A stretch of DNA of 64,000 nt. Origin: Gemmatimonadota bacterium (GTDB lineage Bacteria; Gemmatimonadota; Gemmatimonadetes; Longimicrobiales; Gaopeijiaceae). How positions within the stretch are numbered: position 1 is the first letter of the stretch; every line of letters starts with the position of its first letter. The notes under the pieces were generated by a model. That model saw only the letters and a list, made by a program, of their open reading frames with translations. It had not been told where the DNA came from and ran no database searches. The position numbers and the translations under genes were made by a program. Below, in pieces: positions 1-64,000 of this stretch. The stretch covers positions 1 through 64,000 of the forward strand of contig JAJDXM010000017.1 in NCBI GenBank assembly GCA_022823225.1, read 5' to 3'.

Positions 1-106
1 TGCGGTGCTCCCGATGTGTTGGTACGGCGAAAACGGACGTGAGGCAAACGGCAAGAATGGCAGATCGTGCAGTCCTGATTGAACTTACGTAACTCCTTGC
101 CGTGAT

Positions 107-1171
107 TCAGGATTCTTCCGCCTTGCCAGCCCGGCGCCTCGCCGCTCCCGGTGCTTGCGGGGCTTTGTCCACGGTCGGCTGCCAGGAGCTGCGCAGCTCG
201 CGAATGGCCTCGGCAAGTTTCGGCGCCACCTCGAAGACATCGCCCACGATCCCGTAGTCTGCCACCCCGAAGATCGGCGCGTCCGCGTCGCGGTTGACCG
301 CCACGATCACGCCTGAGGTGCGCATCCCGGCCAGGTGCTGGATCGCGCCCGATATCGCCATCGCGAAGTACAGCTTCGGGGTGACGGTCTTGCCGGTCTG
401 GCCGACCTGTTCGGCGTGCGGACGCCAGCCGGCGTCGACCACCGCCCGGGATGCACCGAGCGCCGCCGTGTCACCCAGCGCGTCCTTCAGGTCGGCCAGG
501 ATGTGCCAGTTGGCAGGGTCCTTCATTCCGCGTCCTCCCGACACCACGATCTCCGCCTCCGAGACATCGAGCGCATCGCCCCCGGACGGCTCGAACCCCC
601 TTACCCGGTATCCGCCGGAGTCCCCGCCGCCCCCCGCCGCCACCACCTCCACAGCCGCATCGCGGGGAGACTCCGTCGCGGCAAAGACGTTCGGCCTCAC
701 GGAGAGAAGCACCGGGGCGCGCCCGACGCGCACCCGCGCCAGCGCCTTCCCGGCGAAGACGGGACGCGTGGCGACGATCCCGGCGCCGTCGGCCTCCACG
801 GCGACCACATCGGTGAGGAGCGGCGAGGCCAGCTTCGCGGCGACCCTGGGGGCGAGATCCCTTCCCGGCCCGGTCGCGGCGAAGACCGCCGCCGCGTAGC
901 CGCGTTCCCGGGTCAGCGCGGCCAGGGCCGCCGCATTCACGGCCACCGAAGCCGGGCCGGGCTCCCCGGTGTCGATCTCGAGCACCCGGTCGGCGCCCCG
1001 GGCCGAGAGCGTCGCGGCCAGTTCACCCGAGCCCGGCCCGGCCAGCGCGGCGACGTCGACCTGCGAGCCCAGCGAATCCGCGAGGCCGCGCGCGGCCGAG
1101 ACCACCTCGCCCGAGACGCTGCCGACCCTCCCGTTCCTGGTCTCCGCGACAGCAAGCACGCCGGCCATCAC
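107..1171 (-). CDS. etfA: Electron transfer flavoprotein alpha subunit
   Basis: This is the FAD-binding subunit of the soluble ETF heterodimer, which takes electrons from acyl-CoA dehydrogenases and passes them towards the quinone pool. The 354-residue protein has the usual family length. The C-terminal FAD domain is clear: VVSGGRGMKDP near residue 210, then GQTGKTVTPKLYFAMAISG and the VNRDADAPIFGVADYGIVGD segment. The N-terminal half is the weakly conserved ETF fold. The GTG at 1171 overlaps the etfB stop codon (GTGA), with an in-frame ATG at 1168, so translation is coupled to etfB. The beta-oxidation and acyl-CoA dehydrogenase genes elsewhere in the window are plausible electron donors (inference). 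The identification is secure; only the exact start is open. Confidence 0.95.
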   Translation of the reverse strand: MMAGVLAVAETRNGRVGSVSGEVVSAARGLADSLGSQVDVAALAGPGSGELAATLSARGADRVLEIDTGEPGPASVAVNAAALAALTRERGYAAAVFAATGPGRDLAPRVAAKLASPLLTDVVAVEADGAGIVATRPVFAGKALARVRVGRAPVLLSVRPNVFAATESPRDAAVEVVAAGGGGDSGGYRVRGFEPSGGDALDVSEAEIVVSGGRGMKDPANWHILADLKDALGDTAALGASRAVVDAGWRPHAEQVGQTGKTVTPKLYFAMAISGAIQHLAGMRTSGVIVAVNRDADAPIFGVADYGIVGDVFEVAPKLAEAIRELRSSWQPTVDKAPQAPGAARRRAGKAEES

Positions 1172-1917
1172 AGAACCTTCGCCTCTTCCCTCAGGAGCCG
1201 CACGAGTTCCGGGACGGCGTCCACACCCTCGCCCACGATCCTCCCCGGGGGCCGCTCCGCCGGGTATTCCAGCCGCTCCACGACCAGCGCGGATTCGATG
1301 GCCGGCGCCTCCTTCTCCAACAGCGGCTTCCGCTTTGCCATCATGATCCCGCGGAGAGAGGCGTACCGGGGCTCGTAGCGGCCCTTCGTCACCGTCGCCA
1401 CCGCCGGAAGATCGAGGTCAACAACCTCCTGCCCCCCCTCCACCGCCCTGCGGCAGGTGACCGCGTCACCGCCGGCATCGATCGCGGTCACCGACGTGGC
1501 GCAGGGCCGCCCGAGAAGCTCGGCCACCATGGGGCCGACCTGCTGCTGGTCGTCGTCAACCGCCTTTACCCCAAAAAGGACGAGTGCGGCGTCGTCGCCG
1601 GCAAGTTCCTCGGCCAGAACCCGGGCCGTGGCCCATCCGTCCATCGTGGGTTCGCCCTTGAGCAGAACTGCGCGGTGAGCCCCCAGGGCGAGCCCCGCGC
1701 GCAGGGTCTCCTTCGCGGCGTCGGGCCCGAAACTCAGCAGCGTGACCTCGCCGGCCCCCGCCCCCTCCACCAGCCGCAGCGCCGCCTCCACCGCGAATTC
1801 GTCGTAGGGGCTCATCACGTACTTCACCCCGTCGCGCTCGATGTCGTTGCCGTCCTCCGAGATACGGATTCGCGTCTCGGTGTCGGGGACGCGCTTCACG
1901 CATACGGTGATGTTCAA
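1168..1917 (-). CDS. etfB: Electron transfer flavoprotein beta subunit
   Basis: This is the AMP-binding partner of EtfA in the heterodimer that collects electrons from flavin dehydrogenases. The 249 residues match the family length. The N-terminus MNITVCVKRVPDTETRIRI, the YDEFAVEAALRL segment and the C-terminal LRGIMMAKRKPL motif (about residue 195) are typical. It is the first gene of the etfBA pair. An inverted repeat lies 20-35 bp upstream of its ATG and could be an operator (see the entry at 1938). Confidence 0.95.
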   Translation of the reverse strand: MNITVCVKRVPDTETRIRISEDGNDIERDGVKYVMSPYDEFAVEAALRLVEGAGAGEVTLLSFGPDAAKETLRAGLALGAHRAVLLKGEPTMDGWATARVLAEELAGDDAALVLFGVKAVDDDQQQVGPMVAELLGRPCATSVTAIDAGGDAVTCRRAVEGGQEVVDLDLPAVATVTKGRYEPRYASLRGIMMAKRKPLLEKEAPAIESALVVERLEYPAERPPGRIVGEGVDAVPELVRLLREEAKVL

Positions 1918-1937
1918 GTGACGCCTCGTGTCAAGAG

Positions 1938-1953
1938 GACATTACAAAATGTC
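1938..1953. promoter_or_regulatory. Inverted repeat upstream of etfB
   Basis: GACATT-ACAA-AATGTC is a perfect 6-bp inverted repeat with a 4-nt spacer, 20 bp before the etfB start in the 84-bp gap after nhaC. Its position suits an operator for a TetR- or FadR-like regulator of acyl-CoA metabolism. No regulator is nearby and a short repeat can arise by chance, so this is a weak call. Confidence 0.25.
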
Positions 1954-2001
1954 GTGTTGGCTTTACATGCGCTCGCCGCCGCGCGACTGGCCGCGGGACT
2001 G

Positions 2002-3444
2002 CTACAGGAACGCCCCGGCAACCGCGAAGCAGACGGTCGCCACCGCACCGCCCGCCAGCGCGTACGGCAATTGCGTGCGCACATGGTCGACGTGGTCGGT
2101 CGCGGACGCCATGGAAGATATCACGGTGGTGTCGCTGATGGGCGAGCAGTGGTCGCCGAAGATCCCGCCGGAGAGCGCAGCCGCCAGGAAGGGGGCGAGG
2201 TCCAGATCCATGGCTGCCGCGGCGGGGACCACGATCGGGATCATGATGGCAAAGGTTCCCCAGCTCGAGCCGATCGAAAACGCGATCGCGGAGGAGACGA
2301 CGAAGACGAGCGGAAGGAAGACGGCCGGGGCCAGGTTCCCCTCCACAAGGCCGGCCACGTAGTCGCCGGTACCCAGCGCGCCCGCCACGTCGCCGAGCGC
2401 CAGGGCGAGGATCAGGATGAGCGCCAGGGGCACCAGTCCGCCCGCCCCTCGCAGCGCGATCTTCACCAGCTCGTCGACCTTGAAGCCCTTCTGGGCCAGC
2501 AGGAGGATCCACGCGGCCCCCAGCCCCGCCATCGAGGCCCACAGGACGGACGTGGAGCCTTCCCCGGCCCGCAGTGTGCCGTCGCCGGTGATCCACAGCC
2601 CCAGCGGCATCATCAGCACGAGCACCACCACGGGGACGATCATGTTCAGGGCGCGGGGCGGGATCGGGGGCTCTTCCTCGCCGCCGAGCACCCCTTCGTC
2701 CATCATCGGCATGGCTCCAGCCGAAAGAACCTCGCCCTCGGCGGCGCGTTTCTCGGCCCGCTTCATCGGCCCCCAGTCCAGCTTCCACAGCACGACCGCG
2801 AGCGCCAGAAGCACCGCCGCGAAGGAGTAGAAGTTGAAGAGGATCGAACGCAGAAAGACCCCGAGGGAGTCCTCCACTCCAGCGCGGTTCAGGAGACCGA
2901 GGTTGTAGGCGCCCCACGCGTTGAGCGGAATCAGTATGCAGATCGGGGCGCTCGTGGAGTCGATCAGGTAGGCCAGCTTTTCGCGGGAGACCCGGTAGCG
3001 GTCGAAGAGGGGACGGGAGACCGATCCGGCGACGAGCACCGTGATGTTGGACTCGATGAAGATGGCCACGCCGATGATCCACGCCAGGAACTGGGCGCGG
3101 CGCCCGTTCGTGACCCAGCGCCTCCGCTCCAGCCACGAAACGAATCCGGCGACTCCCCCGGAAGCCGACAGCGTCGCGATCAGCGCACCGATCACCAGGG
3201 TGAACAACACCACCTTGGCTTCCCCCGGGTTGCAGGGCTCGCCGAGTTCCTCCGGTGTGCATCCCAGTACCCGCACCCCGTACTCGATGCTCTCCGACAG
3301 CCCCGCCGCCGGGTTCCACCCGCTCAGGATGGTGCAGCCGAGCCAGATCCCGCCCGCCAGCGACAGGTACACCTGCCGGGTCTTGATCGCCAGACCGATC
3401 GCGAGAAGCGGGGGCAGCAGGGAGATCCAGGTGGGTTCGCTCAT
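2002..3444 (-). CDS. NhaC-family Na+/H+ antiporter
   Basis: This is an inner-membrane secondary transporter of the NhaC/ArsB-like superfamily, expected to exchange sodium for protons. The protein has about 480 residues and roughly a dozen hydrophobic segments, for example WISLLPPLLAIGLAI at the N-terminus, FIESNITVLVAGS near 120, and AIAFSIGSSWGTFAIMIPIV near 390, which is typical of the family core. A charged stretch (residues about 210-255) is probably a cytoplasmic loop. I chose ATG 3444, although a TTG two codons upstream is possible. It starts 11 nt after the stop of the glycosylase gene and is probably cotranscribed with it. The substrate is inferred; some relatives carry amino or organic acids. 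Confidence 0.8.
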   Translation of the reverse strand: MSEPTWISLLPPLLAIGLAIKTRQVYLSLAGGIWLGCTILSGWNPAAGLSESIEYGVRVLGCTPEELGEPCNPGEAKVVLFTLVIGALIATLSASGGVAGFVSWLERRRWVTNGRRAQFLAWIIGVAIFIESNITVLVAGSVSRPLFDRYRVSREKLAYLIDSTSAPICILIPLNAWGAYNLGLLNRAGVEDSLGVFLRSILFNFYSFAAVLLALAVVLWKLDWGPMKRAEKRAAEGEVLSAGAMPMMDEGVLGGEEEPPIPPRALNMIVPVVVLVLMMPLGLWITGDGTLRAGEGSTSVLWASMAGLGAAWILLLAQKGFKVDELVKIALRGAGGLVPLALILILALALGDVAGALGTGDYVAGLVEGNLAPAVFLPLVFVVSSAIAFSIGSSWGTFAIMIPIVVPAAAAMDLDLAPFLAAALSGGIFGDHCSPISDTTVISSMASATDHVDHVRTQLPYALAGGAVATVCFAVAGAFL

Positions 3445-3455
3445 GACCAACTAAC

Positions 3456-4037
3456 CTACCACCTTGGCGGCTTCACCGCCGGATGTCCCTTGACGAAGAA
3501 CCTGAGTGGCCAGTCTGCTGCCCGGGAGACGCCGATCCGGCCCGACGCGCCCGTCTTGGACTCCTCCACCGGGGTGCCGGGGATCAGCCGCACCGGCGGG
3601 CGCGCCAGGTCGTGGTAGTTGTGCCGCATCGTAATGCCGAGCGCCTGGGCAAGACGCCCCGGGCCGCTGCACAGGTCGGTATCGCGCTTCCGGCGCGCGG
3701 CCATCACCTCCCGGCCGGCGACCGGATCGAGGGCGCGGATGAGGACCGCGGCCGGGACGCCTTCCTCGCCGGTGACCACGTTGATGCAGTGGTGGATGCC
3801 GTAGGAGACGTACACGTAGAGTGTGCCGCGCGCCGCGAACATCGCGTCGTTGCGCGGCGTGCGTCCCTTCGAAACGTGGGCGTGGCTCGCGGGGTCGGCG
3901 AGCCCCAGGTAGGCCTCGGTCTCGACGATCACGCCCCTGGTTTCGGAGCCGTCCACGGTGGAGACAAGCGTCGACCCGAGAAGGCGCCGTGCGACGTCCG
4001 CGGTATCGCCGTCCAGGAATTCCCGGCGCCGGCCCAC
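3456..4037 (-). CDS. 3-methyladenine DNA glycosylase (AAG/MPG family)
   Basis: This base-excision-repair enzyme removes alkylated purines by flipping the base and cutting the N-glycosidic bond. The 193-residue single domain matches bacterial AAG. The catalytic glutamate lies in GVIVETEAYLG near residue 45. DPASHAHVSKGRTPRND, LYVYVSYGIHHCINVV and AVLIRALDP follow in the usual order. The start is GTG 4037. It sits between an NYN/OST-HTH gene (20-nt gap) and nhaC in a leftward run. Nothing suggests a functional link between the three beyond shared transcription. Confidence 0.92.
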   Translation of the reverse strand: MGRRREFLDGDTADVARRLLGSTLVSTVDGSETRGVIVETEAYLGLADPASHAHVSKGRTPRNDAMFAARGTLYVYVSYGIHHCINVVTGEEGVPAAVLIRALDPVAGREVMAARRKRDTDLCSGPGRLAQALGITMRHNYHDLARPPVRLIPGTPVEESKTGASGRIGVSRAADWPLRFFVKGHPAVKPPRW

Positions 4038-4057
4038 AGCTGCGGGGCCGTGGGCTG

Positions 4058-5890
4058 CTAGTCGCGGGCGCCGCGATCGCGCTTGCGGCGCCCCCAGGGA
4101 AGCAGGCCGCGCAGGCGCGACTTTCCTCCGTCGTCATCCGCCGGCGCCTCCCCCGGTTTGCCCCGGCGCGCGCCCTTCGCGACGGCATGGCCCTCGGTGT
4201 CCCCGCCGGGCGTCTCCGAAAGCGGGAGTCCGGGCTGTCTCACCGCGTCCTCCGTGCGACGATCCCGCGCGGGTGCGCGGCCCGCCGGTCGGGATCCCCC
4301 CCTGGGGCCGCGTTGCCGCTGGTGCGCGGTGGAACCCGCTCGCCGTCCACCGCTCCGGGTGCTTGCCGCCACGCCACGGCGCCCTCCCGCCGGTGCCGGC
4401 GCCGCCGCCTTTTCGGCCGCCTTCGCGCGGCGCCGCTCGTAGTCTCCGGTCCAGTTCTGGAGCACCGTCTCGGCGCGCGCGCGCGAAAGCACCTTCTTCA
4501 CTCGCTCCGGCGATTCGTGCAGCACGCTGAACACCTCCGCCCCGAACTGTTCGACCAGACGCTCCGCGGTCTTGATACCCACGCCCTTGTACCGATTCGC
4601 CAGGTAGCTCCGGATCGAGTTTTCGCTCGTCGGCAGCTCGAGGGCCCTGGCGTCGAACGGAACGCCGTCGGCCCGACCCGGGTCCGCGAGCCGGACCTCG
4701 AAGCTCCCGCCCCGCAGACGTCCCAGGGACACGATTCCCTCCGCTTCGGCGAACTGCAGGAACTTGCTGAACTTCCCGAATCCGAACGCACCTTCGTCGA
4801 AGTCCTTGTCGATCGCGAGCATCTTGCGCTTCAGGTCCGAATCGCGGACGGACGACCCTCGGTGCTGTCCGGCCAGTTCGCGCACGGCACGCCCGAGCAG
4901 ATCCAGAGCCGGGCGGGGGTCCTGGCGCGAGGCGCTCTTCTGTCCGGTGGCGGCGCGCGTTCCCCGTGTGGACGCCTCCTCCCCGCTGCCGTTCCTTCCC
5001 GCCCTGCCCGCCGGGGCACGGCGGGCTGGAGCGGCACGGCGTTCCCTGCCACCCTGATCGGCCTCGGCCGGGCCCGGTGCAGCGGCGCGCCTGTCGGGCG
5101 GGGGGGGCTCGGGCAGCTGCTCCGAAGGCGCGACCAGATACTGCCCGTTCGCGGCGCGCTCGATGGCAACGAGGCCCTTGTTCGCCGCCTCGACCAGGAA
5201 CTTCGAGAAGTTCTTGAATCCGAGACCCCGCTCGTCGAACGCCGGCCACAGCTCGATCATCACCTGCTTGAGGCGATCGGAACGCATGACGTCGCCACGC
5301 GAAACCATGCGCGTGACCGCTTCTTCCACACAGTGCCACGCGTCGGGTTCTCCGAGGTCCTCTTCCGATGTCTTGCTGAGTCCGGCAAGCGACGTGTAGG
5401 AGTAGTACTCGTCACAGTTCTGGACCAGGATGTCGGACGTGGACTCCTGGATCCCGATCCCGATCACGTACTTCCCGTACTCCTTGAGCTTCAGGACGAG
5501 GCTCGAGAAATCGGAGTCTCCGGTCAGCAGGATGTAGGTGCCGATCTCCGGACGGATGAACACCAGTTCGATCCCGTCGATCGCCATGCGGATGTCCGTA
5601 GCGTTCTTCTTCGAACTCCCGTATGCGGGGGCGAAGATCAGGTCGATCGACGCTTCCGAAAGGGGGACGATGTACTGGGGATACCGGCGCCAGTCGGCGT
5701 ACGCCCTCTGTACCGTCACCTTGCCCTTGATGATGTCCGAGTCGAGCAGCCGCTTCAGTTCCTTGGCCAGATCGCTCCGCATTCCCATGGTGACGTTGTC
5801 GAAATCGATCAGCAACGCCGCGTTGGGGGCTTCACGGTGCGCCGCCGCGGCGGGATCGGCATGGGGCGCCTTCATATAGGGATTGACCAT
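4058..5890 (-). CDS. NYN-domain protein with two OST-HTH/LOTUS domains and a HhH-like segment
   Basis: This is a predicted RNA-directed protein of 610 residues. Residues about 20-170 form a PIN-like NYN (DUF88/LabA) domain with the acidic positions LLIDFDNV, ATDIRMAIDGIEL and LLTGDSDFSSLV, which suggests a metal-dependent RNase. Two OST-HTH/LOTUS modules follow (about 180-255 and 320-400), each with the GFGKFSKFL or GFKNFSKFL signature. A segment near 425-475 (KGVGIKTAERLVEQFG) resembles a helix-hairpin-helix nucleic-acid-binding motif. The last ~130 residues are Arg/Ala/Gly-rich and probably disordered. LOTUS domains are known to bind G-rich or structured RNA. Nuclease activity is inferred from the family. 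ATG 5890 lies 4 nt from the upstream ligase stop; an ATG at 5875 is the alternative. Confidence 0.85.
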   Translation of the reverse strand: MVNPYMKAPHADPAAAAHREAPNAALLIDFDNVTMGMRSDLAKELKRLLDSDIIKGKVTVQRAYADWRRYPQYIVPLSEASIDLIFAPAYGSSKKNATDIRMAIDGIELVFIRPEIGTYILLTGDSDFSSLVLKLKEYGKYVIGIGIQESTSDILVQNCDEYYSYTSLAGLSKTSEEDLGEPDAWHCVEEAVTRMVSRGDVMRSDRLKQVMIELWPAFDERGLGFKNFSKFLVEAANKGLVAIERAANGQYLVAPSEQLPEPPPPDRRAAAPGPAEADQGGRERRAAPARRAPAGRAGRNGSGEEASTRGTRAATGQKSASRQDPRPALDLLGRAVRELAGQHRGSSVRDSDLKRKMLAIDKDFDEGAFGFGKFSKFLQFAEAEGIVSLGRLRGGSFEVRLADPGRADGVPFDARALELPTSENSIRSYLANRYKGVGIKTAERLVEQFGAEVFSVLHESPERVKKVLSRARAETVLQNWTGDYERRRAKAAEKAAAPAPAGGRRGVAASTRSGGRRAGSTAHQRQRGPRGGSRPAGRAPARDRRTEDAVRQPGLPLSETPGGDTEGHAVAKGARRGKPGEAPADDDGGKSRLRGLLPWGRRKRDRGARD

Positions 5891-5893
5891 TCT

Positions 5894-7504
5894 TCATTCG
5901 TCCAGCAAGTCATCGCGTTCCCCCGCGGGCCGGTCCGGCCGTTCGGCAACAACCCGGCGGGCGACCTCGCGCCTCCACACCTTGCCGGTCCCGGTAAGGG
6001 GAAGTTCCTCCATGAAGGTAACAAGATCGGGGACCTTGTAGTCCGCCAGGGTGGCCGCACACCAGCTCCTGATCTCGTTCCCGGTCACGATTCCGCCTTC
6101 GATCCGCACGACGCACGCGCATATCGCCTCGCCCAGGATCTCGTCCGCAATGCCGACGACCGCACTCCGTTCCACCGCCGGATGAGCCAGAAGCCGATCC
6201 TCCACCTCTCGTGCGTGAACGTTCGTCCCACCGCGGATGATCACGTCCTCCCGCCGGCCGAGCAGGTGAAGGTAGCCTGCCTCGTCCACCATGCCGATGT
6301 CGCCGGTCCGGAGGTATCCCCGGGCGTCGGTCGCAGCCGCCGTCTCGCGCGGCTGGCGGAAGTATCCGCGCATGACGCCGGGCCCCCGCACCCGGATTTC
6401 CCCGACGCTCTCGGTCGGAAGATCCTCTCCGTCGTCCCCGGTGACGCGCACCTCGGTCTCTCCGATCGGCCGTCCCACCGTGAAGACGCGCTTGTCGGGC
6501 GGGTCCCCGGGGCGGCTCACGGCCAGTGTGGACGAGGTCTCGGTGAGGGAGTAGGCAATCAGCAGGGGCGTGCCGAACGTACGCTCGATGCGGCGGGCGA
6601 GGTCGTCCCGAACCGGCGCCCCCGACGCCAGGCAGAGTCTCAGGTTCGGCGGGGTGCCGCCCTGTTCCGCAATCCGGCGGAGTTCCTTCGCAAAGAGGGT
6701 CGGGATCCCGTAGTGCACGGTCGCAGCGTGGCGTCTGGCCAGCTCCAGTGTTTCGGCCTCGTCCACTCCGTCCTGGAGCACCAGGCAGGCGCCGCCGAGA
6801 ACGGTCCCAAGGAGCCCGGGGCCAAGACCGAAGGCGTGGAAGAGCGCGCTGACACCCACCACGACATCTTCTTCGGTGAGCTGCACGGCATCGATGGTTC
6901 CCCGGGCCGCATGAATGAGGCCGCGGTGCGTGAGTTCGACTCCCTTCGGCTTGCCCGTCGTCCCCGACGTGTAGACGACGGCAAAGGGGTCGTCGGGGCT
7001 GGCGGGATGCGCATGGAAATCGCGTCCCAATCCGGCGGAAAGGAGATCCTCCCACTGGAAGACCCTGTCGTCGTACCAGAGGTCCTCTTCGCCGACGGTG
7101 ACCAGGTGGTTGAGTTCCGGCAGTTCAACGAGAAGATCCTCAAAGAGCTGCAGATAGTCGATGCCGTAGGCGTTCTCGGCCGTGATCGCGCACGCCGCTC
7201 CGGAATGCCTGAGCATGTAGCGCAGCTCCGGCGGGGTGAGCCGGGGATTCAGGGGCACGATTGTCGCGCCCAGCTTCGCGGCCGCGAACACGGACACCGC
7301 AAATTCGGGCCAGGCGGGAAGCAGAAGCGCGATCCGGTCGCCGGACCCGATCCCGAGGTTGGCCAGGGAGGCCGCGAGCGCCTCGGACTGGTCGTCCACG
7401 TCTCCGAAGGAGAAGGCTGCCTCCTGCGCAAGCAGGAACGGGGCCCCGGGATTGCGTGTCGCTCGCGACGCCAGAACCGATGAGATCGTGTACCGGTTTT
7501 CCAA
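5894..7504 (-). CDS. Class I adenylate-forming acyl-CoA synthetase
   Basis: This is an AMP-forming ligase that activates a carboxylic acid, probably a fatty or aryl acid, to its CoA thioester. The A3 motif VYTSGTTGKPKGVELTHRG (about residue 155), GEIRVRGPGVMRGYF, TGDIGMVDEAGYLHLLGRR and the C-terminal catalytic lysine in PLTGTGKVWRREV are all present. I chose TTG 7504 (536 aa): GGAGAG lies just upstream, directly after the aroB stop, and residues upstream of it read as aroB shadow. The chain-length class cannot be told from motifs. It could feed the beta-oxidation genes at 23-29 kb (inference). Confidence 0.88.
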   Translation of the reverse strand: MENRYTISSVLASRATRNPGAPFLLAQEAAFSFGDVDDQSEALAASLANLGIGSGDRIALLLPAWPEFAVSVFAAAKLGATIVPLNPRLTPPELRYMLRHSGAACAITAENAYGIDYLQLFEDLLVELPELNHLVTVGEEDLWYDDRVFQWEDLLSAGLGRDFHAHPASPDDPFAVVYTSGTTGKPKGVELTHRGLIHAARGTIDAVQLTEEDVVVGVSALFHAFGLGPGLLGTVLGGACLVLQDGVDEAETLELARRHAATVHYGIPTLFAKELRRIAEQGGTPPNLRLCLASGAPVRDDLARRIERTFGTPLLIAYSLTETSSTLAVSRPGDPPDKRVFTVGRPIGETEVRVTGDDGEDLPTESVGEIRVRGPGVMRGYFRQPRETAAATDARGYLRTGDIGMVDEAGYLHLLGRREDVIIRGGTNVHAREVEDRLLAHPAVERSAVVGIADEILGEAICACVVRIEGGIVTGNEIRSWCAATLADYKVPDLVTFMEELPLTGTGKVWRREVARRVVAERPDRPAGERDDLLDE

Positions 7505-7520
7505 ACGCGGCTCTCCGTGG

Positions 7521-8660
7521 CTACGGATCCTGCAGGACCAGCCCCCTGATGACTCCGACCAGATCGGCTTCCGGGACCGGAACGGTCGTTTCATCGGCGG
7601 CACCGGTGCGCCCGAACTCCACCAGGCGCACAATATGCACTACACCGGAACGTGTCTTCTTGTCCCGGATCATGAGGTCTACCAACTGGAGCGCGCGCGC
7701 GAACGCAGGGTGGCTGTGCGGCAGGCCGAAGGCCGTGACCAGGGTCCGAATCTCCTCGGCGGTCCCGGGCGCGGTCAATCCAAGTTCTTCGCCGATCCGC
7801 GCTTCCGCAACCATCCCGACCGCCACCGCGTGCCCGTGCGGGAGGGCATACCGGGACGCGGCTTCCAGCGCGTGCGCCACGGTGTGGCCGAAGTTGAGGA
7901 TCTTTCGCGAACCGGTCTCGAATTCGTCGCCCGACACGACCTCCGCCTTGAGTTCCACCGAGCGGACGACCGCGCGCGTCACCTCCCCGGGGCTGCCGTC
8001 CAGCAGCGGCGCGGCGTGCGAGGCCAGCCAGCCGGCATACGCGGCATCGAGGGTCACCCCGTGCTTGACGGCCTCGGCGTACCCCGCGGCTCTCACCCCC
8101 CGATCGAGGGTGCTCAGGAAATCGGGGTCCGCCAGCACCATCGCCGGCGCGTGGAATGCCCCGACCAGGTTCTTCCCAGCCGGGTGGTCCACCCCGGTCT
8201 TTCCGCCCACCGAAGCATCGATCATCGCCAGGGTCGTGGTGGGCAGCTGCACCAGGGGCACGCCCCTCAGGAAGGTCGCGGCCACAAAGCCCGCGAGGTC
8301 GCCCGTCACCCCCCCTCCCACCGAGACAACGCAGCTGTCGCGCCCCAGGCGAGCGTCCATGAGCACATCGGTCAGGGCACTCCAGTTTGCCCGGGTCTTG
8401 CTGGTCTCCCCGGCCGGGAAAAACGCCGGCACGACGTCGATTCCGCGGCCCCGGAGCGAGGCCGCCACCTCTTCGTACCACAGGGACGCAACCGTCTCGT
8501 CGGCGATCAGGCCGCACCTTCCGGAAGGCGCGGCGACCTCCACCGCGGGACCGAGCATCTCCCGCACGCCGCTCCCCACGCGGACCACATAGCCGCCCGA
8601 GGAGGAACGGACCGGCACTTCGCTGAAGCTGAGCAGGGACCGCCCCCGTTTGATGTTCAT
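7521..8660 (-). CDS. aroB: 3-dehydroquinate synthase
   Basis: This is the second shikimate-pathway enzyme, an NAD- and metal-dependent cyclase that converts DAHP to 3-dehydroquinate. About 379 residues show the family motifs in order: VVSVGGGVTGDLAGFVAA, PTTTLAMIDASVGGKTGVD, AEAVKHG, the metal-ligand region ILNFGHTVAHALEA and LPHGHAVAVGM. I chose ATG 8660 (MNIKRGRSLL); the in-frame ATGs at 8690 and 8753 add non-conserved Arg-rich sequence. It is the first gene of the leftward run that continues into the acyl-CoA ligase, and is divergent from the PBP gene. A chorismate mutase gene occurs separately at 30.6 kb. Confidence 0.93.
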   Translation of the reverse strand: MNIKRGRSLLSFSEVPVRSSSGGYVVRVGSGVREMLGPAVEVAAPSGRCGLIADETVASLWYEEVAASLRGRGIDVVPAFFPAGETSKTRANWSALTDVLMDARLGRDSCVVSVGGGVTGDLAGFVAATFLRGVPLVQLPTTTLAMIDASVGGKTGVDHPAGKNLVGAFHAPAMVLADPDFLSTLDRGVRAAGYAEAVKHGVTLDAAYAGWLASHAAPLLDGSPGEVTRAVVRSVELKAEVVSGDEFETGSRKILNFGHTVAHALEAASRYALPHGHAVAVGMVAEARIGEELGLTAPGTAEEIRTLVTAFGLPHSHPAFARALQLVDLMIRDKKTRSGVVHIVRLVEFGRTGAADETTVPVPEADLVGVIRGLVLQDP

Positions 8661-8791
8661 GTGCGCAGACTTGCCGCAGCCATGAACCATCGATGCCCGC
8701 GCGCGCCGGGTCAAGGCGCCACACGCCCGGCGAGCGCGCCGGGTGGGGGCCACACCCGGACAACCCTGTCACGCCCGCATCGCTCGAAGGT

Positions 8792-8797
8792 TATAAT
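8792..8797 (+). promoter_or_regulatory. Candidate -10 element for the PBP gene
   Basis: A perfect TATAAT lies in the 216-bp divergent gap between aroB and the PBP gene, 80 bp before the PBP start. The region upstream (around TGTCAC at 8767-8772, about 19 bp away) is only a poor -35. The call rests on the rarity of TATAAT in DNA this GC-rich. Confidence 0.35.
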
Positions 8798-8876
8798 TGG
8801 AACTGACGTTCGAAACCGCCGAAGGGCGCCAGCGGACCAGGCGGCGGCCAGGACGCGAAGGGGAGAAGGAGATTTG

Positions 8877-11066
8877 TTGCTGAAGAGGATCGCAGACTCG
8901 GTTCGCAATGCCCCTGTTCCCCGCTGGGCGTGGTTCGGCCTGCTCTTTGTGTGCGCGTCGGGGATCGGATGGGCGGCCGGCGCCTGGCGGAACCTCTGTG
9001 CCGACTGCCCGTCGATCGCCCAGATCTATACCTACGAACCGCGACAGACGAGCAAGGTCTATGCGCGCGATTCCACTCTGATCTGGGAGTTCGGGGACGA
9101 GCGCAGGACACTGGTGTCGATCGAGAGCCTCCCCGTCCATGTGCCGCAGGCGTTCATCGCGATCGAAGATCGGCGCTTCTACTCCCACAACGGGCTGGAC
9201 TGGCGTGGAATCGCCCGTGCCGGGCTCGGGGTGCTGCGCACGCGGTCGCTGTCGGGGGCGGGTGGAAGCACCATCACTCAGCAGCTCGCACGCAACATGT
9301 GGACCGAGCGCCTCGGCTTCGAAAAGCGTCTGGTACGCAAGCTGAAGGAGTGGCAGGTCGCATTGCAGCTCGAGGAGGCGTACACGAAGGACCAGATCCT
9401 CGAGGCATACATGAACCAGATCGTGTATGCCCATGGCTGGTATGGGCTTGAGACGGCGTCACGGAACTACTTCGGCAAGAGCGCCATCGACATGAACCCG
9501 GCCGAGGCGGCGTTGCTGGCGGCGATTGCCAATGTGCCGGAACGGTACAGCCCGCTGAACAACCCCGCCCAGGCGCTGCAACGGCGGAACCTGGTCCTCA
9601 CCCAGATGGCCGACCAGGGATTCCTGACCGGGGAGGAGGCCGCCCGCTGGAAGGGGGAACCGGTCCCCACCGAGCGGGCAAACCGGGTCGAGGTGCAGGC
9701 CCCCTACTTCGTCGAGTGGGTGCGCGGAATCCTCGCCGACAGGTTCGGGCACAAGCTGTATTCGGGTGGGCTCCAGATCTTCACGACCGTCGATCTCGAC
9801 ATGCAGGCCAATGCGCGGGCGGCCATGGAAGCGGGCTGGGAGCGCATCGAGGCGCGGCCGGGCTACGATCATCCCACGTACCGGGAGTTCTCGGAGGAGA
9901 ACGAAGGGGCGGATCTCCCCGGAATACCGTACCTGCAGGGGATGTTCGTCGCGGTGGACCCCGGGACCGGCCAGGTCCTTGCGATGATCGGGGGGCGCGA
10001 CCACATCCACTCGAAGTTCGACCGCGCCATTCAGGCGAGACGGCAGGCAGGCTCTTCCTTCAAGCCGTTCGTCTACGCGGCGGCACTGGAGAGCGGCATC
10101 CCGGCATCCGAGGTTTTTCTGGACGGCCCGGTGGTCCTCCCCCAGCCGGACGGCACCCTGTGGCGGCCGTCCAACTACAACCCGGAGTTTCTCGGTGCGA
10201 TCACCATGCGCGAAGCGATGGCGAAGTCGATCAACACGGTCGCGATCAAGGTCGCCGCGTGCGAGGTGGGTCTCGAGGCGGTGGCGCAGATGGCGAGACG
10301 GCTCGGGATCCGCACCGAGATCAACCGCTTCCCGGCGACGGCGATCGGCGCGGCCGATGTGATTCCGATCCAGATGGTGGAAGCGTACGCCACCCTCGCC
10401 AATCTCGGATCCCGCGTGCGCCCCTTCCCGGTTCTCGAGGTGGTGAGTCCGGAGGGCGAGGTTCTCTGGAGACCCGCCCCCGAGAGCACGGAGGAACTCG
10501 ATCCTCTCGTGGCGCGGCTGGTCGTTTCGATGCTCGAAGAGGTCGTCCGCTCGGGAACGGGATACAATGGGATTCGCTCCGCCGCGGGCGCGGGCCTGCC
10601 CTATGAGGTTCCGGCCGCCGGAAAGTCGGGCACGACGAACGAACACAGCAACGTCTGGTTTCTGGGCTTCACCCCCAACCTCGCCGCGGGAGTCTGGTTC
10701 GGGATGGACACGCCGGTGCCGATCGCCGACCGCGCCACCGGAGGAGGACTGGCAGCGCCCGTCTGGGGCGACTTCATGCGGCGGATCTACTATGGAGAAG
10801 CGGTCGGCACCGACGGCAGCCTCGGCGATACGGGCACCGGGCCGCTTCTGCAGATACCCGAACCGTGGCCGATCCCGGACGGGCTCGCCAGACAACGTGT
10901 GGATCGCGAGACCGGCCTTCTGGCGTCGCGCTGGTGTCCGCCCGAGGAAGCGTACGAGGAACTCTATCTTCCCGGCACCGAGCCCACCGCCCCTTGCGAC
11001 CGCCAGAACCGGCCCGTAATCCAGGATTGTTTGAACCAAATGCATCCGACAGGCTTTCCAGAATGA
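8877..11066 (+). CDS. Class A penicillin-binding protein (PBP1A-type)
   Basis: This bifunctional peptidoglycan glycosyltransferase/transpeptidase is anchored in the inner membrane and acts in the periplasm. A TM segment (WAWFGLLFVCASGIGWAAG) follows a short basic N-terminus. The GT51 domain shows FIAIEDRRFYSHNGLDW and GAGGSTITQQLARNMW. The transpeptidase domain has the SxxK serine in RRQAGSSFKPFVY (about residue 390), SIN (about 450), and KSGTTNEHSNVWFLGF (about 580), the KTG equivalent. The start is one of two consecutive TTG codons (8874/8877) behind GGAGAAGGAG. The 729 residues are normal for the class. The last codons overlap the DUF3343 gene by ATGA. Confidence 0.93.
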   Translation: MLKRIADSVRNAPVPRWAWFGLLFVCASGIGWAAGAWRNLCADCPSIAQIYTYEPRQTSKVYARDSTLIWEFGDERRTLVSIESLPVHVPQAFIAIEDRRFYSHNGLDWRGIARAGLGVLRTRSLSGAGGSTITQQLARNMWTERLGFEKRLVRKLKEWQVALQLEEAYTKDQILEAYMNQIVYAHGWYGLETASRNYFGKSAIDMNPAEAALLAAIANVPERYSPLNNPAQALQRRNLVLTQMADQGFLTGEEAARWKGEPVPTERANRVEVQAPYFVEWVRGILADRFGHKLYSGGLQIFTTVDLDMQANARAAMEAGWERIEARPGYDHPTYREFSEENEGADLPGIPYLQGMFVAVDPGTGQVLAMIGGRDHIHSKFDRAIQARRQAGSSFKPFVYAAALESGIPASEVFLDGPVVLPQPDGTLWRPSNYNPEFLGAITMREAMAKSINTVAIKVAACEVGLEAVAQMARRLGIRTEINRFPATAIGAADVIPIQMVEAYATLANLGSRVRPFPVLEVVSPEGEVLWRPAPESTEELDPLVARLVVSMLEEVVRSGTGYNGIRSAAGAGLPYEVPAAGKSGTTNEHSNVWFLGFTPNLAAGVWFGMDTPVPIADRATGGGLAAPVWGDFMRRIYYGEAVGTDGSLGDTGTGPLLQIPEPWPIPDGLARQRVDRETGLLASRWCPPEEAYEELYLPGTEPTAPCDRQNRPVIQDCLNQMHPTGFPE

Positions 11067-11284
11067 CTGCACAGGCAAGCGGCAGCACCTTCATCTTCGA
11101 GACCACCCATCACGCCATGTGGGCCGAAGATGTCGCCCGGGAACAGGCCATACCGGCAGAGGTCGTCCCGGCCCCTCCGGAGGGAGGAGCCAAATGCGGG
11201 GCTGCGCTGCGCGTCACTGCGGACCGCACCTCGGAGCTCTCCGCGGCGCTGAAGCAGGAAGGAATACTCTTCCGGGTGTTGTAG
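11063..11284 (+). CDS. DUF3343 small protein (putative Se/S carrier-like)
   Basis: This 73-residue protein resembles the DUF3343 family, sometimes described as selenium/sulfur-carrier-like, with a proposed role in moving reduced S or Se. Visible traits are FIFETTHHAMWAEDVAREQ at the N-terminus (the DUF3343 helix that usually reads 'F.sTh.al.aE..lk'), a PAPPE turn, the cysteine in GGAKCGAALRV, and a C-terminal GILFRVL strand. Its ATG overlaps the PBP stop codon (ATGA), so the two are translationally coupled. Why a PBP would be coupled to it is unclear. Confidence 0.7.
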   Translation: MTAQASGSTFIFETTHHAMWAEDVAREQAIPAEVVPAPPEGGAKCGAALRVTADRTSELSAALKQEGILFRVL

Positions 11285-11323
11285 CCGCGCCGGCCGGGGA
11301 GTGCCGCCGCTGCGAGCGGAGAC

Positions 11324-12664
11324 TCAGCGCGGCGGGCCCCCGCCGCCGTTTGCACTCCGCATTCGCTCCAGCACTATGGGAAGCGGGTCCGCGTCCGCTT
11401 CGGCGCCGATCGTGACCGCTTCCCGCACCACCCCGGCACCGACAGCCAGATCCGGCCAGCTTCCCGCGTGCACCACGGCGAGCGCATCGCCCCGGGAGAT
11501 GCACGACCCGACCTCCACCGCCAATTCGAACCCCACGGTGGGGTCGATCGCGTCGTCCTGCCGCCGTCTTCCTCCCCCGAGTGCGATCACGCCGTAGCCC
11601 AGGGCAAGGGGGTCGACCGCGGTGACCCAACCGTCCCGATCCGAGACCACGGTTTCGCTGCAGGGCGCCTTCGGCAATCCGTACCCGTCCCGGTCAGGGC
11701 GCAGCCGTCCCCCCTGCGCCGCCGCCAGGCGGGCGAACCGCTCCACCGGACCACCCCCGGCGAGCGCCTCTTCCGCGCGGCGGCGCCCTTCGCGCACGCT
11801 GGCTACGAGCTTCCCGGCAAGCGCCATCTCGGCGGCCAGCTCGATGCAAAGCCCCCGTAGCGCGTCCGGCCCGCCGCCCGCAAGACACGCGACGGCCTCG
11901 CGAACCTCCAGGGCGTTGCCGATCGCGCGGCCCAGGGGCCGGTCCATTGCGGTCAGCAGCGCGGTCACGGCGATACCGCGCGCCGAGCCGACAGCGGTCA
12001 TGGAGCGGGCCAGGGCGCGCGCGTCCTCGTCCCGCGCCATGAACGCGCCGCGCCCCACCTTGACGTCCAGTACGAGCGCGTCCAGCCCCTCGGCCAGCTT
12101 CTTCGACATGATCGACGCGGTGATCAGCGGAATCGAGGGCACCGTCGCGGTCACGTCGCGCAGCGCGTAGAGCCGTCGGTCGAGAGGCGCGATCTCGGCG
12201 GTCTGACCGATCATCGCGCACCCCGTGCTGCGGAGCACCCGGTCGAATTCCTCCAGCGGGATCCTCGTGCGAAAGCCCGGAATCGACTCGAGCTTGTCGA
12301 GGGTGCCGCCGGTATGGCCCAGTCCCCGCCCCGACATCATGGGCACGACCATGCCCATCTCCGCCGCGAGCGGCGCCAACGCAAGCGAGACCTTGTCGCC
12401 CACCCCGCCGGTCGAGTGCTTGTCGACCCTGGGTCCCGGCCAGCCGCCCCCCGGTTCGATCACCTCGCCCGAGTGCAGCATCACCTCGACCAGCGCGTCC
12501 AGCTCGCCCGGGGACATGCCATTGAAATGGACCGCCATCAGGAACGCGGCCATCTGGTCGTCGCCCACCCGGCCCTCCAGGTAGGCTTCGAGGAATCCGG
12601 TGAGTTCCCCGGACGAGAGCGGCTCCCCGTCCCGCTTGCGCGCGATGACCTGCTGCGGAATCAC
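11324..12664 (-). CDS. deoA: Thymidine/pyrimidine-nucleoside phosphorylase
   Basis: This nucleoside-salvage enzyme cleaves thymidine (or uridine) with phosphate to a free base and (deoxy)ribose-1-phosphate. The 446 residues match the family. The N-terminal helical domain has FLMAVHFNGMSPGEL. The family signature is in VDKHSTGGVGDKVSLALAP (about 80-100) and MSGRGLGHTGGTLDKLESI (about 113-131), and KKLAEGLDALVLDVKVGRGAFM follows. The C-terminal pyrimidine-phosphorylase domain begins near 345. It starts 30 nt upstream of the S9 peptidase stop in minus-strand order and may be the last gene of that run. Thymidine versus uridine preference cannot be decided here. Confidence 0.92.
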   Translation of the reverse strand: MIPQQVIARKRDGEPLSSGELTGFLEAYLEGRVGDDQMAAFLMAVHFNGMSPGELDALVEVMLHSGEVIEPGGGWPGPRVDKHSTGGVGDKVSLALAPLAAEMGMVVPMMSGRGLGHTGGTLDKLESIPGFRTRIPLEEFDRVLRSTGCAMIGQTAEIAPLDRRLYALRDVTATVPSIPLITASIMSKKLAEGLDALVLDVKVGRGAFMARDEDARALARSMTAVGSARGIAVTALLTAMDRPLGRAIGNALEVREAVACLAGGGPDALRGLCIELAAEMALAGKLVASVREGRRRAEEALAGGGPVERFARLAAAQGGRLRPDRDGYGLPKAPCSETVVSDRDGWVTAVDPLALGYGVIALGGGRRRQDDAIDPTVGFELAVEVGSCISRGDALAVVHAGSWPDLAVGAGVVREAVTIGAEADADPLPIVLERMRSANGGGGPPR

Positions 12665-12695
12665 GGCCGAAGCAATCCTATCCCGGCCGGTCCGC

Positions 12696-14774
12696 TCACG
12701 AAATGGGCGCGACCTGCTTGTCGGCGGTCGCGGCAGGACGCTCCGGCGGCGTCCAGTCCTCCAGCCCCTTCACGAAGCGGTGCAGCCAGCGCATCTCCTC
12801 GACCATCAGCGTGCGCCGGTGCCGCGGTTCCTGGATGCCGTGTCCCTCGCGCGGAAACAGGATGAACCGGGCTTCGACCCCCAGGTGCCGAAGCCCCGCG
12901 AAGAAGTTCATCGACTGCTCCATCGTGTCGGTGCGGTCGTTGGCCCCGTGGAAGAGGATCGTAGGGGTCGTCACCCGGTCCAGGTGCGTGTACGCGGAGC
13001 GCTCCACCCAGTAGTCCCGGTTCGACCAGGGATCGCCGCCCAGGTACCAGCGCACCACATCGAAGTTGAAGCCCGCTCCGAACTCGCTCCTCCAGTCGGC
13101 GACCATCGCCCCGAGGCTGGCGGCCCTGAAGCGGTCGGTGCGCGTGATCGTCCAGCCGCCGAGGATCCCGCCGTAGCTCCATCCCTTCACCGCGAGGGAG
13201 TCCGGATGGGCGACCCCCCGGTCGATGATCGCGTCGACCCCGGTCATCAGGTCCTGATAGTCTCCGCCGCCGATGTCGTTCATGTTGCCGCGGAGCAGCG
13301 CGTCCCCGTACCCCGACGAACCGCGCACGTTGGGCTGCAGGACCGCGTAGCCCTGCGCCACGAGCAGTTGCGCGTCGGCGTCGAACCCCCGTGTGAACAC
13401 GCCGGCGGGTCCACCGTGGATCTCCAGAACGGCCGCCCCGGGCGCCACGCGCCCCTCCGGCATGTACAGCAGCCCCTCGATCTCCAGCCCGTCGCTGCTC
13501 TCCCAGCGGACGACCTCCGGTTCGGCAAGCCTCTTGCCCTTCAGCCACGGGTTGGCCGTCGTGAGCCGCGTCCGCGAACCGTCACCCAGGTCGACGAGCC
13601 ACAGGTCGCCCGGCTCCGACGGGCTCGCAAACTGGATCGCGGCCCTGTCATGGAAGCGGTCGAAGGAGGGCCCGGACACGATCCCGCGCAGGTCGGTGAG
13701 CTGCTCCAGTTCGTCGGACCGGACATCGAGCCGGTACAGGTTCGCATCGGTCCGGTCGAGCGCCACGATGTCGATGAAACGCCCGCCCGCGGCCCAGCGG
13801 TAGCCGCGCATGTCCGAGTCGACATCCGCCATCAGCTGGCGGGTCTCGCCGGTGGGAATGTGATGGTGGTAGAGGTTGCCCTGGTCCAGCTCCCACGATT
13901 CCAGATCGGGGGCCACGAAGGTGATCGAGGCTCCGTCGGGCGACCAGGCCAATTGGGACTCGGGCGCGTCGTTGTCGGTGAGAAGCTCCTCGTCACCCGT
14001 GACCGTGGAGAGGATCGCGATCTCGGAGAGGTGGCCCGCGTTGCGGCGATTCTCCGTACGATAGGTGTACGCCAGGTGGTTGCCGTCCGGAGAGGGCGCG
14101 AAGTCCCCCACGATCCGCCCCTCCGCCGTGAGGCGGCTGGCCTGCACGGGGGCTTCCTCCACATCCACCTGAACGGTCCACACCCCGTTCCAGTTGCCGC
14201 GGGTCTGGCCGTTGGGCCCTTCGTCGATGAAGACGGCGTCGTCTCCCTTCTTGCGCTCCTTCTCCGTGTCGTCCGGCAGCGAATCGGCGGCCAGGAAGTA
14301 GATGGAGCGGCTGTCCTCCGACCAGCGGTAGCGTCCCACCGCCGTCCCGTGCCCGGTCAGCTGGATGGCTTCACCGCCGTCGGTGGGAAGCACGAACAGC
14401 TGTCGCACGCTCTCCCCCTCGCCCACCGGACGGGAGAAGGAAACCCAGCGGCCGTCGGGGGACCACTCGGGCGAGCGGTCGTCGGTCGACCCGGTGAAGG
14501 GGCGCATGCCTTCTCCATCGGGGCCCACCACCCAGATGCGGCCCTCGCGCTTGTTCTCATCCCAGTCAAGCTCGCTCTTCGTGAACAGAATGCGTGAGCC
14601 GTCCGGGGACAGCCGCGGACCCGAAACGCGCACCATGTCGATGACTTCGTCCACGGTCACTGCGCCCCCGCCGCTTTCCTGCGCCAGTACCGGCCCCGCA
14701 CCGGGGAAGTTCCAGGCCGGTGCGAGGGTCAGGGCGGCACCGGTAACGAGAATGGTCGGCCCGAAACCGCGCAT
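12696..14774 (-). CDS. S9 family prolyl-oligopeptidase-type serine peptidase, secreted
   Basis: This secreted or periplasmic serine peptidase is of the dipeptidyl/acylaminoacyl peptidase type. Residues 1-31 form a signal peptide ending near GPVLAQ. WD40/TolB-like beta-propeller repeats follow, with recurring 'SPDG' motifs (SGPRLSPDGSRILF, EWSPDGRWVSF, APSPDGNHLAY). The alpha/beta hydrolase domain starts near 430: the nucleophile serine is in KGWSYGGILGG, the Asp in FHGANDRTD and the His in REGHGIQEP. All three triad residues are present. The 692 residues are usual. It is downstream of a small lipoprotein gene and upstream of deoA. The substrate is unknown; scavenging of peptides is likely. 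Confidence 0.92.
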   Translation of the reverse strand: MRGFGPTILVTGAALTLAPAWNFPGAGPVLAQESGGGAVTVDEVIDMVRVSGPRLSPDGSRILFTKSELDWDENKREGRIWVVGPDGEGMRPFTGSTDDRSPEWSPDGRWVSFSRPVGEGESVRQLFVLPTDGGEAIQLTGHGTAVGRYRWSEDSRSIYFLAADSLPDDTEKERKKGDDAVFIDEGPNGQTRGNWNGVWTVQVDVEEAPVQASRLTAEGRIVGDFAPSPDGNHLAYTYRTENRRNAGHLSEIAILSTVTGDEELLTDNDAPESQLAWSPDGASITFVAPDLESWELDQGNLYHHHIPTGETRQLMADVDSDMRGYRWAAGGRFIDIVALDRTDANLYRLDVRSDELEQLTDLRGIVSGPSFDRFHDRAAIQFASPSEPGDLWLVDLGDGSRTRLTTANPWLKGKRLAEPEVVRWESSDGLEIEGLLYMPEGRVAPGAAVLEIHGGPAGVFTRGFDADAQLLVAQGYAVLQPNVRGSSGYGDALLRGNMNDIGGGDYQDLMTGVDAIIDRGVAHPDSLAVKGWSYGGILGGWTITRTDRFRAASLGAMVADWRSEFGAGFNFDVVRWYLGGDPWSNRDYWVERSAYTHLDRVTTPTILFHGANDRTDTMEQSMNFFAGLRHLGVEARFILFPREGHGIQEPRHRRTLMVEEMRWLHRFVKGLEDWTPPERPAATADKQVAPIS

Positions 14775-14788
14775 GTCGTGTCTCCTGG

Positions 14789-15172
14789 TCAGCTGTTCGG
14801 CGGTCGCCCGCCCGGCTGCGAGCGGGAGGGAACCACCAGTTCCAGCAGCTCTCCGGGAGCGACCGTTATTGTCTCCGTATAGAAGTCTCTGCCCGCCAGC
14901 GGCCTGACCCTGAGCCGGAGGTCAGGCAGGAACCAGCGCAGCCTGAAGGTGGCCTCGCCCTTCCCCGGCACGATTCCCAGCCGCCGCCCGGAGCCTCCGC
15001 GGGCCGTGTAGACCGTCACCTGGCTGAAGTTCAGGTTTCGAACCAGAATCTCGATCTCCTCCCCCTGCTCCTGCTCTCCGAACGGGTTGTCCGCCCGGGG
15101 TCCGCCCGTCGTGCATCCCGGCGGACCGAGCAGCGTCGCCGTACAGGCGAGAAGAAGGAAGGGCCTGTCCAC
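14789..15172 (-). CDS. Small putative lipoprotein
   Basis: I do not recognise a family. From GTG 15172 the 127-residue product begins with a hydrophobic stretch (PFLLLACTATLLG) ending at a possible lipobox cysteine (LGPPGC). An acidic linker (EQEQGEE) follows, and then a beta-rich domain with alternating hydrophobic residues (VRNLNFSQVTVYTARG, FRLRWFLPDLRLRV), which looks like a small beta-sandwich. It starts 5 nt after the citrate synthase stop and is probably cotranscribed. The lipobox is imperfect because proline precedes the Gly-Cys, so lipidation is uncertain. Confidence 0.6.
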   Translation of the reverse strand: MDRPFLLLACTATLLGPPGCTTGGPRADNPFGEQEQGEEIEILVRNLNFSQVTVYTARGGSGRRLGIVPGKGEATFRLRWFLPDLRLRVRPLAGRDFYTETITVAPGELLELVVPSRSQPGGRPPNS

Positions 15173-15177
15173 GGACG

Positions 15178-16479
15178 CTAGCGTGAATCGATCGGGACGT
15201 AGTCGCGGCGCGGACTGCCTTTGAACACCTGTCGCGGGCGGGCGATCTTCTGCTCGCGGTCCACGACCATTTCCTCCCACTGAGCGAGCCATCCCACGGT
15301 CCGCGGGATCGCGAAGAGCACCGGGAACAACTCGACCGGGAAGCCCATTGCCTGGTAGATCAGCCCCGAGTAGAAATCCACGTTGGGGTAGAGGTTGCGC
15401 TTGATGAAATACTCTTCCTGGAGCGCGATCTGCTCCAGTTCGAGCGCGATGTCGAGCAGCGGGTTGCGTCCGGTGACCTCGAACACCTCTTCGGCTGTGC
15501 GCTTGATGATCGACGCGCGGGGATCGTACGCCTTGTAGACACGGTGGCCGAAGCCCATGAGGCGCCGCTCTCCGCGCCGCACGCTGTCCATGAAGCCGGG
15601 GATATTGTCCCGCGTGCCGATCTCGATCAGCATGCGCAGCACGGCTTCGTTCGCGCCACCGTGCAGGGGGCCGTACAGCGCCGCCATGGCGCCGGCCAGC
15701 GCCGAATACGGATCCACCCGCGAGCTCCCGATCACCCGCATGGCGGTCGTGGAGCAGTTCTGCTCATGGTCCGCATGCAGTATGAAGAGGACGTCCAGGG
15801 CGCGCTCGAGCACGGGGTTCGGCTTGTATTCCCTTCCGCCAATGCGGAAGAGCATGTTCAGGAAGTTCGCGGTGTAGGAGAGACCGTTCTCCGGGTACAC
15901 GTAGGGAAGGCCCTTGTGATGACGATACGCGAACGCCGCCAGGGTCGGCATCTTGGCGATGAGGCGGGTAATCTGCACCGCCCTGTTCCCGGGATCGTCG
16001 ACGTGCCTGGCTTCCGGGTAGAAGGTGGACAGCGCGGCCACGGTCGAGATCATCATTCCCATCGCGTGGGCATCGTACCGGAAGCCCTGGAGGATGGTCG
16101 TGACGTTCTCGTGGACGTACGTGTGGAAGGTCACGTCGTGGACGAACCGGTCCAACTCGTCGCGGGTCGGCAACTCGCCGTTCAGGATCAGGCTCGCCAC
16201 CTCGAGGAAAGTGGCTTGCTCGGCCAATTGCTCGATCGGGTAGCCTCGATACTCCAGGATCCCCTTGCCACCCTTCACGTCGGTGATCCGGCTGGTGGTA
16301 AAAGCGGTGTTGGTGAAGGCGGGATCGTAGGCCATCATCCCGAAATCGGTGTCGTTCACCTTGATCTGCCGAAGGTCCATCGCGCGGATGACATCGCCGT
16401 CAAGGACCTCTACCTCGTAGCTCCGCCGGGTACGATTGTCGGTAATCGTCAGGGTGTCGGTGAGGGCGTTATTGGACAT
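15178..16479 (-). CDS. gltA: Citrate synthase (type II)
   Basis: This enzyme condenses acetyl-CoA and oxaloacetate to citrate, the entry to the TCA cycle. The 433 residues and the N-terminal beta-rich extension (YEVEVLDGDVIRAMDL) mark the hexameric type II form. Catalytic histidines are in LHADHEQNCSTTAMRVIGSS and GPLHGGANEAVLRML, and the catalytic Asp is in FYSGLIYQAMGFP (NVDFYSG). MGFGHRVYKAYDPRA is intact. I chose ATG 16479 because GGAAGAAAA precedes it; upstream residues are not conserved. A good promoter candidate lies 60-90 bp upstream. Aconitase is encoded 1 kb away on the other strand. Confidence 0.96.
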   Translation of the reverse strand: MSNNALTDTLTITDNRTRRSYEVEVLDGDVIRAMDLRQIKVNDTDFGMMAYDPAFTNTAFTTSRITDVKGGKGILEYRGYPIEQLAEQATFLEVASLILNGELPTRDELDRFVHDVTFHTYVHENVTTILQGFRYDAHAMGMMISTVAALSTFYPEARHVDDPGNRAVQITRLIAKMPTLAAFAYRHHKGLPYVYPENGLSYTANFLNMLFRIGGREYKPNPVLERALDVLFILHADHEQNCSTTAMRVIGSSRVDPYSALAGAMAALYGPLHGGANEAVLRMLIEIGTRDNIPGFMDSVRRGERRLMGFGHRVYKAYDPRASIIKRTAEEVFEVTGRNPLLDIALELEQIALQEEYFIKRNLYPNVDFYSGLIYQAMGFPVELFPVLFAIPRTVGWLAQWEEMVVDREQKIARPRQVFKGSPRRDYVPIDSR

Positions 16480-16538
16480 TTTTCTTCCGGAGCCGGTCTG
16501 TGCCGGGCTTGAGGGGCGCCTGCGCCTGCAGGCCATGA

Positions 16539-16568
16539 ATCATATCATCGGCCATCGGCCGCCACAAA
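16539..16568 (-). promoter_or_regulatory. Candidate sigma-70 promoter of gltA
   Basis: Read on the minus strand, TTTGTG (16568-16563) and TATGAT (16544-16539) are separated by 18 nt. The -10 lies about 60 bp before the gltA ATG, in the 190-bp gap upstream. The match is moderate. Confidence 0.4.
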
Positions 16569-16672
16569 GGGGCAGTCCCGGCGAGCACCGCGGGCGAACG
16601 CCGGGTTCGGGGACAACCGGGGCGGCTGCCACGGGAGCGCGGCTGCCGGAATCCGGCGCCCCAGCCGCCTTC

Positions 16673-17221
16673 CTACCTCGGGTCGATGTGCGCGAATACG
16701 GTCCGGTTGCCCTTGCCGTCAAAGGCGATGACGTCATAAGGCTGCGGACGCGGGTGCTCCATGCCCGGCGAGCCCAGCGGCATGCCCGGCACCGCCAGCC
16801 CCGCCACCGCGGGCGCATCTTCCAGGAACGACTTGACCGACCGGGCCGGGATGTGTCCCTCGAACACATAGCCGCCGGCCAGCGCGGTGTGGCACGACGT
16901 GAGCTCAAGGGGAATGCCGTGGCGCTCCTTCAGGGCCAGCAGGTCCGCATTCGACAGGTTCTCTACGGTGACCTCGAACCCGGCCGCCTCCATGTGTTCG
17001 ACCCACAGCGAGCAGCACCCGCAGGTCTCGGTCTTGTAGACGTGCATCTCCGTGACCGGGGCCGGCCCATCCGCCGGGAGCACCGCATCGTCCGGAGTCT
17101 GAACCGCCAGCTGCCCCTGGACCGGAACGGCGGACTCGGGGGTCGGGCCATCCGAGCGCACGAGCAGGAAGACCGCCAATCCACCCAGAACCAGAACCGT
17201 TGCCGCCATCTTCTGCTTCAT
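16673..17221 (-). CDS. DUF411 exported metal-binding-type protein
   Basis: This is a membrane-anchored or exported DUF411 protein of 182 residues, a family that includes CopG-type periplasmic copper proteins. The N-terminal hydrophobic helix (MAATVLVLGGLAVFLLV) is a signal anchor. The signature MHVYKTETCGCCSLWVEHME (about 75-95) carries the CxCC cysteines expected to bind metal, and a third conserved site, LTSCHTALAGGYVFEGHIPA, contains Cys-His. ATG 17221 is preceded by a strong GGAGGG. It lies 43 nt downstream of tRNA-Leu on the same strand. Copper handling is inferred from the family; no other metal-resistance genes are adjacent. Confidence 0.85.
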   Translation of the reverse strand: MKQKMAATVLVLGGLAVFLLVRSDGPTPESAVPVQGQLAVQTPDDAVLPADGPAPVTEMHVYKTETCGCCSLWVEHMEAAGFEVTVENLSNADLLALKERHGIPLELTSCHTALAGGYVFEGHIPARSVKSFLEDAPAVAGLAVPGMPLGSPGMEHPRPQPYDVIAFDGKGNRTVFAHIDPR

Positions 17222-17263
17222 ATCCCTCCACTCCTTTTCGATTCGAGGGTTTTCAAGCCAGCA

Positions 17264-17347
17264 TGCCGAGGGAGGGACTCGAACCCTCACGCCCGCAAGG
17301 GCAAAGGTTTTTGAGACCTTCGCGTCTACCGGTTCCGCCACCTCGGC
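17264..17347 (-). tRNA. tRNA-Leu (anticodon CAA)
   Basis: The minus strand folds as a class II tRNA. The acceptor pair is GCCGAGG/CCTCGGC with discriminator A, and the D-arm sequence is GCGGAACCGGTAGACGC. The anticodon stem is AAGGT/ACCTT around loop CTCAAAA, giving CAA. A long variable arm (GCCC-TTGC-GGGC) and T-arm GAGGG-TTCGAGT-CCCTC complete it. CCA is not encoded. It decodes UUG leucine codons. Confidence 0.95.
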
Positions 17348-17560
17348 CGCAGTGAGGGGGAGACTGATTCTACGCCGCTTTGTCCAGGAGGTGAAGGGGC
17401 GCCGCCCCCGGGAACAATTGGCGCCCCTGTGCACGGCTCCGTTCGGCCGGCCGGGACAACCGGGATTCACCCTCCGCCGCCTGTTCGCCCCTCGGCCGGC
17501 CCGCTATTGTTGAGAGTCGTTTTTCGCCCGCGTCCCACCACTACCCGGAGATCCACCGCC

Positions 17561-20320
17561 GTGCCCCACGACCTTACGGATCCCTTCGGCGCCCTCGCAA
17601 CCGTCGACATCCCGGAGGGACCGACTTCCTTCTACCGTTTGGGCCGGCTGGACGAGATGGGCCTGACCTCTCTCGACCGCCTGCCCTTCTCGATCCGCGT
17701 CCTGCTCGAAAACGTCCTCCGCCATGCCGGCGACGGATACGTCTCTCCCGCCCACGTCGAAGCCGTGGCCGCGTGGAGCCCCGTCAACGCCGGCGCGGAC
17801 TTCCCCTTCATGCCGACCCGCGTGGTACTCCAGGACTTCACCGGAGTCCCCGCCATCGTCGATCTCGCTTCGATGCGTGACGGCATCCGGGAAATGGGAG
17901 GCGACCCCGCCCGGATCAACCCCCTGGTGCCCGCCGACCTCGTCATCGACCACTCCGTTCAGGTCGACTTCTTCGGCACGGGATACGCCTTCGAGCAGAA
18001 CGTCGAGCGCGAATACGAGCGCAACCGCGAGCGCTACGCCCTTTTGCGATGGGCGCAGGAGGCGTTTGAGAACTACCGCGTGGTGCCTCCGGGCACGGGC
18101 ATCGTGCACCAGGTCAACCTGGAATACCTCGCCTCGGTCATTCACCGCCAGGAGGAGCGGGGAACTCACCTGGCCTACCCGGACACGCTGGTCGGCACCG
18201 ACTCCCACACCACCATGATCAACGGACTCGGCGTGGTGGGGTGGGGCGTTGGCGGCATCGAGGCGGAGGCGGTGCTTCTCGGCCAGCCCTACTACATGCT
18301 CCTGCCGGAGGTCGTCGGCGTGAAGCTGACGGGCACGCTCCCCGAGGGCGCCACGGCCACCGACCTCGTGCTGCGCGTCACCGAGATGCTGCGCGCCCAC
18401 GGCGTAGTGGGCCGATTCGTCGAGTACTACGGGGCCGGCCTCTCGGGGCTCAGCCTCCCGGACAAGGCCACCCTGGCCAACATGTCGCCCGAATACGGCG
18501 CCACGGTCGGCTTCTTCCCGGTTGACGACGAGACGCTCCGGTATCTGGCCGGGACGGGGCGAACGCCGGACCTGGTCTCGCGGGTGGAGCGCGTCGCGCG
18601 CGAGCAGGGGCTCTTCCGCACCGACGACACACCCGATCCGGAGTACACCTCGACGATGGAGCTGGACCTCTCCACGATCGAGCCGAGCGTCGCCGGACCC
18701 AGGCGCCCGCAGGACAGGATCGCCCTGACCGGTCTGCGCGCGGCCTTCGACCGGGACCTTCCGGGACTGGTTCCCGCCGGCCACGGTCTTGCCGGCCATG
18801 GTGGAACGGACGGCGGAGGCACCGCGGTCGCGACCGCCGCCCGCAGGACCGTCGAGATCGAGATGGACGGCGAGCGGATGGAGATCGGGGACGGAACGAT
18901 CGTCGTGGCGGCGATCACCAGCTGCACCAACACCTCCAATCCATCGGTGATGGTCGGAGCGGGACTGATGGCCAGGAAGGCCCGCGCGCTCGGGATGAGG
19001 GTCAAGCCCTGGGTGAAGACGAGCATGGCCCCCGGCTCCCAGGTGGTTACCGACTACCTGAAGGCCGCCGGCCTGATGCACCACCTGGAGGAGCTGAAGT
19101 TCAACCTGGTCGGGTACGGATGCACGACCTGTATCGGGAACAGCGGTCCCCTGCCCGGACCGGTGGCCGACGCCGTGTACATGCACGGCCTGGTGGTCGC
19201 TTCGATCCTCTCCGGAAACCGCAACTACGAGGCCCGCATCCACGCCCTCGTGCGTGCGAACTACCTGGCGTCGCCGATGCTGGTTGTCGCGTTCGCGCTT
19301 GCGGGACGCATCGACATCGACCTGTACAACGAGCCCCTGGGCCGGGGAGCCGACGGCCGGCCGGTCTTCCTGGCGGACATCTGGCCCTCGCCGGAAGAGG
19401 TGCGCGACACGATCGCCGCATCGCTGAAGCCTGCGATGTACCACCAGCGGTATGCCCGCGTCTTCGATGGCGACGAGCACTGGAAGGCGCTGCCCCTCCC
19501 GGAAGAGGGGAGCCTGTACGAATGGGACGCCGACTCCACCTACATTCGCAATCCCCCGTTCTTCCAGGAAATGAGCGCCGAGCCACCCCGGCTCGAAGAC
19601 GTGCGCGGCGCCCGCGTCCTCGCGCTGCTCGGTCACACCGTCACCACCGACCACATCTCTCCAGCGGGTGCGATCCCTCGCCACGAGCCCGCCGGCCGCT
19701 ACCTGGAGGCCCATGGCGTCGCCCCCATCCGCTTCAACACCTTCGGCTCCAGGCGGGGCAACCACGAGGTGATGATGCGCGGCACCTTCGGCAACGTGCG
19801 GCTGCGCAATCTGCTCCTCAAGGACAAGGAGGGCGGCTATACGGTCCACCTGCCGAGCGGGCGGATGACCACCATCTTCGAGGCCTCGGAGCGCTACCGC
19901 GCCGCGGGGACGCCGCTGATCGTGATCGCCGGACGCGAATACGGCACGGGAAGCTCGCGCGACTGGGCCGCCAAGGGAACCATGCTGCTCGGGGTCAAGG
20001 CCGTGATCGCCGAGAGCTACGAGCGCATCCACCGCTCCAACCTGGTGGGGATGGGCGTCCTGCCGCTCCAGTTCCGCCGCGTTGAGGGTGCCGCGGAACT
20101 GGCGCTGGACGGGACGGAGGTCTACGACATCACCGGGATCGCGCGCGGGCTGGAGCCGGGCGGTGAGGTGGAGGTGAAGGCGATGCGCGACGATGGCTCG
20201 ATCGTGCGCTTCCGGGCCACCGTGCGACTGGATTCCGATGTCGAACTCGCCTACTACCGCAACGGAGGCATCCTGCACACCGTTCTGCGGAGGCTCGCCC
20301 GCGAGCGGTCCGCGCGGTAG
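17561..20320 (+). CDS. acnA: Aconitate hydratase A
   Basis: This [4Fe-4S] enzyme isomerises citrate and isocitrate in the TCA cycle. The 919-residue protein matches AcnA/IRP1-type aconitases. TDSHTTMINGLGVVGWGVGG is near residue 210. The iron-sulfur ligands are in ITSCTNTSNPSVMVGAG (about 455) and YGCTTCIGNSGPL (about 520). The C-terminal swivel domain carries GREYGTGSSRDWAAKG (about 790), with the substrate-binding arginine. GTG 17561 has CGGAG 10 nt upstream and begins the conserved sequence (PHDLTDPFG). Residues ~410-430 include a Gly-rich insert (GHGLAGHGGTDGGG). It probably works with gltA nearby. Confidence 0.96.
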   Translation: MPHDLTDPFGALATVDIPEGPTSFYRLGRLDEMGLTSLDRLPFSIRVLLENVLRHAGDGYVSPAHVEAVAAWSPVNAGADFPFMPTRVVLQDFTGVPAIVDLASMRDGIREMGGDPARINPLVPADLVIDHSVQVDFFGTGYAFEQNVEREYERNRERYALLRWAQEAFENYRVVPPGTGIVHQVNLEYLASVIHRQEERGTHLAYPDTLVGTDSHTTMINGLGVVGWGVGGIEAEAVLLGQPYYMLLPEVVGVKLTGTLPEGATATDLVLRVTEMLRAHGVVGRFVEYYGAGLSGLSLPDKATLANMSPEYGATVGFFPVDDETLRYLAGTGRTPDLVSRVERVAREQGLFRTDDTPDPEYTSTMELDLSTIEPSVAGPRRPQDRIALTGLRAAFDRDLPGLVPAGHGLAGHGGTDGGGTAVATAARRTVEIEMDGERMEIGDGTIVVAAITSCTNTSNPSVMVGAGLMARKARALGMRVKPWVKTSMAPGSQVVTDYLKAAGLMHHLEELKFNLVGYGCTTCIGNSGPLPGPVADAVYMHGLVVASILSGNRNYEARIHALVRANYLASPMLVVAFALAGRIDIDLYNEPLGRGADGRPVFLADIWPSPEEVRDTIAASLKPAMYHQRYARVFDGDEHWKALPLPEEGSLYEWDADSTYIRNPPFFQEMSAEPPRLEDVRGARVLALLGHTVTTDHISPAGAIPRHEPAGRYLEAHGVAPIRFNTFGSRRGNHEVMMRGTFGNVRLRNLLLKDKEGGYTVHLPSGRMTTIFEASERYRAAGTPLIVIAGREYGTGSSRDWAAKGTMLLGVKAVIAESYERIHRSNLVGMGVLPLQFRRVEGAAELALDGTEVYDITGIARGLEPGGEVEVKAMRDDGSIVRFRATVRLDSDVELAYYRNGGILHTVLRRLARERSAR

Positions 20321-20364
20321 GCCGCGGGAATGGGAAGGGCCGGCCCCTGCCGGCCTGCCGCGAA

Positions 20365-21060
20365 TTACCGGTCCCCTTCCCCGCGATCTCGAAGCGCGAG
20401 CGGCGGCCCAAGGACCTCACGCACGAGCACCGCGCGCCGCAGCGCGGCCGCGCTGCCCAGCCCCAGACGGTCGCCCACGTTGCCCTCCGCCAGGCGCACA
20501 CCGGGACGGCTCCCATCGGGGCTGCCGGGGCTGGAATCCGGGGCCGCCCGCGCGACCGGCCGCGGTACCGCCCGGACGTGCTCCTCCGGCGCTGCTCTTC
20601 GCTCCTCCGGACGCGGCTCGCGCGACCGAACTTCGATCTCTCTGGGCGCCCGGTCCCGCAACTCAAGCGCGCGCGCGCCGGGGATCGTGGTTTCCTCCTC
20701 GTCGAAGGTCGACGGAGGCGGCGGCACCGCAAGCGCCTCCGGCGGTTCCGGCGCCGGCTTCACGATTGGCGCGACAAGTGCCCCGGCCACCTCCCGCGCC
20801 GCCCCCGCAGGGTCCAGCCGGTCGCCGGAGGGCAGCCCGAACCCCTGCCCCACACGATCGGGCTGCTGCCCGGCCGCACTCCGCTGGCGCGGCGCGACCG
20901 GTTCCGGGTCTTCGCCCGTCAGCGCCTTCAGCAGATCCGCCCCTTCGACCGCGCCGTCCTGGTCCGGCGGCACCAGTCCCCGGCGCTTCCTGGCCATCCT
21001 GCCCAGGAAGTCCATGATCATCGCGATCACCATCATCGCGATGATGAACCTGATATCCAT
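20365..21060 (-). CDS. Hypothetical membrane-anchored protein downstream of floA
   Basis: I do not recognise this family. The 231-residue protein starts with one hydrophobic helix (DIRFIIAMMVIAMIMDFLG) followed by a basic RKRR stop-transfer. The remainder is a Pro/Glu/Arg-rich, probably disordered tail with an embedded short acidic motif (STFDEEETTIPG). It begins 51 nt after the floA stop and is the third gene of the nfeD-floA run, so it may be a scaffold protein of flotillin assemblies (inference from position only). Coding is supported by the membrane segment and codon-position GC, not by homology. Confidence 0.55.
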   Translation of the reverse strand: MDIRFIIAMMVIAMIMDFLGRMARKRRGLVPPDQDGAVEGADLLKALTGEDPEPVAPRQRSAAGQQPDRVGQGFGLPSGDRLDPAGAAREVAGALVAPIVKPAPEPPEALAVPPPPSTFDEEETTIPGARALELRDRAPREIEVRSREPRPEERRAAPEEHVRAVPRPVARAAPDSSPGSPDGSRPGVRLAEGNVGDRLGLGSAAALRRAVLVREVLGPPLALRDRGEGDR

Positions 21061-21111
21061 GGTTCGGCTCCTTCGAAGGCGGGCGTGAACGGTTTGTGTC
21101 GGCTGCGGCCG

Positions 21112-22101
21112 CTACTCGGCCGGAAGCTGCCCGGACGACTCGCCCTCGGCGATCGCGCGGCGCATGTGTGTATCCGACTCGATGTTGCGGTACCGGGTAT
21201 AGTCCATGATGCCCAGGTTGCCGCTGCGGAAGGCGTCCGCCATCGCGAGCGGCACCTGGGCCTCCGCGGCGATGACCTCGGCGCGCATCTCCTGCACGCG
21301 GGCGATCATCTCCTGCTCCTGGGCCATCGCCATGGCGCGGCGCTCCTCCGCGCGGGCCTGCGCGACCCGCTTGTCCGCCTCGGCCTGGTCGGTCTGAAGT
21401 TCGGCGCCGATGTTCTTGCCGACATCCACGTCGGCGATGTCGATCGACAGGATCTCGAAGGCGGTGCCCGAATCGAGACCCTTCTGCAGCACGGTCTTCG
21501 AGATCGCGTCCGGATTCTCGAGCACGGCCTTGTGCGTGTCCGCCGACCCGATCGTCGAGACGATGCCCTCGCCGACCCGGGCGAGGATCGTCTCCTCTCC
21601 CGCGCCGCCGACCAGGCGGTTGATGTTCGCGCGCACGGTGACCCGGGCCACCGCAATCAGCTGAATCCCGTCGCGGGCCATCGCGGCCACGCGGGGCGTC
21701 TGCACCACCTTGGGATTCACCGAGACCTGAACCGCCTCGAAGACGTCCCGCCCCGCGAGGTCGATCGCCGCGGCCTGCTGGAAGGGCAGGTCGATCGACG
21801 CCTTGTCGGCGCTGATCAGCGCCCGCACCACCCGGTCGACGTTGCCGCCGGCAAGGTAGTGCGCCTCGAGATGGGCGACCTCGAGCGGCAGGCCGGCCTT
21901 GGTCGACGCGATCAGCGGCCGCACCACTGACGGCGGGCTTACCTTGCGGAGGCGCATCCCCACGAGCGAGCCGAGTCCGAGCGGCACGCGCGAGAAGATG
22001 GCCTCGATCCAGAGCCTCACCGGGACGGCCCAGTTCAGCAGCAGAAGGAATACGACGATTCCGATCAGAATCAGTATTGCTGGTAGAGCGATGAAATCCA
22101 T
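21112..22101 (-). CDS. floA: Flotillin-like protein FloA
   Basis: This SPFH-family membrane scaffold organises functional membrane microdomains. A hydrophobic hairpin-type segment ([19 protein letters not shown]) is followed by the FloA core: [18 protein letters not shown], the [18 protein letters not shown] strand region, [18 protein letters not shown], and a coiled-coil rich in EA repeats ([19 protein letters not shown]) near 230-270. Its 329 residues match the FloA/YqfA length. I chose ATG 22101 because upstream residues are not conserved. It sits directly after nfeD, the classic pairing for this family. Confidence 0.93.
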
Positions 22102-22145
22102 GAAGCGACTTTCCGGTTCCGGTTCGAGTGATTGGTTTCTTTCTT

Positions 22146-23513
22146 CTATTCCGACTTCACGGCACGTACGACCTGCCGGTATCCTTCTGCGCTCAGGATG
22201 CGGATCCTGGTGCCCTCCTCGATCCACTCGCTCTCCGACACCACGTCCAGGCGCTCTTCACCGAAGAGTCCGACACCCGCGGGGCGCAATGGAGTGATCG
22301 CCACTCCGACCGCGCCCTCCAGGTCCGTCCGCACGTCCGCGGAGGTGTAGCCTTCGTCGCGGTCGGTGGTTTCCGGCAGGATCACGCCGCTGCGTTTCAG
22401 CCGCCAGCTCCCGAACATCGATTGCAGGAACAGCCAGCTCGTCGCCACAACGAGGATCAGCGAAATACAGAGCACCCACGCGGCGCGCGTGAAGTCCTGC
22501 GAGGTGGGCAGACTGCCGACCTGCGCCATGAGCAGTCCGGCCAGCAGGGCGACGATCCCGGCGATCCCGAAGACCCCGAAACCGGGGACGACGAAAACCT
22601 CCACCCCAATGAGAATGAGCCCCGCCACCACGAGGATCAGATCCTCGGCGCCCGCAAGTCCGACAAGAAGGTGCGCCCCGAAGAAGAGCGCCAGCGAAAG
22701 CAGCCCGGCGGTCCCCGCCAGACCGAATCCGGCCGATCTGATCTCCACGAGCAGTCCGAGGAAGCCCAGCGACAGAAGGAATGGCGCGATCACCGGGTTG
22801 GTGAAGAATCGGACGATCCGCTCGGCCCAGTTCACCTCCGCCTCGACCACCTCCGCCCCGGACAGCCCGATCGCCGCGAGCACCCCTTCCCAGTCGCCGA
22901 CGGCCTGCGCGTATCCCAGGTCCACGGCCTCCTGCGCGGTCAGCGTAAGCAGCTTGCCGCTCTCGACCACACCCTCGACCTCGATCGCCTCGTCGACCAT
23001 CGCCTCCGCGATCGCGGGATCGAGCCCCCGCGCCTCCGCCAGCGCCCGCATCCGGGCCCGCATGGCCGACACGATCTTCTCCGACGCCCTGGTGCCGCTG
23101 CCGTCCACCGGGGTCACCGCCCCCATGACCCCGCCGGGCCGCATCAGGACCCGCTGGGCAGAGAGTGCGATCATCGCCCCCGCGGAGTAGGCGTGCATGT
23201 TCACGTACGCGTAGACCGGGACCTCGGCGCGGCTGATCGCCGCGGTGATTTGCTCGGCGGCGTCGACGCGCCCTCCCGGGGTCTCGATGTCGAGCACTAC
23301 GGCGGCGGCGCCCGCCTCGGCCGCTTCGCGGAGCGTGCGCTCGATGAAGGGAGCCAGCCCCATCTCCACATCCCCGGCAACCGGCACGCGCACCACGGTC
23401 TGCTGCCCCGCGATCGGGCAGGCCAGCCCCAGCAGGAAGAAGGAGACGGTCGACAGTCCACGCATGAGCGCCACGCCGCGCGGCCTTGTTCCCGGGCTGC
23501 TGTTCCCGTTCAT
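22146..23513 (-). CDS. NfeD-family membrane-bound serine protease (ClpP-class, long form)
   Basis: This is a long NfeD (NfeD1b-type) protein of 455 residues. A signal peptide (residues 17-38, ending IAGQQ) is followed by a ClpP-like periplasmic protease domain: [18 protein letters not shown], then the likely nucleophile serine in [15 protein letters not shown] and the GVMGAVTPV loop. About five TM segments span residues 225-370. A C-terminal OB-fold NfeD domain ([19 protein letters not shown]) follows. ATG 23513 has a strong AGGAGG upstream. Long NfeDs are known to pair with flotillin or stomatin partners, here floA 44 nt downstream. Confidence 0.92.
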
Positions 23514-23666
23514 GGGCTGAACCTCCTGAACCACGTATGCTGCAACCGATGCCGCCGTCGTCATCCCCTGCTACGAACGAACCGCACGGTTAATTCTACC
23601 ATCTCGCCGCCCGGGCCGCGATGTTATCTTTCTCCCTCACCCGGAACCCACAGGAATCCTCCCCAA

Positions 23667-24467
23667 ATGTCCCAGAACACTCTCGTCCGCTATGAGGCGG
23701 CCGGCGGCGTCGCCCTCATCACGCTCGACGACCCCCCGGCCAACACCTACACCCACGAGATGATGCGTCAGCTCGACGACGCCATCCTGAAGGCGCGCTT
23801 CGCCGACGACATCCATGTGATCGTGCTGACCGGCAAAGGCGAGAAGTTCTTTTCCGCCGGTGCGAATATCGGCATGCTCGCCGAAGTGACGACCGGCTTC
23901 AAGTACTGCTTCTGCCTTCACGCCAACGAGACGCTCAACCGCCTGGAACACACCCCGAAGCTCACGATCGCCGCGCTGAACGGCCACACCGTGGGTGGAG
24001 GGCTCGAGATCGCCATGGCCGCCGACATCCGCATCGCGCGGGCGGGGCGCAGCATGTGCGGCCTCCCCGAGGTCAACCTCGGCGTGCTCCCGGGAACCGG
24101 AGGGACGCAGCGGCTGACCCGCCTGGTCGGGAAATCGCGCGCCATCGAGCTGATGACAACCGGCATCACCTTCGGATTCGACCGTGCGCAGGAACTCGGC
24201 ATCGTCAACGACGTGTGGGAGACGGAAACCCCGGACGAGTTCACGGAAAGGGTCCTCGACTACGCCCGCGGCTTCTGTCCGCCGAACCGCGCCTCGAAGG
24301 CGGTGGGCCTCATCAAGCGTTCGGTGCAGACCGGGGCCGAGATCCCCTTCGAGACCGCTCTCGCGCTGGAGCGGGAACTGCAGCAGCAGCTCTTCGCCAG
24401 CGAGGACGCGCGCGAGGGACTGAACGCCTACGTCGAGAAGCGCAAGCCGGCCTTCCAGGGGAGCTGA
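23667..24467 (+). CDS. Enoyl-CoA hydratase/isomerase
   Basis: This crotonase-fold enzyme hydrates trans-2-enoyl-CoA in beta-oxidation. The 266 residues have the family layout: the first oxyanion-hole strand KFFSAGANIGML (about 65) and the second, NGHTVGGGLEIAMAADIRIA (about 108). GLPEVNLGVLPGTGGTQRL carries the catalytic glutamate of hydratases in the PE and GTGGTQ region. The C-terminus AYVEKRKPAFQG is typical. It heads a five-gene beta-oxidation operon; the ALDH GTG follows its stop by 7 nt. The substrate could also be a phenylacetate-type enoyl-CoA, as the aldehyde dehydrogenase and PcaF-like thiolase are neighbours. Confidence 0.9.
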   Translation: MSQNTLVRYEAAGGVALITLDDPPANTYTHEMMRQLDDAILKARFADDIHVIVLTGKGEKFFSAGANIGMLAEVTTGFKYCFCLHANETLNRLEHTPKLTIAALNGHTVGGGLEIAMAADIRIARAGRSMCGLPEVNLGVLPGTGGTQRLTRLVGKSRAIELMTTGITFGFDRAQELGIVNDVWETETPDEFTERVLDYARGFCPPNRASKAVGLIKRSVQTGAEIPFETALALERELQQQLFASEDAREGLNAYVEKRKPAFQGS

Positions 24468-24474
24468 CGCCCGC

Positions 24475-25929
24475 GTGTCCGTCCCGCGCAACCGCCTCTG
24501 GATCGGCAACGAATGGACCGACGCAGGGGACGGCAGGACCTTCCCGACGGTCAACCCGGCCACCGAAGAGGTGATCGCCGAGGTGGCGGAAGCGGGACCG
24601 GAGGAGATCGACCGTGCCGTGAGCACAGCCCGCACGGGCTTCGCCGACGGCGGCTGGCGCCGGATGAACCCGCACAAGCGCTCGCAGCTGCTCTGGAGTC
24701 TCGCCGACCTGGTCGACGCGAACGCGGACGAGCTCGCACTGCTCGAGACCCGGGACAACGGGAAGCCGTATTTCGAGGCGCGCCGGATCGACGTCCCGAG
24801 CGTGGCTCAGACGCTGCGCTACTACGCCGGACTCGCCGACAAGGTGCAGGGCGACACGATCCAGGTGCCGGGCCCGTTTCTCAACTACACGCTGCGCGAG
24901 CCGGTCGGGGTCGTGGGCGCCATCATCCCCTGGAACTTCCCGCTGTCGATGGCTGCCTGGAAGGTCGCGCCGGCGCTCGCCTGCGGGAACACGGTGGTGC
25001 TGAAGCCCGCGGAGCAGACACCGCTGACCGCGCTCCGCTTCGGAGAACTGGCCGCCGAGGCCGGACTTCCCCCCGGCGTATTGAACGTCGTGCCCGGCTT
25101 CGGAGAAACCGCCGGGGCGGCGCTGGTGCGGCACCGGGGGGTCAACGCGATCTCCTTCACCGGCTCGACGGAGGTCGGAAGGGTCGTCATGCGCGAGGCG
25201 GCCGGGACCCTCAAGAAGGTCTCGCTCGAGCTGGGCGGCAAGTCCCCGAACATCGTCTTTGCGGACGCGGACCTGCGCGCGGCCGTGAAGGGCGCCTCGA
25301 TGGGCGTCTTCTACGGCAAGGGCGAGGTGTGCGCGGCCGGTAGCCGGATCCTGGTCGAAAGCGCCGTGCACGAAGAGTTTGTCGAAGGGTTGAAGACGCT
25401 TGCCGCAAAGGCCGCGGTCGGCGATCCGATGGCCCCCGCGACGCGCCTCGGGGCGATCGTCAGCGAGGAGCAGCTCGACCGGGTAATGCGCTACATCGAG
25501 TCCGGCAGGCGGGACGGCGCCAGGCTGGTGGCAGGGGGCGAGCGCATCAAGGTGAACGGGCGCGGCCACTTCGTGAACGCGACGGTGTTCAGCGAGGTCG
25601 ATCCCGAGATGGCCATCGCGCGCGAGGAGATTTTCGGCCCGGTGGCGGCGGTGATCCCCTTCGACGACGTGGATGACGCCGTCGCCAAGGCCAACGACTC
25701 GCTGTACGGGCTCGCGGCCGGCGTCTGGACCCGCGACATCGGCAAGGCGCACAGGCTGGCGGCAGAGATCGACGCGGGGACGGTGTGGGTCAACACCTAC
25801 AACCAGTACGCGCCGGGATCGCCCTTCGGCGGCTACAAGGAGAGCGGCTTCGGCCGCGATCTGGGATTCCAGTCGGCGCTGGAGAAGTACACCCATCTGA
25901 AGAGCGTCTGGGTGGCGCTCGACCGGTAG
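24475..25929 (+). CDS. NAD(P)-dependent aldehyde dehydrogenase
   Basis: This 484-residue ALDH-superfamily enzyme oxidises an aldehyde to the acid. The motifs are in order: PWNFPLSMAAWKVAPALACG (about 145), SFTGSTEVGRVV (about 225), the general base Glu in LELGGKSPNIVF (about 250), and the nucleophile cysteine in GKGEVCAAGSR (about 285). EEIFGPVAAVIPF (about 385) and the C-terminal PFGGYKESGFGRDLG complete the set. The start is GTG 24475. It belongs to the ALDH1/2-like class; its substrate within the fatty or aryl acid operon is not determined. Confidence 0.92.
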   Translation: MSVPRNRLWIGNEWTDAGDGRTFPTVNPATEEVIAEVAEAGPEEIDRAVSTARTGFADGGWRRMNPHKRSQLLWSLADLVDANADELALLETRDNGKPYFEARRIDVPSVAQTLRYYAGLADKVQGDTIQVPGPFLNYTLREPVGVVGAIIPWNFPLSMAAWKVAPALACGNTVVLKPAEQTPLTALRFGELAAEAGLPPGVLNVVPGFGETAGAALVRHRGVNAISFTGSTEVGRVVMREAAGTLKKVSLELGGKSPNIVFADADLRAAVKGASMGVFYGKGEVCAAGSRILVESAVHEEFVEGLKTLAAKAAVGDPMAPATRLGAIVSEEQLDRVMRYIESGRRDGARLVAGGERIKVNGRGHFVNATVFSEVDPEMAIAREEIFGPVAAVIPFDDVDDAVAKANDSLYGLAAGVWTRDIGKAHRLAAEIDAGTVWVNTYNQYAPGSPFGGYKESGFGRDLGFQSALEKYTHLKSVWVALDR

Positions 25930-26016
25930 CGGTCGTGACGGGCCCCCACGCCGCGCCGGGTACGGCGGCATTGCCCGGCTCCGGCCTCCGGGGCACGGCG
26001 GCGGGGGGACGGGCCG

Positions 26017-27219
26017 ATGCGTGAAGCGTGGATCATCGACGCGGTGCGCACGCCGATCGGACGGCACGGCGGAGCGCTGGCTCCGGTCCGGCCCGACGAC
26101 CTCGCGGCGGTGACGATCCGGGCGCTGCTCGATCGCAATTCCTTCCCGGCCGAGGATCTGGACGACGTGATCTTCGGGTGTACGAACCAGGCCGGCGAGG
26201 ACAACCGCAACGTGGCGCGGATGGCGCTGCTCGCCGCGGGCCTCCCCGTGGAGGTCCCCGGCCATACGGTGAACCGGCTGTGCGGCTCGGGGCTGCAGGC
26301 GGTGGCGAGCGCGGCCCAGGCGATTCGCGCGGGGGAGGGCGGCGCCTTCATCGCGGGGGGCGTGGAATCGATGAGCCGCGCCCCGCTGGTGATGTTGAAG
26401 CCCGAACGCGGCTTCGCGCGCGGCGCGCCCCCCCTCGCCGACACGGTGCTGGGATGGCGCTTTGCGAACCCGCGCCTCCCCGATGAGTGGACGATCAGCC
26501 TGGGGAGCACGGCGGAGATGGTCGCGCGGGAGTTCGGCGTGACGCGCGAGGAACAGGACCGCTTCGCGGCACGGAGCCAGCGCAAGGCGGCCGAGGCCGC
26601 TCAGGCGGGGCGTTTCGCCTCCGAGATCGTGCCCGTCACCGTGCCGCGGCGGCGCGGTGAGCCCGTGGAGGTGGCGTGCGACGAGCATCCCCGCCCCGAA
26701 ACCACCGTGGAGGACCTGGCGCGGCTGCGCCCCGTCTTCGAACGCGGCGGCACCGTGACCGCGGGCAATTCCTCGGGCATCAACGACGGGGCCGCCGCGC
26801 TGCTGGTCGTGGAGGGCGATGCCGCCCGCGCCCGCGGCCTGCAGCCGATGGCGGTGTTGCGGGCCACGGCGGTCGCGGGACTGGAGCCGCAGCGGATGGG
26901 GATGGGACCGGTTCCGGCAACGCGTCGCTGCCTTGAGCGCGCCGGGCTCGCGGCGGGCGACCTCGACCTGATCGAGTTGAACGAGGCCTTCGCGGCGCAG
27001 GCGATCCCCTGCGTCCGGGAACTGCGACTCGACCCCGGGCGCGTCAACGTCAACGGCGGAGCGATCGCCCTGGGGCATCCGGTCGGGTGCTCGGGCGCCC
27101 GCATCCTGGCCACGCTGCTGCACGAGATGGCGCGGCGCGACGCCGCGCTTGGGCTCGCCACGATGTGCATCGGCGTCGGCCAGGGGATCGCCGCCGCGGT
27201 GGAGAGAACCGGATGGTGA
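26017..27219 (+). CDS. Thiolase (acetyl-CoA acyltransferase, PcaF-like)
   Basis: This degradative thiolase cleaves 3-ketoacyl-CoA with CoA. The 400-residue protein has the acylated cysteine in NRLCGSGLQAVAS (about residue 89). GGVESMSRAP, the NEAFAAQ loop, the catalytic histidine in GGAIALGHPVGCSGARI and the second cysteine in MCIGVGQG (VG where GG is usual) follow. The early GCTNQAGEDNRNVARM is typical of beta-ketoadipyl-CoA and related thiolases, so 3-oxoadipyl-CoA is a possible substrate. ATG 26017 lies 87 nt after the ALDH gene. Its stop overlaps the next gene (ATGGTGA). Confidence 0.92.
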   Translation: MREAWIIDAVRTPIGRHGGALAPVRPDDLAAVTIRALLDRNSFPAEDLDDVIFGCTNQAGEDNRNVARMALLAAGLPVEVPGHTVNRLCGSGLQAVASAAQAIRAGEGGAFIAGGVESMSRAPLVMLKPERGFARGAPPLADTVLGWRFANPRLPDEWTISLGSTAEMVAREFGVTREEQDRFAARSQRKAAEAAQAGRFASEIVPVTVPRRRGEPVEVACDEHPRPETTVEDLARLRPVFERGGTVTAGNSSGINDGAAALLVVEGDAARARGLQPMAVLRATAVAGLEPQRMGMGPVPATRRCLERAGLAAGDLDLIELNEAFAAQAIPCVRELRLDPGRVNVNGGAIALGHPVGCSGARILATLLHEMARRDAALGLATMCIGVGQGIAAAVERTGW

Positions 27220-28085
27220 GCCCCGGGGTCAGCAGGGTGGCCGTGATCGGCGCCGGCACGATGGGTCACGGAATCGCGCAGGTGGCGGCGATGGCGGGCT
27301 ACGAAACGGTGCTGTGCGATGTGGACGCGGCCCGGCTCGACCGCGCCATAGCCCGGATCGAGGCCACCCTCGACAAGGGTGTGCGCCTCGGCAAGGTGGC
27401 CGAAACGACCCGCGACGGCGCGCTGGCACGCCTCAAGCCGGTCACGGGTGCAGCCGAGGCGTCCCGCGGCGCCCACCTGGTGATCGAGGCCGTTCCGGAG
27501 GTAATGGAGCTCAAAATGCGAATCCTCTCGGAGGTGGAGGCTTCGGTTGAGGACGGAACGGTCCTCGCCACGAACACGTCGTCGCTCCCGGTTAGCCAAA
27601 TGGCGGCCGCGCTGAGACTGCCCGGGCGCTTCCTGGGGCTCCACTTCTTCAATCCGGTCCACATCATGGAGCTCGTGGAGGTTGTGGAGGTGGACCAAAC
27701 GCACCTCCGTGCGCTGAACCGCGCCATGTGGTTCGTGAAGAAGCTCGGCAAGGAGGCGATTCGGGTGGCGGACTCGCCTGGATTCGCGTCGTCCCGGCTG
27801 GGCATCGTGCTCGGCCTCGAGGCGATCCGCATGGTCGAGTCTGATGTGGCCTCGCCGGAGGACATCGACAAGGCGATGGTGCTCGGGTACCGCCATCCGA
27901 TGGGGCCGCTTCGGCTTACGGATCTCGTCGGGCTCGACGTGCGCCTCGACATCGCCCGGTACCTGCACGAGTCGCTCGGTTCGGAAGCATTCCGCCCCCC
28001 CAGGCTCCTCGAACGAATGGTCGCCGACGGCAGGCTCGGGAAGAAGACGGGCCGGGGGTTCTACGATTGGCCGGACGAATCATGA
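27213..28085 (+). CDS. 3-hydroxyacyl-CoA (3-hydroxybutyryl-CoA) dehydrogenase
   Basis: This NAD-dependent enzyme oxidises 3-hydroxyacyl-CoA to 3-ketoacyl-CoA. The 290-residue Hbd-type protein has the Rossmann motif VAVIGAGTMGHGIAQVAAM (about 8-26). The catalytic histidine lies in LGLHFFNPVHIMELVEVV (about 140), with the following SPGFASSRLGI and the C-terminal helical domain with MGPLRLTDLVGLD. It starts inside the thiolase stop region, so the two are translationally coupled. Together with the flanking hydratases and thiolase it completes a beta-oxidation cycle. Confidence 0.94.
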   Translation: MVSPGVSRVAVIGAGTMGHGIAQVAAMAGYETVLCDVDAARLDRAIARIEATLDKGVRLGKVAETTRDGALARLKPVTGAAEASRGAHLVIEAVPEVMELKMRILSEVEASVEDGTVLATNTSSLPVSQMAAALRLPGRFLGLHFFNPVHIMELVEVVEVDQTHLRALNRAMWFVKKLGKEAIRVADSPGFASSRLGIVLGLEAIRMVESDVASPEDIDKAMVLGYRHPMGPLRLTDLVGLDVRLDIARYLHESLGSEAFRPPRLLERMVADGRLGKKTGRGFYDWPDES

Positions 28086-28143
28086 GCCGCAAGACGGTTT
28101 GCCGTTTGATCGGCTTGGCGTCTTGCGACAGCCGGATCGAACG

Positions 28144-28923
28144 GTGATTGGCAAGACGGTCCAGCTCGCAACGGCGAACGGAATCGCCGAAGTGGCCATC
28201 AGCCGCCCCGAAAAGCTGAACGCGCTCAACGAGGAAGTCCGCCGGAAGCTCGCCGGCGTCTTCGATGAACTCGCGGGCCGGGACGACGTCAAGGTCGTGA
28301 TCCTGTACGGCTTGGGCGACAAGGCCTTCGCGGCCGGCGCCGACGTCGGCGAATTCGCGGCGCGCACACCGGAGGAGCAACGGGAACTCTACCGGCACCG
28401 GCGGGTCTACGACGCGCTCGCCGAGTTCCCCAAACCGGTCATCTGCGCCATTCACGGCTTCTGCATCGGCGGCGGCAACGAACTCGCGCTCGCATGCGAC
28501 ATCAGGGTGGCCGACCCCACCGCCCGCTTCGGCCAGTTCGAGATCCGGCTGGGCCTGATTCCGGGGGCGGGGGGAACGCAGCGGCTCGCGCGTCTCGTCG
28601 GTCCCGGCCAGGCGCTCAGGATCGGGCTCTGCGGGGACTTCGTGGACGCGGCCGAAGCCCACCGGATCGGCCTGGTCGAGTTCCTGACCGAGGAGGGCGG
28701 GCACCTTGAAAGAGCCCGCGCACTCGCCTCCCGGATGACCCGCTGGAGCTCGTCGACGCTGCAACTGGTCAAGAAGGCGGTCCGGGTGGCGCACGAGAGC
28801 CATCTCGCCGACGGACTGGCCACCGAGAAGGAGCTCTTCCTGGAGGCATTCGCTTCCGAGGACGGCCGGGAGGGCGTGCGCGCCTTCGTCGAAAAACGGC
28901 CCCCGAAGTTTCGAGGAGGCTGA
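28144..28923 (+). CDS. Enoyl-CoA hydratase
   Basis: This is the second crotonase-fold hydratase of the operon (259 aa from GTG 28144). AISRPEKLNALNEEVRRKL, KAFAAGADVGEFAA (oxyanion hole), GFCIGGGNELALACDIRVA, and GLIPGAGGTQRLARLVG with the hydratase glutamate are present. It reads as a canonical enoyl-CoA hydratase, closer to classical crotonase than the first copy. The start is uncertain: no clear ribosome-binding site precedes the GTG, and upstream in-frame codons are open but not conserved. Confidence 0.9.
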   Translation: MIGKTVQLATANGIAEVAISRPEKLNALNEEVRRKLAGVFDELAGRDDVKVVILYGLGDKAFAAGADVGEFAARTPEEQRELYRHRRVYDALAEFPKPVICAIHGFCIGGGNELALACDIRVADPTARFGQFEIRLGLIPGAGGTQRLARLVGPGQALRIGLCGDFVDAAEAHRIGLVEFLTEEGGHLERARALASRMTRWSSSTLQLVKKAVRVAHESHLADGLATEKELFLEAFASEDGREGVRAFVEKRPPKFRGG

Positions 28924-28929
28924 CCGACC

Positions 28930-29205
28930 ATGCGTTTCCGAAGCTGGATCCGCATTACGTGGATCTACCACCTCCTGTTCGCCGTTGCCGTGACCTGGCC
29001 GGTCCAGGCGCTGGTGAACAACCCGAGACCATTCATCCTCGGACTTCCGGGCCAGATGACGTGGGCCGCGGCCTGGGTGGTCGGCAGCCTGCTGGTACTG
29101 TGGCGTCTCGACTCGGCCCGAAGCCGCGAAGCCGGTGCAGCGGCCCGCCGGGCGAACGCCGGCAAACGCGAATCCTCCGCAACCGATGGCGGGGAACCGC
29201 GATGA
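28930..29205 (+). CDS. DUF3311-like small membrane protein
   Basis: This 91-residue protein has two hydrophobic segments (IYHLLFAVAVTWPVQALV and MTWAAAWVVGSLLVLWRL) and a charged C-terminal tail. The pattern fits DUF3311-type proteins, which commonly precede sodium:solute symporters and may act as an accessory subunit. Its stop codon overlaps the symporter start (ATGATG at 29202). It begins 7 nt after the hydratase. The family assignment rests on topology and position rather than a diagnostic motif. Confidence 0.7.
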   Translation: MRFRSWIRITWIYHLLFAVAVTWPVQALVNNPRPFILGLPGQMTWAAAWVVGSLLVLWRLDSARSREAGAAARRANAGKRESSATDGGEPR

Positions 29206-30671
29206 TGGACCGATCCGGCCTGATCACGATCATCATCCTCGCCTATCTGGCAATCACCCTCGCGGTCGGTCTTGTGGCCGGGCGGCGGGCATCGCGCAGC
29301 GTGCAGGGGTTCGTGGCGGGGGACCGGGACTTCGGCCTCCTGATCATGTACTTCATCACCGGGGCGACCGTCTTTTCCGCCTTCGCCTTCCTGGGGGGTC
29401 CCGGATGGGCCTACTCCCGTGGTGCCGCCGCGTTCTACATCCTGACCTACGGGGTCCTGGGGATGGCGCCGTGGTATGCGATGGCCCCCAGGGTTGCGGC
29501 GCTCGGGCGCCGGTTCGGGTTCGTGACGCAGGCGCAGCTGCTGGTGGGGCGTTTTCCGTCGAAGTGGCTCTCGCTGTTGATGGCGATTCTGACCCTGGCC
29601 GCATTCGTCCCTTACATCACCATTCAGATGCGGGGCGCCGGCATTGTCATGGAAGCGGTCACCGACGGCGCGATCCCGCTGTGGGCGGGCGCGGCCGTGG
29701 CATACGGGATCGTGCTCGTGTATGTGCTCGCCAGCGGCGTTTCGGCCATCGGCTGGACCAACACGCTGCAGGGCGTCTTCATGCTCGTGATCGCCTGGGC
29801 GCTGGGAATCTACCTCCCCCATCGCCTCTACGGCGGCGTGGGGCCAATGTTCGAGCAGATTCTCGCTGAACGCCCCGAACTGTTGTCCTTACCAGGACTT
29901 ACGGGAGATGGTGATCCGTGGACCTGGGGCGGCTATTCTACCGCGATCCTGGCGAGTGCGATCGGACTGACGATGTGGCCGCACCTCTTCATGAAGGCGT
30001 TCACGGCGCGCGACGACCGCACGATGCGCCGGACGGTTGTCCTCTTCCCGACCTTCCAGCTCTTCCTCATCCCCGTCTTTCTGATCGGGTTCGCCGGAGT
30101 CCTCTTCCCCGAGGCACCGGACCAGCCCGACTTCATCCTGCCGTTTCTGATCCTGCGCTCGGAGCTGCCGGCACTGGTCGTGGGGCTGTTCTGCGCAGGG
30201 GCGCTGTCGGCGTCGATGTCCACCGGCGACGCCCTTCTGCACGCCGCGGCCTCGATCACGGTCGCCGACGGCGTGCAGCCCGTCAGGCGGCTTTCGGACC
30301 AGGCACAGCGAACCCTGATGAGGGTGCTGGTGGTGGTCGTTGGCGCAGCCGCCTACATCTTCGCGCTGAACGAGGAATTCTCGCTGGTCGAGCTGCTGCT
30401 GGCCTCCTACGGCATCATCTGCCAGTTCATGCCCGCGCTCCTGTCGGCGATGTACTGGCGCCGCGCCACGACGGCCGGGGTTCTCTCGGGGCTGTTGGCC
30501 GGTTCAGCGGTCTCGGTGTTCTTCTTCCTGTCCCCGGACCTCAAGCCGTTCGGCGTGCACGAGGGGATCCTGGGACTGGCCCTGCACCTCCCCGTACTCA
30601 TCGGCGTTTCCCTGGCGGGCAGACCGCAGGAGGCCGAGCATGTCGCCGGATACGTCGATGTCCGAGCGTGA
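29202..30671 (+). CDS. Sodium:solute symporter (SSS family)
   Basis: This inner-membrane SLC5/SSS-type Na+-coupled uptake system has 489 residues and about 13 TM segments. Recognisable parts are GFVAGDRDFGLLIMYFITGATVFSAFAFLG split across TM1-2, SGVSAIGWTNTLQGVFMLVI (about 185), MWPHLFMKAFTARD (about 270) and the GALSASMSTGDALLHAAAS sodium-site region (about 350). It is closest in style to PanF/YidK-like members next to DUF3311 genes. It probably imports the organic acid degraded by the upstream enzymes (inference). Its end overlaps chorismate mutase by 32 nt. Confidence 0.88.
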   Translation: MMDRSGLITIIILAYLAITLAVGLVAGRRASRSVQGFVAGDRDFGLLIMYFITGATVFSAFAFLGGPGWAYSRGAAAFYILTYGVLGMAPWYAMAPRVAALGRRFGFVTQAQLLVGRFPSKWLSLLMAILTLAAFVPYITIQMRGAGIVMEAVTDGAIPLWAGAAVAYGIVLVYVLASGVSAIGWTNTLQGVFMLVIAWALGIYLPHRLYGGVGPMFEQILAERPELLSLPGLTGDGDPWTWGGYSTAILASAIGLTMWPHLFMKAFTARDDRTMRRTVVLFPTFQLFLIPVFLIGFAGVLFPEAPDQPDFILPFLILRSELPALVVGLFCAGALSASMSTGDALLHAAASITVADGVQPVRRLSDQAQRTLMRVLVVVVGAAAYIFALNEEFSLVELLLASYGIICQFMPALLSAMYWRRATTAGVLSGLLAGSAVSVFFFLSPDLKPFGVHEGILGLALHLPVLIGVSLAGRPQEAEHVAGYVDVRA

Positions 30672-31017
30672 CGCAGCCGCAGGGGGTCCCCGGGACCGGG
30701 AGGGCGTGCGCGAGCGCGCAGGGGCGGACGAGGTCGCCCGGCTCCGCGACCGGATCATGGAATGCGACCGCGAGTTGATCGACATCCTCCGGCGGCGTCT
30801 CGACCTGGTCCGCGAGATCGGTAGTCTGAAGGAGCGGCTCGGCATCCCGGTGACCGACCCCAGGCGCGAGGCCGCGGTGGTGCGCAAGGCGGCGGAACTG
30901 GCGCGCGAGGAAGGGCTGGACGAAGAACTGGTGCGGAGCCTGATCTGGAGCATCATGTCGGCGGCGCGGCAACACCAGCGCACCCCCGCCAGGGATCCCG
31001 AGGCGTCAGAGAGTTAG
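30640..31017 (+). CDS. Chorismate mutase (AroQ class)
   Basis: This enzyme converts chorismate to prephenate for Phe and Tyr synthesis. The 125-residue protein carries one AroQ helical domain: LRDRIMECDRELIDILRRR (about 37-55), the VREIGSLKERLGIPVTD helix with the conserved Lys, RREAAVVRKAAELARE, and a C-terminal EELVRSLIWSIMS helix. ATG 30640 lies inside the symporter gene, 6 nt after AGGAGG. No prephenate dehydratase domain is fused. It is the last gene of the rightward operon. Confidence 0.88.
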   Translation: MSPDTSMSERDAAAGGPRDREGVRERAGADEVARLRDRIMECDRELIDILRRRLDLVREIGSLKERLGIPVTDPRREAAVVRKAAELAREEGLDEELVRSLIWSIMSAARQHQRTPARDPEASES

Positions 31018-31037
31018 CAGCCCGAGGCTGCCACAGG

Positions 31038-31087
31038 AAAAAAAAGGAAGCCCCCGGCGGGCAGCACACTACCCGCGCGGGGGCTTC
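31038..31087 (-). terminator. Rho-independent terminator (leftward transcription)
   Basis: A GC-rich hairpin (arms 31047-31061 and 31072-31087, GAAGCCCCCGGCGGG against CCCGCGCGGGGGCTTC, one bulge) is followed on the minus strand by eight T residues (A-tract 31038-31045). It faces transcripts from the right, although the nearest leftward gene (rpmA) ends about 570 bp away. Confidence 0.65.
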
Positions 31088-31090
31088 GTA

Positions 31091-31654
31091 TCGCTGGTGA
31101 GCCGGGACCTCCGGTTCGGCGCCGCCATGTGCGACGGCCGGCCTCCCGTCTCTTCGCCCGCCCGGCGTCTCCACCGGTCAGACCGCCCCGGTCTCCCGGG
31201 GCCCTCGGCTGCGTCCAGCGACCCTGCAGCCGTCGCGGTTTCCGCCGAACCCGGAACCGCGCCCGCCTCCGGACCCCGTTTCCGGCGCCCCAGGCGATTC
31301 GGCTTCCTGCTGAATCCCTCTCCGGGGTTGCCCCCTTCCCGGGCTTCCGCTTTCCGCCGCCCGCCGCTTCGGCTTCGCGACCTCTCGGCCCCGTCTCCTC
31401 CGCCGCGGACAACCACGTTAATCAGCCTGCAACCGAAGCGCAACCTTTTTCTGCCTCATTGGCTCCGAATACGGCCGAATGGGGTCAAAAAAGGCCCCCA
31501 AACGTCGAAATCGGCCAAAAACACGCCCCATTTGCTCCCCCCTTGGACCTCCATCGGGGGTTCGGCACCTCCGTTGCACCCCCGCCCGCCCCCATTGGAC
31601 CCCCGTTCGCGCATCGGAGACCTCGGGGCCGTGCGAGGCATCGGCGCCGGCGAG
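31091..31654. other. 564-bp intergenic region, strongly strand-asymmetric
   Basis: No convincing protein gene is visible; the minus strand is purine-rich (G/A) over 31200-31400 and the translations are low-complexity Arg/Gly. On the minus strand, TTGCGC and TAACGT about 17 bp apart near 31405-31440 could be a promoter driving a ~350-nt untranslated RNA that ends at the terminator at 31038. It may instead be a long 3' untranslated region of rplU-rpmA. I see no tmRNA, RNase P RNA or 6S hallmarks. Confidence 0.3.
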
Positions 31655-31918
31655 CTACGTCCGGCGGTCCTCCCCGTAAACCGAAACCACGCGGCGGCGG
31701 CGCAGGTTCTCGAACTTCACGATGCCGTCGGCGGTGGCGAAGAGCGTATCGTCCCTCCCTCGCCCGACATTGATCCCGGGGTGGAAGCGGGTACCGCGCT
31801 GGCGGACCAGGATGTTTCCCGCAACGACCCTCTCGCCGCCGAAACGTTTGACTCCGAGACGCTTCGGATTGCTGTCGCGTCCGTTCCTGGACGATCCCAC
31901 GCCTTTCTTGTGAGCCAT
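31655..31918 (-). CDS. rpmA: 50S ribosomal protein L27
   Basis: This large-subunit protein lies near the peptidyl-transferase centre. The 87-residue protein begins [20 protein letters not shown], with no cleavable N-terminal extension of the Firmicutes type. The core [20 protein letters not shown] and the C-terminus [17 protein letters not shown] are canonical. It is 25 nt downstream of rplU, the usual pairing. The Obg GTPase gene that often follows is absent. Confidence 0.97.
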
Positions 31919-31943
31919 CGGATCCCAAATCCTTCCTGGCGGG

Positions 31944-32255
31944 CTAGATCGTGATCTCGGCGACGCGTACCACCGTGAAGCCCTGGCGGTGCCCCTGCTT
32001 GCGCCGGTAGCCCTTTCGGCGCTTTCGCTTGAAGACCGTGATCTTCTTCGTCCGGTCATGCGCCACCACCTCCGCCGTCACTTTTGCTCCCTCGACGGAC
32101 GGCGCCCCGACGGAGACGTCATCCCCGTCGGAGGCCAGCAGAACATCGTCGAAGGTGACGGTCGTGCCGGGCTCGGCGTCCAGGGTGGGGATCAGCAAGG
32201 TCGTCCCGGGCTCCGCCCGGAACTGCTTCCCGCCGGTCCTGATCACTGCAAACAT
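31944..32255 (-). CDS. rplU: 50S ribosomal protein L21
   Basis: This 23S rRNA-binding protein has 103 residues. [17 protein letters not shown] at the start and the basic [21 protein letters not shown] segment followed by [11 protein letters not shown] are diagnostic. ATG 32255 follows GGCGGGAA. A promoter candidate lies about 75-100 bp upstream, and rpmA follows at once. Confidence 0.97.
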
Positions 32256-32328
32256 TGGATTCCCGCCATCGGCCAAGGTGTCTTCCCCAATCGATATCGC
32301 CCAACTGACGCTGCCGAACAGCCATTGA

Positions 32329-32356
32329 AAGGTAGAAGAGGCGCCGCAATGGTCAA
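32329..32356 (-). promoter_or_regulatory. Candidate promoter of rplU-rpmA
   Basis: On the minus strand TTGACC (32356-32351) and TACCTT (32334-32329) are 16 nt apart, in the 149-bp gap between the RNase gene and rplU. The implied leader is about 70 nt. Confidence 0.45.
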
Positions 32357-32404
32357 GCGGCAGTGGCGCAGCGGCCGGGTTGCACGGCGGCCCGGTCCCC
32401 GGGG

Positions 32405-33952
32405 TCAGTCGACGGCACCCGCCCCCAGGTACCTGTCGGTCACGTCGACCCGGGCGCGGCCCGAAAGCAGCCGGAACTCGTCGCGGCGCATCAGCGGGTC
32501 GTCCCGAAGGTCGAGGCGCAATCCCGTGCGGCGCGCGAGCCTTCTCACGAACCGCGGCTCGTGGTCCATGACCCTGAGCGCTACGCTCGGGTGAACGCGC
32601 ACGAGGATGTCGCGCTCGTCGCCGGTTGCGGCGGCCCGCCGGATACATCGCTCAATGTCCCTCACCAGCGTTGGCGCCGTCCAGAGGCGGCCGCTTCCCC
32701 GGCAGGCCGGGCAGGGCTCGGTGAGCGCCTGGAGGAGCGATGGCCGCACCCTTTGGCGGGTCATCTCGATCAGGCCGAGTTCCGACACCTCCCAGGTGCG
32801 GGTGCGGGCCCGGTCGCGTCCCAGGTGGCTGCGCAGTTCGTGCAGGACCCGGTCCCGTCCCTCCTGCGACTCCATGTCTATGAAGTCGATGACGATGATG
32901 CCGCCGATGTCCCGGAGCCGGAGCTGAATCGCGATTTCGCGGGCAGCGTCCAGGTTGGTCTTCAGTATCGTGTGCTCCGGATCCTTCTTTCTTCCTGTGA
33001 ACTTCCCCGTGTTGACGTCCACCGACACGAGCGCTTCGGTCGGCTCGATGATCACGTGTCCCCCGGACGGCAGGTCGACCTGGCGCTGGAAGGAGCGCCT
33101 GATCTCGTCCTGAATGCCTGCGTGGTCGAAAAGCGGAAGGTCGTCCTGGTGGACGTGGATGCGGTCGAGGAGGTCCGGATCGAATGCGCGAACGTATGCG
33201 ACGATCTGCCGGTGCGCCTCGCGGTTGTCGATCGTGACCGCGTCGAATCTGCTGGTGAAAAGGTCGCGGATGACCCCCGTGATGAGCCTCGCCTCCCGCT
33301 GAATGAGCGCGGGGGCTTCGGACTTCGCGGCCTTTTGCCGGATCGCGTGCCACTGCCGGCGCAGGTGCTGGTACTCGTTGACCAGCTTCTCCTGGGTCAG
33401 TTCCTCGCCCGCGGTCCGCACGATCACCCCGCCCGAACCGTCCACCACCAGCTTCCTGGCCATCGCGCGCAGCCGCCCGCGTTCCCGCCGGTGATCGATC
33501 TTGCGGCTGATTCCCACATGATCCGATTCCGGCATGTAGACCAGGAAGCGGCCGGGAAGCGCAATCTCCGTGGTGACCCGGGGGCCCTTGGTCGAGATGG
33601 CATCCTTGGTCACCTTGACCAGGAGCTTCTCTCCGCGTTTCAGGACATCCTGGATGGGCGGGGCCTGCCGACGGTGGCGACGCCCCTGCGATTCCTCTCC
33701 GTTCGTCGCGCCGCCGCCGCCCACCTCGGCCGAAAGGTCCGAGGCGTGGAGGAATGCGGCCTTCTCCTCCCCGATGTCCACGAATGCGGCCTGGATGCCG
33801 GGGAGTACGGCTTCAACCCGGCCGAGGAAGATGTCACCGACGTGCCTGCCCTGGTCGGGGCGGTCGAACATCAGTTCGGTGAGCCGGCCGTCTTCCCTGA
33901 GCGCCACCCAGGACTCTTCGTCCGAGGCGCTGATGAGGATTTCTCTCTTCAA
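32405..33952 (-). CDS. Ribonuclease E/G family endoribonuclease
   Basis: This single-strand endoribonuclease works in rRNA processing and mRNA decay. About 515 residues from TTG 33952 give the RNase G length, without an RNase E scaffold tail. An S1 domain (VGDIFLGRVEAVLPGIQAAF, about 30-110) contains an insert rich in Gly/Arg. The catalytic aspartates are in SVDVNTGKFTGR (about 330) and IVIDFIDM (about 375), and the zinc-link cysteines are in EPCPACRGSG (about 430). I chose the TTG because CGGAGA precedes it; a GTG at 34051 is possible. It is upstream of rplU-rpmA in the same direction. Confidence 0.93.
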   Translation of the reverse strand: MKREILISASDEESWVALREDGRLTELMFDRPDQGRHVGDIFLGRVEAVLPGIQAAFVDIGEEKAAFLHASDLSAEVGGGGATNGEESQGRRHRRQAPPIQDVLKRGEKLLVKVTKDAISTKGPRVTTEIALPGRFLVYMPESDHVGISRKIDHRRERGRLRAMARKLVVDGSGGVIVRTAGEELTQEKLVNEYQHLRRQWHAIRQKAAKSEAPALIQREARLITGVIRDLFTSRFDAVTIDNREAHRQIVAYVRAFDPDLLDRIHVHQDDLPLFDHAGIQDEIRRSFQRQVDLPSGGHVIIEPTEALVSVDVNTGKFTGRKKDPEHTILKTNLDAAREIAIQLRLRDIGGIIVIDFIDMESQEGRDRVLHELRSHLGRDRARTRTWEVSELGLIEMTRQRVRPSLLQALTEPCPACRGSGRLWTAPTLVRDIERCIRRAAATGDERDILVRVHPSVALRVMDHEPRFVRRLARRTGLRLDLRDDPLMRRDEFRLLSGRARVDVTDRYLGAGAVD

Positions 33953-34066
33953 ATTCAGTCTCCGTTTGCGGGCCGGCACCAAAACTGCCCCACCCTGTCC
34001 CGTCCCGGCCACACTCCGACCCGAGACGGGTTCGGAACGCGGACCGGCCACCGGGTCCGGATGTGG

Positions 34067-35278
34067 TCACGGGTCGATGCCCTTCAGCAGGTGCCGGCCG
34101 ATTACCATCTTCTGGATTTCACTGGTTCCCTCGCCGATTTCGCACGCCTTGGCGTCGCGCATCATGCGTTCGACGGGGTATTCGGAGGTGTATCCGACGC
34201 CTCCGAGGGACTGGACCGCGGTGCGGGCCGACTTCGCGGCCAGTTCGGACGCGACCAGCTTGGCCATCGCCGCCTCCCTGGCAAACGGTTGGCCGTGGTC
34301 CTTCAGCCACGCGGCGTGATAGGTGAGCTGCCGGGCGGCCTCGATCTCCGCGGCAAGTCCGGCCAGCCCGAATTGCACCTCCTGGAACTCCCACAGGGGT
34401 CGGTTGAACTGCCTCCTTCGCGTCGTATAGTCGAGCGCGACGTCGAGGGCACCCTGCGCAATCCCGAGCGATAGCGCGGCGATGCCGATCCGACCGGCGT
34501 CAAGGGTCTTCATGAAGTTGACGAAGCCGTCCCCCTCGTCGCCCAGCCGCTGGTCTTCGCCGACGAGGGTGTCCTGCAGGAACAGCTGGCGTGTGTCCGA
34601 GGCCCTCCAGCCCATTTTGTCTTCTCTTGCGCCCGCCGTGAAGCCCGCGGAATACGGAAGCTTCGGCCGGTGGCCAATACCGAGCCGCCGGGTTTCCTCC
34701 AGGTCGACCGTGGGCTTGCAGACGATGAAGCTGGTGATTCCCCGCGTCCGGGCGGCGGGATCGGTCACTGCGGTCACGACGAAGATCTCTCCGACACCGC
34801 CGTGGGTGATGAATATCTTGCTGCCGTTGATCCGGTATCCCCCCCGGGTGGCGACTGCCCGCGTCCGGGTCCCGGAAGCGTCCGAGCCCGCACCCGGTTC
34901 GGTAAGCCCGAATCCGCCCAGGACCTGTCCGGATGCCAGAAGGGGCAGAAAGCGGGCCTTCTGGGCAGGGGTTCCGAAGGCGACGATCGGAGAGGTGGCC
35001 AGCGTCGTATGCGCCGACACCGTGATCGCATGGCTTGCGTCGTAGCAGGCGAGCGCTTCGACGACAAGCACGTAGCTCAGGTAGTCCCGCCCCATGCCGG
35101 AGAAGCGCCGGGGCACGGGCACGCCGAACCACCCGCGCTCCCCCATGGCCTTGACGTTGTCCCACGGAAAGCGGCCGTCTTCGTCGATTTCGGATGCGAC
35201 CGGAACGATCGCTTCGCGGGCGAATTGGTGGACCTCGGCCCTGAGGTCGAGGTGGTCTTCCTGGAGATAAGGATGCAT
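34067..35278 (-). CDS. Acyl-CoA dehydrogenase
   Basis: This FAD enzyme forms the 2,3-double bond of an acyl-CoA and passes electrons to ETF. The 403 residues have the usual three-domain plan. GFGLTEPGAGSDASGTRTRA (about 125-145) and INGSKIFITHGG contact FAD and substrate. RRQFNRPLWEFQEVQFGLA and the catalytic glutamate in ACEIGEGTSEIQKMVIGRHL (about 380) are present. Butyryl/isovaleryl-CoA dehydrogenase-like length and the LiuC, carboxyltransferase and AtuA genes upstream on the same strand suggest a branched acyl-CoA substrate (inference). RecQ lies directly upstream. Confidence 0.93.
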   Translation of the reverse strand: MHPYLQEDHLDLRAEVHQFAREAIVPVASEIDEDGRFPWDNVKAMGERGWFGVPVPRRFSGMGRDYLSYVLVVEALACYDASHAITVSAHTTLATSPIVAFGTPAQKARFLPLLASGQVLGGFGLTEPGAGSDASGTRTRAVATRGGYRINGSKIFITHGGVGEIFVVTAVTDPAARTRGITSFIVCKPTVDLEETRRLGIGHRPKLPYSAGFTAGAREDKMGWRASDTRQLFLQDTLVGEDQRLGDEGDGFVNFMKTLDAGRIGIAALSLGIAQGALDVALDYTTRRRQFNRPLWEFQEVQFGLAGLAAEIEAARQLTYHAAWLKDHGQPFAREAAMAKLVASELAAKSARTAVQSLGGVGYTSEYPVERMMRDAKACEIGEGTSEIQKMVIGRHLLKGIDP

Positions 35279-35317
35279 GCGATGTGCCGAATGGTAACGA
35301 TCCTGCTCCGGGCAGGT

Positions 35318-36838
35318 TCAGGACGCCACGCGGCGGCCGCGCTCACATCGGTCGCATGAGCCGCAGTGTCGGCGCTCGGGCGTCTCCCCAAGATAACGCA
35401 ATAGCGCGACCCGCCGGCATCTTCGCGTCCTGCAGTACCGTTGCATGGCGCGCAAGCGGCCCAGCGCCTGACCACGCGCGGTCGTCAGCGGGGCGAGGTC
35501 GGGCGCTGCGCCCGTCAACTCCAGGAGCGGGCCCGAGACCGCCGGAGGACCCTCGGCTTCTCCATCCGGCCAGTTCTCGACCCATTCGGCCAGGACCGGG
35601 TCGAGCCTCAGCGCACCGGAACGATGCAGCCACTTGAGGTGGGGCACTCTCGCCGACCCGGGACCGATGAGCGCCTCGAGCGGAGAGGAGACGGCTCGCT
35701 TGCGCCCGGACCGAATCCTGCCCAGCAGCCGCAGAACCTCACTTGGCGCTGGACAGGAGCGCTCCAGGAAGGCTTCGGGCACCCTCCAGTCATCACGGTG
35801 GACGAAGCCGAGTGCGATCGACCCGGCTCCGTCCCGCCCGGCCCGCCCGGCTTCCTGGTAGTAGCTCTCCAGGGAACCCGGATAGGCATAGTGGAAGACC
35901 GCCCAGACGTCTCCCCTGTCGATTCCCATCCCGAATGCACAGGTCGCCACGACCACGTTCGATTCGCCCGTCATGAAGCGCCGCTGGACTCTCTGCCGCT
36001 CCTCCTTGGGGAGGGCCGCGTGGTATGCGTCGCCGACTACACCCTGCGTCGCGAGAGCGCGCCGTACGCCGACGACCAGGCGGCGCGTCGGCGCGTACAC
36101 GATGAGCGCCCGCTCCGCGCACTCGGCCGGCGCGCGCCGGACAATCCGCACCATGGCGCGGATGCGTTCGGACCCGGCTCGCCGGCGGGCGAGCAGCCAG
36201 CGAATGTTGGGGCGGTCGAAGGAGGTCACCACCCTGACCGGATCGGCCATGCCCAGCACCCGGACGATGTCGTTCCGCACCTTCGGGGTGGCCGTGGCGG
36301 TCACCGCGAGGACCGGCGCCCGCACGATGCGGCGGACGTCGCCGATGCGACGGAAGGCCGGTCTGAACTCGTGCCCCCACTCCGAGATGCAGTGCGCCTC
36401 GTCGATCGTCACGAGCGAAACGGGTGAGCTGCCGAGCAAGCGCCGGAGCCTTTCCGCCTCGAGGCGCTCAGGCGAACAGAAGAGGAGGTCCAGTTCACCC
36501 TGCGCGAGAGCGGCCTCGGTTCCGCGCTGCCCGGCGAGCGGGTCCTGCGAAGTCAGCGAAGCGGAGCGGAGCCCAAGGCGGCGCGCACGATCGACCTGGT
36601 CCTGCATGAGCGAGATGAGCGGGCTCACCACGAGGATCAGACCGTCGAGCATGAAGGCCGGCAGCTGGTAACACAGCGTCTTGCCCCCGCCCGTGGGCAG
36701 GACGCCGAGCGTGTCGCGGCCCGACAGCACTCCAGCGACGAGACGCTCCTGGCCCGGCCGAAAGCTGTCGAAACCGAACTTCTCCTTAAGAATCGCACGC
36801 GCGCGGGCGTGCGAGGCGGCGTCGGGTTGCGGTTTCAC
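35318..36838 (-). CDS. RecQ-family ATP-dependent DNA helicase
   Basis: This 3'-5' helicase acts in DNA repair and recombination. The 506-residue protein has Walker A LGVLPTGGGKTLCYQLPAF (about 45), Walker B DEAHCISEWGHEFRP (about 145), motif III AVTATATP, and motifs V-VI CAFGMGIDRGDVWAVFHY and QEAGRAGRDG. The C-terminus keeps a zinc-type cysteine set (RYCRTRRCRR ... HCGSCDRCERG). There is no HRDC domain and the winged-helix region is short, so it is a compact RecQ. The start is GTG 36838. Confidence 0.92.
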   Translation of the reverse strand: MKPQPDAASHARARAILKEKFGFDSFRPGQERLVAGVLSGRDTLGVLPTGGGKTLCYQLPAFMLDGLILVVSPLISLMQDQVDRARRLGLRSASLTSQDPLAGQRGTEAALAQGELDLLFCSPERLEAERLRRLLGSSPVSLVTIDEAHCISEWGHEFRPAFRRIGDVRRIVRAPVLAVTATATPKVRNDIVRVLGMADPVRVVTSFDRPNIRWLLARRRAGSERIRAMVRIVRRAPAECAERALIVYAPTRRLVVGVRRALATQGVVGDAYHAALPKEERQRVQRRFMTGESNVVVATCAFGMGIDRGDVWAVFHYAYPGSLESYYQEAGRAGRDGAGSIALGFVHRDDWRVPEAFLERSCPAPSEVLRLLGRIRSGRKRAVSSPLEALIGPGSARVPHLKWLHRSGALRLDPVLAEWVENWPDGEAEGPPAVSGPLLELTGAAPDLAPLTTARGQALGRLRAMQRYCRTRRCRRVALLRYLGETPERRHCGSCDRCERGRRVAS

Positions 36839-36895
36839 CCCGGACCGTGGCGGTGCCGCGCGGGCGCTGGAATGGCCGGATGCGCCCGATCCGCG

Positions 36896-37084
36896 TCAGC
36901 TTCGCCCGGGCAGGAAACGCAGGAGCAGACCGATCGCCAGAACTCCTATTCCACTCCACACAACCCACCGGAGCTCGAACCCGATGCCGGCAAGCGCCAG
37001 TGCGGCTCCCGCCCCGAACAGGCGCAGCTTCCAAAGCACAAGGGGATCATCGGACCTGGAACGATCTCGGGATGGCCGAAACAC
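36896..37084 (-). CDS. Small membrane protein, unknown
   Basis: This 62-residue protein has a basic N-terminus (RPSRDRSRS) and two hydrophobic segments (LRLFGAGAALALAGIGFEL and VVWSGIGVLAIGLLLRFLP), predicted to form a helical hairpin. I recognise no family. It lies between the enoyl-CoA hydratase and recQ on the same strand. Its coding status rests on the clean two-helix pattern. Confidence 0.5.
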   Translation of the reverse strand: MFRPSRDRSRSDDPLVLWKLRLFGAGAALALAGIGFELRWVVWSGIGVLAIGLLLRFLPGRS

Positions 37085-37148
37085 GGATCAGCCCTCGCGT
37101 CCATTCCGGTCGGACCCGGAGCGCGGCGCCGGCAACAGCACCATTTGG

Positions 37149-37925
37149 TCAGCCCCGGTGCCGCCGCCGAAGGAATTCCTCCACGCCCCGTCGGCAATCC
37201 TCGGTCATGCGTGCGAGCGCGTTCACCTCCGCCCCCCTTGCTATGGAGTCCTCGAAACCGACGCCGTCGAGACCATGAAAGAGCCGCTTGGCGAGCGCCA
37301 CCGCGGCGGGTGGCCGGGCGGCAAGGTCGGAAAGGTAATCGGCGGCGGCCGCCTCGAATCCGGATTCTTCGATGACCCGATTCACGAGACCGACGGAACC
37401 GGCCCGGGCTGCTCCGACCCGGTGGCCCTTCAGCAGAAGTTCCAGGGCGATCGATTCCCCCACCTTTCTGCGCAGAATGGACATGACCAGCGCGGGGACG
37501 AAGCCGAGATGTACTTCGGGGTATCCGAACACCGCATCCTGGCGTGCAATGACCAGGTCGCAGGCCGTGGCCAGCCCGCACCCGCCTCCCAGGGCCCGTC
37601 CGGCCACCACGGCGACCACCGGGCGCGGCAGGCGGCGGATCCGGACGAAGAGCTCTCCCAGCCGCATCGCGTCGGCCAGTCCCGCCTCCGGCCCCAGGGC
37701 CTGCGAGGCCGCGAGTTCGCCCAGGTCGGCGCCCGCGCAGAAATCGGGGCCCTCCCCCCGGATCGCCACGACCCGAACGCCGGGATCCCGGCTGGCGTCC
37801 TCGAGGCTCCGAGACAGCTGACGGACCATTTCGGCCGAGAGCGCGTTGCGCTTCCCGGGGCGGTTGAGCGCGAGGGTCCTTACGCCGTCCGCAGCATCCC
37901 GGCGCACCACCAGCGCCTCGCTCAT
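37149..37925 (-). CDS. Enoyl-CoA hydratase/isomerase (methylglutaconyl-CoA hydratase-like)
   Basis: This crotonase-fold protein has 258 residues. LNRPGKRNALSAEMVRQLS, PDFCAGADLGELAAS and GRALGGGCGLATACDLVIA form the acyl-CoA pocket. The GYPEVHLGFVPALVMSILRR segment replaces the GTGGTQ of typical hydratases and is characteristic of LiuC/AuH-like enzymes (methylglutaconyl-CoA hydratase of leucine degradation). Its start overlaps the AtuA-like gene stop (ATGA). The context with a carboxyltransferase and an acyl-CoA dehydrogenase supports the leucine or terpenoid role; the substrate remains inferred. Confidence 0.85.
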   Translation of the reverse strand: MSEALVVRRDAADGVRTLALNRPGKRNALSAEMVRQLSRSLEDASRDPGVRVVAIRGEGPDFCAGADLGELAASQALGPEAGLADAMRLGELFVRIRRLPRPVVAVVAGRALGGGCGLATACDLVIARQDAVFGYPEVHLGFVPALVMSILRRKVGESIALELLLKGHRVGAARAGSVGLVNRVIEESGFEAAAADYLSDLAARPPAAVALAKRLFHGLDGVGFEDSIARGAEVNALARMTEDCRRGVEEFLRRRHRG

Positions 37926-38305
37926 GGGCCGCGCCGGCCGCGGTTCGGCGGGATTCGCCCCCTGCCCCTGACGCGCCGGGCGACCGCATCGCTCACCTCC
38001 ACCTCCATGCGCAGCAGCGCGGTGCTGAAGACCTTGCCCTGGGCGTCGGTCATGAGCGACACCGTCCCGCCGCCGTCGAGGGCCCCGTGCAGGAGGAAGT
38101 TGACGGCGTGAAGGTTGTCGAGCCGGAAACGCTCCACCGGGCCCTTCACCATGTCCCCGAAATGGCGTTTGACGCGCGCAGCGGTCACCTGCTCCAGAAT
38201 CAGTGGATAGTCCTCCTCCTCGTAGGCAATCACACCCACGTTCGCCGTGTCGCCCTTGTCGCCCGAGCGTGCGTGTGCGAGCCGCAGGAGCTCGACCCTA
38301 GGCAC
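37922..38305 (-). CDS. AtuA-like ferredoxin-fold protein
   Basis: This 127-residue protein is the small partner often found fused to or beside AtuA. The signature is RLAHARSGDKGDTANVGVIA at residues 8-27, followed by the VKGPVERFRLDNLHAVNFLL segment. The last ~20 residues are Arg-rich. It sits between the AtuA gene (74-nt gap) and the hydratase. Function is unknown; the conserved pairing suggests they act as one complex. Confidence 0.8.
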   Translation of the reverse strand: MPRVELLRLAHARSGDKGDTANVGVIAYEEEDYPLILEQVTAARVKRHFGDMVKGPVERFRLDNLHAVNFLLHGALDGGGTVSLMTDAQGKVFSTALLRMEVEVSDAVARRVRGRGRIPPNRGRRGP

Positions 38306-38379
38306 CGGCAGGCCCCGGGACCGTCCGTGACCGATCGACCGCTGTGCCGCCCTTCGGCAGTCTCTTCATCCGTCCTCCT

Positions 38380-39774
38380 TCATACCTCCACAAGGTCGAC
38401 GCAAATGTGCGGCTCGACAACCGAGCGGTCGATCAGCGCGGGCCAGTAGCCGACGACTTCCTGTACCCTCGGACGTCCGCCGGCAAAACCTGTCACCGAC
38501 GGGGGACCGGTAAGCACGAGCGGCGCGATCTCGCGAGCGAACCGTTCAACCGCGTGCCTGTCGCCGCTCCGGACCGCTACCCGCAGCTGCACTTCCGGGA
38601 GGTCGCCGGGAACCGGACCCGCCAGCTTCCCATGGGTCGAGTCCCACCCCACAAGTTCGACCCGGACGCGGTCGAACTCCAGTCCCAGCCGGTCGAGGCG
38701 GCGCCTGAGGATTCCGGCCGCGGCGCGAGCCTTCGCCGCGGCGTCCGGCCAGGCGTAGACCAGCGTCCCCACCGCCTTGTATCCCGCTGAATAGGCAATC
38801 GACACCTTGAGCGACGAGGTGGGCGGGGTGCCGCGGATGCCGTCTACCGCGACCCTGTCGTTCCCCTGGTCCGAAAGGCGGATGGTGGTGAAATCGGCGG
38901 TCACGTCCGGGGTGATGTAGGTCCGGGGGTCGCCCATTTCGTAGAGGATCTGCTCCTTGACCGTGCGCAAGGTGACCGCGCCACCGAGTTCGGGGTGCTT
39001 GGTGACGACGAACGTCCCGTCCGGACCTGCTTCGACAATCGGGAATCCGACCTCGGTCAGATCGGGGATCGCCCACCACTCGGCCAGACAGTTGCCTCCG
39101 CTGGCCTGAGCGCCGCACTCGTTGATGTGTCCCGCAACCACCCCGGCGGCCAGCCGGTCCCAGGCGTCCCACGGCCATCCGAACTCGTGGGCCATCGGCG
39201 CGTAGGTCAGTGCGGTGTCGGTGGAACGGCCGGTCAATACGACCAGCGCTCCCCCGCGCAGCGCCCGGACGATCGGGCGCGCACCAAGGTACACGTTGGC
39301 GCTCAGCACCTCGTCGCGGACCGATTCCAGGGGCTCCCCCGTGTCCATGTTCGAGAGCGGGTGCCCCGTCGCCAGCAGACCGTCCAGTCGCCCCATGAGG
39401 TCGTCACCGGTCACAACGCCGATCCGGGCGCGTCCCGCCATGCCTGCTCGCCGGCCTGCCGCGGCCAGAGCCCGCGCGCACTCTGCGGGGTTCACGCCAC
39501 CCGCGTTCGTCACCACCCGGATGCGGCGATTCGCACACGCCGGAAAGATCCGCTCCATGAGCGGAACGAAGTCCCTCGCGTAGCCGGCACGCGCATCTCG
39601 CGAGTGCTGTTTCTGCATGATGGACATGGTGACTTCGGCCAGATAGTCCAGCATCAGGTAGTCGATCGGCCCCGCCTCGACCTGGCGCACCGGCGCTTCG
39701 AGATCATCGCCCCAGAATCCCTGGCCGCTCGCGATCCGGACGAGGCCGCTTCCGCCTGCCACGGCCCCGCTCAC
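38380..39774 (-). CDS. AtuA family (DUF1446) acyclic terpene utilisation protein
   Basis: This 464-residue DUF1446 protein is related to AtuA, which is needed for citronellol/geraniol catabolism in Pseudomonas; its reaction is unknown. Visible landmarks are VRIASGQGFWGDDLEAPVRQ at the N-terminus, PIDYLMLDYLAEVTMSIMQK, the RVVTNAGGVNPAECA stretch, GRSTDTALTYAPM, and AGHINECGAQASGGNC. Its start overlaps the stop of the carboxyltransferase gene (ATGA-type), so the two are translationally coupled. Confidence 0.88.
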   Translation of the reverse strand: MSGAVAGGSGLVRIASGQGFWGDDLEAPVRQVEAGPIDYLMLDYLAEVTMSIMQKQHSRDARAGYARDFVPLMERIFPACANRRIRVVTNAGGVNPAECARALAAAGRRAGMAGRARIGVVTGDDLMGRLDGLLATGHPLSNMDTGEPLESVRDEVLSANVYLGARPIVRALRGGALVVLTGRSTDTALTYAPMAHEFGWPWDAWDRLAAGVVAGHINECGAQASGGNCLAEWWAIPDLTEVGFPIVEAGPDGTFVVTKHPELGGAVTLRTVKEQILYEMGDPRTYITPDVTADFTTIRLSDQGNDRVAVDGIRGTPPTSSLKVSIAYSAGYKAVGTLVYAWPDAAAKARAAAGILRRRLDRLGLEFDRVRVELVGWDSTHGKLAGPVPGDLPEVQLRVAVRSGDRHAVERFAREIAPLVLTGPPSVTGFAGGRPRVQEVVGYWPALIDRSVVEPHICVDLVEV

Positions 39775-41375
39775 TCCACCAGTCCCGATGGGAGGACGAA
39801 CGCGCCCAGGTGCGGCCCCGGGTTGTTCAGCGCCGCCCGGAGCAGCAGCCCAAGGGCTCCTGGCAGCTCCTCCGGAAGCATCACGGCATCCACGAAGCCG
39901 CGGGCGGCGGCGAAGTTGGCGTCCAGCTGGCGGTCGTACTCTTCCCGGACCTTCTCCATCCGCGCCTTCATGGTCTCGTCAGGCTGTTCCCCCTTCGCCT
40001 CGAGTTGCTCCAGCTGCCGCCCAAAGAGGGCGACCACCGCGCTTTCGCCCTCCATGACCCCCATTCGCCCCGTGGGAAGGGTGAGAATGAAGTCGGGATC
40101 GAACCCCTGGCCCGCCATGGCGTAGTATCCGGCACCCGAGGCGTGGTTGAGCGTGAGCACGATCTTGGGCACGATGGCGGTCGCCATCGCCTCGACGAAA
40201 CGGGCACCTGCCCGGATGATGCCGCTCTGTTCGGCCTCGGGCCCAACCATGAACCCGGACACATCCTGCACAAAGAGAATCGGGGTCCCCCGCCGGTTCA
40301 TGGTGTCGATGAAGTAGGCCGCCTTCTCGGCCGACTCCGTGTAGAGAATGCCGCCGAAGCGCGGAGGGCTGCCGCCCGGGCCCTTCACCATCCGGCGCCG
40401 GTTTGCGATCACGCCCACCGTGATGCCCGCGATGCGAGCCGTGCCGCAAATGATTTCGGGTGCATGCTCCGCCTGGAATTCGCGCAACCCGCCGCCATCA
40501 AGCAGGGCCTCCAGCACGGCCACCATGTCATAGGGATGCCGATGGTCGTCCGGCAACAGTTCATAGAGGTCGGTCGGCGGCCGGGCCGGAGGCACGGCCC
40601 CTTCTCCCACGGCTGGCAGCTCCACCCGGGCGGCGGGCAGGCCCGCCACCAACTCCCTCAGACGCCGGATGCACTCCTCGTCGTCGGCAACCCGGTAGTG
40701 GGCCACGCCGCTGATGCCGGTGTGGACCGCGGCTCCGCCAAGCTCCTCCCTGCCCACGCTCTGTCCCGTGGCCCCCTTTACCAGGTTGGGTCCGCCCAGC
40801 CCCATGAAGCTGGTTCCGTCCACCATGAGGATCACATCGGAGAGCGCGGGGAGGTAGGCACCGCCGGCGATGCAGGGCCCCATCACTGCCGCGAACTGGG
40901 GAACCCTCAGGTAGCGGCGCATCACGGAGTTGTAGTAGAAGATCCTCGCGGCGCCGTACTGGCCCGGAAAGACGCCACCCTGATGGGGAAGGTTCACCCC
41001 TGCCGAATCCACCAGGTAGATGATGGGGATGCGGCAGCGCATCGCGATCTCCTGCGCCCGGAGGATCTTGCGGATCGTCTCGGGCCACCAGGATCCCGCC
41101 TTGACGGTGGCGTCGTTCGCGACCACCACGACCTCCCGCCGCTCCACCATCCCCACCCCGGTCACGACACCGGCACCGGGCGCCTGGCCCTCGTAGAGGT
41201 CGTGAGCCATCAGAAGGCCGACCTCCACCCAGTCCGCGCCCTTGTCCAGCAGGAGTTGCAGTCTGTCCCGCGCGGTCAGCTTGCCGCGGTCTCTCTCCCT
41301 CTGGATTCTGGCAGTCCCCCCACCCAGTCTGAGCCTCCTGCGGAGGGTCTCCAGCTCACGCGCCCGCTCTCCCAT
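39771..41375 (-). CDS. Acyl-CoA carboxylase carboxyltransferase (MCC beta-like)
   Basis: This is the carboxyltransferase subunit of a biotin-dependent acyl-CoA carboxylase, most like methylcrotonyl-CoA or geranyl-CoA carboxylase beta. The ~534 residues begin at ATG 41375 (a GTG at 41447 adds poorly conserved residues). MCC-type motifs are RDRLQLLLDKGADWVEVG, AGGAYLPALSDVILMVDG, FMGLGGPNLVKGATGQ, and GGILYTESAEKAAYFID in the acyl-CoA site. No biotin-carboxylase/biotin-carrier subunit gene is present in the window. The gene lies between the B12-binding protein and AtuA. Confidence 0.88.
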   Translation of the reverse strand: MGERARELETLRRRLRLGGGTARIQRERDRGKLTARDRLQLLLDKGADWVEVGLLMAHDLYEGQAPGAGVVTGVGMVERREVVVVANDATVKAGSWWPETIRKILRAQEIAMRCRIPIIYLVDSAGVNLPHQGGVFPGQYGAARIFYYNSVMRRYLRVPQFAAVMGPCIAGGAYLPALSDVILMVDGTSFMGLGGPNLVKGATGQSVGREELGGAAVHTGISGVAHYRVADDEECIRRLRELVAGLPAARVELPAVGEGAVPPARPPTDLYELLPDDHRHPYDMVAVLEALLDGGGLREFQAEHAPEIICGTARIAGITVGVIANRRRMVKGPGGSPPRFGGILYTESAEKAAYFIDTMNRRGTPILFVQDVSGFMVGPEAEQSGIIRAGARFVEAMATAIVPKIVLTLNHASGAGYYAMAGQGFDPDFILTLPTGRMGVMEGESAVVALFGRQLEQLEAKGEQPDETMKARMEKVREEYDRQLDANFAAARGFVDAVMLPEELPGALGLLLRAALNNPGPHLGAFVLPSGLVE

Positions 41376-41429
41376 GCGGCCCGGTCGCGGTGGGGGGTCC
41401 GGGGGTCTCTCCACCGAACGCCTAGCGGC

Positions 41430-41449
41430 CCGTGGAAGATCTTCCACGG
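41430..41449. repeat. Perfect 20-bp palindrome before the carboxyltransferase gene
   Basis: CCGTGGAAGATCTTCCACGG is its own reverse complement over all 20 positions. It lies 4 nt beyond the stop of the B12-binding gene and 54 bp before the carboxyltransferase ATG. It could be a dimeric repressor operator or form a loopless hairpin in RNA. Chance occurrence of a 20-bp perfect palindrome is low. Confidence 0.5.
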
Positions 41450-41453
41450 AACA

Positions 41454-41873
41454 CTAGTACGGGTCCTCGCGCCCGGCGAACCATTCACGAATGTACTCGA
41501 CCGCCTCGCCCGTCGTGGTGCCGGGTCCGAAAACGCGTCCGACACCGACCTCGGCCAGAGACGCGGCGTCCTCGCCGGGAATGATCCCGCCACCGGTGAG
41601 CAGCACATGCCGGAGCCCTTCGCTGTCGAGCAGTTCACGCACCCGCGGAAAGAGCGTCATGTGAGCTCCTGACAGCACCGACATGGCCACCACGTCCACA
41701 TCCTCCTGGGAGGCGGCCGCGGCCACCATCTCCGGGGTCTGGTGCAGACCGGTGTAGATCACCTCGAAGCCGGCGTCGCGAAACGCGGCCGCGATCACCT
41801 TGGCCCCCCGATCGTGTCCGTCCAGACCGGGCTTCGCCACCAGCACGCGAATCCTCCTGTCGGCAAGGGGCAT
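41454..41873 (-). CDS. Free-standing cobalamin (B12)-binding domain protein
   Basis: This 139-residue protein is homologous to the C-terminal B12-binding domain of methylmalonyl-CoA mutase. The DxHxxG cobalamin histidine is in [17 protein letters not shown] (residues about 14-28). The Rossmann-like [13 protein letters not shown] and the [17 protein letters not shown] segments follow. ATG 41873 has a strong GGAGGAG. No mutase large subunit is present in the window, so its partner must be elsewhere. Its position before the carboxyltransferase gene suggests propionyl/methylmalonyl-type chemistry (inference). Confidence 0.88.
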
Positions 41874-41984
41874 CGGAATCTCCTCCAGTGGTGGCCGGTG
41901 GATGATCTGACAGTGAGAGTGGGCACGGCGGGGAACACCCGCACGCGGTCCCGACAGCAAGATACCGCCGGTTGTGGGCGCGGC

Positions 41985-42713
41985 TCAAGCCAGCTCGAAA
42001 CCGCTCTCCTCGAGTTCCTGGCCTCCCCGGCTCTCGGCCTCATCCACGATCTGGCCATCGAAGAGATGGACCGTGCGCTCGGCGGCGTGGGCGTAGCGCG
42101 GATCGTGGGTGACCATGCAGATCGTCGCCCCTTCTCCGTGGAGTTCCTGCAGAAGCCCCATGACCGCCCGGCCGTTCTTCGAGTCCAGGTTGCCCGTCGG
42201 CTCGTCCGCCAGCAGGATGAGCGGTCGCCCCACGATTGCCCGTGCGACCGCGACCCTCTGTTGCTGGCCGCCCGACAACTGCGCCGGATAGTGGCCCATC
42301 CGGTGCGCCATGCCGACGCGGTCGAGGGCCGACTGCACGCTCTCACGGCGCTCGGCACCGGGGATGCCGCGATAGGCGAGCGGCAGCTCCACGTTCTCGA
42401 AGACCGTGAGGTCCCCGATCAGGTTGAATGCCTGGAAGATGAAACCGATCGACCGGTTGCGTATCCGGGCCCGCTCGGGCGCGGAGAGCTGCTCGACCGC
42501 CTTGCCGTTGAGAAGGTACTGGCCGCCGGTGGGTGCATCCAGGAGCCCCAGGATCGACAGCAGGGTCGTCTTTCCGCAGCCCGAGGGGCCGGCGATCGAG
42601 ACGAATTCCCCCGCCCCAACGCACAGGGTGATGTTGGAGAGTGCATGGGTCTCCACCTCGTTCGCGTAGAACACCTTGCTGAGCTTGTTGAGCGATATGA
42701 GCGATGGAGTCAT
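41985..42713 (-). CDS. ABC transporter ATP-binding protein (LolD/MacB-type)
   Basis: This 242-residue ATPase is of the MacB/LolD/FtsE group. Walker A is AGPSGCGKTTLLSILGLL (about 40-57). The Q-loop is IGFIFQAFNLIGDLTVFENV, the signature LSGGQQQRVAVARAIVGRP (about 148-166) and Walker B LILLADEPTGNLDSKNG, followed by the H-loop THDPRYA. ATG 42713 has GAGG 6 nt upstream. No permease or periplasmic partner lies next to it. It probably powers a lipoprotein release or export system whose membrane part is elsewhere. Confidence 0.9.
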   Translation of the reverse strand: MTPSLISLNKLSKVFYANEVETHALSNITLCVGAGEFVSIAGPSGCGKTTLLSILGLLDAPTGGQYLLNGKAVEQLSAPERARIRNRSIGFIFQAFNLIGDLTVFENVELPLAYRGIPGAERRESVQSALDRVGMAHRMGHYPAQLSGGQQQRVAVARAIVGRPLILLADEPTGNLDSKNGRAVMGLLQELHGEGATICMVTHDPRYAHAAERTVHLFDGQIVDEAESRGGQELEESGFELA

Positions 42714-43211
42714 GCCGACCTCGTTCGGTTTCGCACCAGATGCCTGGATAATACTAGCGAGGTCACCGGAGTCGCGTACAGCGAACTCGCCCGCTTGCCC
42801 CGGCCGGATCGCACGTGTCACCACCCGCCATCCCAACCTCCAGTCCGCGGACCCGACCGGGGCCGGTCCGACACTTCGGCCGACCGTACTTCCTACGAAA
42901 GAACCGTGCCACCGCTGTCGCCGCCGGCGTTTGTGATTGCTTCGCAGCAACTTGAAGGAGTCCCGGCACTCTCCCTCCCGCGACACTCGTGACCGTTTTG
43001 CGACATCGGGGTGTCCGAAACCGAACATCCCGGCCCGGACCATCCGGATCACGGGGACGGCGTCGGCGACCGGTCGTCGATGGACTCAGGCGCCGATCGC
43101 TTCCCTGCCCGACCGGCGTTGCCTCGGGGGGCGACTATGGCCAGACTTCCACATGCCGTACCCGACTGGTTCCGCCCTCCCTCCGGCCCCGCAGTCCGTG
43201 GATACACCCCC
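42714..43211. other. 498-bp divergent intergenic region
   Basis: This lies between the leftward ABC ATPase gene and the rightward murB gene. A possible -10 for the ATPase (TATTAT, minus strand, 42753-42748) sits 35 bp before its start, without a convincing -35. The open frame running into murB from 43011 is Pro/Gly/Asp-rich and not conserved. I see no other gene or RNA in the region. Confidence 0.3.
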
Positions 43212-44162
43212 GTGAGTCTCGTCGAACCATCTCTCCTGAGGCGTTACGCGGAGCTTGTCGGTTCGGACAGAGTCCGTTGGGACGTGCCGCTGGCCCCGCA
43301 TACGACCTTCGGAATCGGCGGACCCGCGGATCTCTTCCACCGGGCCGGCACCCCCGACGAATTCTGCCAGGCGGTCGGCACCGCAAGGGAACTCGGAATC
43401 CCGTGCTTCGTGCTGGGGCGCGGCGCCAACATCCTGGTTGGCGACCGGGGCTTCCGGGGGGTCGTGGTGCGTTGCGGCATCTCCACGGTGGAGTTCCTGC
43501 CCGAAGGCGGCGTAGTGGCGGGTGCGGGGCTGGACACCTTCCCCGACCTGATCAATGCGACGGTGGCGCGCGGACTCGGCGGACTCCACCACTTCGTCGG
43601 GATCCCCAGCACGGTCGGGGGTGCGGTGTGGCAGAACCTGCACTTCCTCTCCCCCGCTCCGGAACGTGAACGGACCATGTTCTGGGAAGAGTTCATGGAG
43701 AGCGCCACGGTTCTGACTCCGGAGGGCGAACTGCGACGGGTTCCCGCGAGCTATTTTCGCTTCGGGTACGACTACAGCATCATTCACGACACGGGAGACC
43801 TCGTTCTGGACGTGCTCCTGAGGCTTCAGCCGACGCCAGCGGAAGAACTGAGAAGGGTGATGCGCGAAAACCTCGCGTGGCGCGACGAGAGCCATCCGGA
43901 TCTGTGGCTCTACCCGTGCGTCGGATCCATCTTCAAGAAGATCCAGGGGATCGGCGCCGGCCGTCTGATTGACGAGTGCGGCCTGAAGGGACACGTCCAC
44001 GGCGCCGCCGGGATCTTCCACAAGCATGCCAACATCATCGTCAACCACGGCGGCGCGACGGCTGTGGAGGTGCTCGCTCTGATCGATCTGGCACGCGGCA
44101 CGGTGGCCCGTGAGACGGGCTACGAGCTGGAGGTGGAGATCTCGCTGGTCGGCGAGTTCTGA
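43212..44162 (+). CDS. murB: UDP-N-acetylmuramate dehydrogenase
   Basis: This FAD enzyme reduces UDP-GlcNAc-enolpyruvate to UDP-MurNAc in peptidoglycan synthesis. FAD-domain motifs are PLAPHTTFGIGGPADLF (about 25), LGRGANILVGDRGFRG (about 65) and the VGIPSTVGGAVWQN loop (about 135). The serine proton donor region is CVGSIFKKIQG and the C-terminal substrate domain has HKHANIIVNHGGATA. I chose GTG 43212 (316 aa), the usual length; an ATG at 43011 would add 67 unconserved residues. It stands alone, not in a mur cluster, so its spacing from dcw genes is notable. Confidence 0.88.
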   Translation: MSLVEPSLLRRYAELVGSDRVRWDVPLAPHTTFGIGGPADLFHRAGTPDEFCQAVGTARELGIPCFVLGRGANILVGDRGFRGVVVRCGISTVEFLPEGGVVAGAGLDTFPDLINATVARGLGGLHHFVGIPSTVGGAVWQNLHFLSPAPERERTMFWEEFMESATVLTPEGELRRVPASYFRFGYDYSIIHDTGDLVLDVLLRLQPTPAEELRRVMRENLAWRDESHPDLWLYPCVGSIFKKIQGIGAGRLIDECGLKGHVHGAAGIFHKHANIIVNHGGATAVEVLALIDLARGTVARETGYELEVEISLVGEF

Positions 44163-44197
44163 CGGGACCGGCGCGCGCGTATCGACCCGACGGGCCG

Positions 44198-45571
44198 CTA
44201 CAGTCGCCCTCCCGCAACAGCGAAACGCTGGAGCGGGCCCTGGAAGCGGGCCCACGTCCTCCACATCAGCATGATTGCGACCGCACCCAGTCCGGCTGCC
44301 AGACCCCACCACAGGCCCACCGGACCGACATCCGTCCGGAAGCCCAGCAGAAGGCCGATCGGGAGACCGAAGAGCCAGAATCCGAGGACGTTGTAGATCA
44401 TCGGACGCAGGGTGTCCGCAACTCCGCGCAGCGCCCCCGTACAGACCACCTGAAGTCCGTCGAAGAGCTGGAACATTCCCGCCACCGGGATGAGCACCAT
44501 TGCCACCGCCGCCACCTCGGCCTGGGTGGTGAACTGCCTCGCCAGCAATCCGGGCATAAGGAGAAAGATGGCGGCCGTCACGGCCATCACGGCGCAGCAC
44601 ACCAGGATCGCGCCGCCGGCACAGCGCCGGGCCCGGTCGGGCCGCCCCTCGCCGACCGATCGCCCCACCAGCACGGCCGCCGCCTGCGAGATCCCCAGCG
44701 GGATCATGAAGGCGAAGGCGGCCAGGTTGAGCGCGATCTGGTGTCCCGCCAACGCGCCAGTGCCCATCCACCCCATTGCGATCCCTGTCGCGCCGAACGC
44801 CCCGAATTCGAGGAACAGGTGGAGTCCGATCGGGACGCCCAGCCGAGCCATCCGCCACAGCGGGACCATCCTCAGGAATTCGCGGCGAACGCCCCCGAGA
44901 TAGGGCGCAATCGCCCGGAAGCCCAGGACGAGCACGCCAATGCACATGAACCACCGCGATATCGCGGTGGCCCAGCCCGAGCCGACCGCACCCATCGCCG
45001 GGGCGCCAAGGTTGCCGAACACGAGGACCCAGTTCGCGAAGACATTGAGCAGGTTCGCCAGCACGATCGTCCAGACGATCGGCGCCACCCTCCCGAGCGC
45101 CTGCAAAACCTGCCGGAAGATGACGAAGCCGTAGAACGGCCACATTCCCGCGATCAACGCCCGGGAGTATCCCGCGGCGATCGGCACCACCTCGTCCGGC
45201 TGTCCCAGCAGCCTCAGCACCGGATCCGCCACGGCCAGCAGCACGGATGTCGCCAGGGCAAGCACCAGGCTGATCACGAGCCCTCGCTGAAGGGAGGCCC
45301 GTATCTCGCCGTGGTCCCCGGCGCCGTACGCCTGCGACACGAGCGGGTCGAGGGCCAGGAGCAGCCCCATCCCGAAGACCGCCACCCCAAAGAAGTACAG
45401 GTTGCCGAGCGTCACGGCCGCGAGCTGAGTCTCGGTCACCCTCCCCACCATGGCGGTATCCACGAGGCCCTGTGACACGAGGCCCATCTGGACCACGGCC
45501 ACGGGAAGCGCCAGGGCGACGAGGTCGCGCAACTCCGAGCGCGACGGGCGGAAGGCGGAAACCGCTGTCAC
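44198..45571 (-). CDS. MATE-family multidrug/sodium antiporter
   Basis: This 457-residue inner-membrane exporter of the MATE/NorM class has two repeated six-helix bundles (12 TM segments). TM1-2 carry LALPVAVVQMGLVSQGLVDTAM split over two helices. The second bundle begins near MVPLWRMARLGVPIGLHL, and the mid-point FGMGLLLALDPLVSQAYG matches the MATE signature region. It is 54 nt downstream of the histidine kinase on the same strand and may be under its control (inference). The start is GTG 45571. The substrate is unknown. Confidence 0.9.
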   Translation of the reverse strand: MTAVSAFRPSRSELRDLVALALPVAVVQMGLVSQGLVDTAMVGRVTETQLAAVTLGNLYFFGVAVFGMGLLLALDPLVSQAYGAGDHGEIRASLQRGLVISLVLALATSVLLAVADPVLRLLGQPDEVVPIAAGYSRALIAGMWPFYGFVIFRQVLQALGRVAPIVWTIVLANLLNVFANWVLVFGNLGAPAMGAVGSGWATAISRWFMCIGVLVLGFRAIAPYLGGVRREFLRMVPLWRMARLGVPIGLHLFLEFGAFGATGIAMGWMGTGALAGHQIALNLAAFAFMIPLGISQAAAVLVGRSVGEGRPDRARRCAGGAILVCCAVMAVTAAIFLLMPGLLARQFTTQAEVAAVAMVLIPVAGMFQLFDGLQVVCTGALRGVADTLRPMIYNVLGFWLFGLPIGLLLGFRTDVGPVGLWWGLAAGLGAVAIMLMWRTWARFQGPLQRFAVAGGRL

Positions 45572-45625
45572 GCGTGACCCATGAACGGCAACGACGGGTT
45601 GCTCCGAAGCGGACTTCGGCAGCCC

Positions 45626-47857
45626 TCAGAGTCCCGGCGAGTCGAGGTGACCCTCCCGGGGCAGCGTAATCACGAATTCGGTGAACTCGCCCGGCTTCGT
45701 GTCAACCTCCAGCTTCCCGCCGTGCTCCTCGATGATCTCGTGCGAGATCGAGAGGCCGAGCCCCGTTCCGCCCGTACCGGCCTTGGTGGTGAAGAAGGGA
45801 TCGAAGATCTTCCCCAGGATGTCGTCGGGAATCCCGGTGCCGTTGTCCCGGATCGATATTCGGACGGAGTCCTCGCTGCCCTCGGTCTTGATCTTCACCG
45901 AAGGCAGGTAGCTCGGGTCGCCACCCTTGACCCGGCGCGCGTTGGTCGCATGGCAGGCATTCGTGACCACGTTGAGGAAGACCCGGCTCAGGTCGCGCGT
46001 AATCGCCTCGACCTCGCCCGCGTTCGGGTCGAACTCCTTGATCAGGTCGACGTTGAAGGCCGAATCGACACCCCGCATCCCGTGATAGGCCAGCTTGGAG
46101 TACTCGTCCACCATGAGATTGATCTCGATGGACTCGACCTGGCCCGCCTCGTCGCGGGAATGGGCGAGCATCCCTTCGACGATGCGGTTGGCCCGCTGCC
46201 CGTGCTCGTTGACCTTGATGACGTTCGTGTTCAGATCGTCGAGGATTTCGTTGATGAACTCCTGGTCGAGTTCGCCGTTGCCCTCTTCGCCGCCCTCCAG
46301 CTCCTCGCGCAGCTCCTCAATCAGCTCGGTGGAGAGCGCCGCGAAGTTGTTCACGAAGTTGAGCGGATTCCGGATCTCGTGGGCGATGCCTGCGGTGAGC
46401 GCGCCGAGCGAGGCCAGCTTTTCCTGCTTGACCACCTGTTGCTGGGTCCGCCTCAGGTTTTCCAGTGTGTCCTCCAGCTTCTCGTTCTTCGCCTGCACCT
46501 CGTCGGCGAGCTTCTCGACCAGGTTGAGCCTCTGCACCTCCACCGCGTGCTGGCGGAAGACCTCCAGGGCGCCCGCCATGTCGGTCAGCTCGTCGTTGCC
46601 CTCGATGCGCAGCTGCACCTCGAGGTCCCCCTTCGACATTCGCCTGGTGGCGTCGGACAGGCTGCCCATCCTGACCAGCAGCCGCTCCCCGAAGAACTTC
46701 CAGGCCACGTAGCCCAGCGCGATGGTGAGCACCGTCACCAGAAGCAGGAACCACACCCCCAGCTGCACGAGGGCGTTCGAGCCCTCCGCCGCCAAGCGCG
46801 CCGACTCTTCGGCGGTCCCCGTCAGGGCATCGACCCGCGACACCAGCTCCGCCGTCATCTGGTTGCTGCGCTCGACCAGGGAATCCGCCGTCGCGATCTG
46901 CACCAGCTCGGCCGTCCGGGTGGCGAGGACGCCGTCGGGCGCGCTGTACAGGGTCCTGAGCTGGTCCGCGATCCGCCGCAGGGTCGCCCTGGGCTGTGCA
47001 CGGATGTCCTGGAGCGCGTCGGTCATGTCGGAAAACGCCGCGTCCAGCCGCCCGTCCGTGGCTCGCAGGTCCTGAATGTCATTCTCGGTCGTCGCCCGCG
47101 AGATAAACGCCGTGACATTGTTCTGCGACGCCTTGAAGTGGGCCAGTCCGTCGTTGTGGTCGAGTTCCTGGGTGGTTCGGCGCTGGGACGCGGGCGCGGG
47201 AGAGTCGGACAGCTCGCGGAGCCCGGTACGCATGAAGACGTACTGGTCGTCCAGCATCCCCTCCAGTTCGCGCAACGACTCGAGGTTCAGTTCGTCCAGT
47301 TCCGCCTTCAGCACCTCCAGGCGGGCCTGGTGGGTCATTCGGTCGTAGACGGACTGGTGGATCCGGTCCACGATCTCCACCAGACTGTCGACGAGCGACA
47401 GCACTTCCTCGCGGAACCCGCCCGCGGACTCGTCCGACCCCTGTGCGCCGGCGACCGCGTTGACCGCCTCCTCCAGATCGCCCTGGGTCCGCTCCAGGTC
47501 GATGCGCACCGTGTCGAGGTCCTCGAAGCCCGTGGCGGCCAGCAGCCTCGGGGTTGCGCGCTGCAGGTCCCCGCTCGCCTGGGCAACGTCGAACGCGCCC
47601 CCAAGCGCGGGCATGTGCTCGTTCGCGACTTCGGACTGGCGCCCGCTGACGATCGACATCAGGATGAGGGCAAGGACGATCGAAACGACTGTCAGGAGAA
47701 CGCCGCCACCCAGCCCGAGCACGATCTGGCTCCCGATGCCCAGCCGTCCGCCCGTCGCTTCCCGCACGCGCTCCCCCAGGCGGGTAGGGAGGCGCTCGAG
47801 TATCCACTCGAAGGCGGCATGGAGCCGGTGGTCGAGCGTTCTGGGAGAATCCGTCAT
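45626..47857 (-). CDS. Membrane sensor histidine kinase (HAMP, HisKA, HATPase)
   Basis: This 743-residue two-TM sensor kinase has TM1 at about 44-71 (IVLGLGGGVLLTVVSIVLAL) and a helical, Glu/Asp/Arg-rich extracytoplasmic domain at about 72-360. TM2 (VWFLLLVTVLTIALGYVAW) and a HAMP linker with a coiled-coil follow. The phosphoacceptor is H493 in GIAHEIRNPLNFVNNF. An unusual Glu/Gly-rich insert (EELREELEGGEEGNGELDQ) sits inside the dimerisation hairpin. HATPase motifs are NVVTNACHAT, DNGTGIPDDIL, and TGGTGLGLSIS. Its ATG overlaps the stop of the binding-protein gene (ATGA). It likely senses the adjacent lipoprotein's ligand. Confidence 0.92.
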   Translation of the reverse strand: MTDSPRTLDHRLHAAFEWILERLPTRLGERVREATGGRLGIGSQIVLGLGGGVLLTVVSIVLALILMSIVSGRQSEVANEHMPALGGAFDVAQASGDLQRATPRLLAATGFEDLDTVRIDLERTQGDLEEAVNAVAGAQGSDESAGGFREEVLSLVDSLVEIVDRIHQSVYDRMTHQARLEVLKAELDELNLESLRELEGMLDDQYVFMRTGLRELSDSPAPASQRRTTQELDHNDGLAHFKASQNNVTAFISRATTENDIQDLRATDGRLDAAFSDMTDALQDIRAQPRATLRRIADQLRTLYSAPDGVLATRTAELVQIATADSLVERSNQMTAELVSRVDALTGTAEESARLAAEGSNALVQLGVWFLLLVTVLTIALGYVAWKFFGERLLVRMGSLSDATRRMSKGDLEVQLRIEGNDELTDMAGALEVFRQHAVEVQRLNLVEKLADEVQAKNEKLEDTLENLRRTQQQVVKQEKLASLGALTAGIAHEIRNPLNFVNNFAALSTELIEELREELEGGEEGNGELDQEFINEILDDLNTNVIKVNEHGQRANRIVEGMLAHSRDEAGQVESIEINLMVDEYSKLAYHGMRGVDSAFNVDLIKEFDPNAGEVEAITRDLSRVFLNVVTNACHATNARRVKGGDPSYLPSVKIKTEGSEDSVRISIRDNGTGIPDDILGKIFDPFFTTKAGTGGTGLGLSISHEIIEEHGGKLEVDTKPGEFTEFVITLPREGHLDSPGL

Positions 47858-49113
47858 CGAGTCAGGCGGTTCACGGCAACGTACCGGCCCTGCCGGATCA
47901 CGGTGAGGAACACCGCGTCAGAGCCCTGGTTGTCGGTGGCGCCGTATTCGACGACGAAGCCCCCGAGATCGATGGGTCCGGACTCGACCAGCGTCTGCAG
48001 GAAGGACTCGCGGGTGGGGGGGGTTGCGGCGTCGGAGGCTTTCCGCAGGACCTCCACCACCAGGCGGCCCACGAGGTATCCTTCCAGCGAAATGAAGCCG
48101 GGCTGGGCGGACGCATCGTGCGCGGCGAGCGCGTTCCTGTACTCGGCCACGACGGGAATGCTCGTGTCCCGTGGAAAAGGCACGACCTGCGTGACGACCA
48201 CGCCTTCGCCCGACCAGCCCAGTTCGTTCAGCAAGTCGTTGCTTCCGACGAAGGAGAGGTTCACGTAGACGGCCTGCATGCCGAGCTTGCGGGCCCAGCG
48301 GATGAACTCGGCCGCCGGCCGGTAGGCTCCGATGATGATCACGGCCTGTGGATTCGTTTCCCGGAGATTCAGTGCCGCGCGCTTGACCGCGAGCGTATTG
48401 CGCACGTAGGTATCCTCCCCGACGAGCGCCATGTTGCGCGCTTCGAGCGCCTTGCGCACGCCGCTCAACCCCGCCTGGCCATAGCTGTCGTTCTGATACA
48501 GAATGGCGATCCGGCTGATTCCCAGGTCGGTGGTGAGCCGTTCCACCATCTCCTCGGTCTCCTGGTCGTACGACGCGCGCAGATTCACCACGTAGCGCTG
48601 GTTCTCGCCGCGCAGGAGGCCGGCGCCGGTGAACGCTCCGATGTACGGCACCCGCTCCCGGCTCGCGATGGGCTCCGCCACCCTCGAGGTTGGCGTGCCC
48701 ACCGCCCCGATCAGCCCGAAGACCCCGTGCGCGATCAGCGCCTCCGTCTTTTCCACCGCCATTTCCGACTCGTACCGGTCGTCTTCCGACACGAGCTTCA
48801 GCTCCCGCCCGTGAATCCCGCCCTCGCGGTTGGCTTCCTCGAAGGCGGCGCGGATCCCCAGCCGCATGTTGATGCCGAGTCCCGCGGGATCTCCGCTGAA
48901 GGCCGCCGCCTGGCCGAACACGATCGAATCCTCGAAGACCCCGTCGGCGGATGCCGGGGCCTGCCCGGTCCCATCCGCGACAGCGCCCGCGACCAGTGAA
49001 TCGACCTCGGCGCCGGCCGCTTCCGCCTCATCGGGCTCCGGGGCCGCGCAACCACTCGCCAGCGCGGCAAGTGCGGGCAGGACCCACGGCCGCAGGTGGG
49101 AGCGGTGGGTCAC
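47854..49113 (-). CDS. Periplasmic ligand-binding lipoprotein (Peripla_BP_6-type)
   Basis: This 419-residue protein is of the branched-chain amino-acid/amide-binding type. A short basic N-terminus and hydrophobic helix end in the lipobox LASGC. An acidic linker follows, and then the two-lobed fold with IVFGQAAAFSGDPAGLGINM, GLIGAVGTPTSRVAEPIA, VPYIGAFTGAGLLR, and IAILYQNDSYGQAGLSGVRK. GTG 49113 overlaps the upstream phosphatase stop (GTGA) and the gene's own stop overlaps the kinase start. No ABC permease or ATPase is encoded nearby, so it probably acts as a ligand sensor for the kinase rather than in transport (inference). Confidence 0.88.
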   Translation of the reverse strand: MTHRSHLRPWVLPALAALASGCAAPEPDEAEAAGAEVDSLVAGAVADGTGQAPASADGVFEDSIVFGQAAAFSGDPAGLGINMRLGIRAAFEEANREGGIHGRELKLVSEDDRYESEMAVEKTEALIAHGVFGLIGAVGTPTSRVAEPIASRERVPYIGAFTGAGLLRGENQRYVVNLRASYDQETEEMVERLTTDLGISRIAILYQNDSYGQAGLSGVRKALEARNMALVGEDTYVRNTLAVKRAALNLRETNPQAVIIIGAYRPAAEFIRWARKLGMQAVYVNLSFVGSNDLLNELGWSGEGVVVTQVVPFPRDTSIPVVAEYRNALAAHDASAQPGFISLEGYLVGRLVVEVLRKASDAATPPTRESFLQTLVESGPIDLGGFVVEYGATDNQGSDAVFLTVIRQGRYVAVNRLTR

Positions 49114-50267
49114 GAAGCGCTGTCGGCGTAGCGGAGGCACAGGCATGTGATGTCATCGGATTGGGGCGCGTCACCAGCGTGGGCGCGCACGGCCTCGACC
49201 ACCTTCTCGCTGAAGGTCGGCGCGTCGGACCCCGCGATCTCCCCGAGAACCGCGGCAAGGGTGTCGTCGCCGAACTCCTCTCCCTCTTCGTTCATGGCCT
49301 CGGTGATTCCGTCGGTGTAGAAAAACACCACGTCGCCCGGCTCCAGCTGGAGCGCTCCACCGGGAAACTCGAAGCCCGGAAGCACGGCGAGGACGATCCC
49401 CGAATCGCAGTCGATCTGTTCGACATCGCCGCTCTTCTTCACGACGTAGGGAAGATTGTGTCCCCCGTTGGCGAACTCGAGCAGTCCGGCCGCCGGATCG
49501 AAACTCGCGTAGAAGAGGGTGACGAACATCGACTCCTCGTTGGACTCCACCAGCAGCCGGTTCACTTCGGCGACGGCCGTCGCGGGATCGGATTCCCCGA
49601 TCGCGGTCCCCTTCATCAGGGTGCGGCTCACCATCATGAACAGGGCCGCCGGAACGCCCTTGCCGGAGACGTCAGCCATCACGATTCCCATCCGCCCGTC
49701 TTCCAGCTTGAAGAAGTCGTAGAAATCCCCGCCGACCTCCAGGGCGGGGGTCATCGACGCGTGGATCTCGAAGCGCGAGTCCCGGGGGAACACAGTGGGC
49801 AGAATCGACTCCTGCATCCGCGCCGCGACACCGAGTTCACGGCGCAGCGCAACCAGCTCGTCCCGCGAGCGCAGCGCCTCCCGCATGACCTCCAGATGCG
49901 CGAGGGTCTTCGAGATGGTCGCCTCGAGATCGTGGAAGTCGATCGGCTTCGTAACGAAGTCGAACGCGCCCCGGTTCATGGCCGTGCGGATGTTCTTCAT
50001 GTCTCCGTAGGCCGTGACGATCACGGCGCGGAGATCCCGGTTCAACTGGTTCAGTTGATGCAGGAGCGTGAGTCCGTCCATCTGGGGCATGTTGATGTCC
50101 GAAAGCACCATGTCGACATCGTCGTGGGTCTGCAGTTGCTCCAGGGCCTCCACTCCGTTCTCGGCGAAGATCAGGGTGAGCGCCCCGGACCGGATCTTCT
50201 TCCGGAACTTCTGGCGGAGCAGTACCTGAAGATCAGGCTCGTCGTCAACAACCAGAATCTTTGCCAC
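49110..50267 (-). CDS. Response regulator with PP2C (SpoIIE/RsbU) phosphatase domain
   Basis: This 385-residue protein combines a receiver domain (about 1-120: ILVVDDEPDLQVLL, the phosphoacceptor in MVLSDINMPQMDGL, IVTAYGD, DFVTKPI) with a short coiled linker. A PP2C-type serine phosphatase of the SpoIIE/RsbU class follows (about 150-385: LEVGGDFYDFF, MADVSGKGVPAALFM, FANGGHNLPY, FFYTDGITEAMN, QSDDITCLCLR). It likely dephosphorylates the STAS antagonist when its receiver is phosphorylated by the kinase (family knowledge plus context). I chose GTG 50267 because upstream residues are not conserved. It overlaps the binding-protein start (GTGA). Confidence 0.92.
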   Translation of the reverse strand: MAKILVVDDEPDLQVLLRQKFRKKIRSGALTLIFAENGVEALEQLQTHDDVDMVLSDINMPQMDGLTLLHQLNQLNRDLRAVIVTAYGDMKNIRTAMNRGAFDFVTKPIDFHDLEATISKTLAHLEVMREALRSRDELVALRRELGVAARMQESILPTVFPRDSRFEIHASMTPALEVGGDFYDFFKLEDGRMGIVMADVSGKGVPAALFMMVSRTLMKGTAIGESDPATAVAEVNRLLVESNEESMFVTLFYASFDPAAGLLEFANGGHNLPYVVKKSGDVEQIDCDSGIVLAVLPGFEFPGGALQLEPGDVVFFYTDGITEAMNEEGEEFGDDTLAAVLGEIAGSDAPTFSEKVVEAVRAHAGDAPQSDDITCLCLRYADSAS

Positions 50268-50563
50268 TCTGATGTCACCCCGCCGGTTCGGCACCGGCAA
50301 GCCAGGAGGTCTGATGTCGATTGCGCCCCGCACACTCGGTCTCCGGCGCGGGTCTGGCAAGTCAGTCCGATCCAATGTAGTGTATTCGGAACACGCCCGC
50401 ATTCCCCACCGGGTTCTGGACTTGCGGTCCCTTCGCCGGTAGCTTTTGGGCATCGAAAGAACAGCGACAGAAACCGAACCGCCCCGATGCGGACGGGTGG
50501 CAGCTCGTCCGGACGGGAGGGTCACGCAGTGGCGCGGGTGGCAACCTCTCGGAGGAGGACAGG
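50268..50563. other. Divergent regulatory region of the partner-switching module
   Basis: This 296-bp gap separates the leftward phosphatase gene from the rightward RsbW-type gene. A near-palindrome GTGTTCCGAATACAC (minus strand, about 50380-50394) could bind a dimeric regulator. No strong sigma-70 elements are visible. I see no gene in it. Confidence 0.3.
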
Positions 50564-51007
50564 TTGGAGGTCAGGTATGAGTGGGATGTCGGAATCGACG
50601 GGGACGAGCCCAGGCGGGTCGCCGAACAGTTCGAGTCGCTCTGTATCGAACACGGCGTGCCCATGGGTGTGGTCTTCAAATTCCAGCTTGCACTTGACGA
50701 ACTGCTGACCAACGTGGTTTCCTATGCTTTCGGGCAGGATGCCGCTGATCCTGCCATCAAGGTGACGCTTCACCTCACGGACAACCGCGTGATGGCCGTA
50801 ATTCAGGATAACGGAAGAGCTTTCAACCCGCTGCTGGACGCGGCGAAACCCGATTTGGACCTTCCCGCCGAGGACCGGGATATTGGCGGCCTCGGCATTC
50901 ACCTAACCAAGGCGTTCGTCGAGACGCTAGAGTACGAGCGGCGAGACGGATGGAACCGCCTTAGCCTCGTGCAGCCAACGGAGGCGCACCAGGAGGAAAA
51001 TGCATGA
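50564..51007 (+). CDS. RsbW-type anti-sigma serine kinase (HATPase_c_2)
   Basis: This 147-residue GHKL-type ATPase resembles anti-sigma factor kinases RsbW/SpoIIAB. The N box is FKFQLALDELLTNVVSYAFG (about 40-58), followed by IKVTLHLTDNRVMAVIQDNG and a G2 box DIGGLGIHLTKAFVE (about 107-121). It is expected to phosphorylate the STAS antagonist and bind a sigma factor or other target. The TTG start at 50564 is backed by GGAGGAGG 5-12 nt upstream. Its stop overlaps the STAS start (ATGA). No cognate sigma factor is encoded in the window. Confidence 0.88.
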   Translation: MEVRYEWDVGIDGDEPRRVAEQFESLCIEHGVPMGVVFKFQLALDELLTNVVSYAFGQDAADPAIKVTLHLTDNRVMAVIQDNGRAFNPLLDAAKPDLDLPAEDRDIGGLGIHLTKAFVETLEYERRDGWNRLSLVQPTEAHQEENA

Positions 51008-51342
51008 ACGTGGAAACCAGCTACTCTGGAACCACGGCGGTCGCGACGGTCAGTGGTCGCGTCGACTCCGCCAACGCGAAGGACTTCGATCAGGAGCTGC
51101 GCTCGATCATCGACAAGGGCGTCAGTGGGCTGGTCGTGGACTGCAGCGGCCTCAAGTACATGAGCAGTGCCGGGTTGCGCGTCCTGCTGATTGCGATCAG
51201 GAAGACCAACGCGGCCGGTGGCGGATTGGCCCTGTGCCGCGTCCCGGACCATATTCGCGAAGTCCTCGAGGTTAGCGGCTTCGTTCGGCTGACCAAGGTC
51301 TTCGACAATCTCGAAGACGCCCAGGCGAACTTCTCCAACTGA
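51004..51342 (+). CDS. STAS-domain anti-sigma factor antagonist (RsbV-type)
   Basis: This 112-residue single STAS-domain protein is of the SpoIIAA/RsbV class. The phosphorylatable serine is in CSGLKYMSSAGLRVLL (about 50-65); the family pattern is D-C-S-x-L-x-Y-[ML]-S-S-x-G. The flanking strands and the KVFDNLEDAQANF C-terminus are typical. It is translationally coupled to the RsbW-type kinase and presumably toggled by the receiver-PP2C protein encoded divergently. Confidence 0.92.
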   Translation: MNVETSYSGTTAVATVSGRVDSANAKDFDQELRSIIDKGVSGLVVDCSGLKYMSSAGLRVLLIAIRKTNAAGGGLALCRVPDHIREVLEVSGFVRLTKVFDNLEDAQANFSN

Positions 51343-51369
51343 TCGCGCCGCCGTAGCGGCCGGCCCCGG

Positions 51370-51403
51370 GGGGCGACGCTCCCGGGACCTGCTCCGCCGG
51401 ATT
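51370..51403 (+). terminator. Possible hairpin between convergent genes
   Basis: GGCCCCGGGGGGCG and CGCTCCCGGGACC can pair over about 12 bp. No T-tract follows, so function as an intrinsic terminator is doubtful. It lies in the 164-bp gap between the STAS gene and the convergent porin gene. Confidence 0.2.
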
Positions 51404-51506
51404 CCGCTGCGGCCGCCGGCCGGGCGTGGGGCTGCGGTTGCCGGTCGGGCCGTGGGAGCGAGTCCCGGCGCTGCATTCGCGCGACGCGGGGACGATCCAC
51501 GGCTGC

Positions 51507-52562
51507 CTAGAAGAAGGTGAACGCCTGGACTTTCAGCGACCAGTGGCGCTGGTCGCCGGATCGGTACACATCGACATTCGTCGAGATGCCGTTCCGCCCG
51601 GCGGCGTAGAACATGACACCGGGAGTGATCACGGTCCCGGTTGCCTCCGCGGCCCCCTCGGCGCCGGAATCGGCCCAGCTGATCCGCAGCAAGGGCTCGA
51701 TGCCGGAAAGTCCGGTTTCCTCCGGGAGGGCGCGGTACCAGAGGGCCATCAGCTGAAAGGCGGAGAAGTTCGCCTCGTCGTTCAGCTTCCAGTTCCGGCC
51801 CCGAATCGCGTTGACCAGAATGTGGGGCCCCTGGCGCCAGGTGCCGAATTCGAATTCGGCCCCGTAGGCCGGGGTGTTCATCGTCTCACCCCGTGAATCC
51901 AGCGTCTCGTCGAGTGCGAAATACCCCGAGAGCCGGGTGTTGTCGGCGAGGTAGACCGACACTCTTCCCGACGCGGACTTGGCGGTGTTCACGTCCTTCG
52001 TGCTCAGGCCCTCGCCGTTGGTCACCGTGAAGCGGTAGCCGAGGCGCCGTCCGGCGAACCGGCCGGTCATCAGGACGCCGGGCTCGTAGTTGTCAAGCCC
52101 GAGGGCGCCCGTGAAACGGCCGAAGGAACACACGGAGCCAACGCCGGGACAGTGGTCGACCCCGGTGACGCGGCCGTCGCGTTCGATCAGGGGGAGGTCC
52201 GAATTGGCCGCAAGCCAGAAGTACGACATGGCCTTCTTGAACTGGCCGATCTGAAGCTGGAAGGCATCGGAGGGCTTCAGTTCCAGGTAGGCTTCAAGGA
52301 CCGACGATCCCTGAGCATTGAACTGCACACGGCCCGCCACCCGTTCATTGAGCGTCCCGTCCATCGTCACCCAGGCGCGGCGGATGAAGAACGTGCCGGG
52401 GACACCCTCCGTACTCGGAGCCTCGTACTGGACCTGCACCCTTGCCCCCAGAACAAGGCTCGTTCCCGTACGTGCGCGAATCTCCTGGGCCGCAATGGGC
52501 GCCGCGCCTGCCGGGGTCATCGCGAGCACAACCGCCGCGACCACTTTGGCTGGGTATCTCAT
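51507..52562 (-). CDS. OprO/OprP-type outer-membrane porin
   Basis: This 351-residue beta-barrel porin is of the phosphate-selective porin (OprO/OprP) family. The signal peptide (MRYPAKVVAAVVLAMTPAG, cleavage near IAAQ) is followed by the barrel. Typical segments are FIRRAWVTMDGTLNERVAG, LQIGQFKKAMSYFWLA (the QFK motif) and SDLPLIERDGR. It ends in aromatic FTFF, the C-terminal BAM signal. ATG 52562 has AAGGAG 8 nt upstream. Substrate selectivity is unknown: OprP relatives take phosphate or polyphosphate. It is divergent from the ammonium transporter. Confidence 0.82.
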   Translation of the reverse strand: MRYPAKVVAAVVLAMTPAGAAPIAAQEIRARTGTSLVLGARVQVQYEAPSTEGVPGTFFIRRAWVTMDGTLNERVAGRVQFNAQGSSVLEAYLELKPSDAFQLQIGQFKKAMSYFWLAANSDLPLIERDGRVTGVDHCPGVGSVCSFGRFTGALGLDNYEPGVLMTGRFAGRRLGYRFTVTNGEGLSTKDVNTAKSASGRVSVYLADNTRLSGYFALDETLDSRGETMNTPAYGAEFEFGTWRQGPHILVNAIRGRNWKLNDEANFSAFQLMALWYRALPEETGLSGIEPLLRISWADSGAEGAAEATGTVITPGVMFYAAGRNGISTNVDVYRSGDQRHWSLKVQAFTFF

Positions 52563-52901
52563 CCGGTAATTCTCCTTGCAGGTTGGGGTCCGGCGGTTTT
52601 GCGATCGAGGGGACCGCGGCGACGCCGTCCGCGGTTCGCCGGGGCGCTCCGCTCGTCGCCAGTCTTTTCCCGATCCGCAGGGACCGGGCAAAATGAGGGG
52701 TTCGGCACCCCTCCCGTCAAGGTCTCCTCCGCGTGCGGTCGACGTGCGTCACACCGCAACTTGCGCGGGCAATCCACGCCCCCCATTCTCAGACTGGAGA
52801 TTAATACAACCACCTCCACGGCCATCGTCGGCCCCAGGAGTGATCGCCGAATCCCACCACTTCCTCTTCCTCTTCCTCAAGAGCATCCAACGGGAGTCAC
52901 C
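52563..52901. other. Divergent regulatory region porin/amt
   Basis: This 339-bp gap between the porin and ammonium transporter genes should hold both promoters. I see a TAATAC-type -10 at 52802-52807 without a matching -35, and a CT-rich tract (52855-52880) before the amt start. No clear sigma-54 element, gene or RNA is visible. Confidence 0.25.
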
Positions 52902-54350
52902 ATGAACGAACGCGAACCCCGAAGCGATCACCTTCTCCGCCCGCGCCGTTTCCGGCGGGCCGCGATCGCCGGCGTGCTGGCCATCGCGATCATCGCCATG
53001 TGGCCCGGCGCGGCGGCTGCGGTGCAGGACGCCGCCGCGGAGACCGGCTTCATCCTCAACACGTTCTCATTCCTGGTATGGGGCGCACTCGTGATGTGGA
53101 TGTGCGCCGGCTTCACCATGCTTGAGTCCGGGTCGGTGCGGTCGAAGAACGCGTCCGTCATCTGCCTGAAGAACATCGGGTTGTATTCGATCGCGGGGCT
53201 CACCTACTTCTTCATCGGCTACGGCCTGATGTACACCGATGTAGGCAGCTTCATCGGATCTCTGGACCTCTTCTACGGCCCCTCCAGCGACGAGATCGAT
53301 CTGCTGGCGGTGGCCGGTGCCGATTCCCCGGAGGAAGGCGCGGTCGCAGCGGCAACGTCGGCTGTGGTCAACAGCAGCTCCTACTCGGTCACCTCCGACT
53401 GGTTCTTCCAGATGGTGTTCGTGGCCACCACGGCGTCGATCGTGTCGGGGGCGCTCGCCGAACGGGTCAACCTCTGGGCCTTCTTCATCTTCACGGCTGT
53501 GCTCACCGCGGTCATCTACCCGATCGTGGGCGCCTGGACGTGGGGCGGCGGCTGGCTGGCCGCGAATGGCTTCACGGATTTCGCCGGATCGACGATCGTG
53601 CACTCGACCGGCGGCTGGGCCGCGCTGGCGGGTGCCCTGGTGGTGGGGCCAAGGTGGGGCAAGTTCCGCAAGGACGGCTCGGTGAAGCTGACCCCGCCGT
53701 CGAACATCCCCGCGGTGACGCTGGGGGTGTTCATCCTCTGGCTGGGGTGGTTCGGATTCAACGGAGGGTCGGTGCTGGCGCTAGACAGCGCGGCCAACGC
53801 CGTCCTGATGAGCAACGTCCTCGTCAACACCAACCTGGCGGCCGCGGCCGGCGTGATCACCGCGATCATGGTGTCGCGGCCGATACTCGGGCGCACCGAT
53901 CTCTTCGCGGGGCTGAACGGGGCCATCGCCGGGCTGGTGGCGATCACCGCGGGGCCGGATATCGTGGACGCCCGCCTGGCAATCATGATCGGCGCGGTCG
54001 GCGCCCTGCTCTGCACCGCCGGTCTGAAACTGCTGGAGCGCGCGCGGATCGACGACGTCGTCGGAGCCGTTCCCGCGCACCTCTTTGCAGGAGTCTGGGG
54101 CACCTTGGCGGTGGGCATCGCCGCGGGAGGCAACTTCCTGTGGCAGCTCATCGGCGTCGTCGCCGTCGGCGCCTTCGTCTTCACCGTCTCGTGGGTCCTG
54201 TGGACCGTGCTGGAGAAGACGATCGGCGTACGGGTCTCCAGGGAAGTCGAGGAGATGGGACAGGACTCCGCGGAACTGGGGATTGACGCATATCCGGAGT
54301 TCGTGCTCATGGTCGACCCGGACGACGGAACCGACTACCGCGACTTGTAG
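52902..54350 (+). CDS. amt: Ammonium transporter (Amt/MEP/Rh family)
   Basis: This ammonium channel/transporter has 482 residues and 11 TM segments after a signal-like N-terminus (WPGAAAAVQDAAAE). The Amt signatures are MLESGSVRSKNASVICLKN, FFQMVFVATTASIVSGALAE, STIVHSTGGWAALAGALVVG (the first pore histidine, about residue 235) and VPAHLFAGVWGTLAVG (the second). An acidic insert (SPEEGAVAAATS) occupies an extracellular loop. No PII (GlnK) gene follows, which is unusual. The next three genes are the ATP-grasp, alpha-E and transglutaminase trio. Confidence 0.95.
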   Translation: MNEREPRSDHLLRPRRFRRAAIAGVLAIAIIAMWPGAAAAVQDAAAETGFILNTFSFLVWGALVMWMCAGFTMLESGSVRSKNASVICLKNIGLYSIAGLTYFFIGYGLMYTDVGSFIGSLDLFYGPSSDEIDLLAVAGADSPEEGAVAAATSAVVNSSSYSVTSDWFFQMVFVATTASIVSGALAERVNLWAFFIFTAVLTAVIYPIVGAWTWGGGWLAANGFTDFAGSTIVHSTGGWAALAGALVVGPRWGKFRKDGSVKLTPPSNIPAVTLGVFILWLGWFGFNGGSVLALDSAANAVLMSNVLVNTNLAAAAGVITAIMVSRPILGRTDLFAGLNGAIAGLVAITAGPDIVDARLAIMIGAVGALLCTAGLKLLERARIDDVVGAVPAHLFAGVWGTLAVGIAAGGNFLWQLIGVVAVGAFVFTVSWVLWTVLEKTIGVRVSREVEEMGQDSAELGIDAYPEFVLMVDPDDGTDYRDL

Positions 54351-54416
54351 CCCGTGGATCGTCGCCGAGTGGCACCGGGGGCGTCGAGACGCCGGGCCGG
54401 CCAGCAGGTGGCCTCC

Positions 54417-55937
54417 GTGTCCGACTCCATCAGAACGTCGCTCGACGAGCGATTCAGCGAAGAGCCCCGGGCCTGGTCCGCCGGGTCCGGGGCCTTCGCA
54501 CACTATGATCTCGATTCCGGGATCTACGACGAGATGTTCCGGCCCGACGGGTGGCCCCGGGAGTCCTCGCGCCTCCTGGGTGCCGCACTCGCGCGGGCGT
54601 CGTCGGAGGACCTCGCCGCACTGCAGGACGGCGTGGCGCGCCGCTTCCTTCACGAAGGCATCACCTTCACCGTACTGGGGCGGCGGGAACTGTCCGAGCA
54701 GATCATCCCGATCGACTGCGTCCCCCGGGTTCTGACCGCCGAGGAGTGGGATCACATCGACCGGGGACTTCGGCAGCGCCTGACCGCACTCAACCTGTTC
54801 CTCGCGGATATCTACAACGACGGGCGGTCGCTGCGCGACGGCATCGTACCCGAGGATCTGGTGCTGGGATGTCCACAGTACCGGGTCGAGATGCGCGGTG
54901 TGGAGGTTCCGCACGGCGCATACGTCAGCATATGCGGAACGGATGTCGTCCGCACCGCCGACGGGTTCGCGGTGCTGGAGGACAATCTGCGGGTACCCTC
55001 GGGCGTGTCGTACATGCTGGCCTGCAGAACCGCCATGAAACAGGCCTTTCCGCTCCTCTACCGGGCCCACGGCGTACGCGAGATCGCCAGGTATCCCGAA
55101 CACCTCTATTCGACTCTTGCCTCGCTGGGCAGCTGGGGCTCGTCACCCCGCGTGGCGGTCCTCACACCGGGACGCTACAACTCCGCCTACTACGAACACG
55201 CCTTTCTGGCCGGCGAGATGGGCGCAACGCTCTGCGAGGGGCGCGACCTCGTGGTCCACGACGCCGTCCTCTATGTGCGCACGGTTTCCGGGCTGAAGCG
55301 CATCGATGTCGTGTACCGGCGCATCGACGATGACTTCCTCGATCCGGTGACCTTCCGCGCGGATTCGGTGCTCGGGGTGCCCGGGCTGTTCGGCGCGTAC
55401 CGGGCGGGCAACGTGGTGATCGCCAACGCCCCGGGGACCGGAGTCGCCGACGACAAGGCGGTGTACGCCTTCGTACCCGCGATCATCCGCTATTTCCTCG
55501 ATGAGGAACCGATTCTGGCCAATGTCGAGACCCATATGTGCCGTGAGCCAGAGGGGCTGGCGTACACGCTCGAACACATCGAGGAGCTGGTCGTGAAGGA
55601 GGTGGGCGGGTCGGGGGGATACGGCATGCTGGTCGGATCCCAGGCTTCAGCCGCCGAGAGGGATGAGTTCGTCCGGCGGCTGCGCGCCGACCCCGCGAAC
55701 TACATCTCCCAGCCGGTCCTGCCGCTCTCGAGGGCGGGCTGTTTCGTGGATGGGCGCCTCGAGCCCCGGCACGTCGACCTGCGTCCCTTCGTGCTCCGGG
55801 GGCGCGACCGTATCGAGATCGCGCCGGGCGGCCTTTGCCGGGTGGCCCTGCGCAAGGGGGGGCTGGTCGTGAATTCGAGCCAGGGCGGCGGCTGCAAGGA
55901 TCTGTGGGTCCTGCGCGAGCGCGAGGAGCCGAACTGA
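54417..55937 (+). CDS. Circularly permuted ATP-grasp type 2 protein
   Basis: This ~506-residue protein carries the circularly permuted ATP-grasp domain formerly called DUF404/DUF407, a putative amidoligase/peptide ligase. Landmarks are HYDLDSGIYDEMF, QIIPIDCVPRVL, FLADIYND, ADGFAVLEDNLRVPSGVSY (ATP-grasp core), DVVYRRIDDDFLDPVTFR, and VVKEVGGSGGYGMLVG with the P-loop-like glycines. Three start codons are possible (GTG 54354, 54408, 54417); I chose the last for its weak ribosome site and family length. It overlaps the alpha-E gene by 1 nt (TGATG). The trio is known from comparative genomics but its product is unidentified. Confidence 0.88.
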   Translation: MSDSIRTSLDERFSEEPRAWSAGSGAFAHYDLDSGIYDEMFRPDGWPRESSRLLGAALARASSEDLAALQDGVARRFLHEGITFTVLGRRELSEQIIPIDCVPRVLTAEEWDHIDRGLRQRLTALNLFLADIYNDGRSLRDGIVPEDLVLGCPQYRVEMRGVEVPHGAYVSICGTDVVRTADGFAVLEDNLRVPSGVSYMLACRTAMKQAFPLLYRAHGVREIARYPEHLYSTLASLGSWGSSPRVAVLTPGRYNSAYYEHAFLAGEMGATLCEGRDLVVHDAVLYVRTVSGLKRIDVVYRRIDDDFLDPVTFRADSVLGVPGLFGAYRAGNVVIANAPGTGVADDKAVYAFVPAIIRYFLDEEPILANVETHMCREPEGLAYTLEHIEELVVKEVGGSGGYGMLVGSQASAAERDEFVRRLRADPANYISQPVLPLSRAGCFVDGRLEPRHVDLRPFVLRGRDRIEIAPGGLCRVALRKGGLVVNSSQGGGCKDLWVLREREEPN

Positions 55938-56917
55938 TGCTGGCCCGCGCGGCAGCGGACTTCTACTGGATGGGCCGGTACGTGGAGCGTGCCGAGCAGA
56001 CGGCCCGTCTCCTGGACTACCAGTTGACCCGCCTGGTCGACACCCCCGCCGAGGAGTTGGCCCGGGGATGGAGCATCCTCTACGACATCTTCGGGCTCGC
56101 CCCGCCCGGTCTGGCCAGCGATGCAGACGAAGCCGAGGCCTTTCTGATCGCGGATGCCTATACGCTGGCCGGCGCGGTGGTCGAGGACGAGACCAGGCCT
56201 GCTTCGCTGGTATCGTGCTGGGGGCAGGCGCGCGACAACGCGACGCAGCTTCGTCCATGGCTTCCGGTGCAGGTGTGGACGACGCTCAATCGCGGTTTCC
56301 TATGGCTCCGGGACACCGAGTTCGCGGCGGCGTGGGCCGTGGGACCGGCCACGCTGGTGTGCGAGGCAAGGGACCGGCTGCGGCTGTTCGGCGGGGTGGT
56401 GGACGCGACGATGTCGCGCGACGACGCATGGCGGTTCATGCAGCTCGGCTGCTTCGTGGAGCGGCTGCAGCAACAGGCGGTCCTGCTCGGCACCTGGGAC
56501 CGTTCCGGCAACGTGTCCGGCGGAAGCCCGTCCGCCTGGTGGGCCGAACTGCTGCGGATCTGCGACGCCTACGATTTCTACTGCCGAAACCGCTCGATGG
56601 TGGTCAGGCGGGATTCGGCGCTCATGTTTCTTGTTCGGAACCCGGAATTGCCGCGATCCCTGCGCTTCGCCGTCCATCAGATCGGCGAACTGCTGGCAGA
56701 CATCGACCCGCAGGGCGCGCGGTATCCCCTGGCCCCCCCGCATCGCATGGCACTTCACCTCGCAGCCTCCGTGGAGATGAGCCCCCGGGGCGGGGAGGGC
56801 CGGGGGGACGATATCGGCGACACCTTCAGCACGCTGCTCGCGGACAGCCTGAGCCTGCACGAGCTCGCAATGGCCACGTACGTCGACTATCCGGTCGAAG
56901 AGGGGCTCCCGGCGTGA
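55937..56917 (+). CDS. Alpha-E domain (DUF403) protein
   Basis: This 326-residue all-helical alpha-E protein has the hallmark N-terminus LARAAADFYWMGRYVERAEQ and LLDYQL. Later segments are RDNATQLRPWLPVQVWTTLN and WRFMQLGCFVERLQQQAVLL. Alpha-E proteins are predicted partners of circularly permuted ATP-grasp ligases. The start overlaps the ATP-grasp stop and the stop overlaps the transglutaminase GTG (GTGA), so the three are translationally coupled. Their biochemical role is unproven. Confidence 0.9.
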   Translation: MLARAAADFYWMGRYVERAEQTARLLDYQLTRLVDTPAEELARGWSILYDIFGLAPPGLASDADEAEAFLIADAYTLAGAVVEDETRPASLVSCWGQARDNATQLRPWLPVQVWTTLNRGFLWLRDTEFAAAWAVGPATLVCEARDRLRLFGGVVDATMSRDDAWRFMQLGCFVERLQQQAVLLGTWDRSGNVSGGSPSAWWAELLRICDAYDFYCRNRSMVVRRDSALMFLVRNPELPRSLRFAVHQIGELLADIDPQGARYPLAPPHRMALHLAASVEMSPRGGEGRGDDIGDTFSTLLADSLSLHELAMATYVDYPVEEGLPA

Positions 56918-57987
56918 GCGCGATCCACATGATCGAGCACGAACTGGAATACCGCTACGCGCGCGCGGTGCGCGGGTCCGTCATGACCCTGTTTGTTTCG
57001 CCTCTGGTGGATCGGCGCCAGCGGCTGCACGAGTTTTCCCTCGAGACCGAACCCGCCGGTCCCGTGTCCGGGTTCCTGGACCCCTGGGGGAACCGGGGAC
57101 ACTTCTTCGACCGCCATGCCCCGCACGACCGGCTGCGCATCTTCGCCCGCTCGCGGGTCGAGGTCGAACCCGGCGGCGGCGGCGACACCGCGGACGAAGC
57201 CGGAAGTGGGATCGATGTGGGACTGATGTTGCAGCCCAGCCGGTTCGTCAGGCCGTCGTCCGCAGTGCTGGAGGGGTTCATTTCGGCCAGCGGGATACCG
57301 CCTGCGCACGCCACCCTGGAGAGTCTCCGGAATCTCCGGTCGCGGATCTACCGGCTCTTCGAGTACGCCCCCGGAAGTACGGCGGCACACTCCCCGATCG
57401 ACCGCATTCTGCAGACTGGGCGCGGAGTCTGCCAGGACTATGCCCATGTCATGGCCTCGATCTGCCGCAGGTGGGGAATCCCGGCCCGCTACGTGTCGGG
57501 ATACCTCGCCCCCGCCCCCGGCGCAACCACGCGGGGCGAGAGCCACGCCTGGGTGGAATGCTGGCTGCCGGGGCTGGGGTGGACCGGCTTCGATCCGGCC
57601 AATGACAGCGCATGCGGCGAGCGGCATCTGCGCGTCGCCGTCGGAAGGGACTACGGCGACGTGCCACCGTCCCGCGGCATCTTCTCCGGTGCCGCCGAAT
57701 CCGTGCTCATCACACAGGTCACAATCGCAAGCCGCGGGACCGATCGCATTGCAGATGGCGACCGCGGCCTCCACGACAGCACTCTCAGCAGGAGCACCAC
57801 ACCATGCAAGACACAAAGCGACCCCTCTTCGCCCCCCTCGTCCTCTGGGTCCCCGCGATTCTCGCGGCCGCGGCCGCCGCCGAACCCGCGAGCGGCCAAT
57901 CGGCTTCGGTCGGGGCCGACGTTGTCAGCCGCTACGTGTGGCGCGGGACCGACTTCGGAGAATCCATGGCCGTTCAGCCCGCGCTGA
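56914..57987 (+). CDS. Transglutaminase-like cysteine protease domain protein with run-on C-terminus
   Basis: This protein has the transglutaminase fold (bacterial type near ATP-grasp ligases). The N-terminal beta domain starts IHMIEHELEYRYARAVRG. The catalytic cysteine is in GRGVCQDYAHVMASICRRWG (about residue 172), the His in GESHAWVECWLPGLGWTGFDP (about 210) and the acidic residue in the same block. The domain should end near VLITQVTIASR (about 270). The open frame instead continues 80-odd residues of low-complexity sequence, through the ribosome-binding region of torF and 184 nt into that gene. The GTG start overlaps the alpha-E stop. Confidence 0.85.
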   Translation: MSAIHMIEHELEYRYARAVRGSVMTLFVSPLVDRRQRLHEFSLETEPAGPVSGFLDPWGNRGHFFDRHAPHDRLRIFARSRVEVEPGGGGDTADEAGSGIDVGLMLQPSRFVRPSSAVLEGFISASGIPPAHATLESLRNLRSRIYRLFEYAPGSTAAHSPIDRILQTGRGVCQDYAHVMASICRRWGIPARYVSGYLAPAPGATTRGESHAWVECWLPGLGWTGFDPANDSACGERHLRVAVGRDYGDVPPSRGIFSGAAESVLITQVTIASRGTDRIADGDRGLHDSTLSRSTTPCKTQSDPSSPPSSSGSPRFSRPRPPPNPRAANRLRSGPTLSAATCGAGPTSENPWPFSPR

Positions 57988-58529
57988 CCTTCTCGATGGG
58001 GAACCTCGAAGCGGGCGCCTGGGGTTCCTATTCCGTCTCCAAGTCGGGCGCGGACGCCAACGAGAACGACCTCTGGGCCTCGTACACGGTCGAGGCCGGC
58101 AACGGCGCCTCGATATCCCTGGGTTTCACCGACTACTACTTCCCTTCGCCGGATGCCGAGCACGGCTTCCGGAACGCCGACGCCCACACGTTCGAGCTCT
58201 CGGTGGGCTTTTCCGGTCCCGAGAGCCTTCCGGTCTCCCTGTACGGCGGGATGCTCGTGAAGGGCGACGAGGACAACTCCGTCTACCTCGAAGCGAGTCT
58301 CCCCGTCGACGCGGTTGAAGGGGTCGATCTGATGCTGGTCGCCGGAATGGTGGCCGGAGAGAGCGGGTTCTACAAAACCGAAGGCGCCGGGCTCGTCAAC
58401 CTCGGAGTCTCGGCGGGCACGGAGGTCGAGATCACCGATTCCTTCGCGCTGCCGGTGAGCGTCTCCTGGATCGTCAATCCGGACGCGGACCGGGCGTTCC
58501 TGGTTTTCGGGGTAAGCCTGGTGCCGTAG
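57804..58529 (+). CDS. TorF/Gcw_chp-type outer-membrane protein
   Basis: This 241-residue predicted outer-membrane beta-barrel has a signal peptide (about 1-29, ending AAEPASGQ). The conserved start SVGADVVSRYVWRGTDFGES is typical of the TorF (TIGR02001/Gcw_chp) family, followed by alternating beta strands ending in FGVSLVP. ATG 57804 is inside the run-on end of the transglutaminase frame, with AGGAG 9 nt upstream. TorF-type genes are often near ammonium transporter genes, as here. Transport substrate unknown. Confidence 0.8.
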   Translation: MQDTKRPLFAPLVLWVPAILAAAAAAEPASGQSASVGADVVSRYVWRGTDFGESMAVQPALTFSMGNLEAGAWGSYSVSKSGADANENDLWASYTVEAGNGASISLGFTDYYFPSPDAEHGFRNADAHTFELSVGFSGPESLPVSLYGGMLVKGDEDNSVYLEASLPVDAVEGVDLMLVAGMVAGESGFYKTEGAGLVNLGVSAGTEVEITDSFALPVSVSWIVNPDADRAFLVFGVSLVP

Positions 58530-59109
58530 CAGCCCGCGGACCAGAGCCCCCCGGCATTCGAGCGGCGATGCTCTCGGGGCCTTGTCCACGGACTGCTGGC
58601 TGCGAGTCGGGGCGGCCGGATTCGAACCGGCGACCTCCTGCTCCCAAACCGACGAAGGACGGACGCAAATCACGGTAAGAAACCCTGTAAGTTCAGGTGG
58701 AGAAACACGATCTGCGCATCTTACCGTTTTACCATGTCGGAGTCTGCCGTTCCTAATCAGCGCGAAAAACGGGTCATTCGGACGGAATCTGGACTGACCG
58801 GGTGCCTCACGGAGATGTCTTGACAACCGGATTGTTGGTGCCGCGTTCCATGCGGTTTGGAGGTGGCACCGCAACGCGTGAGCAGGTCCTTCGCCGCCGT
58901 TGGGCTGGGTACCCATGGCGGCGGAGGGTGGTTTGCGGATGCGGTGCTGACCGTCGAGGACGGTCGCCAGTTCCGCCACGAGGTGCGCTTCATTCATCAC
59001 CGTCGGACGGCGCCTGTACGCCGAGGGCATCCCTCGAAGGCGCGTCCCGTACGCTTCCGTCGCCGAGTACTACCCACCCATCGGCGCGACCGGACTCACT
59101 CCGTACCCA
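58530..59109. other. 580-bp region with a tRNA fragment; no clear gene
   Basis: This gap lies between torF and the convergent membrane-protein gene. It holds a tRNA-Pro-like 3' fragment (58606-58650) and, beyond it, sequence with several short open frames, none convincing. The repeated word TCTTACCGT/CTTACCGTT lies near 58680-58735. It is probably the junction between chromosome and a mobile element. Confidence 0.4.
58606..58650 (-). other. tRNA-Pro-like 3' fragment (probable att site)
   Basis: On the minus strand the sequence runs from GGTTTGGGAGC (TGG anticodon-loop position) through a variable-loop GGTC and a perfect T-arm (GCCGG-TTCGAAT-CCGGC) to an acceptor half CGCCCCGAC. There is no D-arm or 5' acceptor half upstream. 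Such 3' tRNA fragments are the usual att cores of tRNA-targeted integrases. Confidence 0.6.
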
Positions 59110-59946
59110 TTAGGCCGGGCGACTGAATCGGCTCGCCAAGGCATTAGCCAGCGTCTCGATAGCCGCGTAGATCGGTTTCACGGCAAGGCCGGACGCGAAC
59201 GCGATCACGACGGGTGCCATCGCGATTGGGGCCGGGACGTCCGCGCTCGTCGCGTCGCCCCCGCCTGGAGCGGCCAACTCTCCCACAGGCGATCCGAAGT
59301 CCGTAAGGACTACGACCGCGAACACGGCGATCATAGCACCGAGGAAGATGCGCACGATATCACCCTGCTGTCGCACTCGCTCGTAGGCCTGTTCGGACAG
59401 CCTGTTGGAGAGATGCTTGGCGAGAAACGTGCATGCACCGACACTTCCCCAGAGTGCGGGGATGAGCAGGGAGTTTAGCGCTCCCAAAAGCGTCACCCAG
59501 AACCCATCGGGCCGGAGGAGGTGCGGGATCGCATGCACAACGAGAGCGATCCCGAAAAGCACGACCCCGACCCACAACGGCCGGTACGACGCGCTCCGCA
59601 GCCCAGCGGCCGCAGTGTCCAGAACGCTACGGCCGTTGACGCCACGCTTCTCGTACGTCACGCTCGCGACCTTGGCGTACGCTTCCATCAGGATCTTCCA
59701 GCTTGCCGCCGAGGGCGATGACGTGGCCTTTGCTATCGCTTCGGCAAGCGTGCCCAATGGATCCTCGCCACCTTGGATTTCGTCGTCTCCAAACAGACCG
59801 TTCCCGTGGCGGCCGACATACAGCGCGAGGGCGTTGGCCTCCTCAAGAAGTGTGTTGCCGTTCAGTTGCTCCCACGTACTCGCGTGGTCGTCATCCGCGG
59901 CATCACACCTGGGTTCGTTCTTCGGTGCTTGATCTTGTCCAGCCAT
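59110..59946 (-). CDS. Hypothetical membrane protein (island cargo)
   Basis: I do not recognise a family. ATG 59946 (GAGGAGG upstream) gives 278 residues. A soluble acidic N-terminal half (about 1-120, with LLEEANALALYVGRHGNGLFG) is followed by four hydrophobic segments: LWVGVVLFGIALVVHAIPHLL, LLGALNSLLIPALWGSVGACTF, FLGAMIAVFAVVVLTDF and PIAMAPVVIAFASGLAVKPIY. The last gene of the leftward island run, it could be a membrane effector of a defence system, but nothing diagnostic supports that. Confidence 0.6.
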   Translation of the reverse strand: MAGQDQAPKNEPRCDAADDDHASTWEQLNGNTLLEEANALALYVGRHGNGLFGDDEIQGGEDPLGTLAEAIAKATSSPSAASWKILMEAYAKVASVTYEKRGVNGRSVLDTAAAGLRSASYRPLWVGVVLFGIALVVHAIPHLLRPDGFWVTLLGALNSLLIPALWGSVGACTFLAKHLSNRLSEQAYERVRQQGDIVRIFLGAMIAVFAVVVLTDFGSPVGELAAPGGGDATSADVPAPIAMAPVVIAFASGLAVKPIYAAIETLANALASRFSRPA

Positions 59947-60045
59947 GGGCACAGCCCTCCTCGTGCAATCAACTCTCCGAGCTGTCTTGAAGTACCGGGA
60001 TCGCGACCGGGGCACTCACCCCTCTTCGCACCGTCTGACCTCCAG

Positions 60046-60221
60046 TCATTTCCACGCCAACCTCGGTTTCTCTCCACTTGAGAGTTGATCGAATGCCGCC
60101 AGCACATACCGCTGCGTCCGGTACTCTCCGAACTCCCTTATCTGATGTTGCTTGAGCGACGGGGAGGGGGTGCATTGGGCTACGTGAATCCAGGATCCAT
60201 TCGAGATCGGCCCGCCCCAGC
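60046..60221 (-). pseudogene. Decayed C-terminal end of a second methyltransferase-type gene
   Basis: The minus strand encodes ADLEWILDSRSP in one frame and then SLKQHQIREFGEYRTQRYVL in the next. These are the same peptides that end the intact target-recognition reading frame at 60.8 kb. One extra base (24 nt versus 23 nt between the two blocks) breaks the frame. It is a truncated copy, probably all that remains of a second gene or a duplication scar. Confidence 0.75.
60083..60221. repeat. Direct repeat, copy 1 (homologous to 60798-60935)
   Basis: The 139-bp copy matches 60798-60935 at roughly 80-85% by eye, same orientation, ending in an identical ~30-bp block (AATCCAGGATCCATTCGAGA and on). 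The pair flanks two small genes. Confidence 0.8.
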
Positions 60222-60251
60222 GCAGTCGTTCCGCACGGTCGCTGGTTAATG

Positions 60252-60506
60252 TCACTCCTCCGGTGGCTGGTCGCCAAACACGTCCATCACGGCACCGCGA
60301 ACCGCCTCGCTTTCCGACGGGGACGGGTCCGAATTCAGATGTTTCGCGAGGCGCGCGGCCAGCTCCCGATGGTCTTCAACCTTCACCAGAAAGAACATGA
60401 CGCGCGCTTGCTCGTATACCCGCCCTATCGCATGCCCCTGCTCGAGTGCCCTGTCAACCCATTCTCGAAACTCGCCATCGGCTTCCTTCCGGCGTGTCCC
60501 TTCCAT
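60252..60506 (-). CDS. Small unknown protein B in the modification locus
   Basis: This 84-residue protein is charged and predicted helical: MEGTRRKEADGEFREWVDRA, GRVYEQARVMFFLVKVEDHR and the acidic C-terminus DVFGDQPPEE. ATG 60506 overlaps the stop of the preceding small gene by one base (TGATG). I recognise no family. Its clean frame between two copies of the methyltransferase gene end suggests real cargo. Confidence 0.6.
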   Translation of the reverse strand: MEGTRRKEADGEFREWVDRALEQGHAIGRVYEQARVMFFLVKVEDHRELAARLAKHLNSDPSPSESEAVRGAVMDVFGDQPPEE

Positions 60507-60682
60507 CAGCCGTCCGCGACGGCTGCGGGCACCGCCGCGATGGCGGGCGGTCCGGCGTTGCGTCGTTCTTCGACTTGGCCCTTCAGTATTTCCAGGGCGC
60601 GCGCCTCTTCCGGCGTCGGTTCGGTGCGTTGCGCGAAGCCCCCGGCCAGGTGTCGGTCGGCGCGCGGGTCGGTCAGTTCCAT
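60506..60682 (-). CDS. Small unknown protein A in the modification locus
   Basis: This 58-residue product of a reading frame too short for most gene callers runs from ATG 60682 with GGGAGG 9 nt upstream. It starts MELTDPRADRHLAGGFAQRT, contains a helical PEEARALEILKGQVEERR, and ends in an Ala/Pro-rich tail. The TGATG overlap with small protein B implies coupled translation. A two-gene unit of this size is reminiscent of small regulatory or antitoxin pairs, but there is no motif to prove it. Confidence 0.5.
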   Translation of the reverse strand: MELTDPRADRHLAGGFAQRTEPTPEEARALEILKGQVEERRNAGPPAIAAVPAAVADG

Positions 60683-60736
60683 GAGTGCAACCTCCCAGGA
60701 TTGGTATTCGTGTTGGGTCGTTTACGGGCTTGCATA

Positions 60737-61426
60737 TCAATTATGGACATCGTGAGGCGCGGGGTTCGTAGCGAGCTCTGGGACCTCGCCACGCTGTAGT
60801 TGGTCGAATGCCGCCAGCACGTATCGCCGGGTCCGGTACTCACCGAACCGCTTGATTTCGTGCTGCTTGAGCGACGGAAAGGAGGTGCCGGGGCTACGCG
60901 AATCCAGGATCCATTCGAGATCGGCCCGCTCCAGCCGGTAAATCTGTGCGAAGATCGCGTCGAGTTCGCATTGGAGCCGATGGCGGCGTGGATCGTCCCA
61001 CGAGAACGGCCGCTCTTGATAGCCGAGATCCGTAGCAAAGCCCTCAAGCTCATGACCCGTGTAGGTCAACTCCAAGACGCGGGGCACGATGAGTTCGACA
61101 TACCTGCTTCCGCATCCGGCGTCCTCCAAGTAGGCGTCCGGCGGCAGGACCGGGAGCTGCTTCACGATGAAGAAGTTCATGTTGACGCCTCCGACCGAGA
61201 ACCTCGCGGCCCAATCGAGAGGGATGGAGTTCATGTTGGCGACGACGAGGGCGGCAGCGACCGCCGGAGCCGTCGTGTAATCGACCACCGGTGCGCTGTT
61301 GCCCACGCCACCGGACGCGAGGCCGGTCGAGATCACCGTGCGCTCGTTCGTGGCTGTCGTGATTCCGCGCAGGGCCTGAAGCCACGCACGGTGATCGACG
61401 TTGACAAGCGGGGCCTTGTTGCTCAC
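60737..61426 (-). CDS. Target-recognition/C-terminal part of the Eco57I-class modification enzyme
   Basis: This 229-residue frame from GTG 61426 contains the C-terminal region of Eco57I-type enzymes: LQALRGITTATNERTVISTG, GVGNSAPVVDYTTAP, LVVANMNSIPLDWAARFSVG, FFIVKQLPVLPPDAY, ELDAIFAQIYRLERADLEWI, and GEYRTRRYVLAAFDQLQRG. The same frame is open upstream to 61528, where WLVVFRDIAAPTNQRTAIFA repeats the motif. Its GTG overlaps the stop of the methyltransferase frame (GTGA), so it could be made by re-initiation as a separate polypeptide. Otherwise it is the detached end of a frameshifted gene. Confidence 0.75.
   Translation of the reverse strand: MSNKAPLVNVDHRAWLQALRGITTATNERTVISTGLASGGVGNSAPVVDYTTAPAVAAALVVANMNSIPLDWAARFSVGGVNMNFFIVKQLPVLPPDAYLEDAGCGSRYVELIVPRVLELTYTGHELEGFATDLGYQERPFSWDDPRRHRLQCELDAIFAQIYRLERADLEWILDSRSPGTSFPSLKQHEIKRFGEYRTRRYVLAAFDQLQRGEVPELATNPAPHDVHN
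60798..60935. repeat. Direct repeat, copy 2 (homologous to 60083-60221)
   Basis: This copy lies inside the intact C-terminal reading frame and encodes its last ~45 residues. Copy 1 is the decayed version 715 bp away. Confidence 0.8.
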
Positions 61427-64000
61427 AGCGGTTCCCGGGACGGTGGCGAAGATTGCAGTTCTCTGGTTTGTCGGTGCCGCAATGTCTCTGAAGACGACGA
61501 GCCAAAAGGAGTGTCGTTCCAGAATCGCTCAGCCCAAGGATCGGGATCACCGTGAAGATTCCCGTGCGCTCGTTGGTCGCGTTTGTTATCTTCCGGAGAG
61601 CGAGTTGATGGCCAGTGCTTCGAGAGCGCGGAGGACTCGGGTCGGTCGGTCGGTCGGTCGGTCGGTCGGTCGGTCGGTCGGTCGGTCGGTCGGTCGGTCG
61701 GTCGGTCGGTCGGTCGGTTTAATCTGACGAGGTCGTTGCGCCCTCCGACCGATTTGTCAAGTCTTTTCGCCACTTCATTTTCCGGCACCCAATACCTCGG
61801 GATGACCACAGACCCCGGCTCCGCCTTCTCGTCCGCCGTCATGGGGCGCGCTCGACCGTTTCGGATGTCCTTCTCTGACACCCCATCGAACGTGGCGAAC
61901 CGGTGGTCGTACTGGTGGAACAGCTTGGCCTCGTAGAGCGGCAGGCAGCGTTCGTCGTGGTCTTCGTGCGCGAACACGTTCCCATCGAGCGCCCACCCGT
62001 CCTCCTCCAGGTTCTCGCGGGTCTTGAAGAGCCCGGAGTCGTTCGACATGTCGAACATTCGCTGGAAGCTGACCCCCCAAGGATTCTCCTCGGGCTGTCC
62101 CTTGCGCGCCTCCTTCCAGAACACGCCGGCGCGCCGGTACATTTTGCGGGCAATCTCCATATCGCGCCGCGTGCGGAAGATTGGACAGGTCCGGGTGTTC
62201 GGATTGAACAGCTTGAAGTCCTCGGCAGCGAGCGTGAACCGCCGCTCCCGTTCCTTTAGGTGCTCGACCTGGTGCAGGAAGAACGCATACTCGGCCTCCG
62301 GCACGGGATCCTCGCGCCCGGCGAGCGTGAGTAGGCAGAACTTGTAGGAGCGATGGACGCCAGGAAACACAGCCTCCCGGTTCTCGAAGTCGTACAGCGT
62401 GGCGAGCCGCCTGTTGGTGACGACGTGCTCGAAGAACTTGCGGGTCGAGTGGTCGGTGGCGATGCCCGTGGGTACGATGAGTCCGGCGCGGCCCTTCGGG
62501 TTGATGAGCCGCAGGCACGTCTCGGCGAACACCGCGTAGGTGTTCACGTCCCCCGTGCCGGTGAGCGGGAACCGGCCACCCGTCCGCACGAACTGGCTGG
62601 CCGCTTCGGCTTCGCGTCGTGCGCGGTGGAACGCCCGGTAGAGCGTCTTTTCCGCGTCCGAGGCATCGGCCCGGTTGAGGTTTCGGATGAGCCGGTTGCG
62701 CACGGCCTTGTTCCGCGCCGCCGCGATCTGCGGGGAGCGGGTCGCGAAGAACTCTTTCTCCTGGAGCTTGATCCGCTCCCACGGCGGGTTGCCGAGCACC
62801 GCGTCGAACCCGCCGTCCTGCATGATCTCGGCGAACCTGAGGTGCCAGTGGAGGAACCGGTGCTGGCGCGACAGATCGCGGACCTGACGAGCGACGCCGA
62901 CCAGTCCGAGTTCGGCGGTGTCCCGCTGTTGGATGTGTTCCGTCAAGGGCACGGTCTTGAAGGTCCGCCGAGTCTTGGGCGCGAAGAACGCCCCGGCGAA
63001 AAGGCTTGCCCGCATCGCCTCCTGCGCATGGGTGGGGTCGTGTCCGGCCGCCTCCCATGCGGAGCGCTTGGCCTCCACATCATCGAGCGTCTCCTCCGGC
63101 ATCGCGTCCAGATCAATGCTCGTTATCGCGACTTCGAGCATGGCTTCCTCGTCGAGGAACAGGTCGCCTTGTCCCCCTGAACGGTTCCTCTTCTTGAGGT
63201 CCTTGCACACTCCCTTGTCGTCGCCCGTAAGCGGCTCGTATGCGGCGGCCGGGATCCCGTCGCCGAGGATCTCCGGATCGAGGATGCCGATCAGGCTGTC
63301 GCCCAGCGCGATGTGGGAATCGAGGAAGGTGAGCGGCTTGCCCGGCTCGATGGTCTCGATCCAGAGCGCGGTCTTGCAGAGTTCAACGGCGAGCGGATTG
63401 CGGTCCACGCCGTAGACGCAGTGCCGGACGACTTCGCGGAGCGCGTGGCGGCGCGTGGCCTCGTCGTGGCCGTCGTCGTCGGCTTCGATGCGCGCGATCT
63501 CGGCGGCGAGCCGCCGCGCCGCGGCCAAGAGGAAATGGCCCGATCCGCAGGCCGGATCAACGACTCGCAGACGGAGAATGGCGGCTGCCGGGTCTTCCGG
63601 GTGCTCGGCGATGGTCCGCCTGATGACGGGGTCGAGCGTGGACCTTACGAGTTCCCCTACGAGGCTAGGCGGCGTGTAGTAGGAGCCACTGAGCTTCCGC
63701 GCCGAGCCCTTGGCCTTCCCTCCGCCATCGTCGCCGGCGAACGCGAACCGCCACGGGGAGGCGTGCACGTCGATGACGGGGTGGAGCTCGAGCAGGCTCT
63801 CGTATACGGACCCGAGTTCCTCAGTGTCCATGTCCCGGTAGTTGATGCGGGCGAGGCTCTTCCCCGCAAGCGACGGGAAATACGCGAGCGTGCGGATGGC
63901 CTCAAGCAGATGCTTGTTCGCGATCGCCGCTTGGTCGAGGTCGTGGCATTGCTTATCCCGGAACAGGCCGCCGAGGGCCGGAAGGCCGAGTCCCGGTGCT
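61423..64000 (-). CDS. Eco57I-class (type IIG/PglX/DrmMI-like) DNA adenine methyltransferase, 5' end outside window
   Basis: About 858 residues are visible; the frame is open at the right edge. LGSVYESLLELHP leads into the SAM-binding motif I VVDPACGSGHFLLAAARRLA. VYGVDRNPLAVELCKTALW and motif IV VLGNPPWERIKLQEKEFFA (NPPW, N6-adenine type) follow. A long middle region ends RYWVPENEVAKRLDKSVG. The frame then enters ~6 PTDR peptide repeats encoded by the GGTC tract and an unrelated 60-residue tail, stopping at 61423. Whether a nuclease domain is present (type IIG) or this is a BREX PglX or DISARM DrmMI enzyme depends on sequence beyond the edge. Confidence 0.85.
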   Translation of the reverse strand, partial: APGLGLPALGGLFRDKQCHDLDQAAIANKHLLEAIRTLAYFPSLAGKSLARINYRDMDTEELGSVYESLLELHPVIDVHASPWRFAFAGDDGGGKAKGSARKLSGSYYTPPSLVGELVRSTLDPVIRRTIAEHPEDPAAAILRLRVVDPACGSGHFLLAAARRLAAEIARIEADDDGHDEATRRHALREVVRHCVYGVDRNPLAVELCKTALWIETIEPGKPLTFLDSHIALGDSLIGILDPEILGDGIPAAAYEPLTGDDKGVCKDLKKRNRSGGQGDLFLDEEAMLEVAITSIDLDAMPEETLDDVEAKRSAWEAAGHDPTHAQEAMRASLFAGAFFAPKTRRTFKTVPLTEHIQQRDTAELGLVGVARQVRDLSRQHRFLHWHLRFAEIMQDGGFDAVLGNPPWERIKLQEKEFFATRSPQIAAARNKAVRNRLIRNLNRADASDAEKTLYRAFHRARREAEAASQFVRTGGRFPLTGTGDVNTYAVFAETCLRLINPKGRAGLIVPTGIATDHSTRKFFEHVVTNRRLATLYDFENREAVFPGVHRSYKFCLLTLAGREDPVPEAEYAFFLHQVEHLKERERRFTLAAEDFKLFNPNTRTCPIFRTRRDMEIARKMYRRAGVFWKEARKGQPEENPWGVSFQRMFDMSNDSGLFKTRENLEEDGWALDGNVFAHEDHDERCLPLYEAKLFHQYDHRFATFDGVSEKDIRNGRARPMTADEKAEPGSVVIPRYWVPENEVAKRLDKSVGGRNDLVRLNRPTDRPTDRPTDRPTDRPTDRPTDRPESSALSKHWPSTRSPEDNKRDQRAHGNLHGDPDPWAERFWNDTPFGSSSSETLRHRQTRELQSSPPSREPL
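61640..61718. repeat. Tetranucleotide microsatellite (GGTC)n in the methyltransferase gene
   Basis: Seventy-nine bases of uninterrupted GGTC (19.75 units; GACC on the coding strand) lie between the methyltransferase and target-recognition parts. Each unit gained or lost shifts the frame by one. In the present length the coding frame reads Pro-Thr-Asp-Arg repeats. Such tracts are classic slipped-strand phase-variation sites in bacterial mod genes. Confidence 0.95.

Follow-up and report, generated by a model that had tools for sequence, protein, structure and literature searches.

A NYN-LOTUS protein of Gemmatimonadota with a RecD2-type helix-hairpin-helix domain in one clade and a conserved DNA glycosylase gene neighbour

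The gene at positions 4058-5890 of the window, i.e., the whole 64,000-nucleotide stretch of Gemmatimonadota DNA analysed here, encodes a protein that joins a NYN domain, two LOTUS (OST-HTH) domains and a tandem helix-hairpin-helix domain, (HhH)2. The preliminary description of the window had proposed this combination, and it is borne out by Pfam and NCBIfam profiles and, for the second LOTUS domain, by structure. That bacterial NYN/DUF88 proteins with OST-HTH domains are already known, as it had also stated, agrees with the architecture reported in PMC2848206. As far as we searched, the RecD2-type HhH addition, its clean distribution over two clades and the conserved position of the gene beside one for a DNA glycosylase are new. 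Our preferred reading, to which we give an about even chance, is a metal-dependent endoribonuclease similar to MARF1 and DNE1 that serves its class as a housekeeping enzyme; its version in one clade (clade I) would be tied to DNA or RNA-DNA structures, and it is probably co-transcribed with the base-repair gene mpg.

The open reading frame lies on the minus strand, with an ATG at 5890 and the stop codon at 4058-4060; the strand was unstated in the preliminary description. A longer plus-strand frame (3821-7483) overlies it. The GC content at the third codon position of the minus-strand frame is 0.83, like that of the neighbouring genes, and over 73 loci of a pattern-selected set the NYN segment shows 94% amino acid identity against 59% third-position identity, indicating that the constraint acts on the protein. 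These two observations support the minus-strand reading, and on the same grounds the plus-strand frame was rejected as the true gene. The protein finds a single match in its own 4.19-Mb genome. The features are as follows.

4058..5890, minus strand: NYN-LOTUS-LOTUS-(HhH)2 protein, 610 aa (open reading frame, codon-position GC)
5399..5821, minus strand: NYN/DUF88 domain (LK-nuclease, PIN-like), residues 24-164 (Pfam PF01936, E=2.7e-24)
5804-5806, 5594-5596 and 5516-5518, minus strand: putative active-site aspartates D29, D99 and D125, respectively (alignment to VPA0982)
5693-5695, minus strand: further invariant aspartate D66 (invariance)
5123..5353, minus strand: LOTUS/OST-HTH 1, residues 180-256 (best PF12872 stretch 201-252; pLDDT 80-97 over 181-260)
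4931..5122, minus strand: low-complexity linker rich in R/G/A/P, residues 257-320 (sequence not conserved; low pLDDT)
4679..4930, minus strand: LOTUS/OST-HTH 2, residues 321-404 (structure match to the TDRD7 LOTUS; weak second PF12872 stretch)
4421..4639, minus strand: RecD2-type tandem helix-hairpin-helix, residues 418-490 (TIGR01448, confident separate model, fold comparisons)
4541-4588, minus strand: hairpin K435-G450 of the HhH domain, residues 435-450, KGVGIKTAERLVEQFG
4061..4420, minus strand: basic R/G/A/P-rich tail, residues 491-610 (mostly low model confidence)
3456..4037, minus strand: mpg, 3-methyladenine DNA glycosylase of the MPG family (NF002003), 20 bp downstream of the NYN-LOTUS gene
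5894..7633, minus strand: acyl-CoA ligase, 3 bp upstream of the NYN-LOTUS gene

Relatives were collected in two overlapping sets. For the first, genome contigs of 84,980 species were scanned with the window protein, which gave 371 stretches, 207 of them encoding relatives; the best 80 of these 207 were used, a choice biased to close relatives. Three of the 80 are labelled Gammaproteobacteria (L021, L047 and L053), yet they have the same gene order; the others are labelled as Gemmatimonadota or its orders, if L055 (“BD2-11 clade”) and L068 (Candidatus Kutchimonas) are taken as such. Because this set was chosen by pattern and score, we used an even sample of the phylum as the second: 61 genomes, 55 from the class of the window (families f1-f7) and six from outside, all of one family (f8). 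The NYN-LOTUS gene was found at E≤1.2e-100 in 54 of the 55 class genomes, the window's own included, and only G039 is without it. The NYN part was matched in none of the six f8 genomes. Four of these match through the HhH only, and in the two that were tested (G009 and G013), as at a second place in G038, the HhH match is a RecD2 over the model cut-off. From the 53 other positive genomes we took the loci, in which 48 frames are complete at the 3' end and five run off their contigs, including both from f6. Among viruses, two scans of IMG/VR with patterns derived from the window protein and from the alignment of relatives found no relative; matches occurred in eight of 50,697 phage records, all under 60% identity. 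An apparent CoA-ligase-NYN fusion in L016, a 1192-aa open frame, was discarded, because upstream it only shadows the ligase gene in another reading frame.

In the PDB, the NYN domain matches VPA0982 (1.3e-5). D99 and D125 align directly with D92 and D115 of VPA0982, and D29 was mapped to D14 via a Caballeronia relative, in which it corresponds to D15; chain positions of VPA0982 (2qip_A) were taken with an inferred three-residue offset, which fits all three aspartates. D14/D92/D115 of VPA0982 and D358/D426/D452 of MARF1 are given as equivalent active-site residues, and the substitution D13A at the matching aspartate of a CRISPR-associated NYN protein abolishes RNA cleavage (PMC11346440). Mouse MARF1 is reported to need four aspartates to cut single-stranded RNA (PMC10226599). 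D66 is at most a candidate for the fourth aspartate of this type, since the local alignment of the Caballeronia protein with human MARF1 places the second MARF1 aspartate two residues off. All four positions, D29, D66, D99 and D125, are aspartate in 54/54 class-wide sequences and in all 80 pattern-selected relatives; the preliminary description had staked its proposal on the conservation of the acidic NYN positions in homologues, and the proposal withstood this check. With 34.3 bits, under the 178-bit cut-off, the protein is not a member of the NYN family TIGR00288, and no FEN-type 5'-3' exonuclease domain (5_3_exonuc) was matched in it at E≤10.

The NYN domain is the best-conserved part of the protein. 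Family means of identity to the window, over aligned positions only, are 0.80-0.96 for NYN, 0.47-0.68 for LOTUS1 and 0.47-0.66 for Mpg (the latter from 44 loci). With gaps counted as differences, the 80 pattern-selected loci average 94% for NYN, 62% for LOTUS1, 49% for LOTUS2, 49% for HhH and 8% for the tail. The retention of 80-96% identity in the NYN domain where Mpg falls to 47-66%, together with the constraint on the protein, gives the NYN-LOTUS gene, as judged from sequence, the conservation profile of a housekeeping enzyme.

LOTUS domains have been studied in animal germ cells. In the window protein as a whole, Pfam PF12872 (OST-HTH) scores 27.2 bits against a cut-off of 23.8 (E=3.6e-6); its two stretches pass separately at a lenient E≤10 and neither does at 0.01, so that the case for the second LOTUS domain is chiefly structural: residues 323-403 of the model superimpose on the TDRD7 LOTUS domain (3rco) with a Z-score of 10.6 and an rmsd of 1.8 over 74 residues (VIA-align). 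In clade I relatives the LOTUS1 model detects LOTUS2 as well, for example at 1e-11 in L097. Structure prediction, a check named in the preliminary description, gave a divided result for the full-length protein: LOTUS1, LOTUS2 and HhH are confident (blocks mostly at pLDDT 80-98), while NYN is poor, mostly at 30-60, which probably reflects how little the NYN sequences in the alignment differ from one another. The full-length model had no Foldseek match at E≤0.001. RecD2 (3e1s) stands at rank 15 of its list with an E of 0.056, and is absent among the matches listed for the separate HhH model by Foldseek and VIA-align.

As for the HhH part, its best sequence match is TIGR01448, the NCBIfam model of RecD2, on residues 418-487 (E=9e-10), which was found in 67/67 aligned members at E≤0.01. 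The match in the window protein has 37.3 bits and covers only positions 67-139 of the 713 in the profile; with a score under 500 bits and no SF1B helicase motor, the protein is not a RecD2 helicase. Pfam HHH_5 by itself stays under its cut-off in the window protein (0.069), but PF14520 (HHH_5) was found in 49/67 HhH segments at E≤0.1, and PF01367 weakly in 10/67 (best 0.013). The GhG hairpin residues G436, G438, T441 and A442 are invariant in the 67 sequences. Modelled alone, the domain forms four helices with a pLDDT of 93.8. Foldseek returned nothing significant for this model (best E 1.2, Hel308). VIA-align gives RuvA as its best neighbour (Z 6.9), followed by LigA (6.3); a Z of 6.2 is shared by XPF-ERCC1, Hel308, a SAM_PNT domain and FANCM-FAAP24 on dsDNA, while NusA scores 5.9 and a flap endonuclease 5.1. 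As all lie below Z 8, they suggest the type of fold rather than a function, and the presence of SAM_PNT and NusA among them means that a common helical arrangement may explain the likeness; membership in a FEN, XPF or RuvA-like group was rejected on account of these low Z-scores. The HhH sequence profile finds topoisomerase V (6.1e-5) and archaeal XPF (7.1e-5) as its best solved relatives. By sequence, the (HhH)2 of the window protein is most like that of the RecD2 helicase. The window's own genome contains no RecD2 match over the cut-off, and a resident RecD2 was accordingly dismissed as the source of the domain.

In the 80 pattern-selected loci the HhH domain is present in all 73 frames clear of contig ends, and it might have passed for a family-defining part; the even phylum sample corrects this to one clade. 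Among complete frames, HhH is present in f1 (6/6), f2 (1/1), f3 (2/2) and f7 (5/5), that is 14/14 in clade I, and absent in f4 (0/16) and f5 (0/18), that is 0/34 in clade II. The family HhH model picks up the HhH of RecD2 in related genomes at 6e-8 to 2e-13 and is thus sensitive enough for the absence in clade II to count. When only the HhH segment served as query in a smaller search, eight of nine genomes matched, and in the ninth (G008) the gene is cut by the contig end. A tree of NYN-LOTUS1 plus Mpg, midpoint rooted with no outgroup, separates f1+f2+f3+f7 (support 0.966) from f4+f5+f6 (0.994), so that one gain or one loss of the domain suffices. The phylogenetic spread of the domain order, another check of the preliminary description, is class-wide for the NYN-LOTUS gene and restricted to clade I for HhH, so that whatever function the whole family shares does not need the HhH contact. 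The end of the protein is labile and often basic. R/G-rich repeats were rejected as a substitute for HhH in clade II, as the pattern occurs in 11/14 clade I and 32/34 clade II proteins, and a conserved C-terminal amphipathic helix is not general (7/16 f4 proteins). By eye, many f5 proteins have Lys/Ala-rich tails, but a pattern for such tails caught only 3/18.

In the window, aroB, the CoA ligase, the NYN-LOTUS gene, mpg, an nhaC-type antiporter gene, etfB and etfA form a string on the same strand, and the NYN-LOTUS gene is separated by 3 bp from the CoA ligase and by 20 bp from mpg. A consensus scan, which is weak evidence, picked up nothing resembling a promoter in 3300-9000 and nothing resembling a terminator between the NYN-LOTUS gene and mpg. 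The assignment of mpg is firm, as NF002003 gives 206.8 bits against a cut-off of 182; the neighbouring DNA repair glycosylase of the preliminary description is thus real, and the link is stronger than that remark had it. In the even sample, 44 of the 48 loci with room have mpg as the next gene downstream, on the same strand (f1 6/6, f2 1/1, f3 2/2, f4 15/16, f5 15/18 and f7 5/5; f6 has no room), as counted from alignment coordinates, with the aligned Mpg part beginning 15-289 bp downstream. L110, L112, L120 and L127 have room but no adjacent mpg. In the pattern-selected set the adjacency holds for 63/70. An all-against-all comparison of open reading frames returned mpg as the sole family that at least half of the loci in each clade carry on the same strand (13/16 in clade I and 28/37 in clade II, with the no-room loci included; same strand in 41/41), and Pfam identifies a representative clade II mpg as MPG (3.4e-68).

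The remaining neighbourhood differs between the clades. Clade I keeps the string of aroB, CoA ligase, nhaC and etf; in f4 and f5, aroB is near in 0/33 loci, nhaC in 0/29 and etfB in 0/29. The CoA ligase is upstream in 13/15 clade I loci with room versus 8/35 in clade II (6/33 in f4+f5 and 2/2 in f6). In clade II, the genes kept downstream are an aminotransferase and families that match nothing in Pfam; those kept upstream encode a histidine kinase and a sigma-54 regulator. Each lineage thus preserves gene order over longer strings, and the kept order of clade II makes a frozen order a live alternative for the mpg pairing.

Among known systems, the closest is the bacterial DUF88/LK-nuclease family, in which an N-terminal NYN domain is followed by a single or duplicated OST-HTH, an architecture called stereotypic and suggested to be a standalone RNA-degrading enzyme (PMC2848206). 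The window protein shares this order and, by alignment, the conserved active-site aspartates (D29, D99 and D125). Unlike that family, whose description has no mention of HhH in the main text, it carries an HhH domain, and whereas the bacterial versions are described there as lacking a conserved neighbourhood with known RNA-processing systems, the conserved neighbour here is a DNA glycosylase gene. MARF1 of animals and DNE1 and MNU1-2 of plants likewise combine a NYN nuclease with LOTUS repeats; DNE1 (PMC10226599) and MNU have a NYN and two LOTUS domains, and the window protein follows this order, with three aspartates matching the MARF1/DNE1-type active site. MARF1 has RRM domains, but the window protein has none among its Pfam matches at E≤10, nor do RRMs occur among the nine families matched by aligned relatives at E≤0.01. 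The decapping partners of DNE1 and MARF1 are eukaryotic (DCP1 for DNE1), and the portions of the MARF1, DNE1 and MNU literature consulted do not mention an HhH domain. The CRISPR-associated NYN ribonuclease of Bacteroides fragilis, as presented in PMC11346440, has the same three conserved active-site aspartates; the window protein differs by its additional domains, and no CRISPR gene was found among ten neighbouring proteins examined. Proteobacterial plasmids also encode NYN-LOTUS proteins (L085-L088; best match 34.6% identity over residues 26-245), with NYN in 4/4 and OST-HTH at E≤0.1 in 3/4 but, unlike the window protein, an HhH or RecD2 match in 0/4 at E≤0.1. RecD2 itself shares only the HhH region and has the helicase motor that the window protein lacks. 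Our search of open-licence PMC papers found no description of an HhH addition to NYN-LOTUS (PMC3710099, in the text consulted, mentions HhH solely for a HEPN family) and nothing on a NYN domain in Gemmatimonadota, and the literature search found no experimental work on the role of any bacterial NYN-LOTUS protein.

Taken by analogy, the likeliest function is endoribonucleolytic cleavage of RNA that is G-rich or structured. Given the aspartates aligned with active-site ones, the NYN domain would cut single-stranded RNA. Such G-rich or structured RNA may be recruited by the LOTUS pair together with the basic R/G-rich linker, a preference extrapolated from other LOTUS domains: those of animals, plants and bacteria are reported to bind G4 or G-rich RNA (Ding 2020 via PMC12247748, PMC10226599 and PMC9181182). 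Such RNA should be common at the window's GC content of 67.5%. In clade I, the RecD2-type (HhH)2 would provide a further hold on nucleic acid duplexes or junctions, and the enzyme would thus probably work beside DNA, e.g., on nascent transcripts or RNA-DNA hybrids; the HhH domain and the mpg pairing together suggest work close to DNA. The nuclease and the base-excision glycosylase Mpg probably share one transcript, and the conserved adjacency may mean that the substrate arises along with alkylated or deaminated bases. The surveillance nuclease for RNA or RNA-DNA envisaged in the preliminary description gains from the invariant aspartates and the class-wide glycosylase link, but its reliance on the HhH segment holds for one clade only.

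A DNA glycosylase as neighbour argues for a DNA substrate as much as for RNA. The protein might be a nuclease of the PIN/FEN superfamily that serves DNA repair and acts after Mpg, in which the HhH or basic tail grips abasic or flap DNA and NYN cuts the damaged strand, a reading that we consider unlikely. Besides the class-wide adjacency, with mpg as the only family kept on the same strand by at least half of both clades, it draws on the matches of the HhH profile and model to the repair proteins named above (topoisomerase V and XPF; RuvA, LigA, XPF-ERCC1 and FANCM-FAAP24). These structural matches all stay below Z 8, however, and HhH is absent in 34/34 complete clade II frames, yet mpg stands beside the gene in 30/34 f4+f5 loci with room. 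LOTUS and NYN domains of this type are linked to RNA where tested, according to the sources cited, and the adjacency may reflect merely an old shared transcript. About as unlikely in our view is the proposal of an ordinary RNA-turnover nuclease, for which the mpg adjacency is a frozen gene order without functional meaning and the ligand of HhH is structured RNA or another protein. The longer strings kept within each clade fit it, as does the tail, whose lability and frequent basic character are expected of a general affinity element; a frozen order sits poorly with mpg having stayed between the clades while aroB, nhaC and etfB are missing near all f4/f5 loci with room and the CoA ligase persists in few clade II loci.

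We give very little credence to a scaffold that lacks catalytic activity and does no more than bind RNA: homology suggests nucleic acid binding for large parts outside NYN, but the three mapped active-site aspartates are invariant in 54/54 and NYN is the part conserved most. Equally slight is the chance of a defence or toxin-type protein. NYN occurs as a CRISPR ancillary nuclease according to PMC11346440, and OST-HTH is fused to S1 domains in some TERNS3 conflict systems according to PMC8195603; no PADLOC family matches the window protein, however, the gene is present in nearly every genome of the class, its neighbours in the window are metabolic and the IMG/VR queries used returned no relative.

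LOTUS domains are thought to be of bacterial origin (PMC2848206), and a class-wide member with a near-frozen catalytic domain and a conserved partner gene provides a direct test of the role of bacterial NYN-LOTUS proteins. A functional pairing with Mpg, if true, would link RNA cleavage to base repair in bacteria. More boldly, though we think this rather improbable, NYN-LOTUS and Mpg may act as a two-gene system, conserved throughout the class, that deals with damaged nucleic acid. In it, Mpg or its lesions would mark bases that are alkylated or deaminated, whether in RNA, in RNA-DNA hybrids or in DNA exposed at sites of transcription, the NYN nuclease would remove the damaged transcript or strand, and the clade I (HhH)2 would sit on DNA. 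Such a system, if true, would give bacterial LOTUS nucleases their first functional context and would be a bacterial counterpart of damaged-RNA surveillance.

When the whole genome to which the window belongs was searched with the RecD2 model, no RecD2 was found above the model cut-off, and the top match was the helix-hairpin-helix segment of the NYN-LOTUS gene. Among the pattern-selected loci of relatives, locus L069 (1674-3119) has a shorter ORF of 482 residues, and its second LOTUS region is barely alignable. No mpg adjoins this gene, and the next gene is directly nhaC. The Gemmatimonadota gene order is also present on three contigs labelled as Gammaproteobacteria MAGs (L021, L047, and L053); probably these contigs were mislabelled or come from mixed bins.

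Three other features of the window were listed as follows:

5894-7633, minus strand: CoA-ligase ORF, listed with a TTG start
7521-8753, minus strand: aroB, overlapped by the CoA-ligase ORF as listed
17264-17347, minus strand: tRNA-Leu (CAA), from the tRNA search and Rfam

The true start of the CoA-ligase ORF probably lies downstream of the listed TTG. The tRNA-Leu (CAA) is the sole tRNA found in the window and its only match at the Rfam gathering level.

By eye, many f5 proteins (loci among L110-L147) have tails with a very high Lys, Ala, and Pro content, resembling histone H1-type tails; a strict pattern for such tails matched 3 of the 18 f5 proteins. Seven of the 16 f4 proteins carry a short amphipathic C-terminal helix of one of two kinds (L119, L122, L134, and L145; L118, L126, and L144), with an amphipathicity above that of shuffled tails. 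A pattern search identified a short RFRRGSR-like motif in the C-terminal half of all five f7 proteins (L103-L107), a family with the helix-hairpin-helix segment, and of 12 of the 16 f4 proteins (among L109-L146), which lack that segment. This motif is possibly a partner-binding motif.

Follow-up and report, generated by a model that had tools for sequence, protein, structure and literature searches.

The window, i.e., the whole stretch of 64,000 nucleotides that was analyzed, belongs to a Gemmatimonadota genome (G000) and contains a tRNA-Pro(UGG) sequence from which the 5' half is missing. This locus raises the question of whether the sequence is one end of a genomic island that was inserted into a tRNA gene by an integrase or a relic of another origin.

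The fragment and the complete tRNA-Pro(UGG) gene

A previous sequence-only reading described a 45-bp 3' fragment of tRNA-Pro at 58606-58650. The fragment is real, and its exact limits are narrower:

58607-58648, minus strand: 42-bp 3' part of tRNA-Pro(UGG), defined by identity to the full tRNA; almost certainly the attR core and the island end

The fragment sequence on the minus strand, TTTGGGAGCAGGAGGTCGCCGGTTCGAATCCGGCCGCCCCGA, comprises the anticodon loop, 3' anticodon stem, variable loop, T arm, 3' acceptor strand and discriminator base, and extends in tRNA numbering from position 33 (anticodon loop base 1) to the discriminator base. A search within the same genome showed that it matches the 3' part of the full tRNA-Pro(UGG) at 42/42 positions (E = 2.1e-15); the number of exact 42-mer matches expected by chance in 4.19 Mb is approximately 4e-19. 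The ARAGORN program gave no tRNA call at the fragment. The description of a tRNA-Pro(UGG) piece without its 5' half was confirmed. A weak Rfam match of the fragment with the tmRNA T-arm was rejected.

The complete tRNA-Pro gene (74 nt, anticodon TGG) with the identical 3' sequence, whose existence had been predicted, was found on contig C73 (positions 2484-2557, matching part 2484-2525), and it is the only tRNA-Pro(UGG) copy detected in G000. Downstream of this gene, in convergent orientation, C73 encodes a 389-aa tyrosine integrase (L007:1263-2432; PF00589, E = 5.8e-19), with the end of the coding sequence 54 bp from the 3' end of the tRNA. Residues R236, K263, H333, R336, W357 and Y367 of the integrase are invariant across 93 aligned relatives. 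An integrase had been expected past the right edge of the window; it does lie beside the full tRNA gene, but both are on another contig, and an assembly gap falls inside the island. Beyond the integrase, C73 encodes a small protein whose HTH_17 match is sub-threshold, and at its edge the contig retains the end of a further, unnamed gene. The ORF at C73:35-520 appeared primase-like by eye, yet it has no Pfam match, and the name was withheld. PADLOC analysis found no match for the integrase or the orphan proteins. The fragment has the same sense as the full tRNA, with the island to its right, on the far side, as the Islander criteria require; this agrees with its designation as the left end of an island extending rightward.

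Arm-type binding sites of lambda-like integrases look like motifs shared by both sides of an island. The sequence next to the fragment is of this appearance:

58649-58700, minus strand: island-side arm of attR, GAACTTACAGGGTTTCTTACCGTGATTTGCGTCC, resembling GACTTACGTGATTTCTTGCCGTGATTTCGCGTCC; probable integrase arm-binding sites

In most occupied relatives, the fragment is preceded by GACTTACGTGATTTCTTGCCGTGATTTCGCGTCC or a close variant, of which the sequence at 58649-58700 is the form found in the window. In most occupied relatives, the restored tRNA is followed by TTGAACTTACGTGATTT, which is related to GACTTACGTGATTTCTTGCCGTGATTTCGCGTCC, or by a close variant. These motifs probably represent arm-type sites bound by the integrase.

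According to the proposed mechanism, the island-encoded tyrosine integrase would catalyze recombination between the chromosomal tRNA gene and an attP that contained the 3' portion of tRNA-Pro(UGG). Since the identity begins at the first base of the anticodon loop, the crossover most likely occurs in this loop. The whole tRNA gene would be rebuilt at the integrase end (attL, contig C73), and the old 3' part would be displaced to the far end (attR, 58607-58648). The island with its anti-phage genes could in principle be excised by the same integrase.

The tRNA-Pro(UGG) site in related genomes

The flanks and the extent of the island were determined by comparison with related genomes:

56887-57816, plus strand: chromosomal flank, transglutaminase-like protein; next gene at empty sites
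57804-58529, plus strand: chromosomal flank, Gcw_chp family protein (PF09694); adjoins the intact tRNA-Pro(UGG) in empty-site genomes
58649-64000: island DNA inside the window; missing at the empty sites of G001, G004 and G011 and shared with the sister island of G009

Outside the window, the island runs on to the contig end (C3:76651), followed by an assembly gap and by C73:1-2483, so that at least 20.5 kb are assembled, split between C73 and C3. The G+C content of the island, 66.9%, is close to the 67.8% of the flanks, which counts against the island reading, though its first 3 kb have a lower value, 62.4%.

In G001, G004 and G011, the genes for an Lnb-like protein, tRNA-Pro(UGG), the Gcw_chp protein and the transglutaminase follow one another without the island; a comparison with genomes lacking the island had been proposed by the sequence-only reading. 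In G000, the two flanks are separated: C73 has the Lnb-like gene next to the full tRNA, and the Gcw_chp gene is in the window. Because these two flanks adjoin one intact tRNA at the empty sites, C73 and C3 are regarded as two sides of one insertion, and we infer their continuity in G000 from the empty sites together with the sister island. Conservation of the region in all relatives, which would speak against an island, was not seen to the right of the fragment. G011 retains an arm remnant after its tRNA; therefore, its site may have been emptied by deletion rather than never occupied.

The sister island of G009 is closely related to that of G000, with identities of 97% for the integrase, 92% for the small protein and 95% for the first island ORF. 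At the DNA level, the two islands match over 3 kb at 93.7%, and the alignment stops at position 58604 of the window, three bases beyond the core. An independent assembly, that of G009, also contains the junction between fragment and cargo (91% over a 183-bp stretch spanning it). The island end is thus mapped independently, which effectively rules out a junction artefact. In G009, the gene L053:4828-9213, located between the tRNA fragment and the chromosomal flank, encodes a fusion of an RND efflux pump with an outer-membrane efflux domain. Record L160 (JAJDVR010000126.1) contains the same island's left end (DNA identity 98.9%), which is joined there to a different, non-tRNA attachment site, and the C-terminus of the integrase differs.

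The fragment was found in 11 of the 23 genomes of the genus (G000, G002, G003, G005, G008, G009, G010, G015, G016, G019 and G021), and its limits in these genomes are tRNA positions 33-74 or within two bases of them. In the complete single-contig genome G021, one replicon carries both the tRNA and the fragment, correctly oriented and separated by 20.9 kb. The fragment is present twice in G005, G010 and G015, and G009 contains a second integrase remnant beyond the fragment; both observations point to tandem insertion. Judging from these comparisons, the tRNA-Pro(UGG) site is a hotspot with tandem insertion.

Taken together, the full tRNA, the adjoining integrase, the empty sites and the sister island agree with the claim that the fragment was left by the integrase of a tRNA-targeted island, and the fragment is almost certainly the attR created when a tyrosine integrase inserted an integrative genomic island into tRNA-Pro(UGG). 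An old insertion whose island is no longer mobile, its ends being mere remnants, would account for the methyltransferase C-terminus that is out of frame in the assembly and for the integrase damage seen at this site in G003, where just the C-terminus is left, and in G021, with one TGA; it is unlikely, since the G000 integrase is intact, the att cores are identical over 42 bp, the arm motifs are retained, and the sister integrase in G009 is 97% identical. G000 is a MAG of 97 contigs, and contigs break at repeats, so an assembly chimera at the junction of fragment and cargo could be suspected; its probability is negligible given the same junction in G009 and the same layout in single-contig G021. 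A relic of tandem tRNA duplication or of tRNA gene decay, formed without an integrase, would fit the survival of only the 3' half but is hardly credible, because the break is at the anticodon loop in 11 genomes and an integrase adjoins the full gene; both the empty sites and the sister island disprove it.

Cargo of the island

Within the window, the following cargo was identified:

59110-60015, minus strand: orphan protein of 301 aa, encoded by the first gene of the island; the G009 sister island has a copy with 95% identity
60252-60740, minus strand: 162-aa orphan ORF; open frame, with a similar frame in G009
60737-61426, minus strand: methyltransferase C-terminal region, in a different frame from the main ORF in the assembly, according to frame analysis, intact paralogues and the G009 and G019 copies
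61423-64000, continuing to contig position 65082, minus strand: Eco57I/DrmMI-like N6-adenine methyltransferase, 1219 aa (PF07669, E = 4.8e-21; DrmMI, E = 1.7e-75)
61640-61715, plus strand: (GGTC)x19 tract within the methyltransferase ORF, probable phase-variation switch; tracts in five other copies

No Pfam or PADLOC match was found for the 301-aa protein, nor any family match in these databases for the 162-aa ORF, which is flanked on both sides by partial repeats of the methyltransferase C-terminus. The "modification gene" noted earlier to the right of the fragment is a methyltransferase, and it belongs to a defence cassette and carries a long tetranucleotide repeat. Near the same place, tracts are present in five other methyltransferase copies, namely, TCGGx14, GTCGx19, GGCAx24, AGGCx13 and AGCCx9; the loci of these five copies are L050, L053, L091, L093 and L098. 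Their units are GGTC, GGCA or AGCC when rotations are ignored, with 9 to 24 repeats, and several contigs end at the tract. The copies of G009 and G019 have one frame from the tract through the C-terminal part; in G000 there is a further frame difference, and the protein stops at 1219 aa. The tract suggests that the methyltransferase is probably phase-variable. An Rfam mir-341 match in this region was produced by the GGTC tract and was rejected.

On C3, two helicases accompany the 1219-aa methyltransferase, which is DrmMI/type IIG-like: a DruE-like one of 1746 aa that has a DUF559 nuclease domain, and a DpdE-like SNF2 helicase of 1002 aa. Adjacent AbiEi and AbiEii genes in the C3 part of the island (L009:16280-17900) were detected with PADLOC (E = 6.1e-91 and 1.8e-49), as the AbiE criterion demands. 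At the tRNA-Pro site of G021, the cargo consists of Hma-like genes, a CBASS set (cyclase, E1-E2, SAVED-HNH) and a relaxase. By its gene content, the tRNA-Pro site is a defence island site. No conjugation, transfer or virion genes were found among the scanned proteins of the assembled part of the island.

The one operon-like run of a DrmMI-like methyltransferase, a DpdE-like SNF2 helicase and a DruE-like helicase with DUF559 resembles DISARM, Dpd, Druantia and type IIG-like cassettes. However, the combination fits no named system as a whole, and the methyltransferase has a tetranucleotide tract. Assignment to DISARM (drmA, drmB, drmC with drmD/drmMI) was rejected: the assembled part has only DrmMI-like and DpdE/DrmD-like proteins, and the large helicase is closer to DruE.

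The integrase family, its targets and known systems

Matches to the integrase family number 30 in G000 (12 near full length), 55 in G008, 49 in G012, 48 in G019, 11 in G021 and 14 in G022; many of them are fragments. Most genomes of the genus have 10-55 matches, and the number is as low as 3 to 6 in a few. The members include L108-L133. Four tRNA species, Pro(UGG), Ile(GAT), Val(TAC) and Arg(CCT), have the arm motif directly at their 3' end, and the motif is also found beside the 5' end of tRNA-Ile, Val, Arg, Leu(CAA) and Leu(TAA). One tRNA can have integrases on both sides, at its 3' and 5' ends, as shown for Arg in G004 (L065, G004:C210) and Ile in G012 (L068, G012:C71), and also in L174 and L209.

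A tree was constructed for 102 integrases. The target labels require 15 changes on it versus 28.4 in shuffles, none of the 200 shuffles being as low. One side of a single branch (support 100/94) comprises 57 sequences, none of which abuts a recognised tRNA; the assumption that every family member targets a tRNA was therefore rejected. In G021, a dispersed repeat of approximately 115 bp consists of two halves joined at TGCC(A/G)GCCCGGC, and intact copies are dispersed in the genome. Two islands of G021 (C1:1143680-1148593 and 3262482-3275073, or 1143613-1148658 and 3262426-3275141 in wider limits; L240, L244, L260 and L264) are located at the palindromic centre of the repeat, each with its own integrase and one repeat half on each side, and the island side of the second carries the arm motif of the tRNA-Pro attR sites. 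Because these two islands come from one complete genome, we infer, rather than observe, that the whole tRNA-less clade targets repeat centres.

The repeat has at least about 40 copies in G000, halves counted, and no Rfam match. Partial copies in the window are located at 124-185, 54372-54401 and 58566-58603, the last directly adjoining the tRNA fragment. By eye, some integrases of the tRNA clade (L108, L070, L083 and L076) look as if they abut CTGCCANNNNTGGCAG-like palindromes after an apparent degenerate tRNA-Pro 3' end. In addition, tRNA-Pro(GGG) has a related integrase (G000:C87:2-1270) at a distance of approximately 150 bp from its 3' end, and the interval contains a repeat-half-like sequence.

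The named records of the family are Gemmatimonadota MAGs and MAGs labelled Gammaproteobacteria (labels as given). One of the latter carries a relative of a flank gene of the tRNA-Pro site, so mislabelling or mis-binning is possible. Some MAG names suggest that the hosts may live in marine sponges.

These data can be read, with about equal chances of being right or wrong, as one strongly multiplied Gemmatimonadota island family with one integrase arm architecture and diversified targets. One clade would use six tRNA species at or near the anticodon loop, from the 3' or 5' side, and the other the palindromic 12-bp centre of the ~115-bp repeat, whose many copies per genome would form a multi-copy attB and thus allow many islands per cell. 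The literature search on integrases with REP targets and on sponge Gemmatimonadota islands yielded nothing directly relevant. In the wider family, one integrase lineage has shifted its target between tRNA genes and a dispersed repeat; this natural series makes the evolution of integrase target choice directly testable.

The island is of a known kind, i.e., a tRNA-targeted integrative island with the crossover at the anticodon loop. It shares with the tRNA-integrated islands of Islander (PMC4383910) a full tDNA at one end, a displaced identical fragment at the other, an integrase by the restored tDNA and tandem arrays at one tDNA. Of the features used by Islander, G000 has the complete tRNA gene, the displaced identical fragment in the required orientation and the tyrosine integrase in the island. 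Both ends on one replicon, 2-200 kb apart, are found in G021 (20.9 kb); in G000 they lie on two contigs, and this split by an assembly gap is the sole difference, the mechanism being the same. Empty attB sites in relatives, the usual confirmation rather than an Islander filter, are present in G001, G004 and G011. Frequent target switching by integrases has already been noted (PMC4383910). The scale of the integrase family within one genus and a multi-copy repeat as a target may be new. With the present analysis, one terminus of a defence island is located to single-base precision, and a hotspot at tRNA-Pro is recognized in a group of which few cultures exist. Anti-phage defence islands located on integrative elements, among them genomic islands of Pseudomonas (PMC12629846), likewise combine a fixed hotspot with variable defence cargo; here, by contrast, the host belongs to Gemmatimonadota, and the integrase family is strongly multiplied within each genome.
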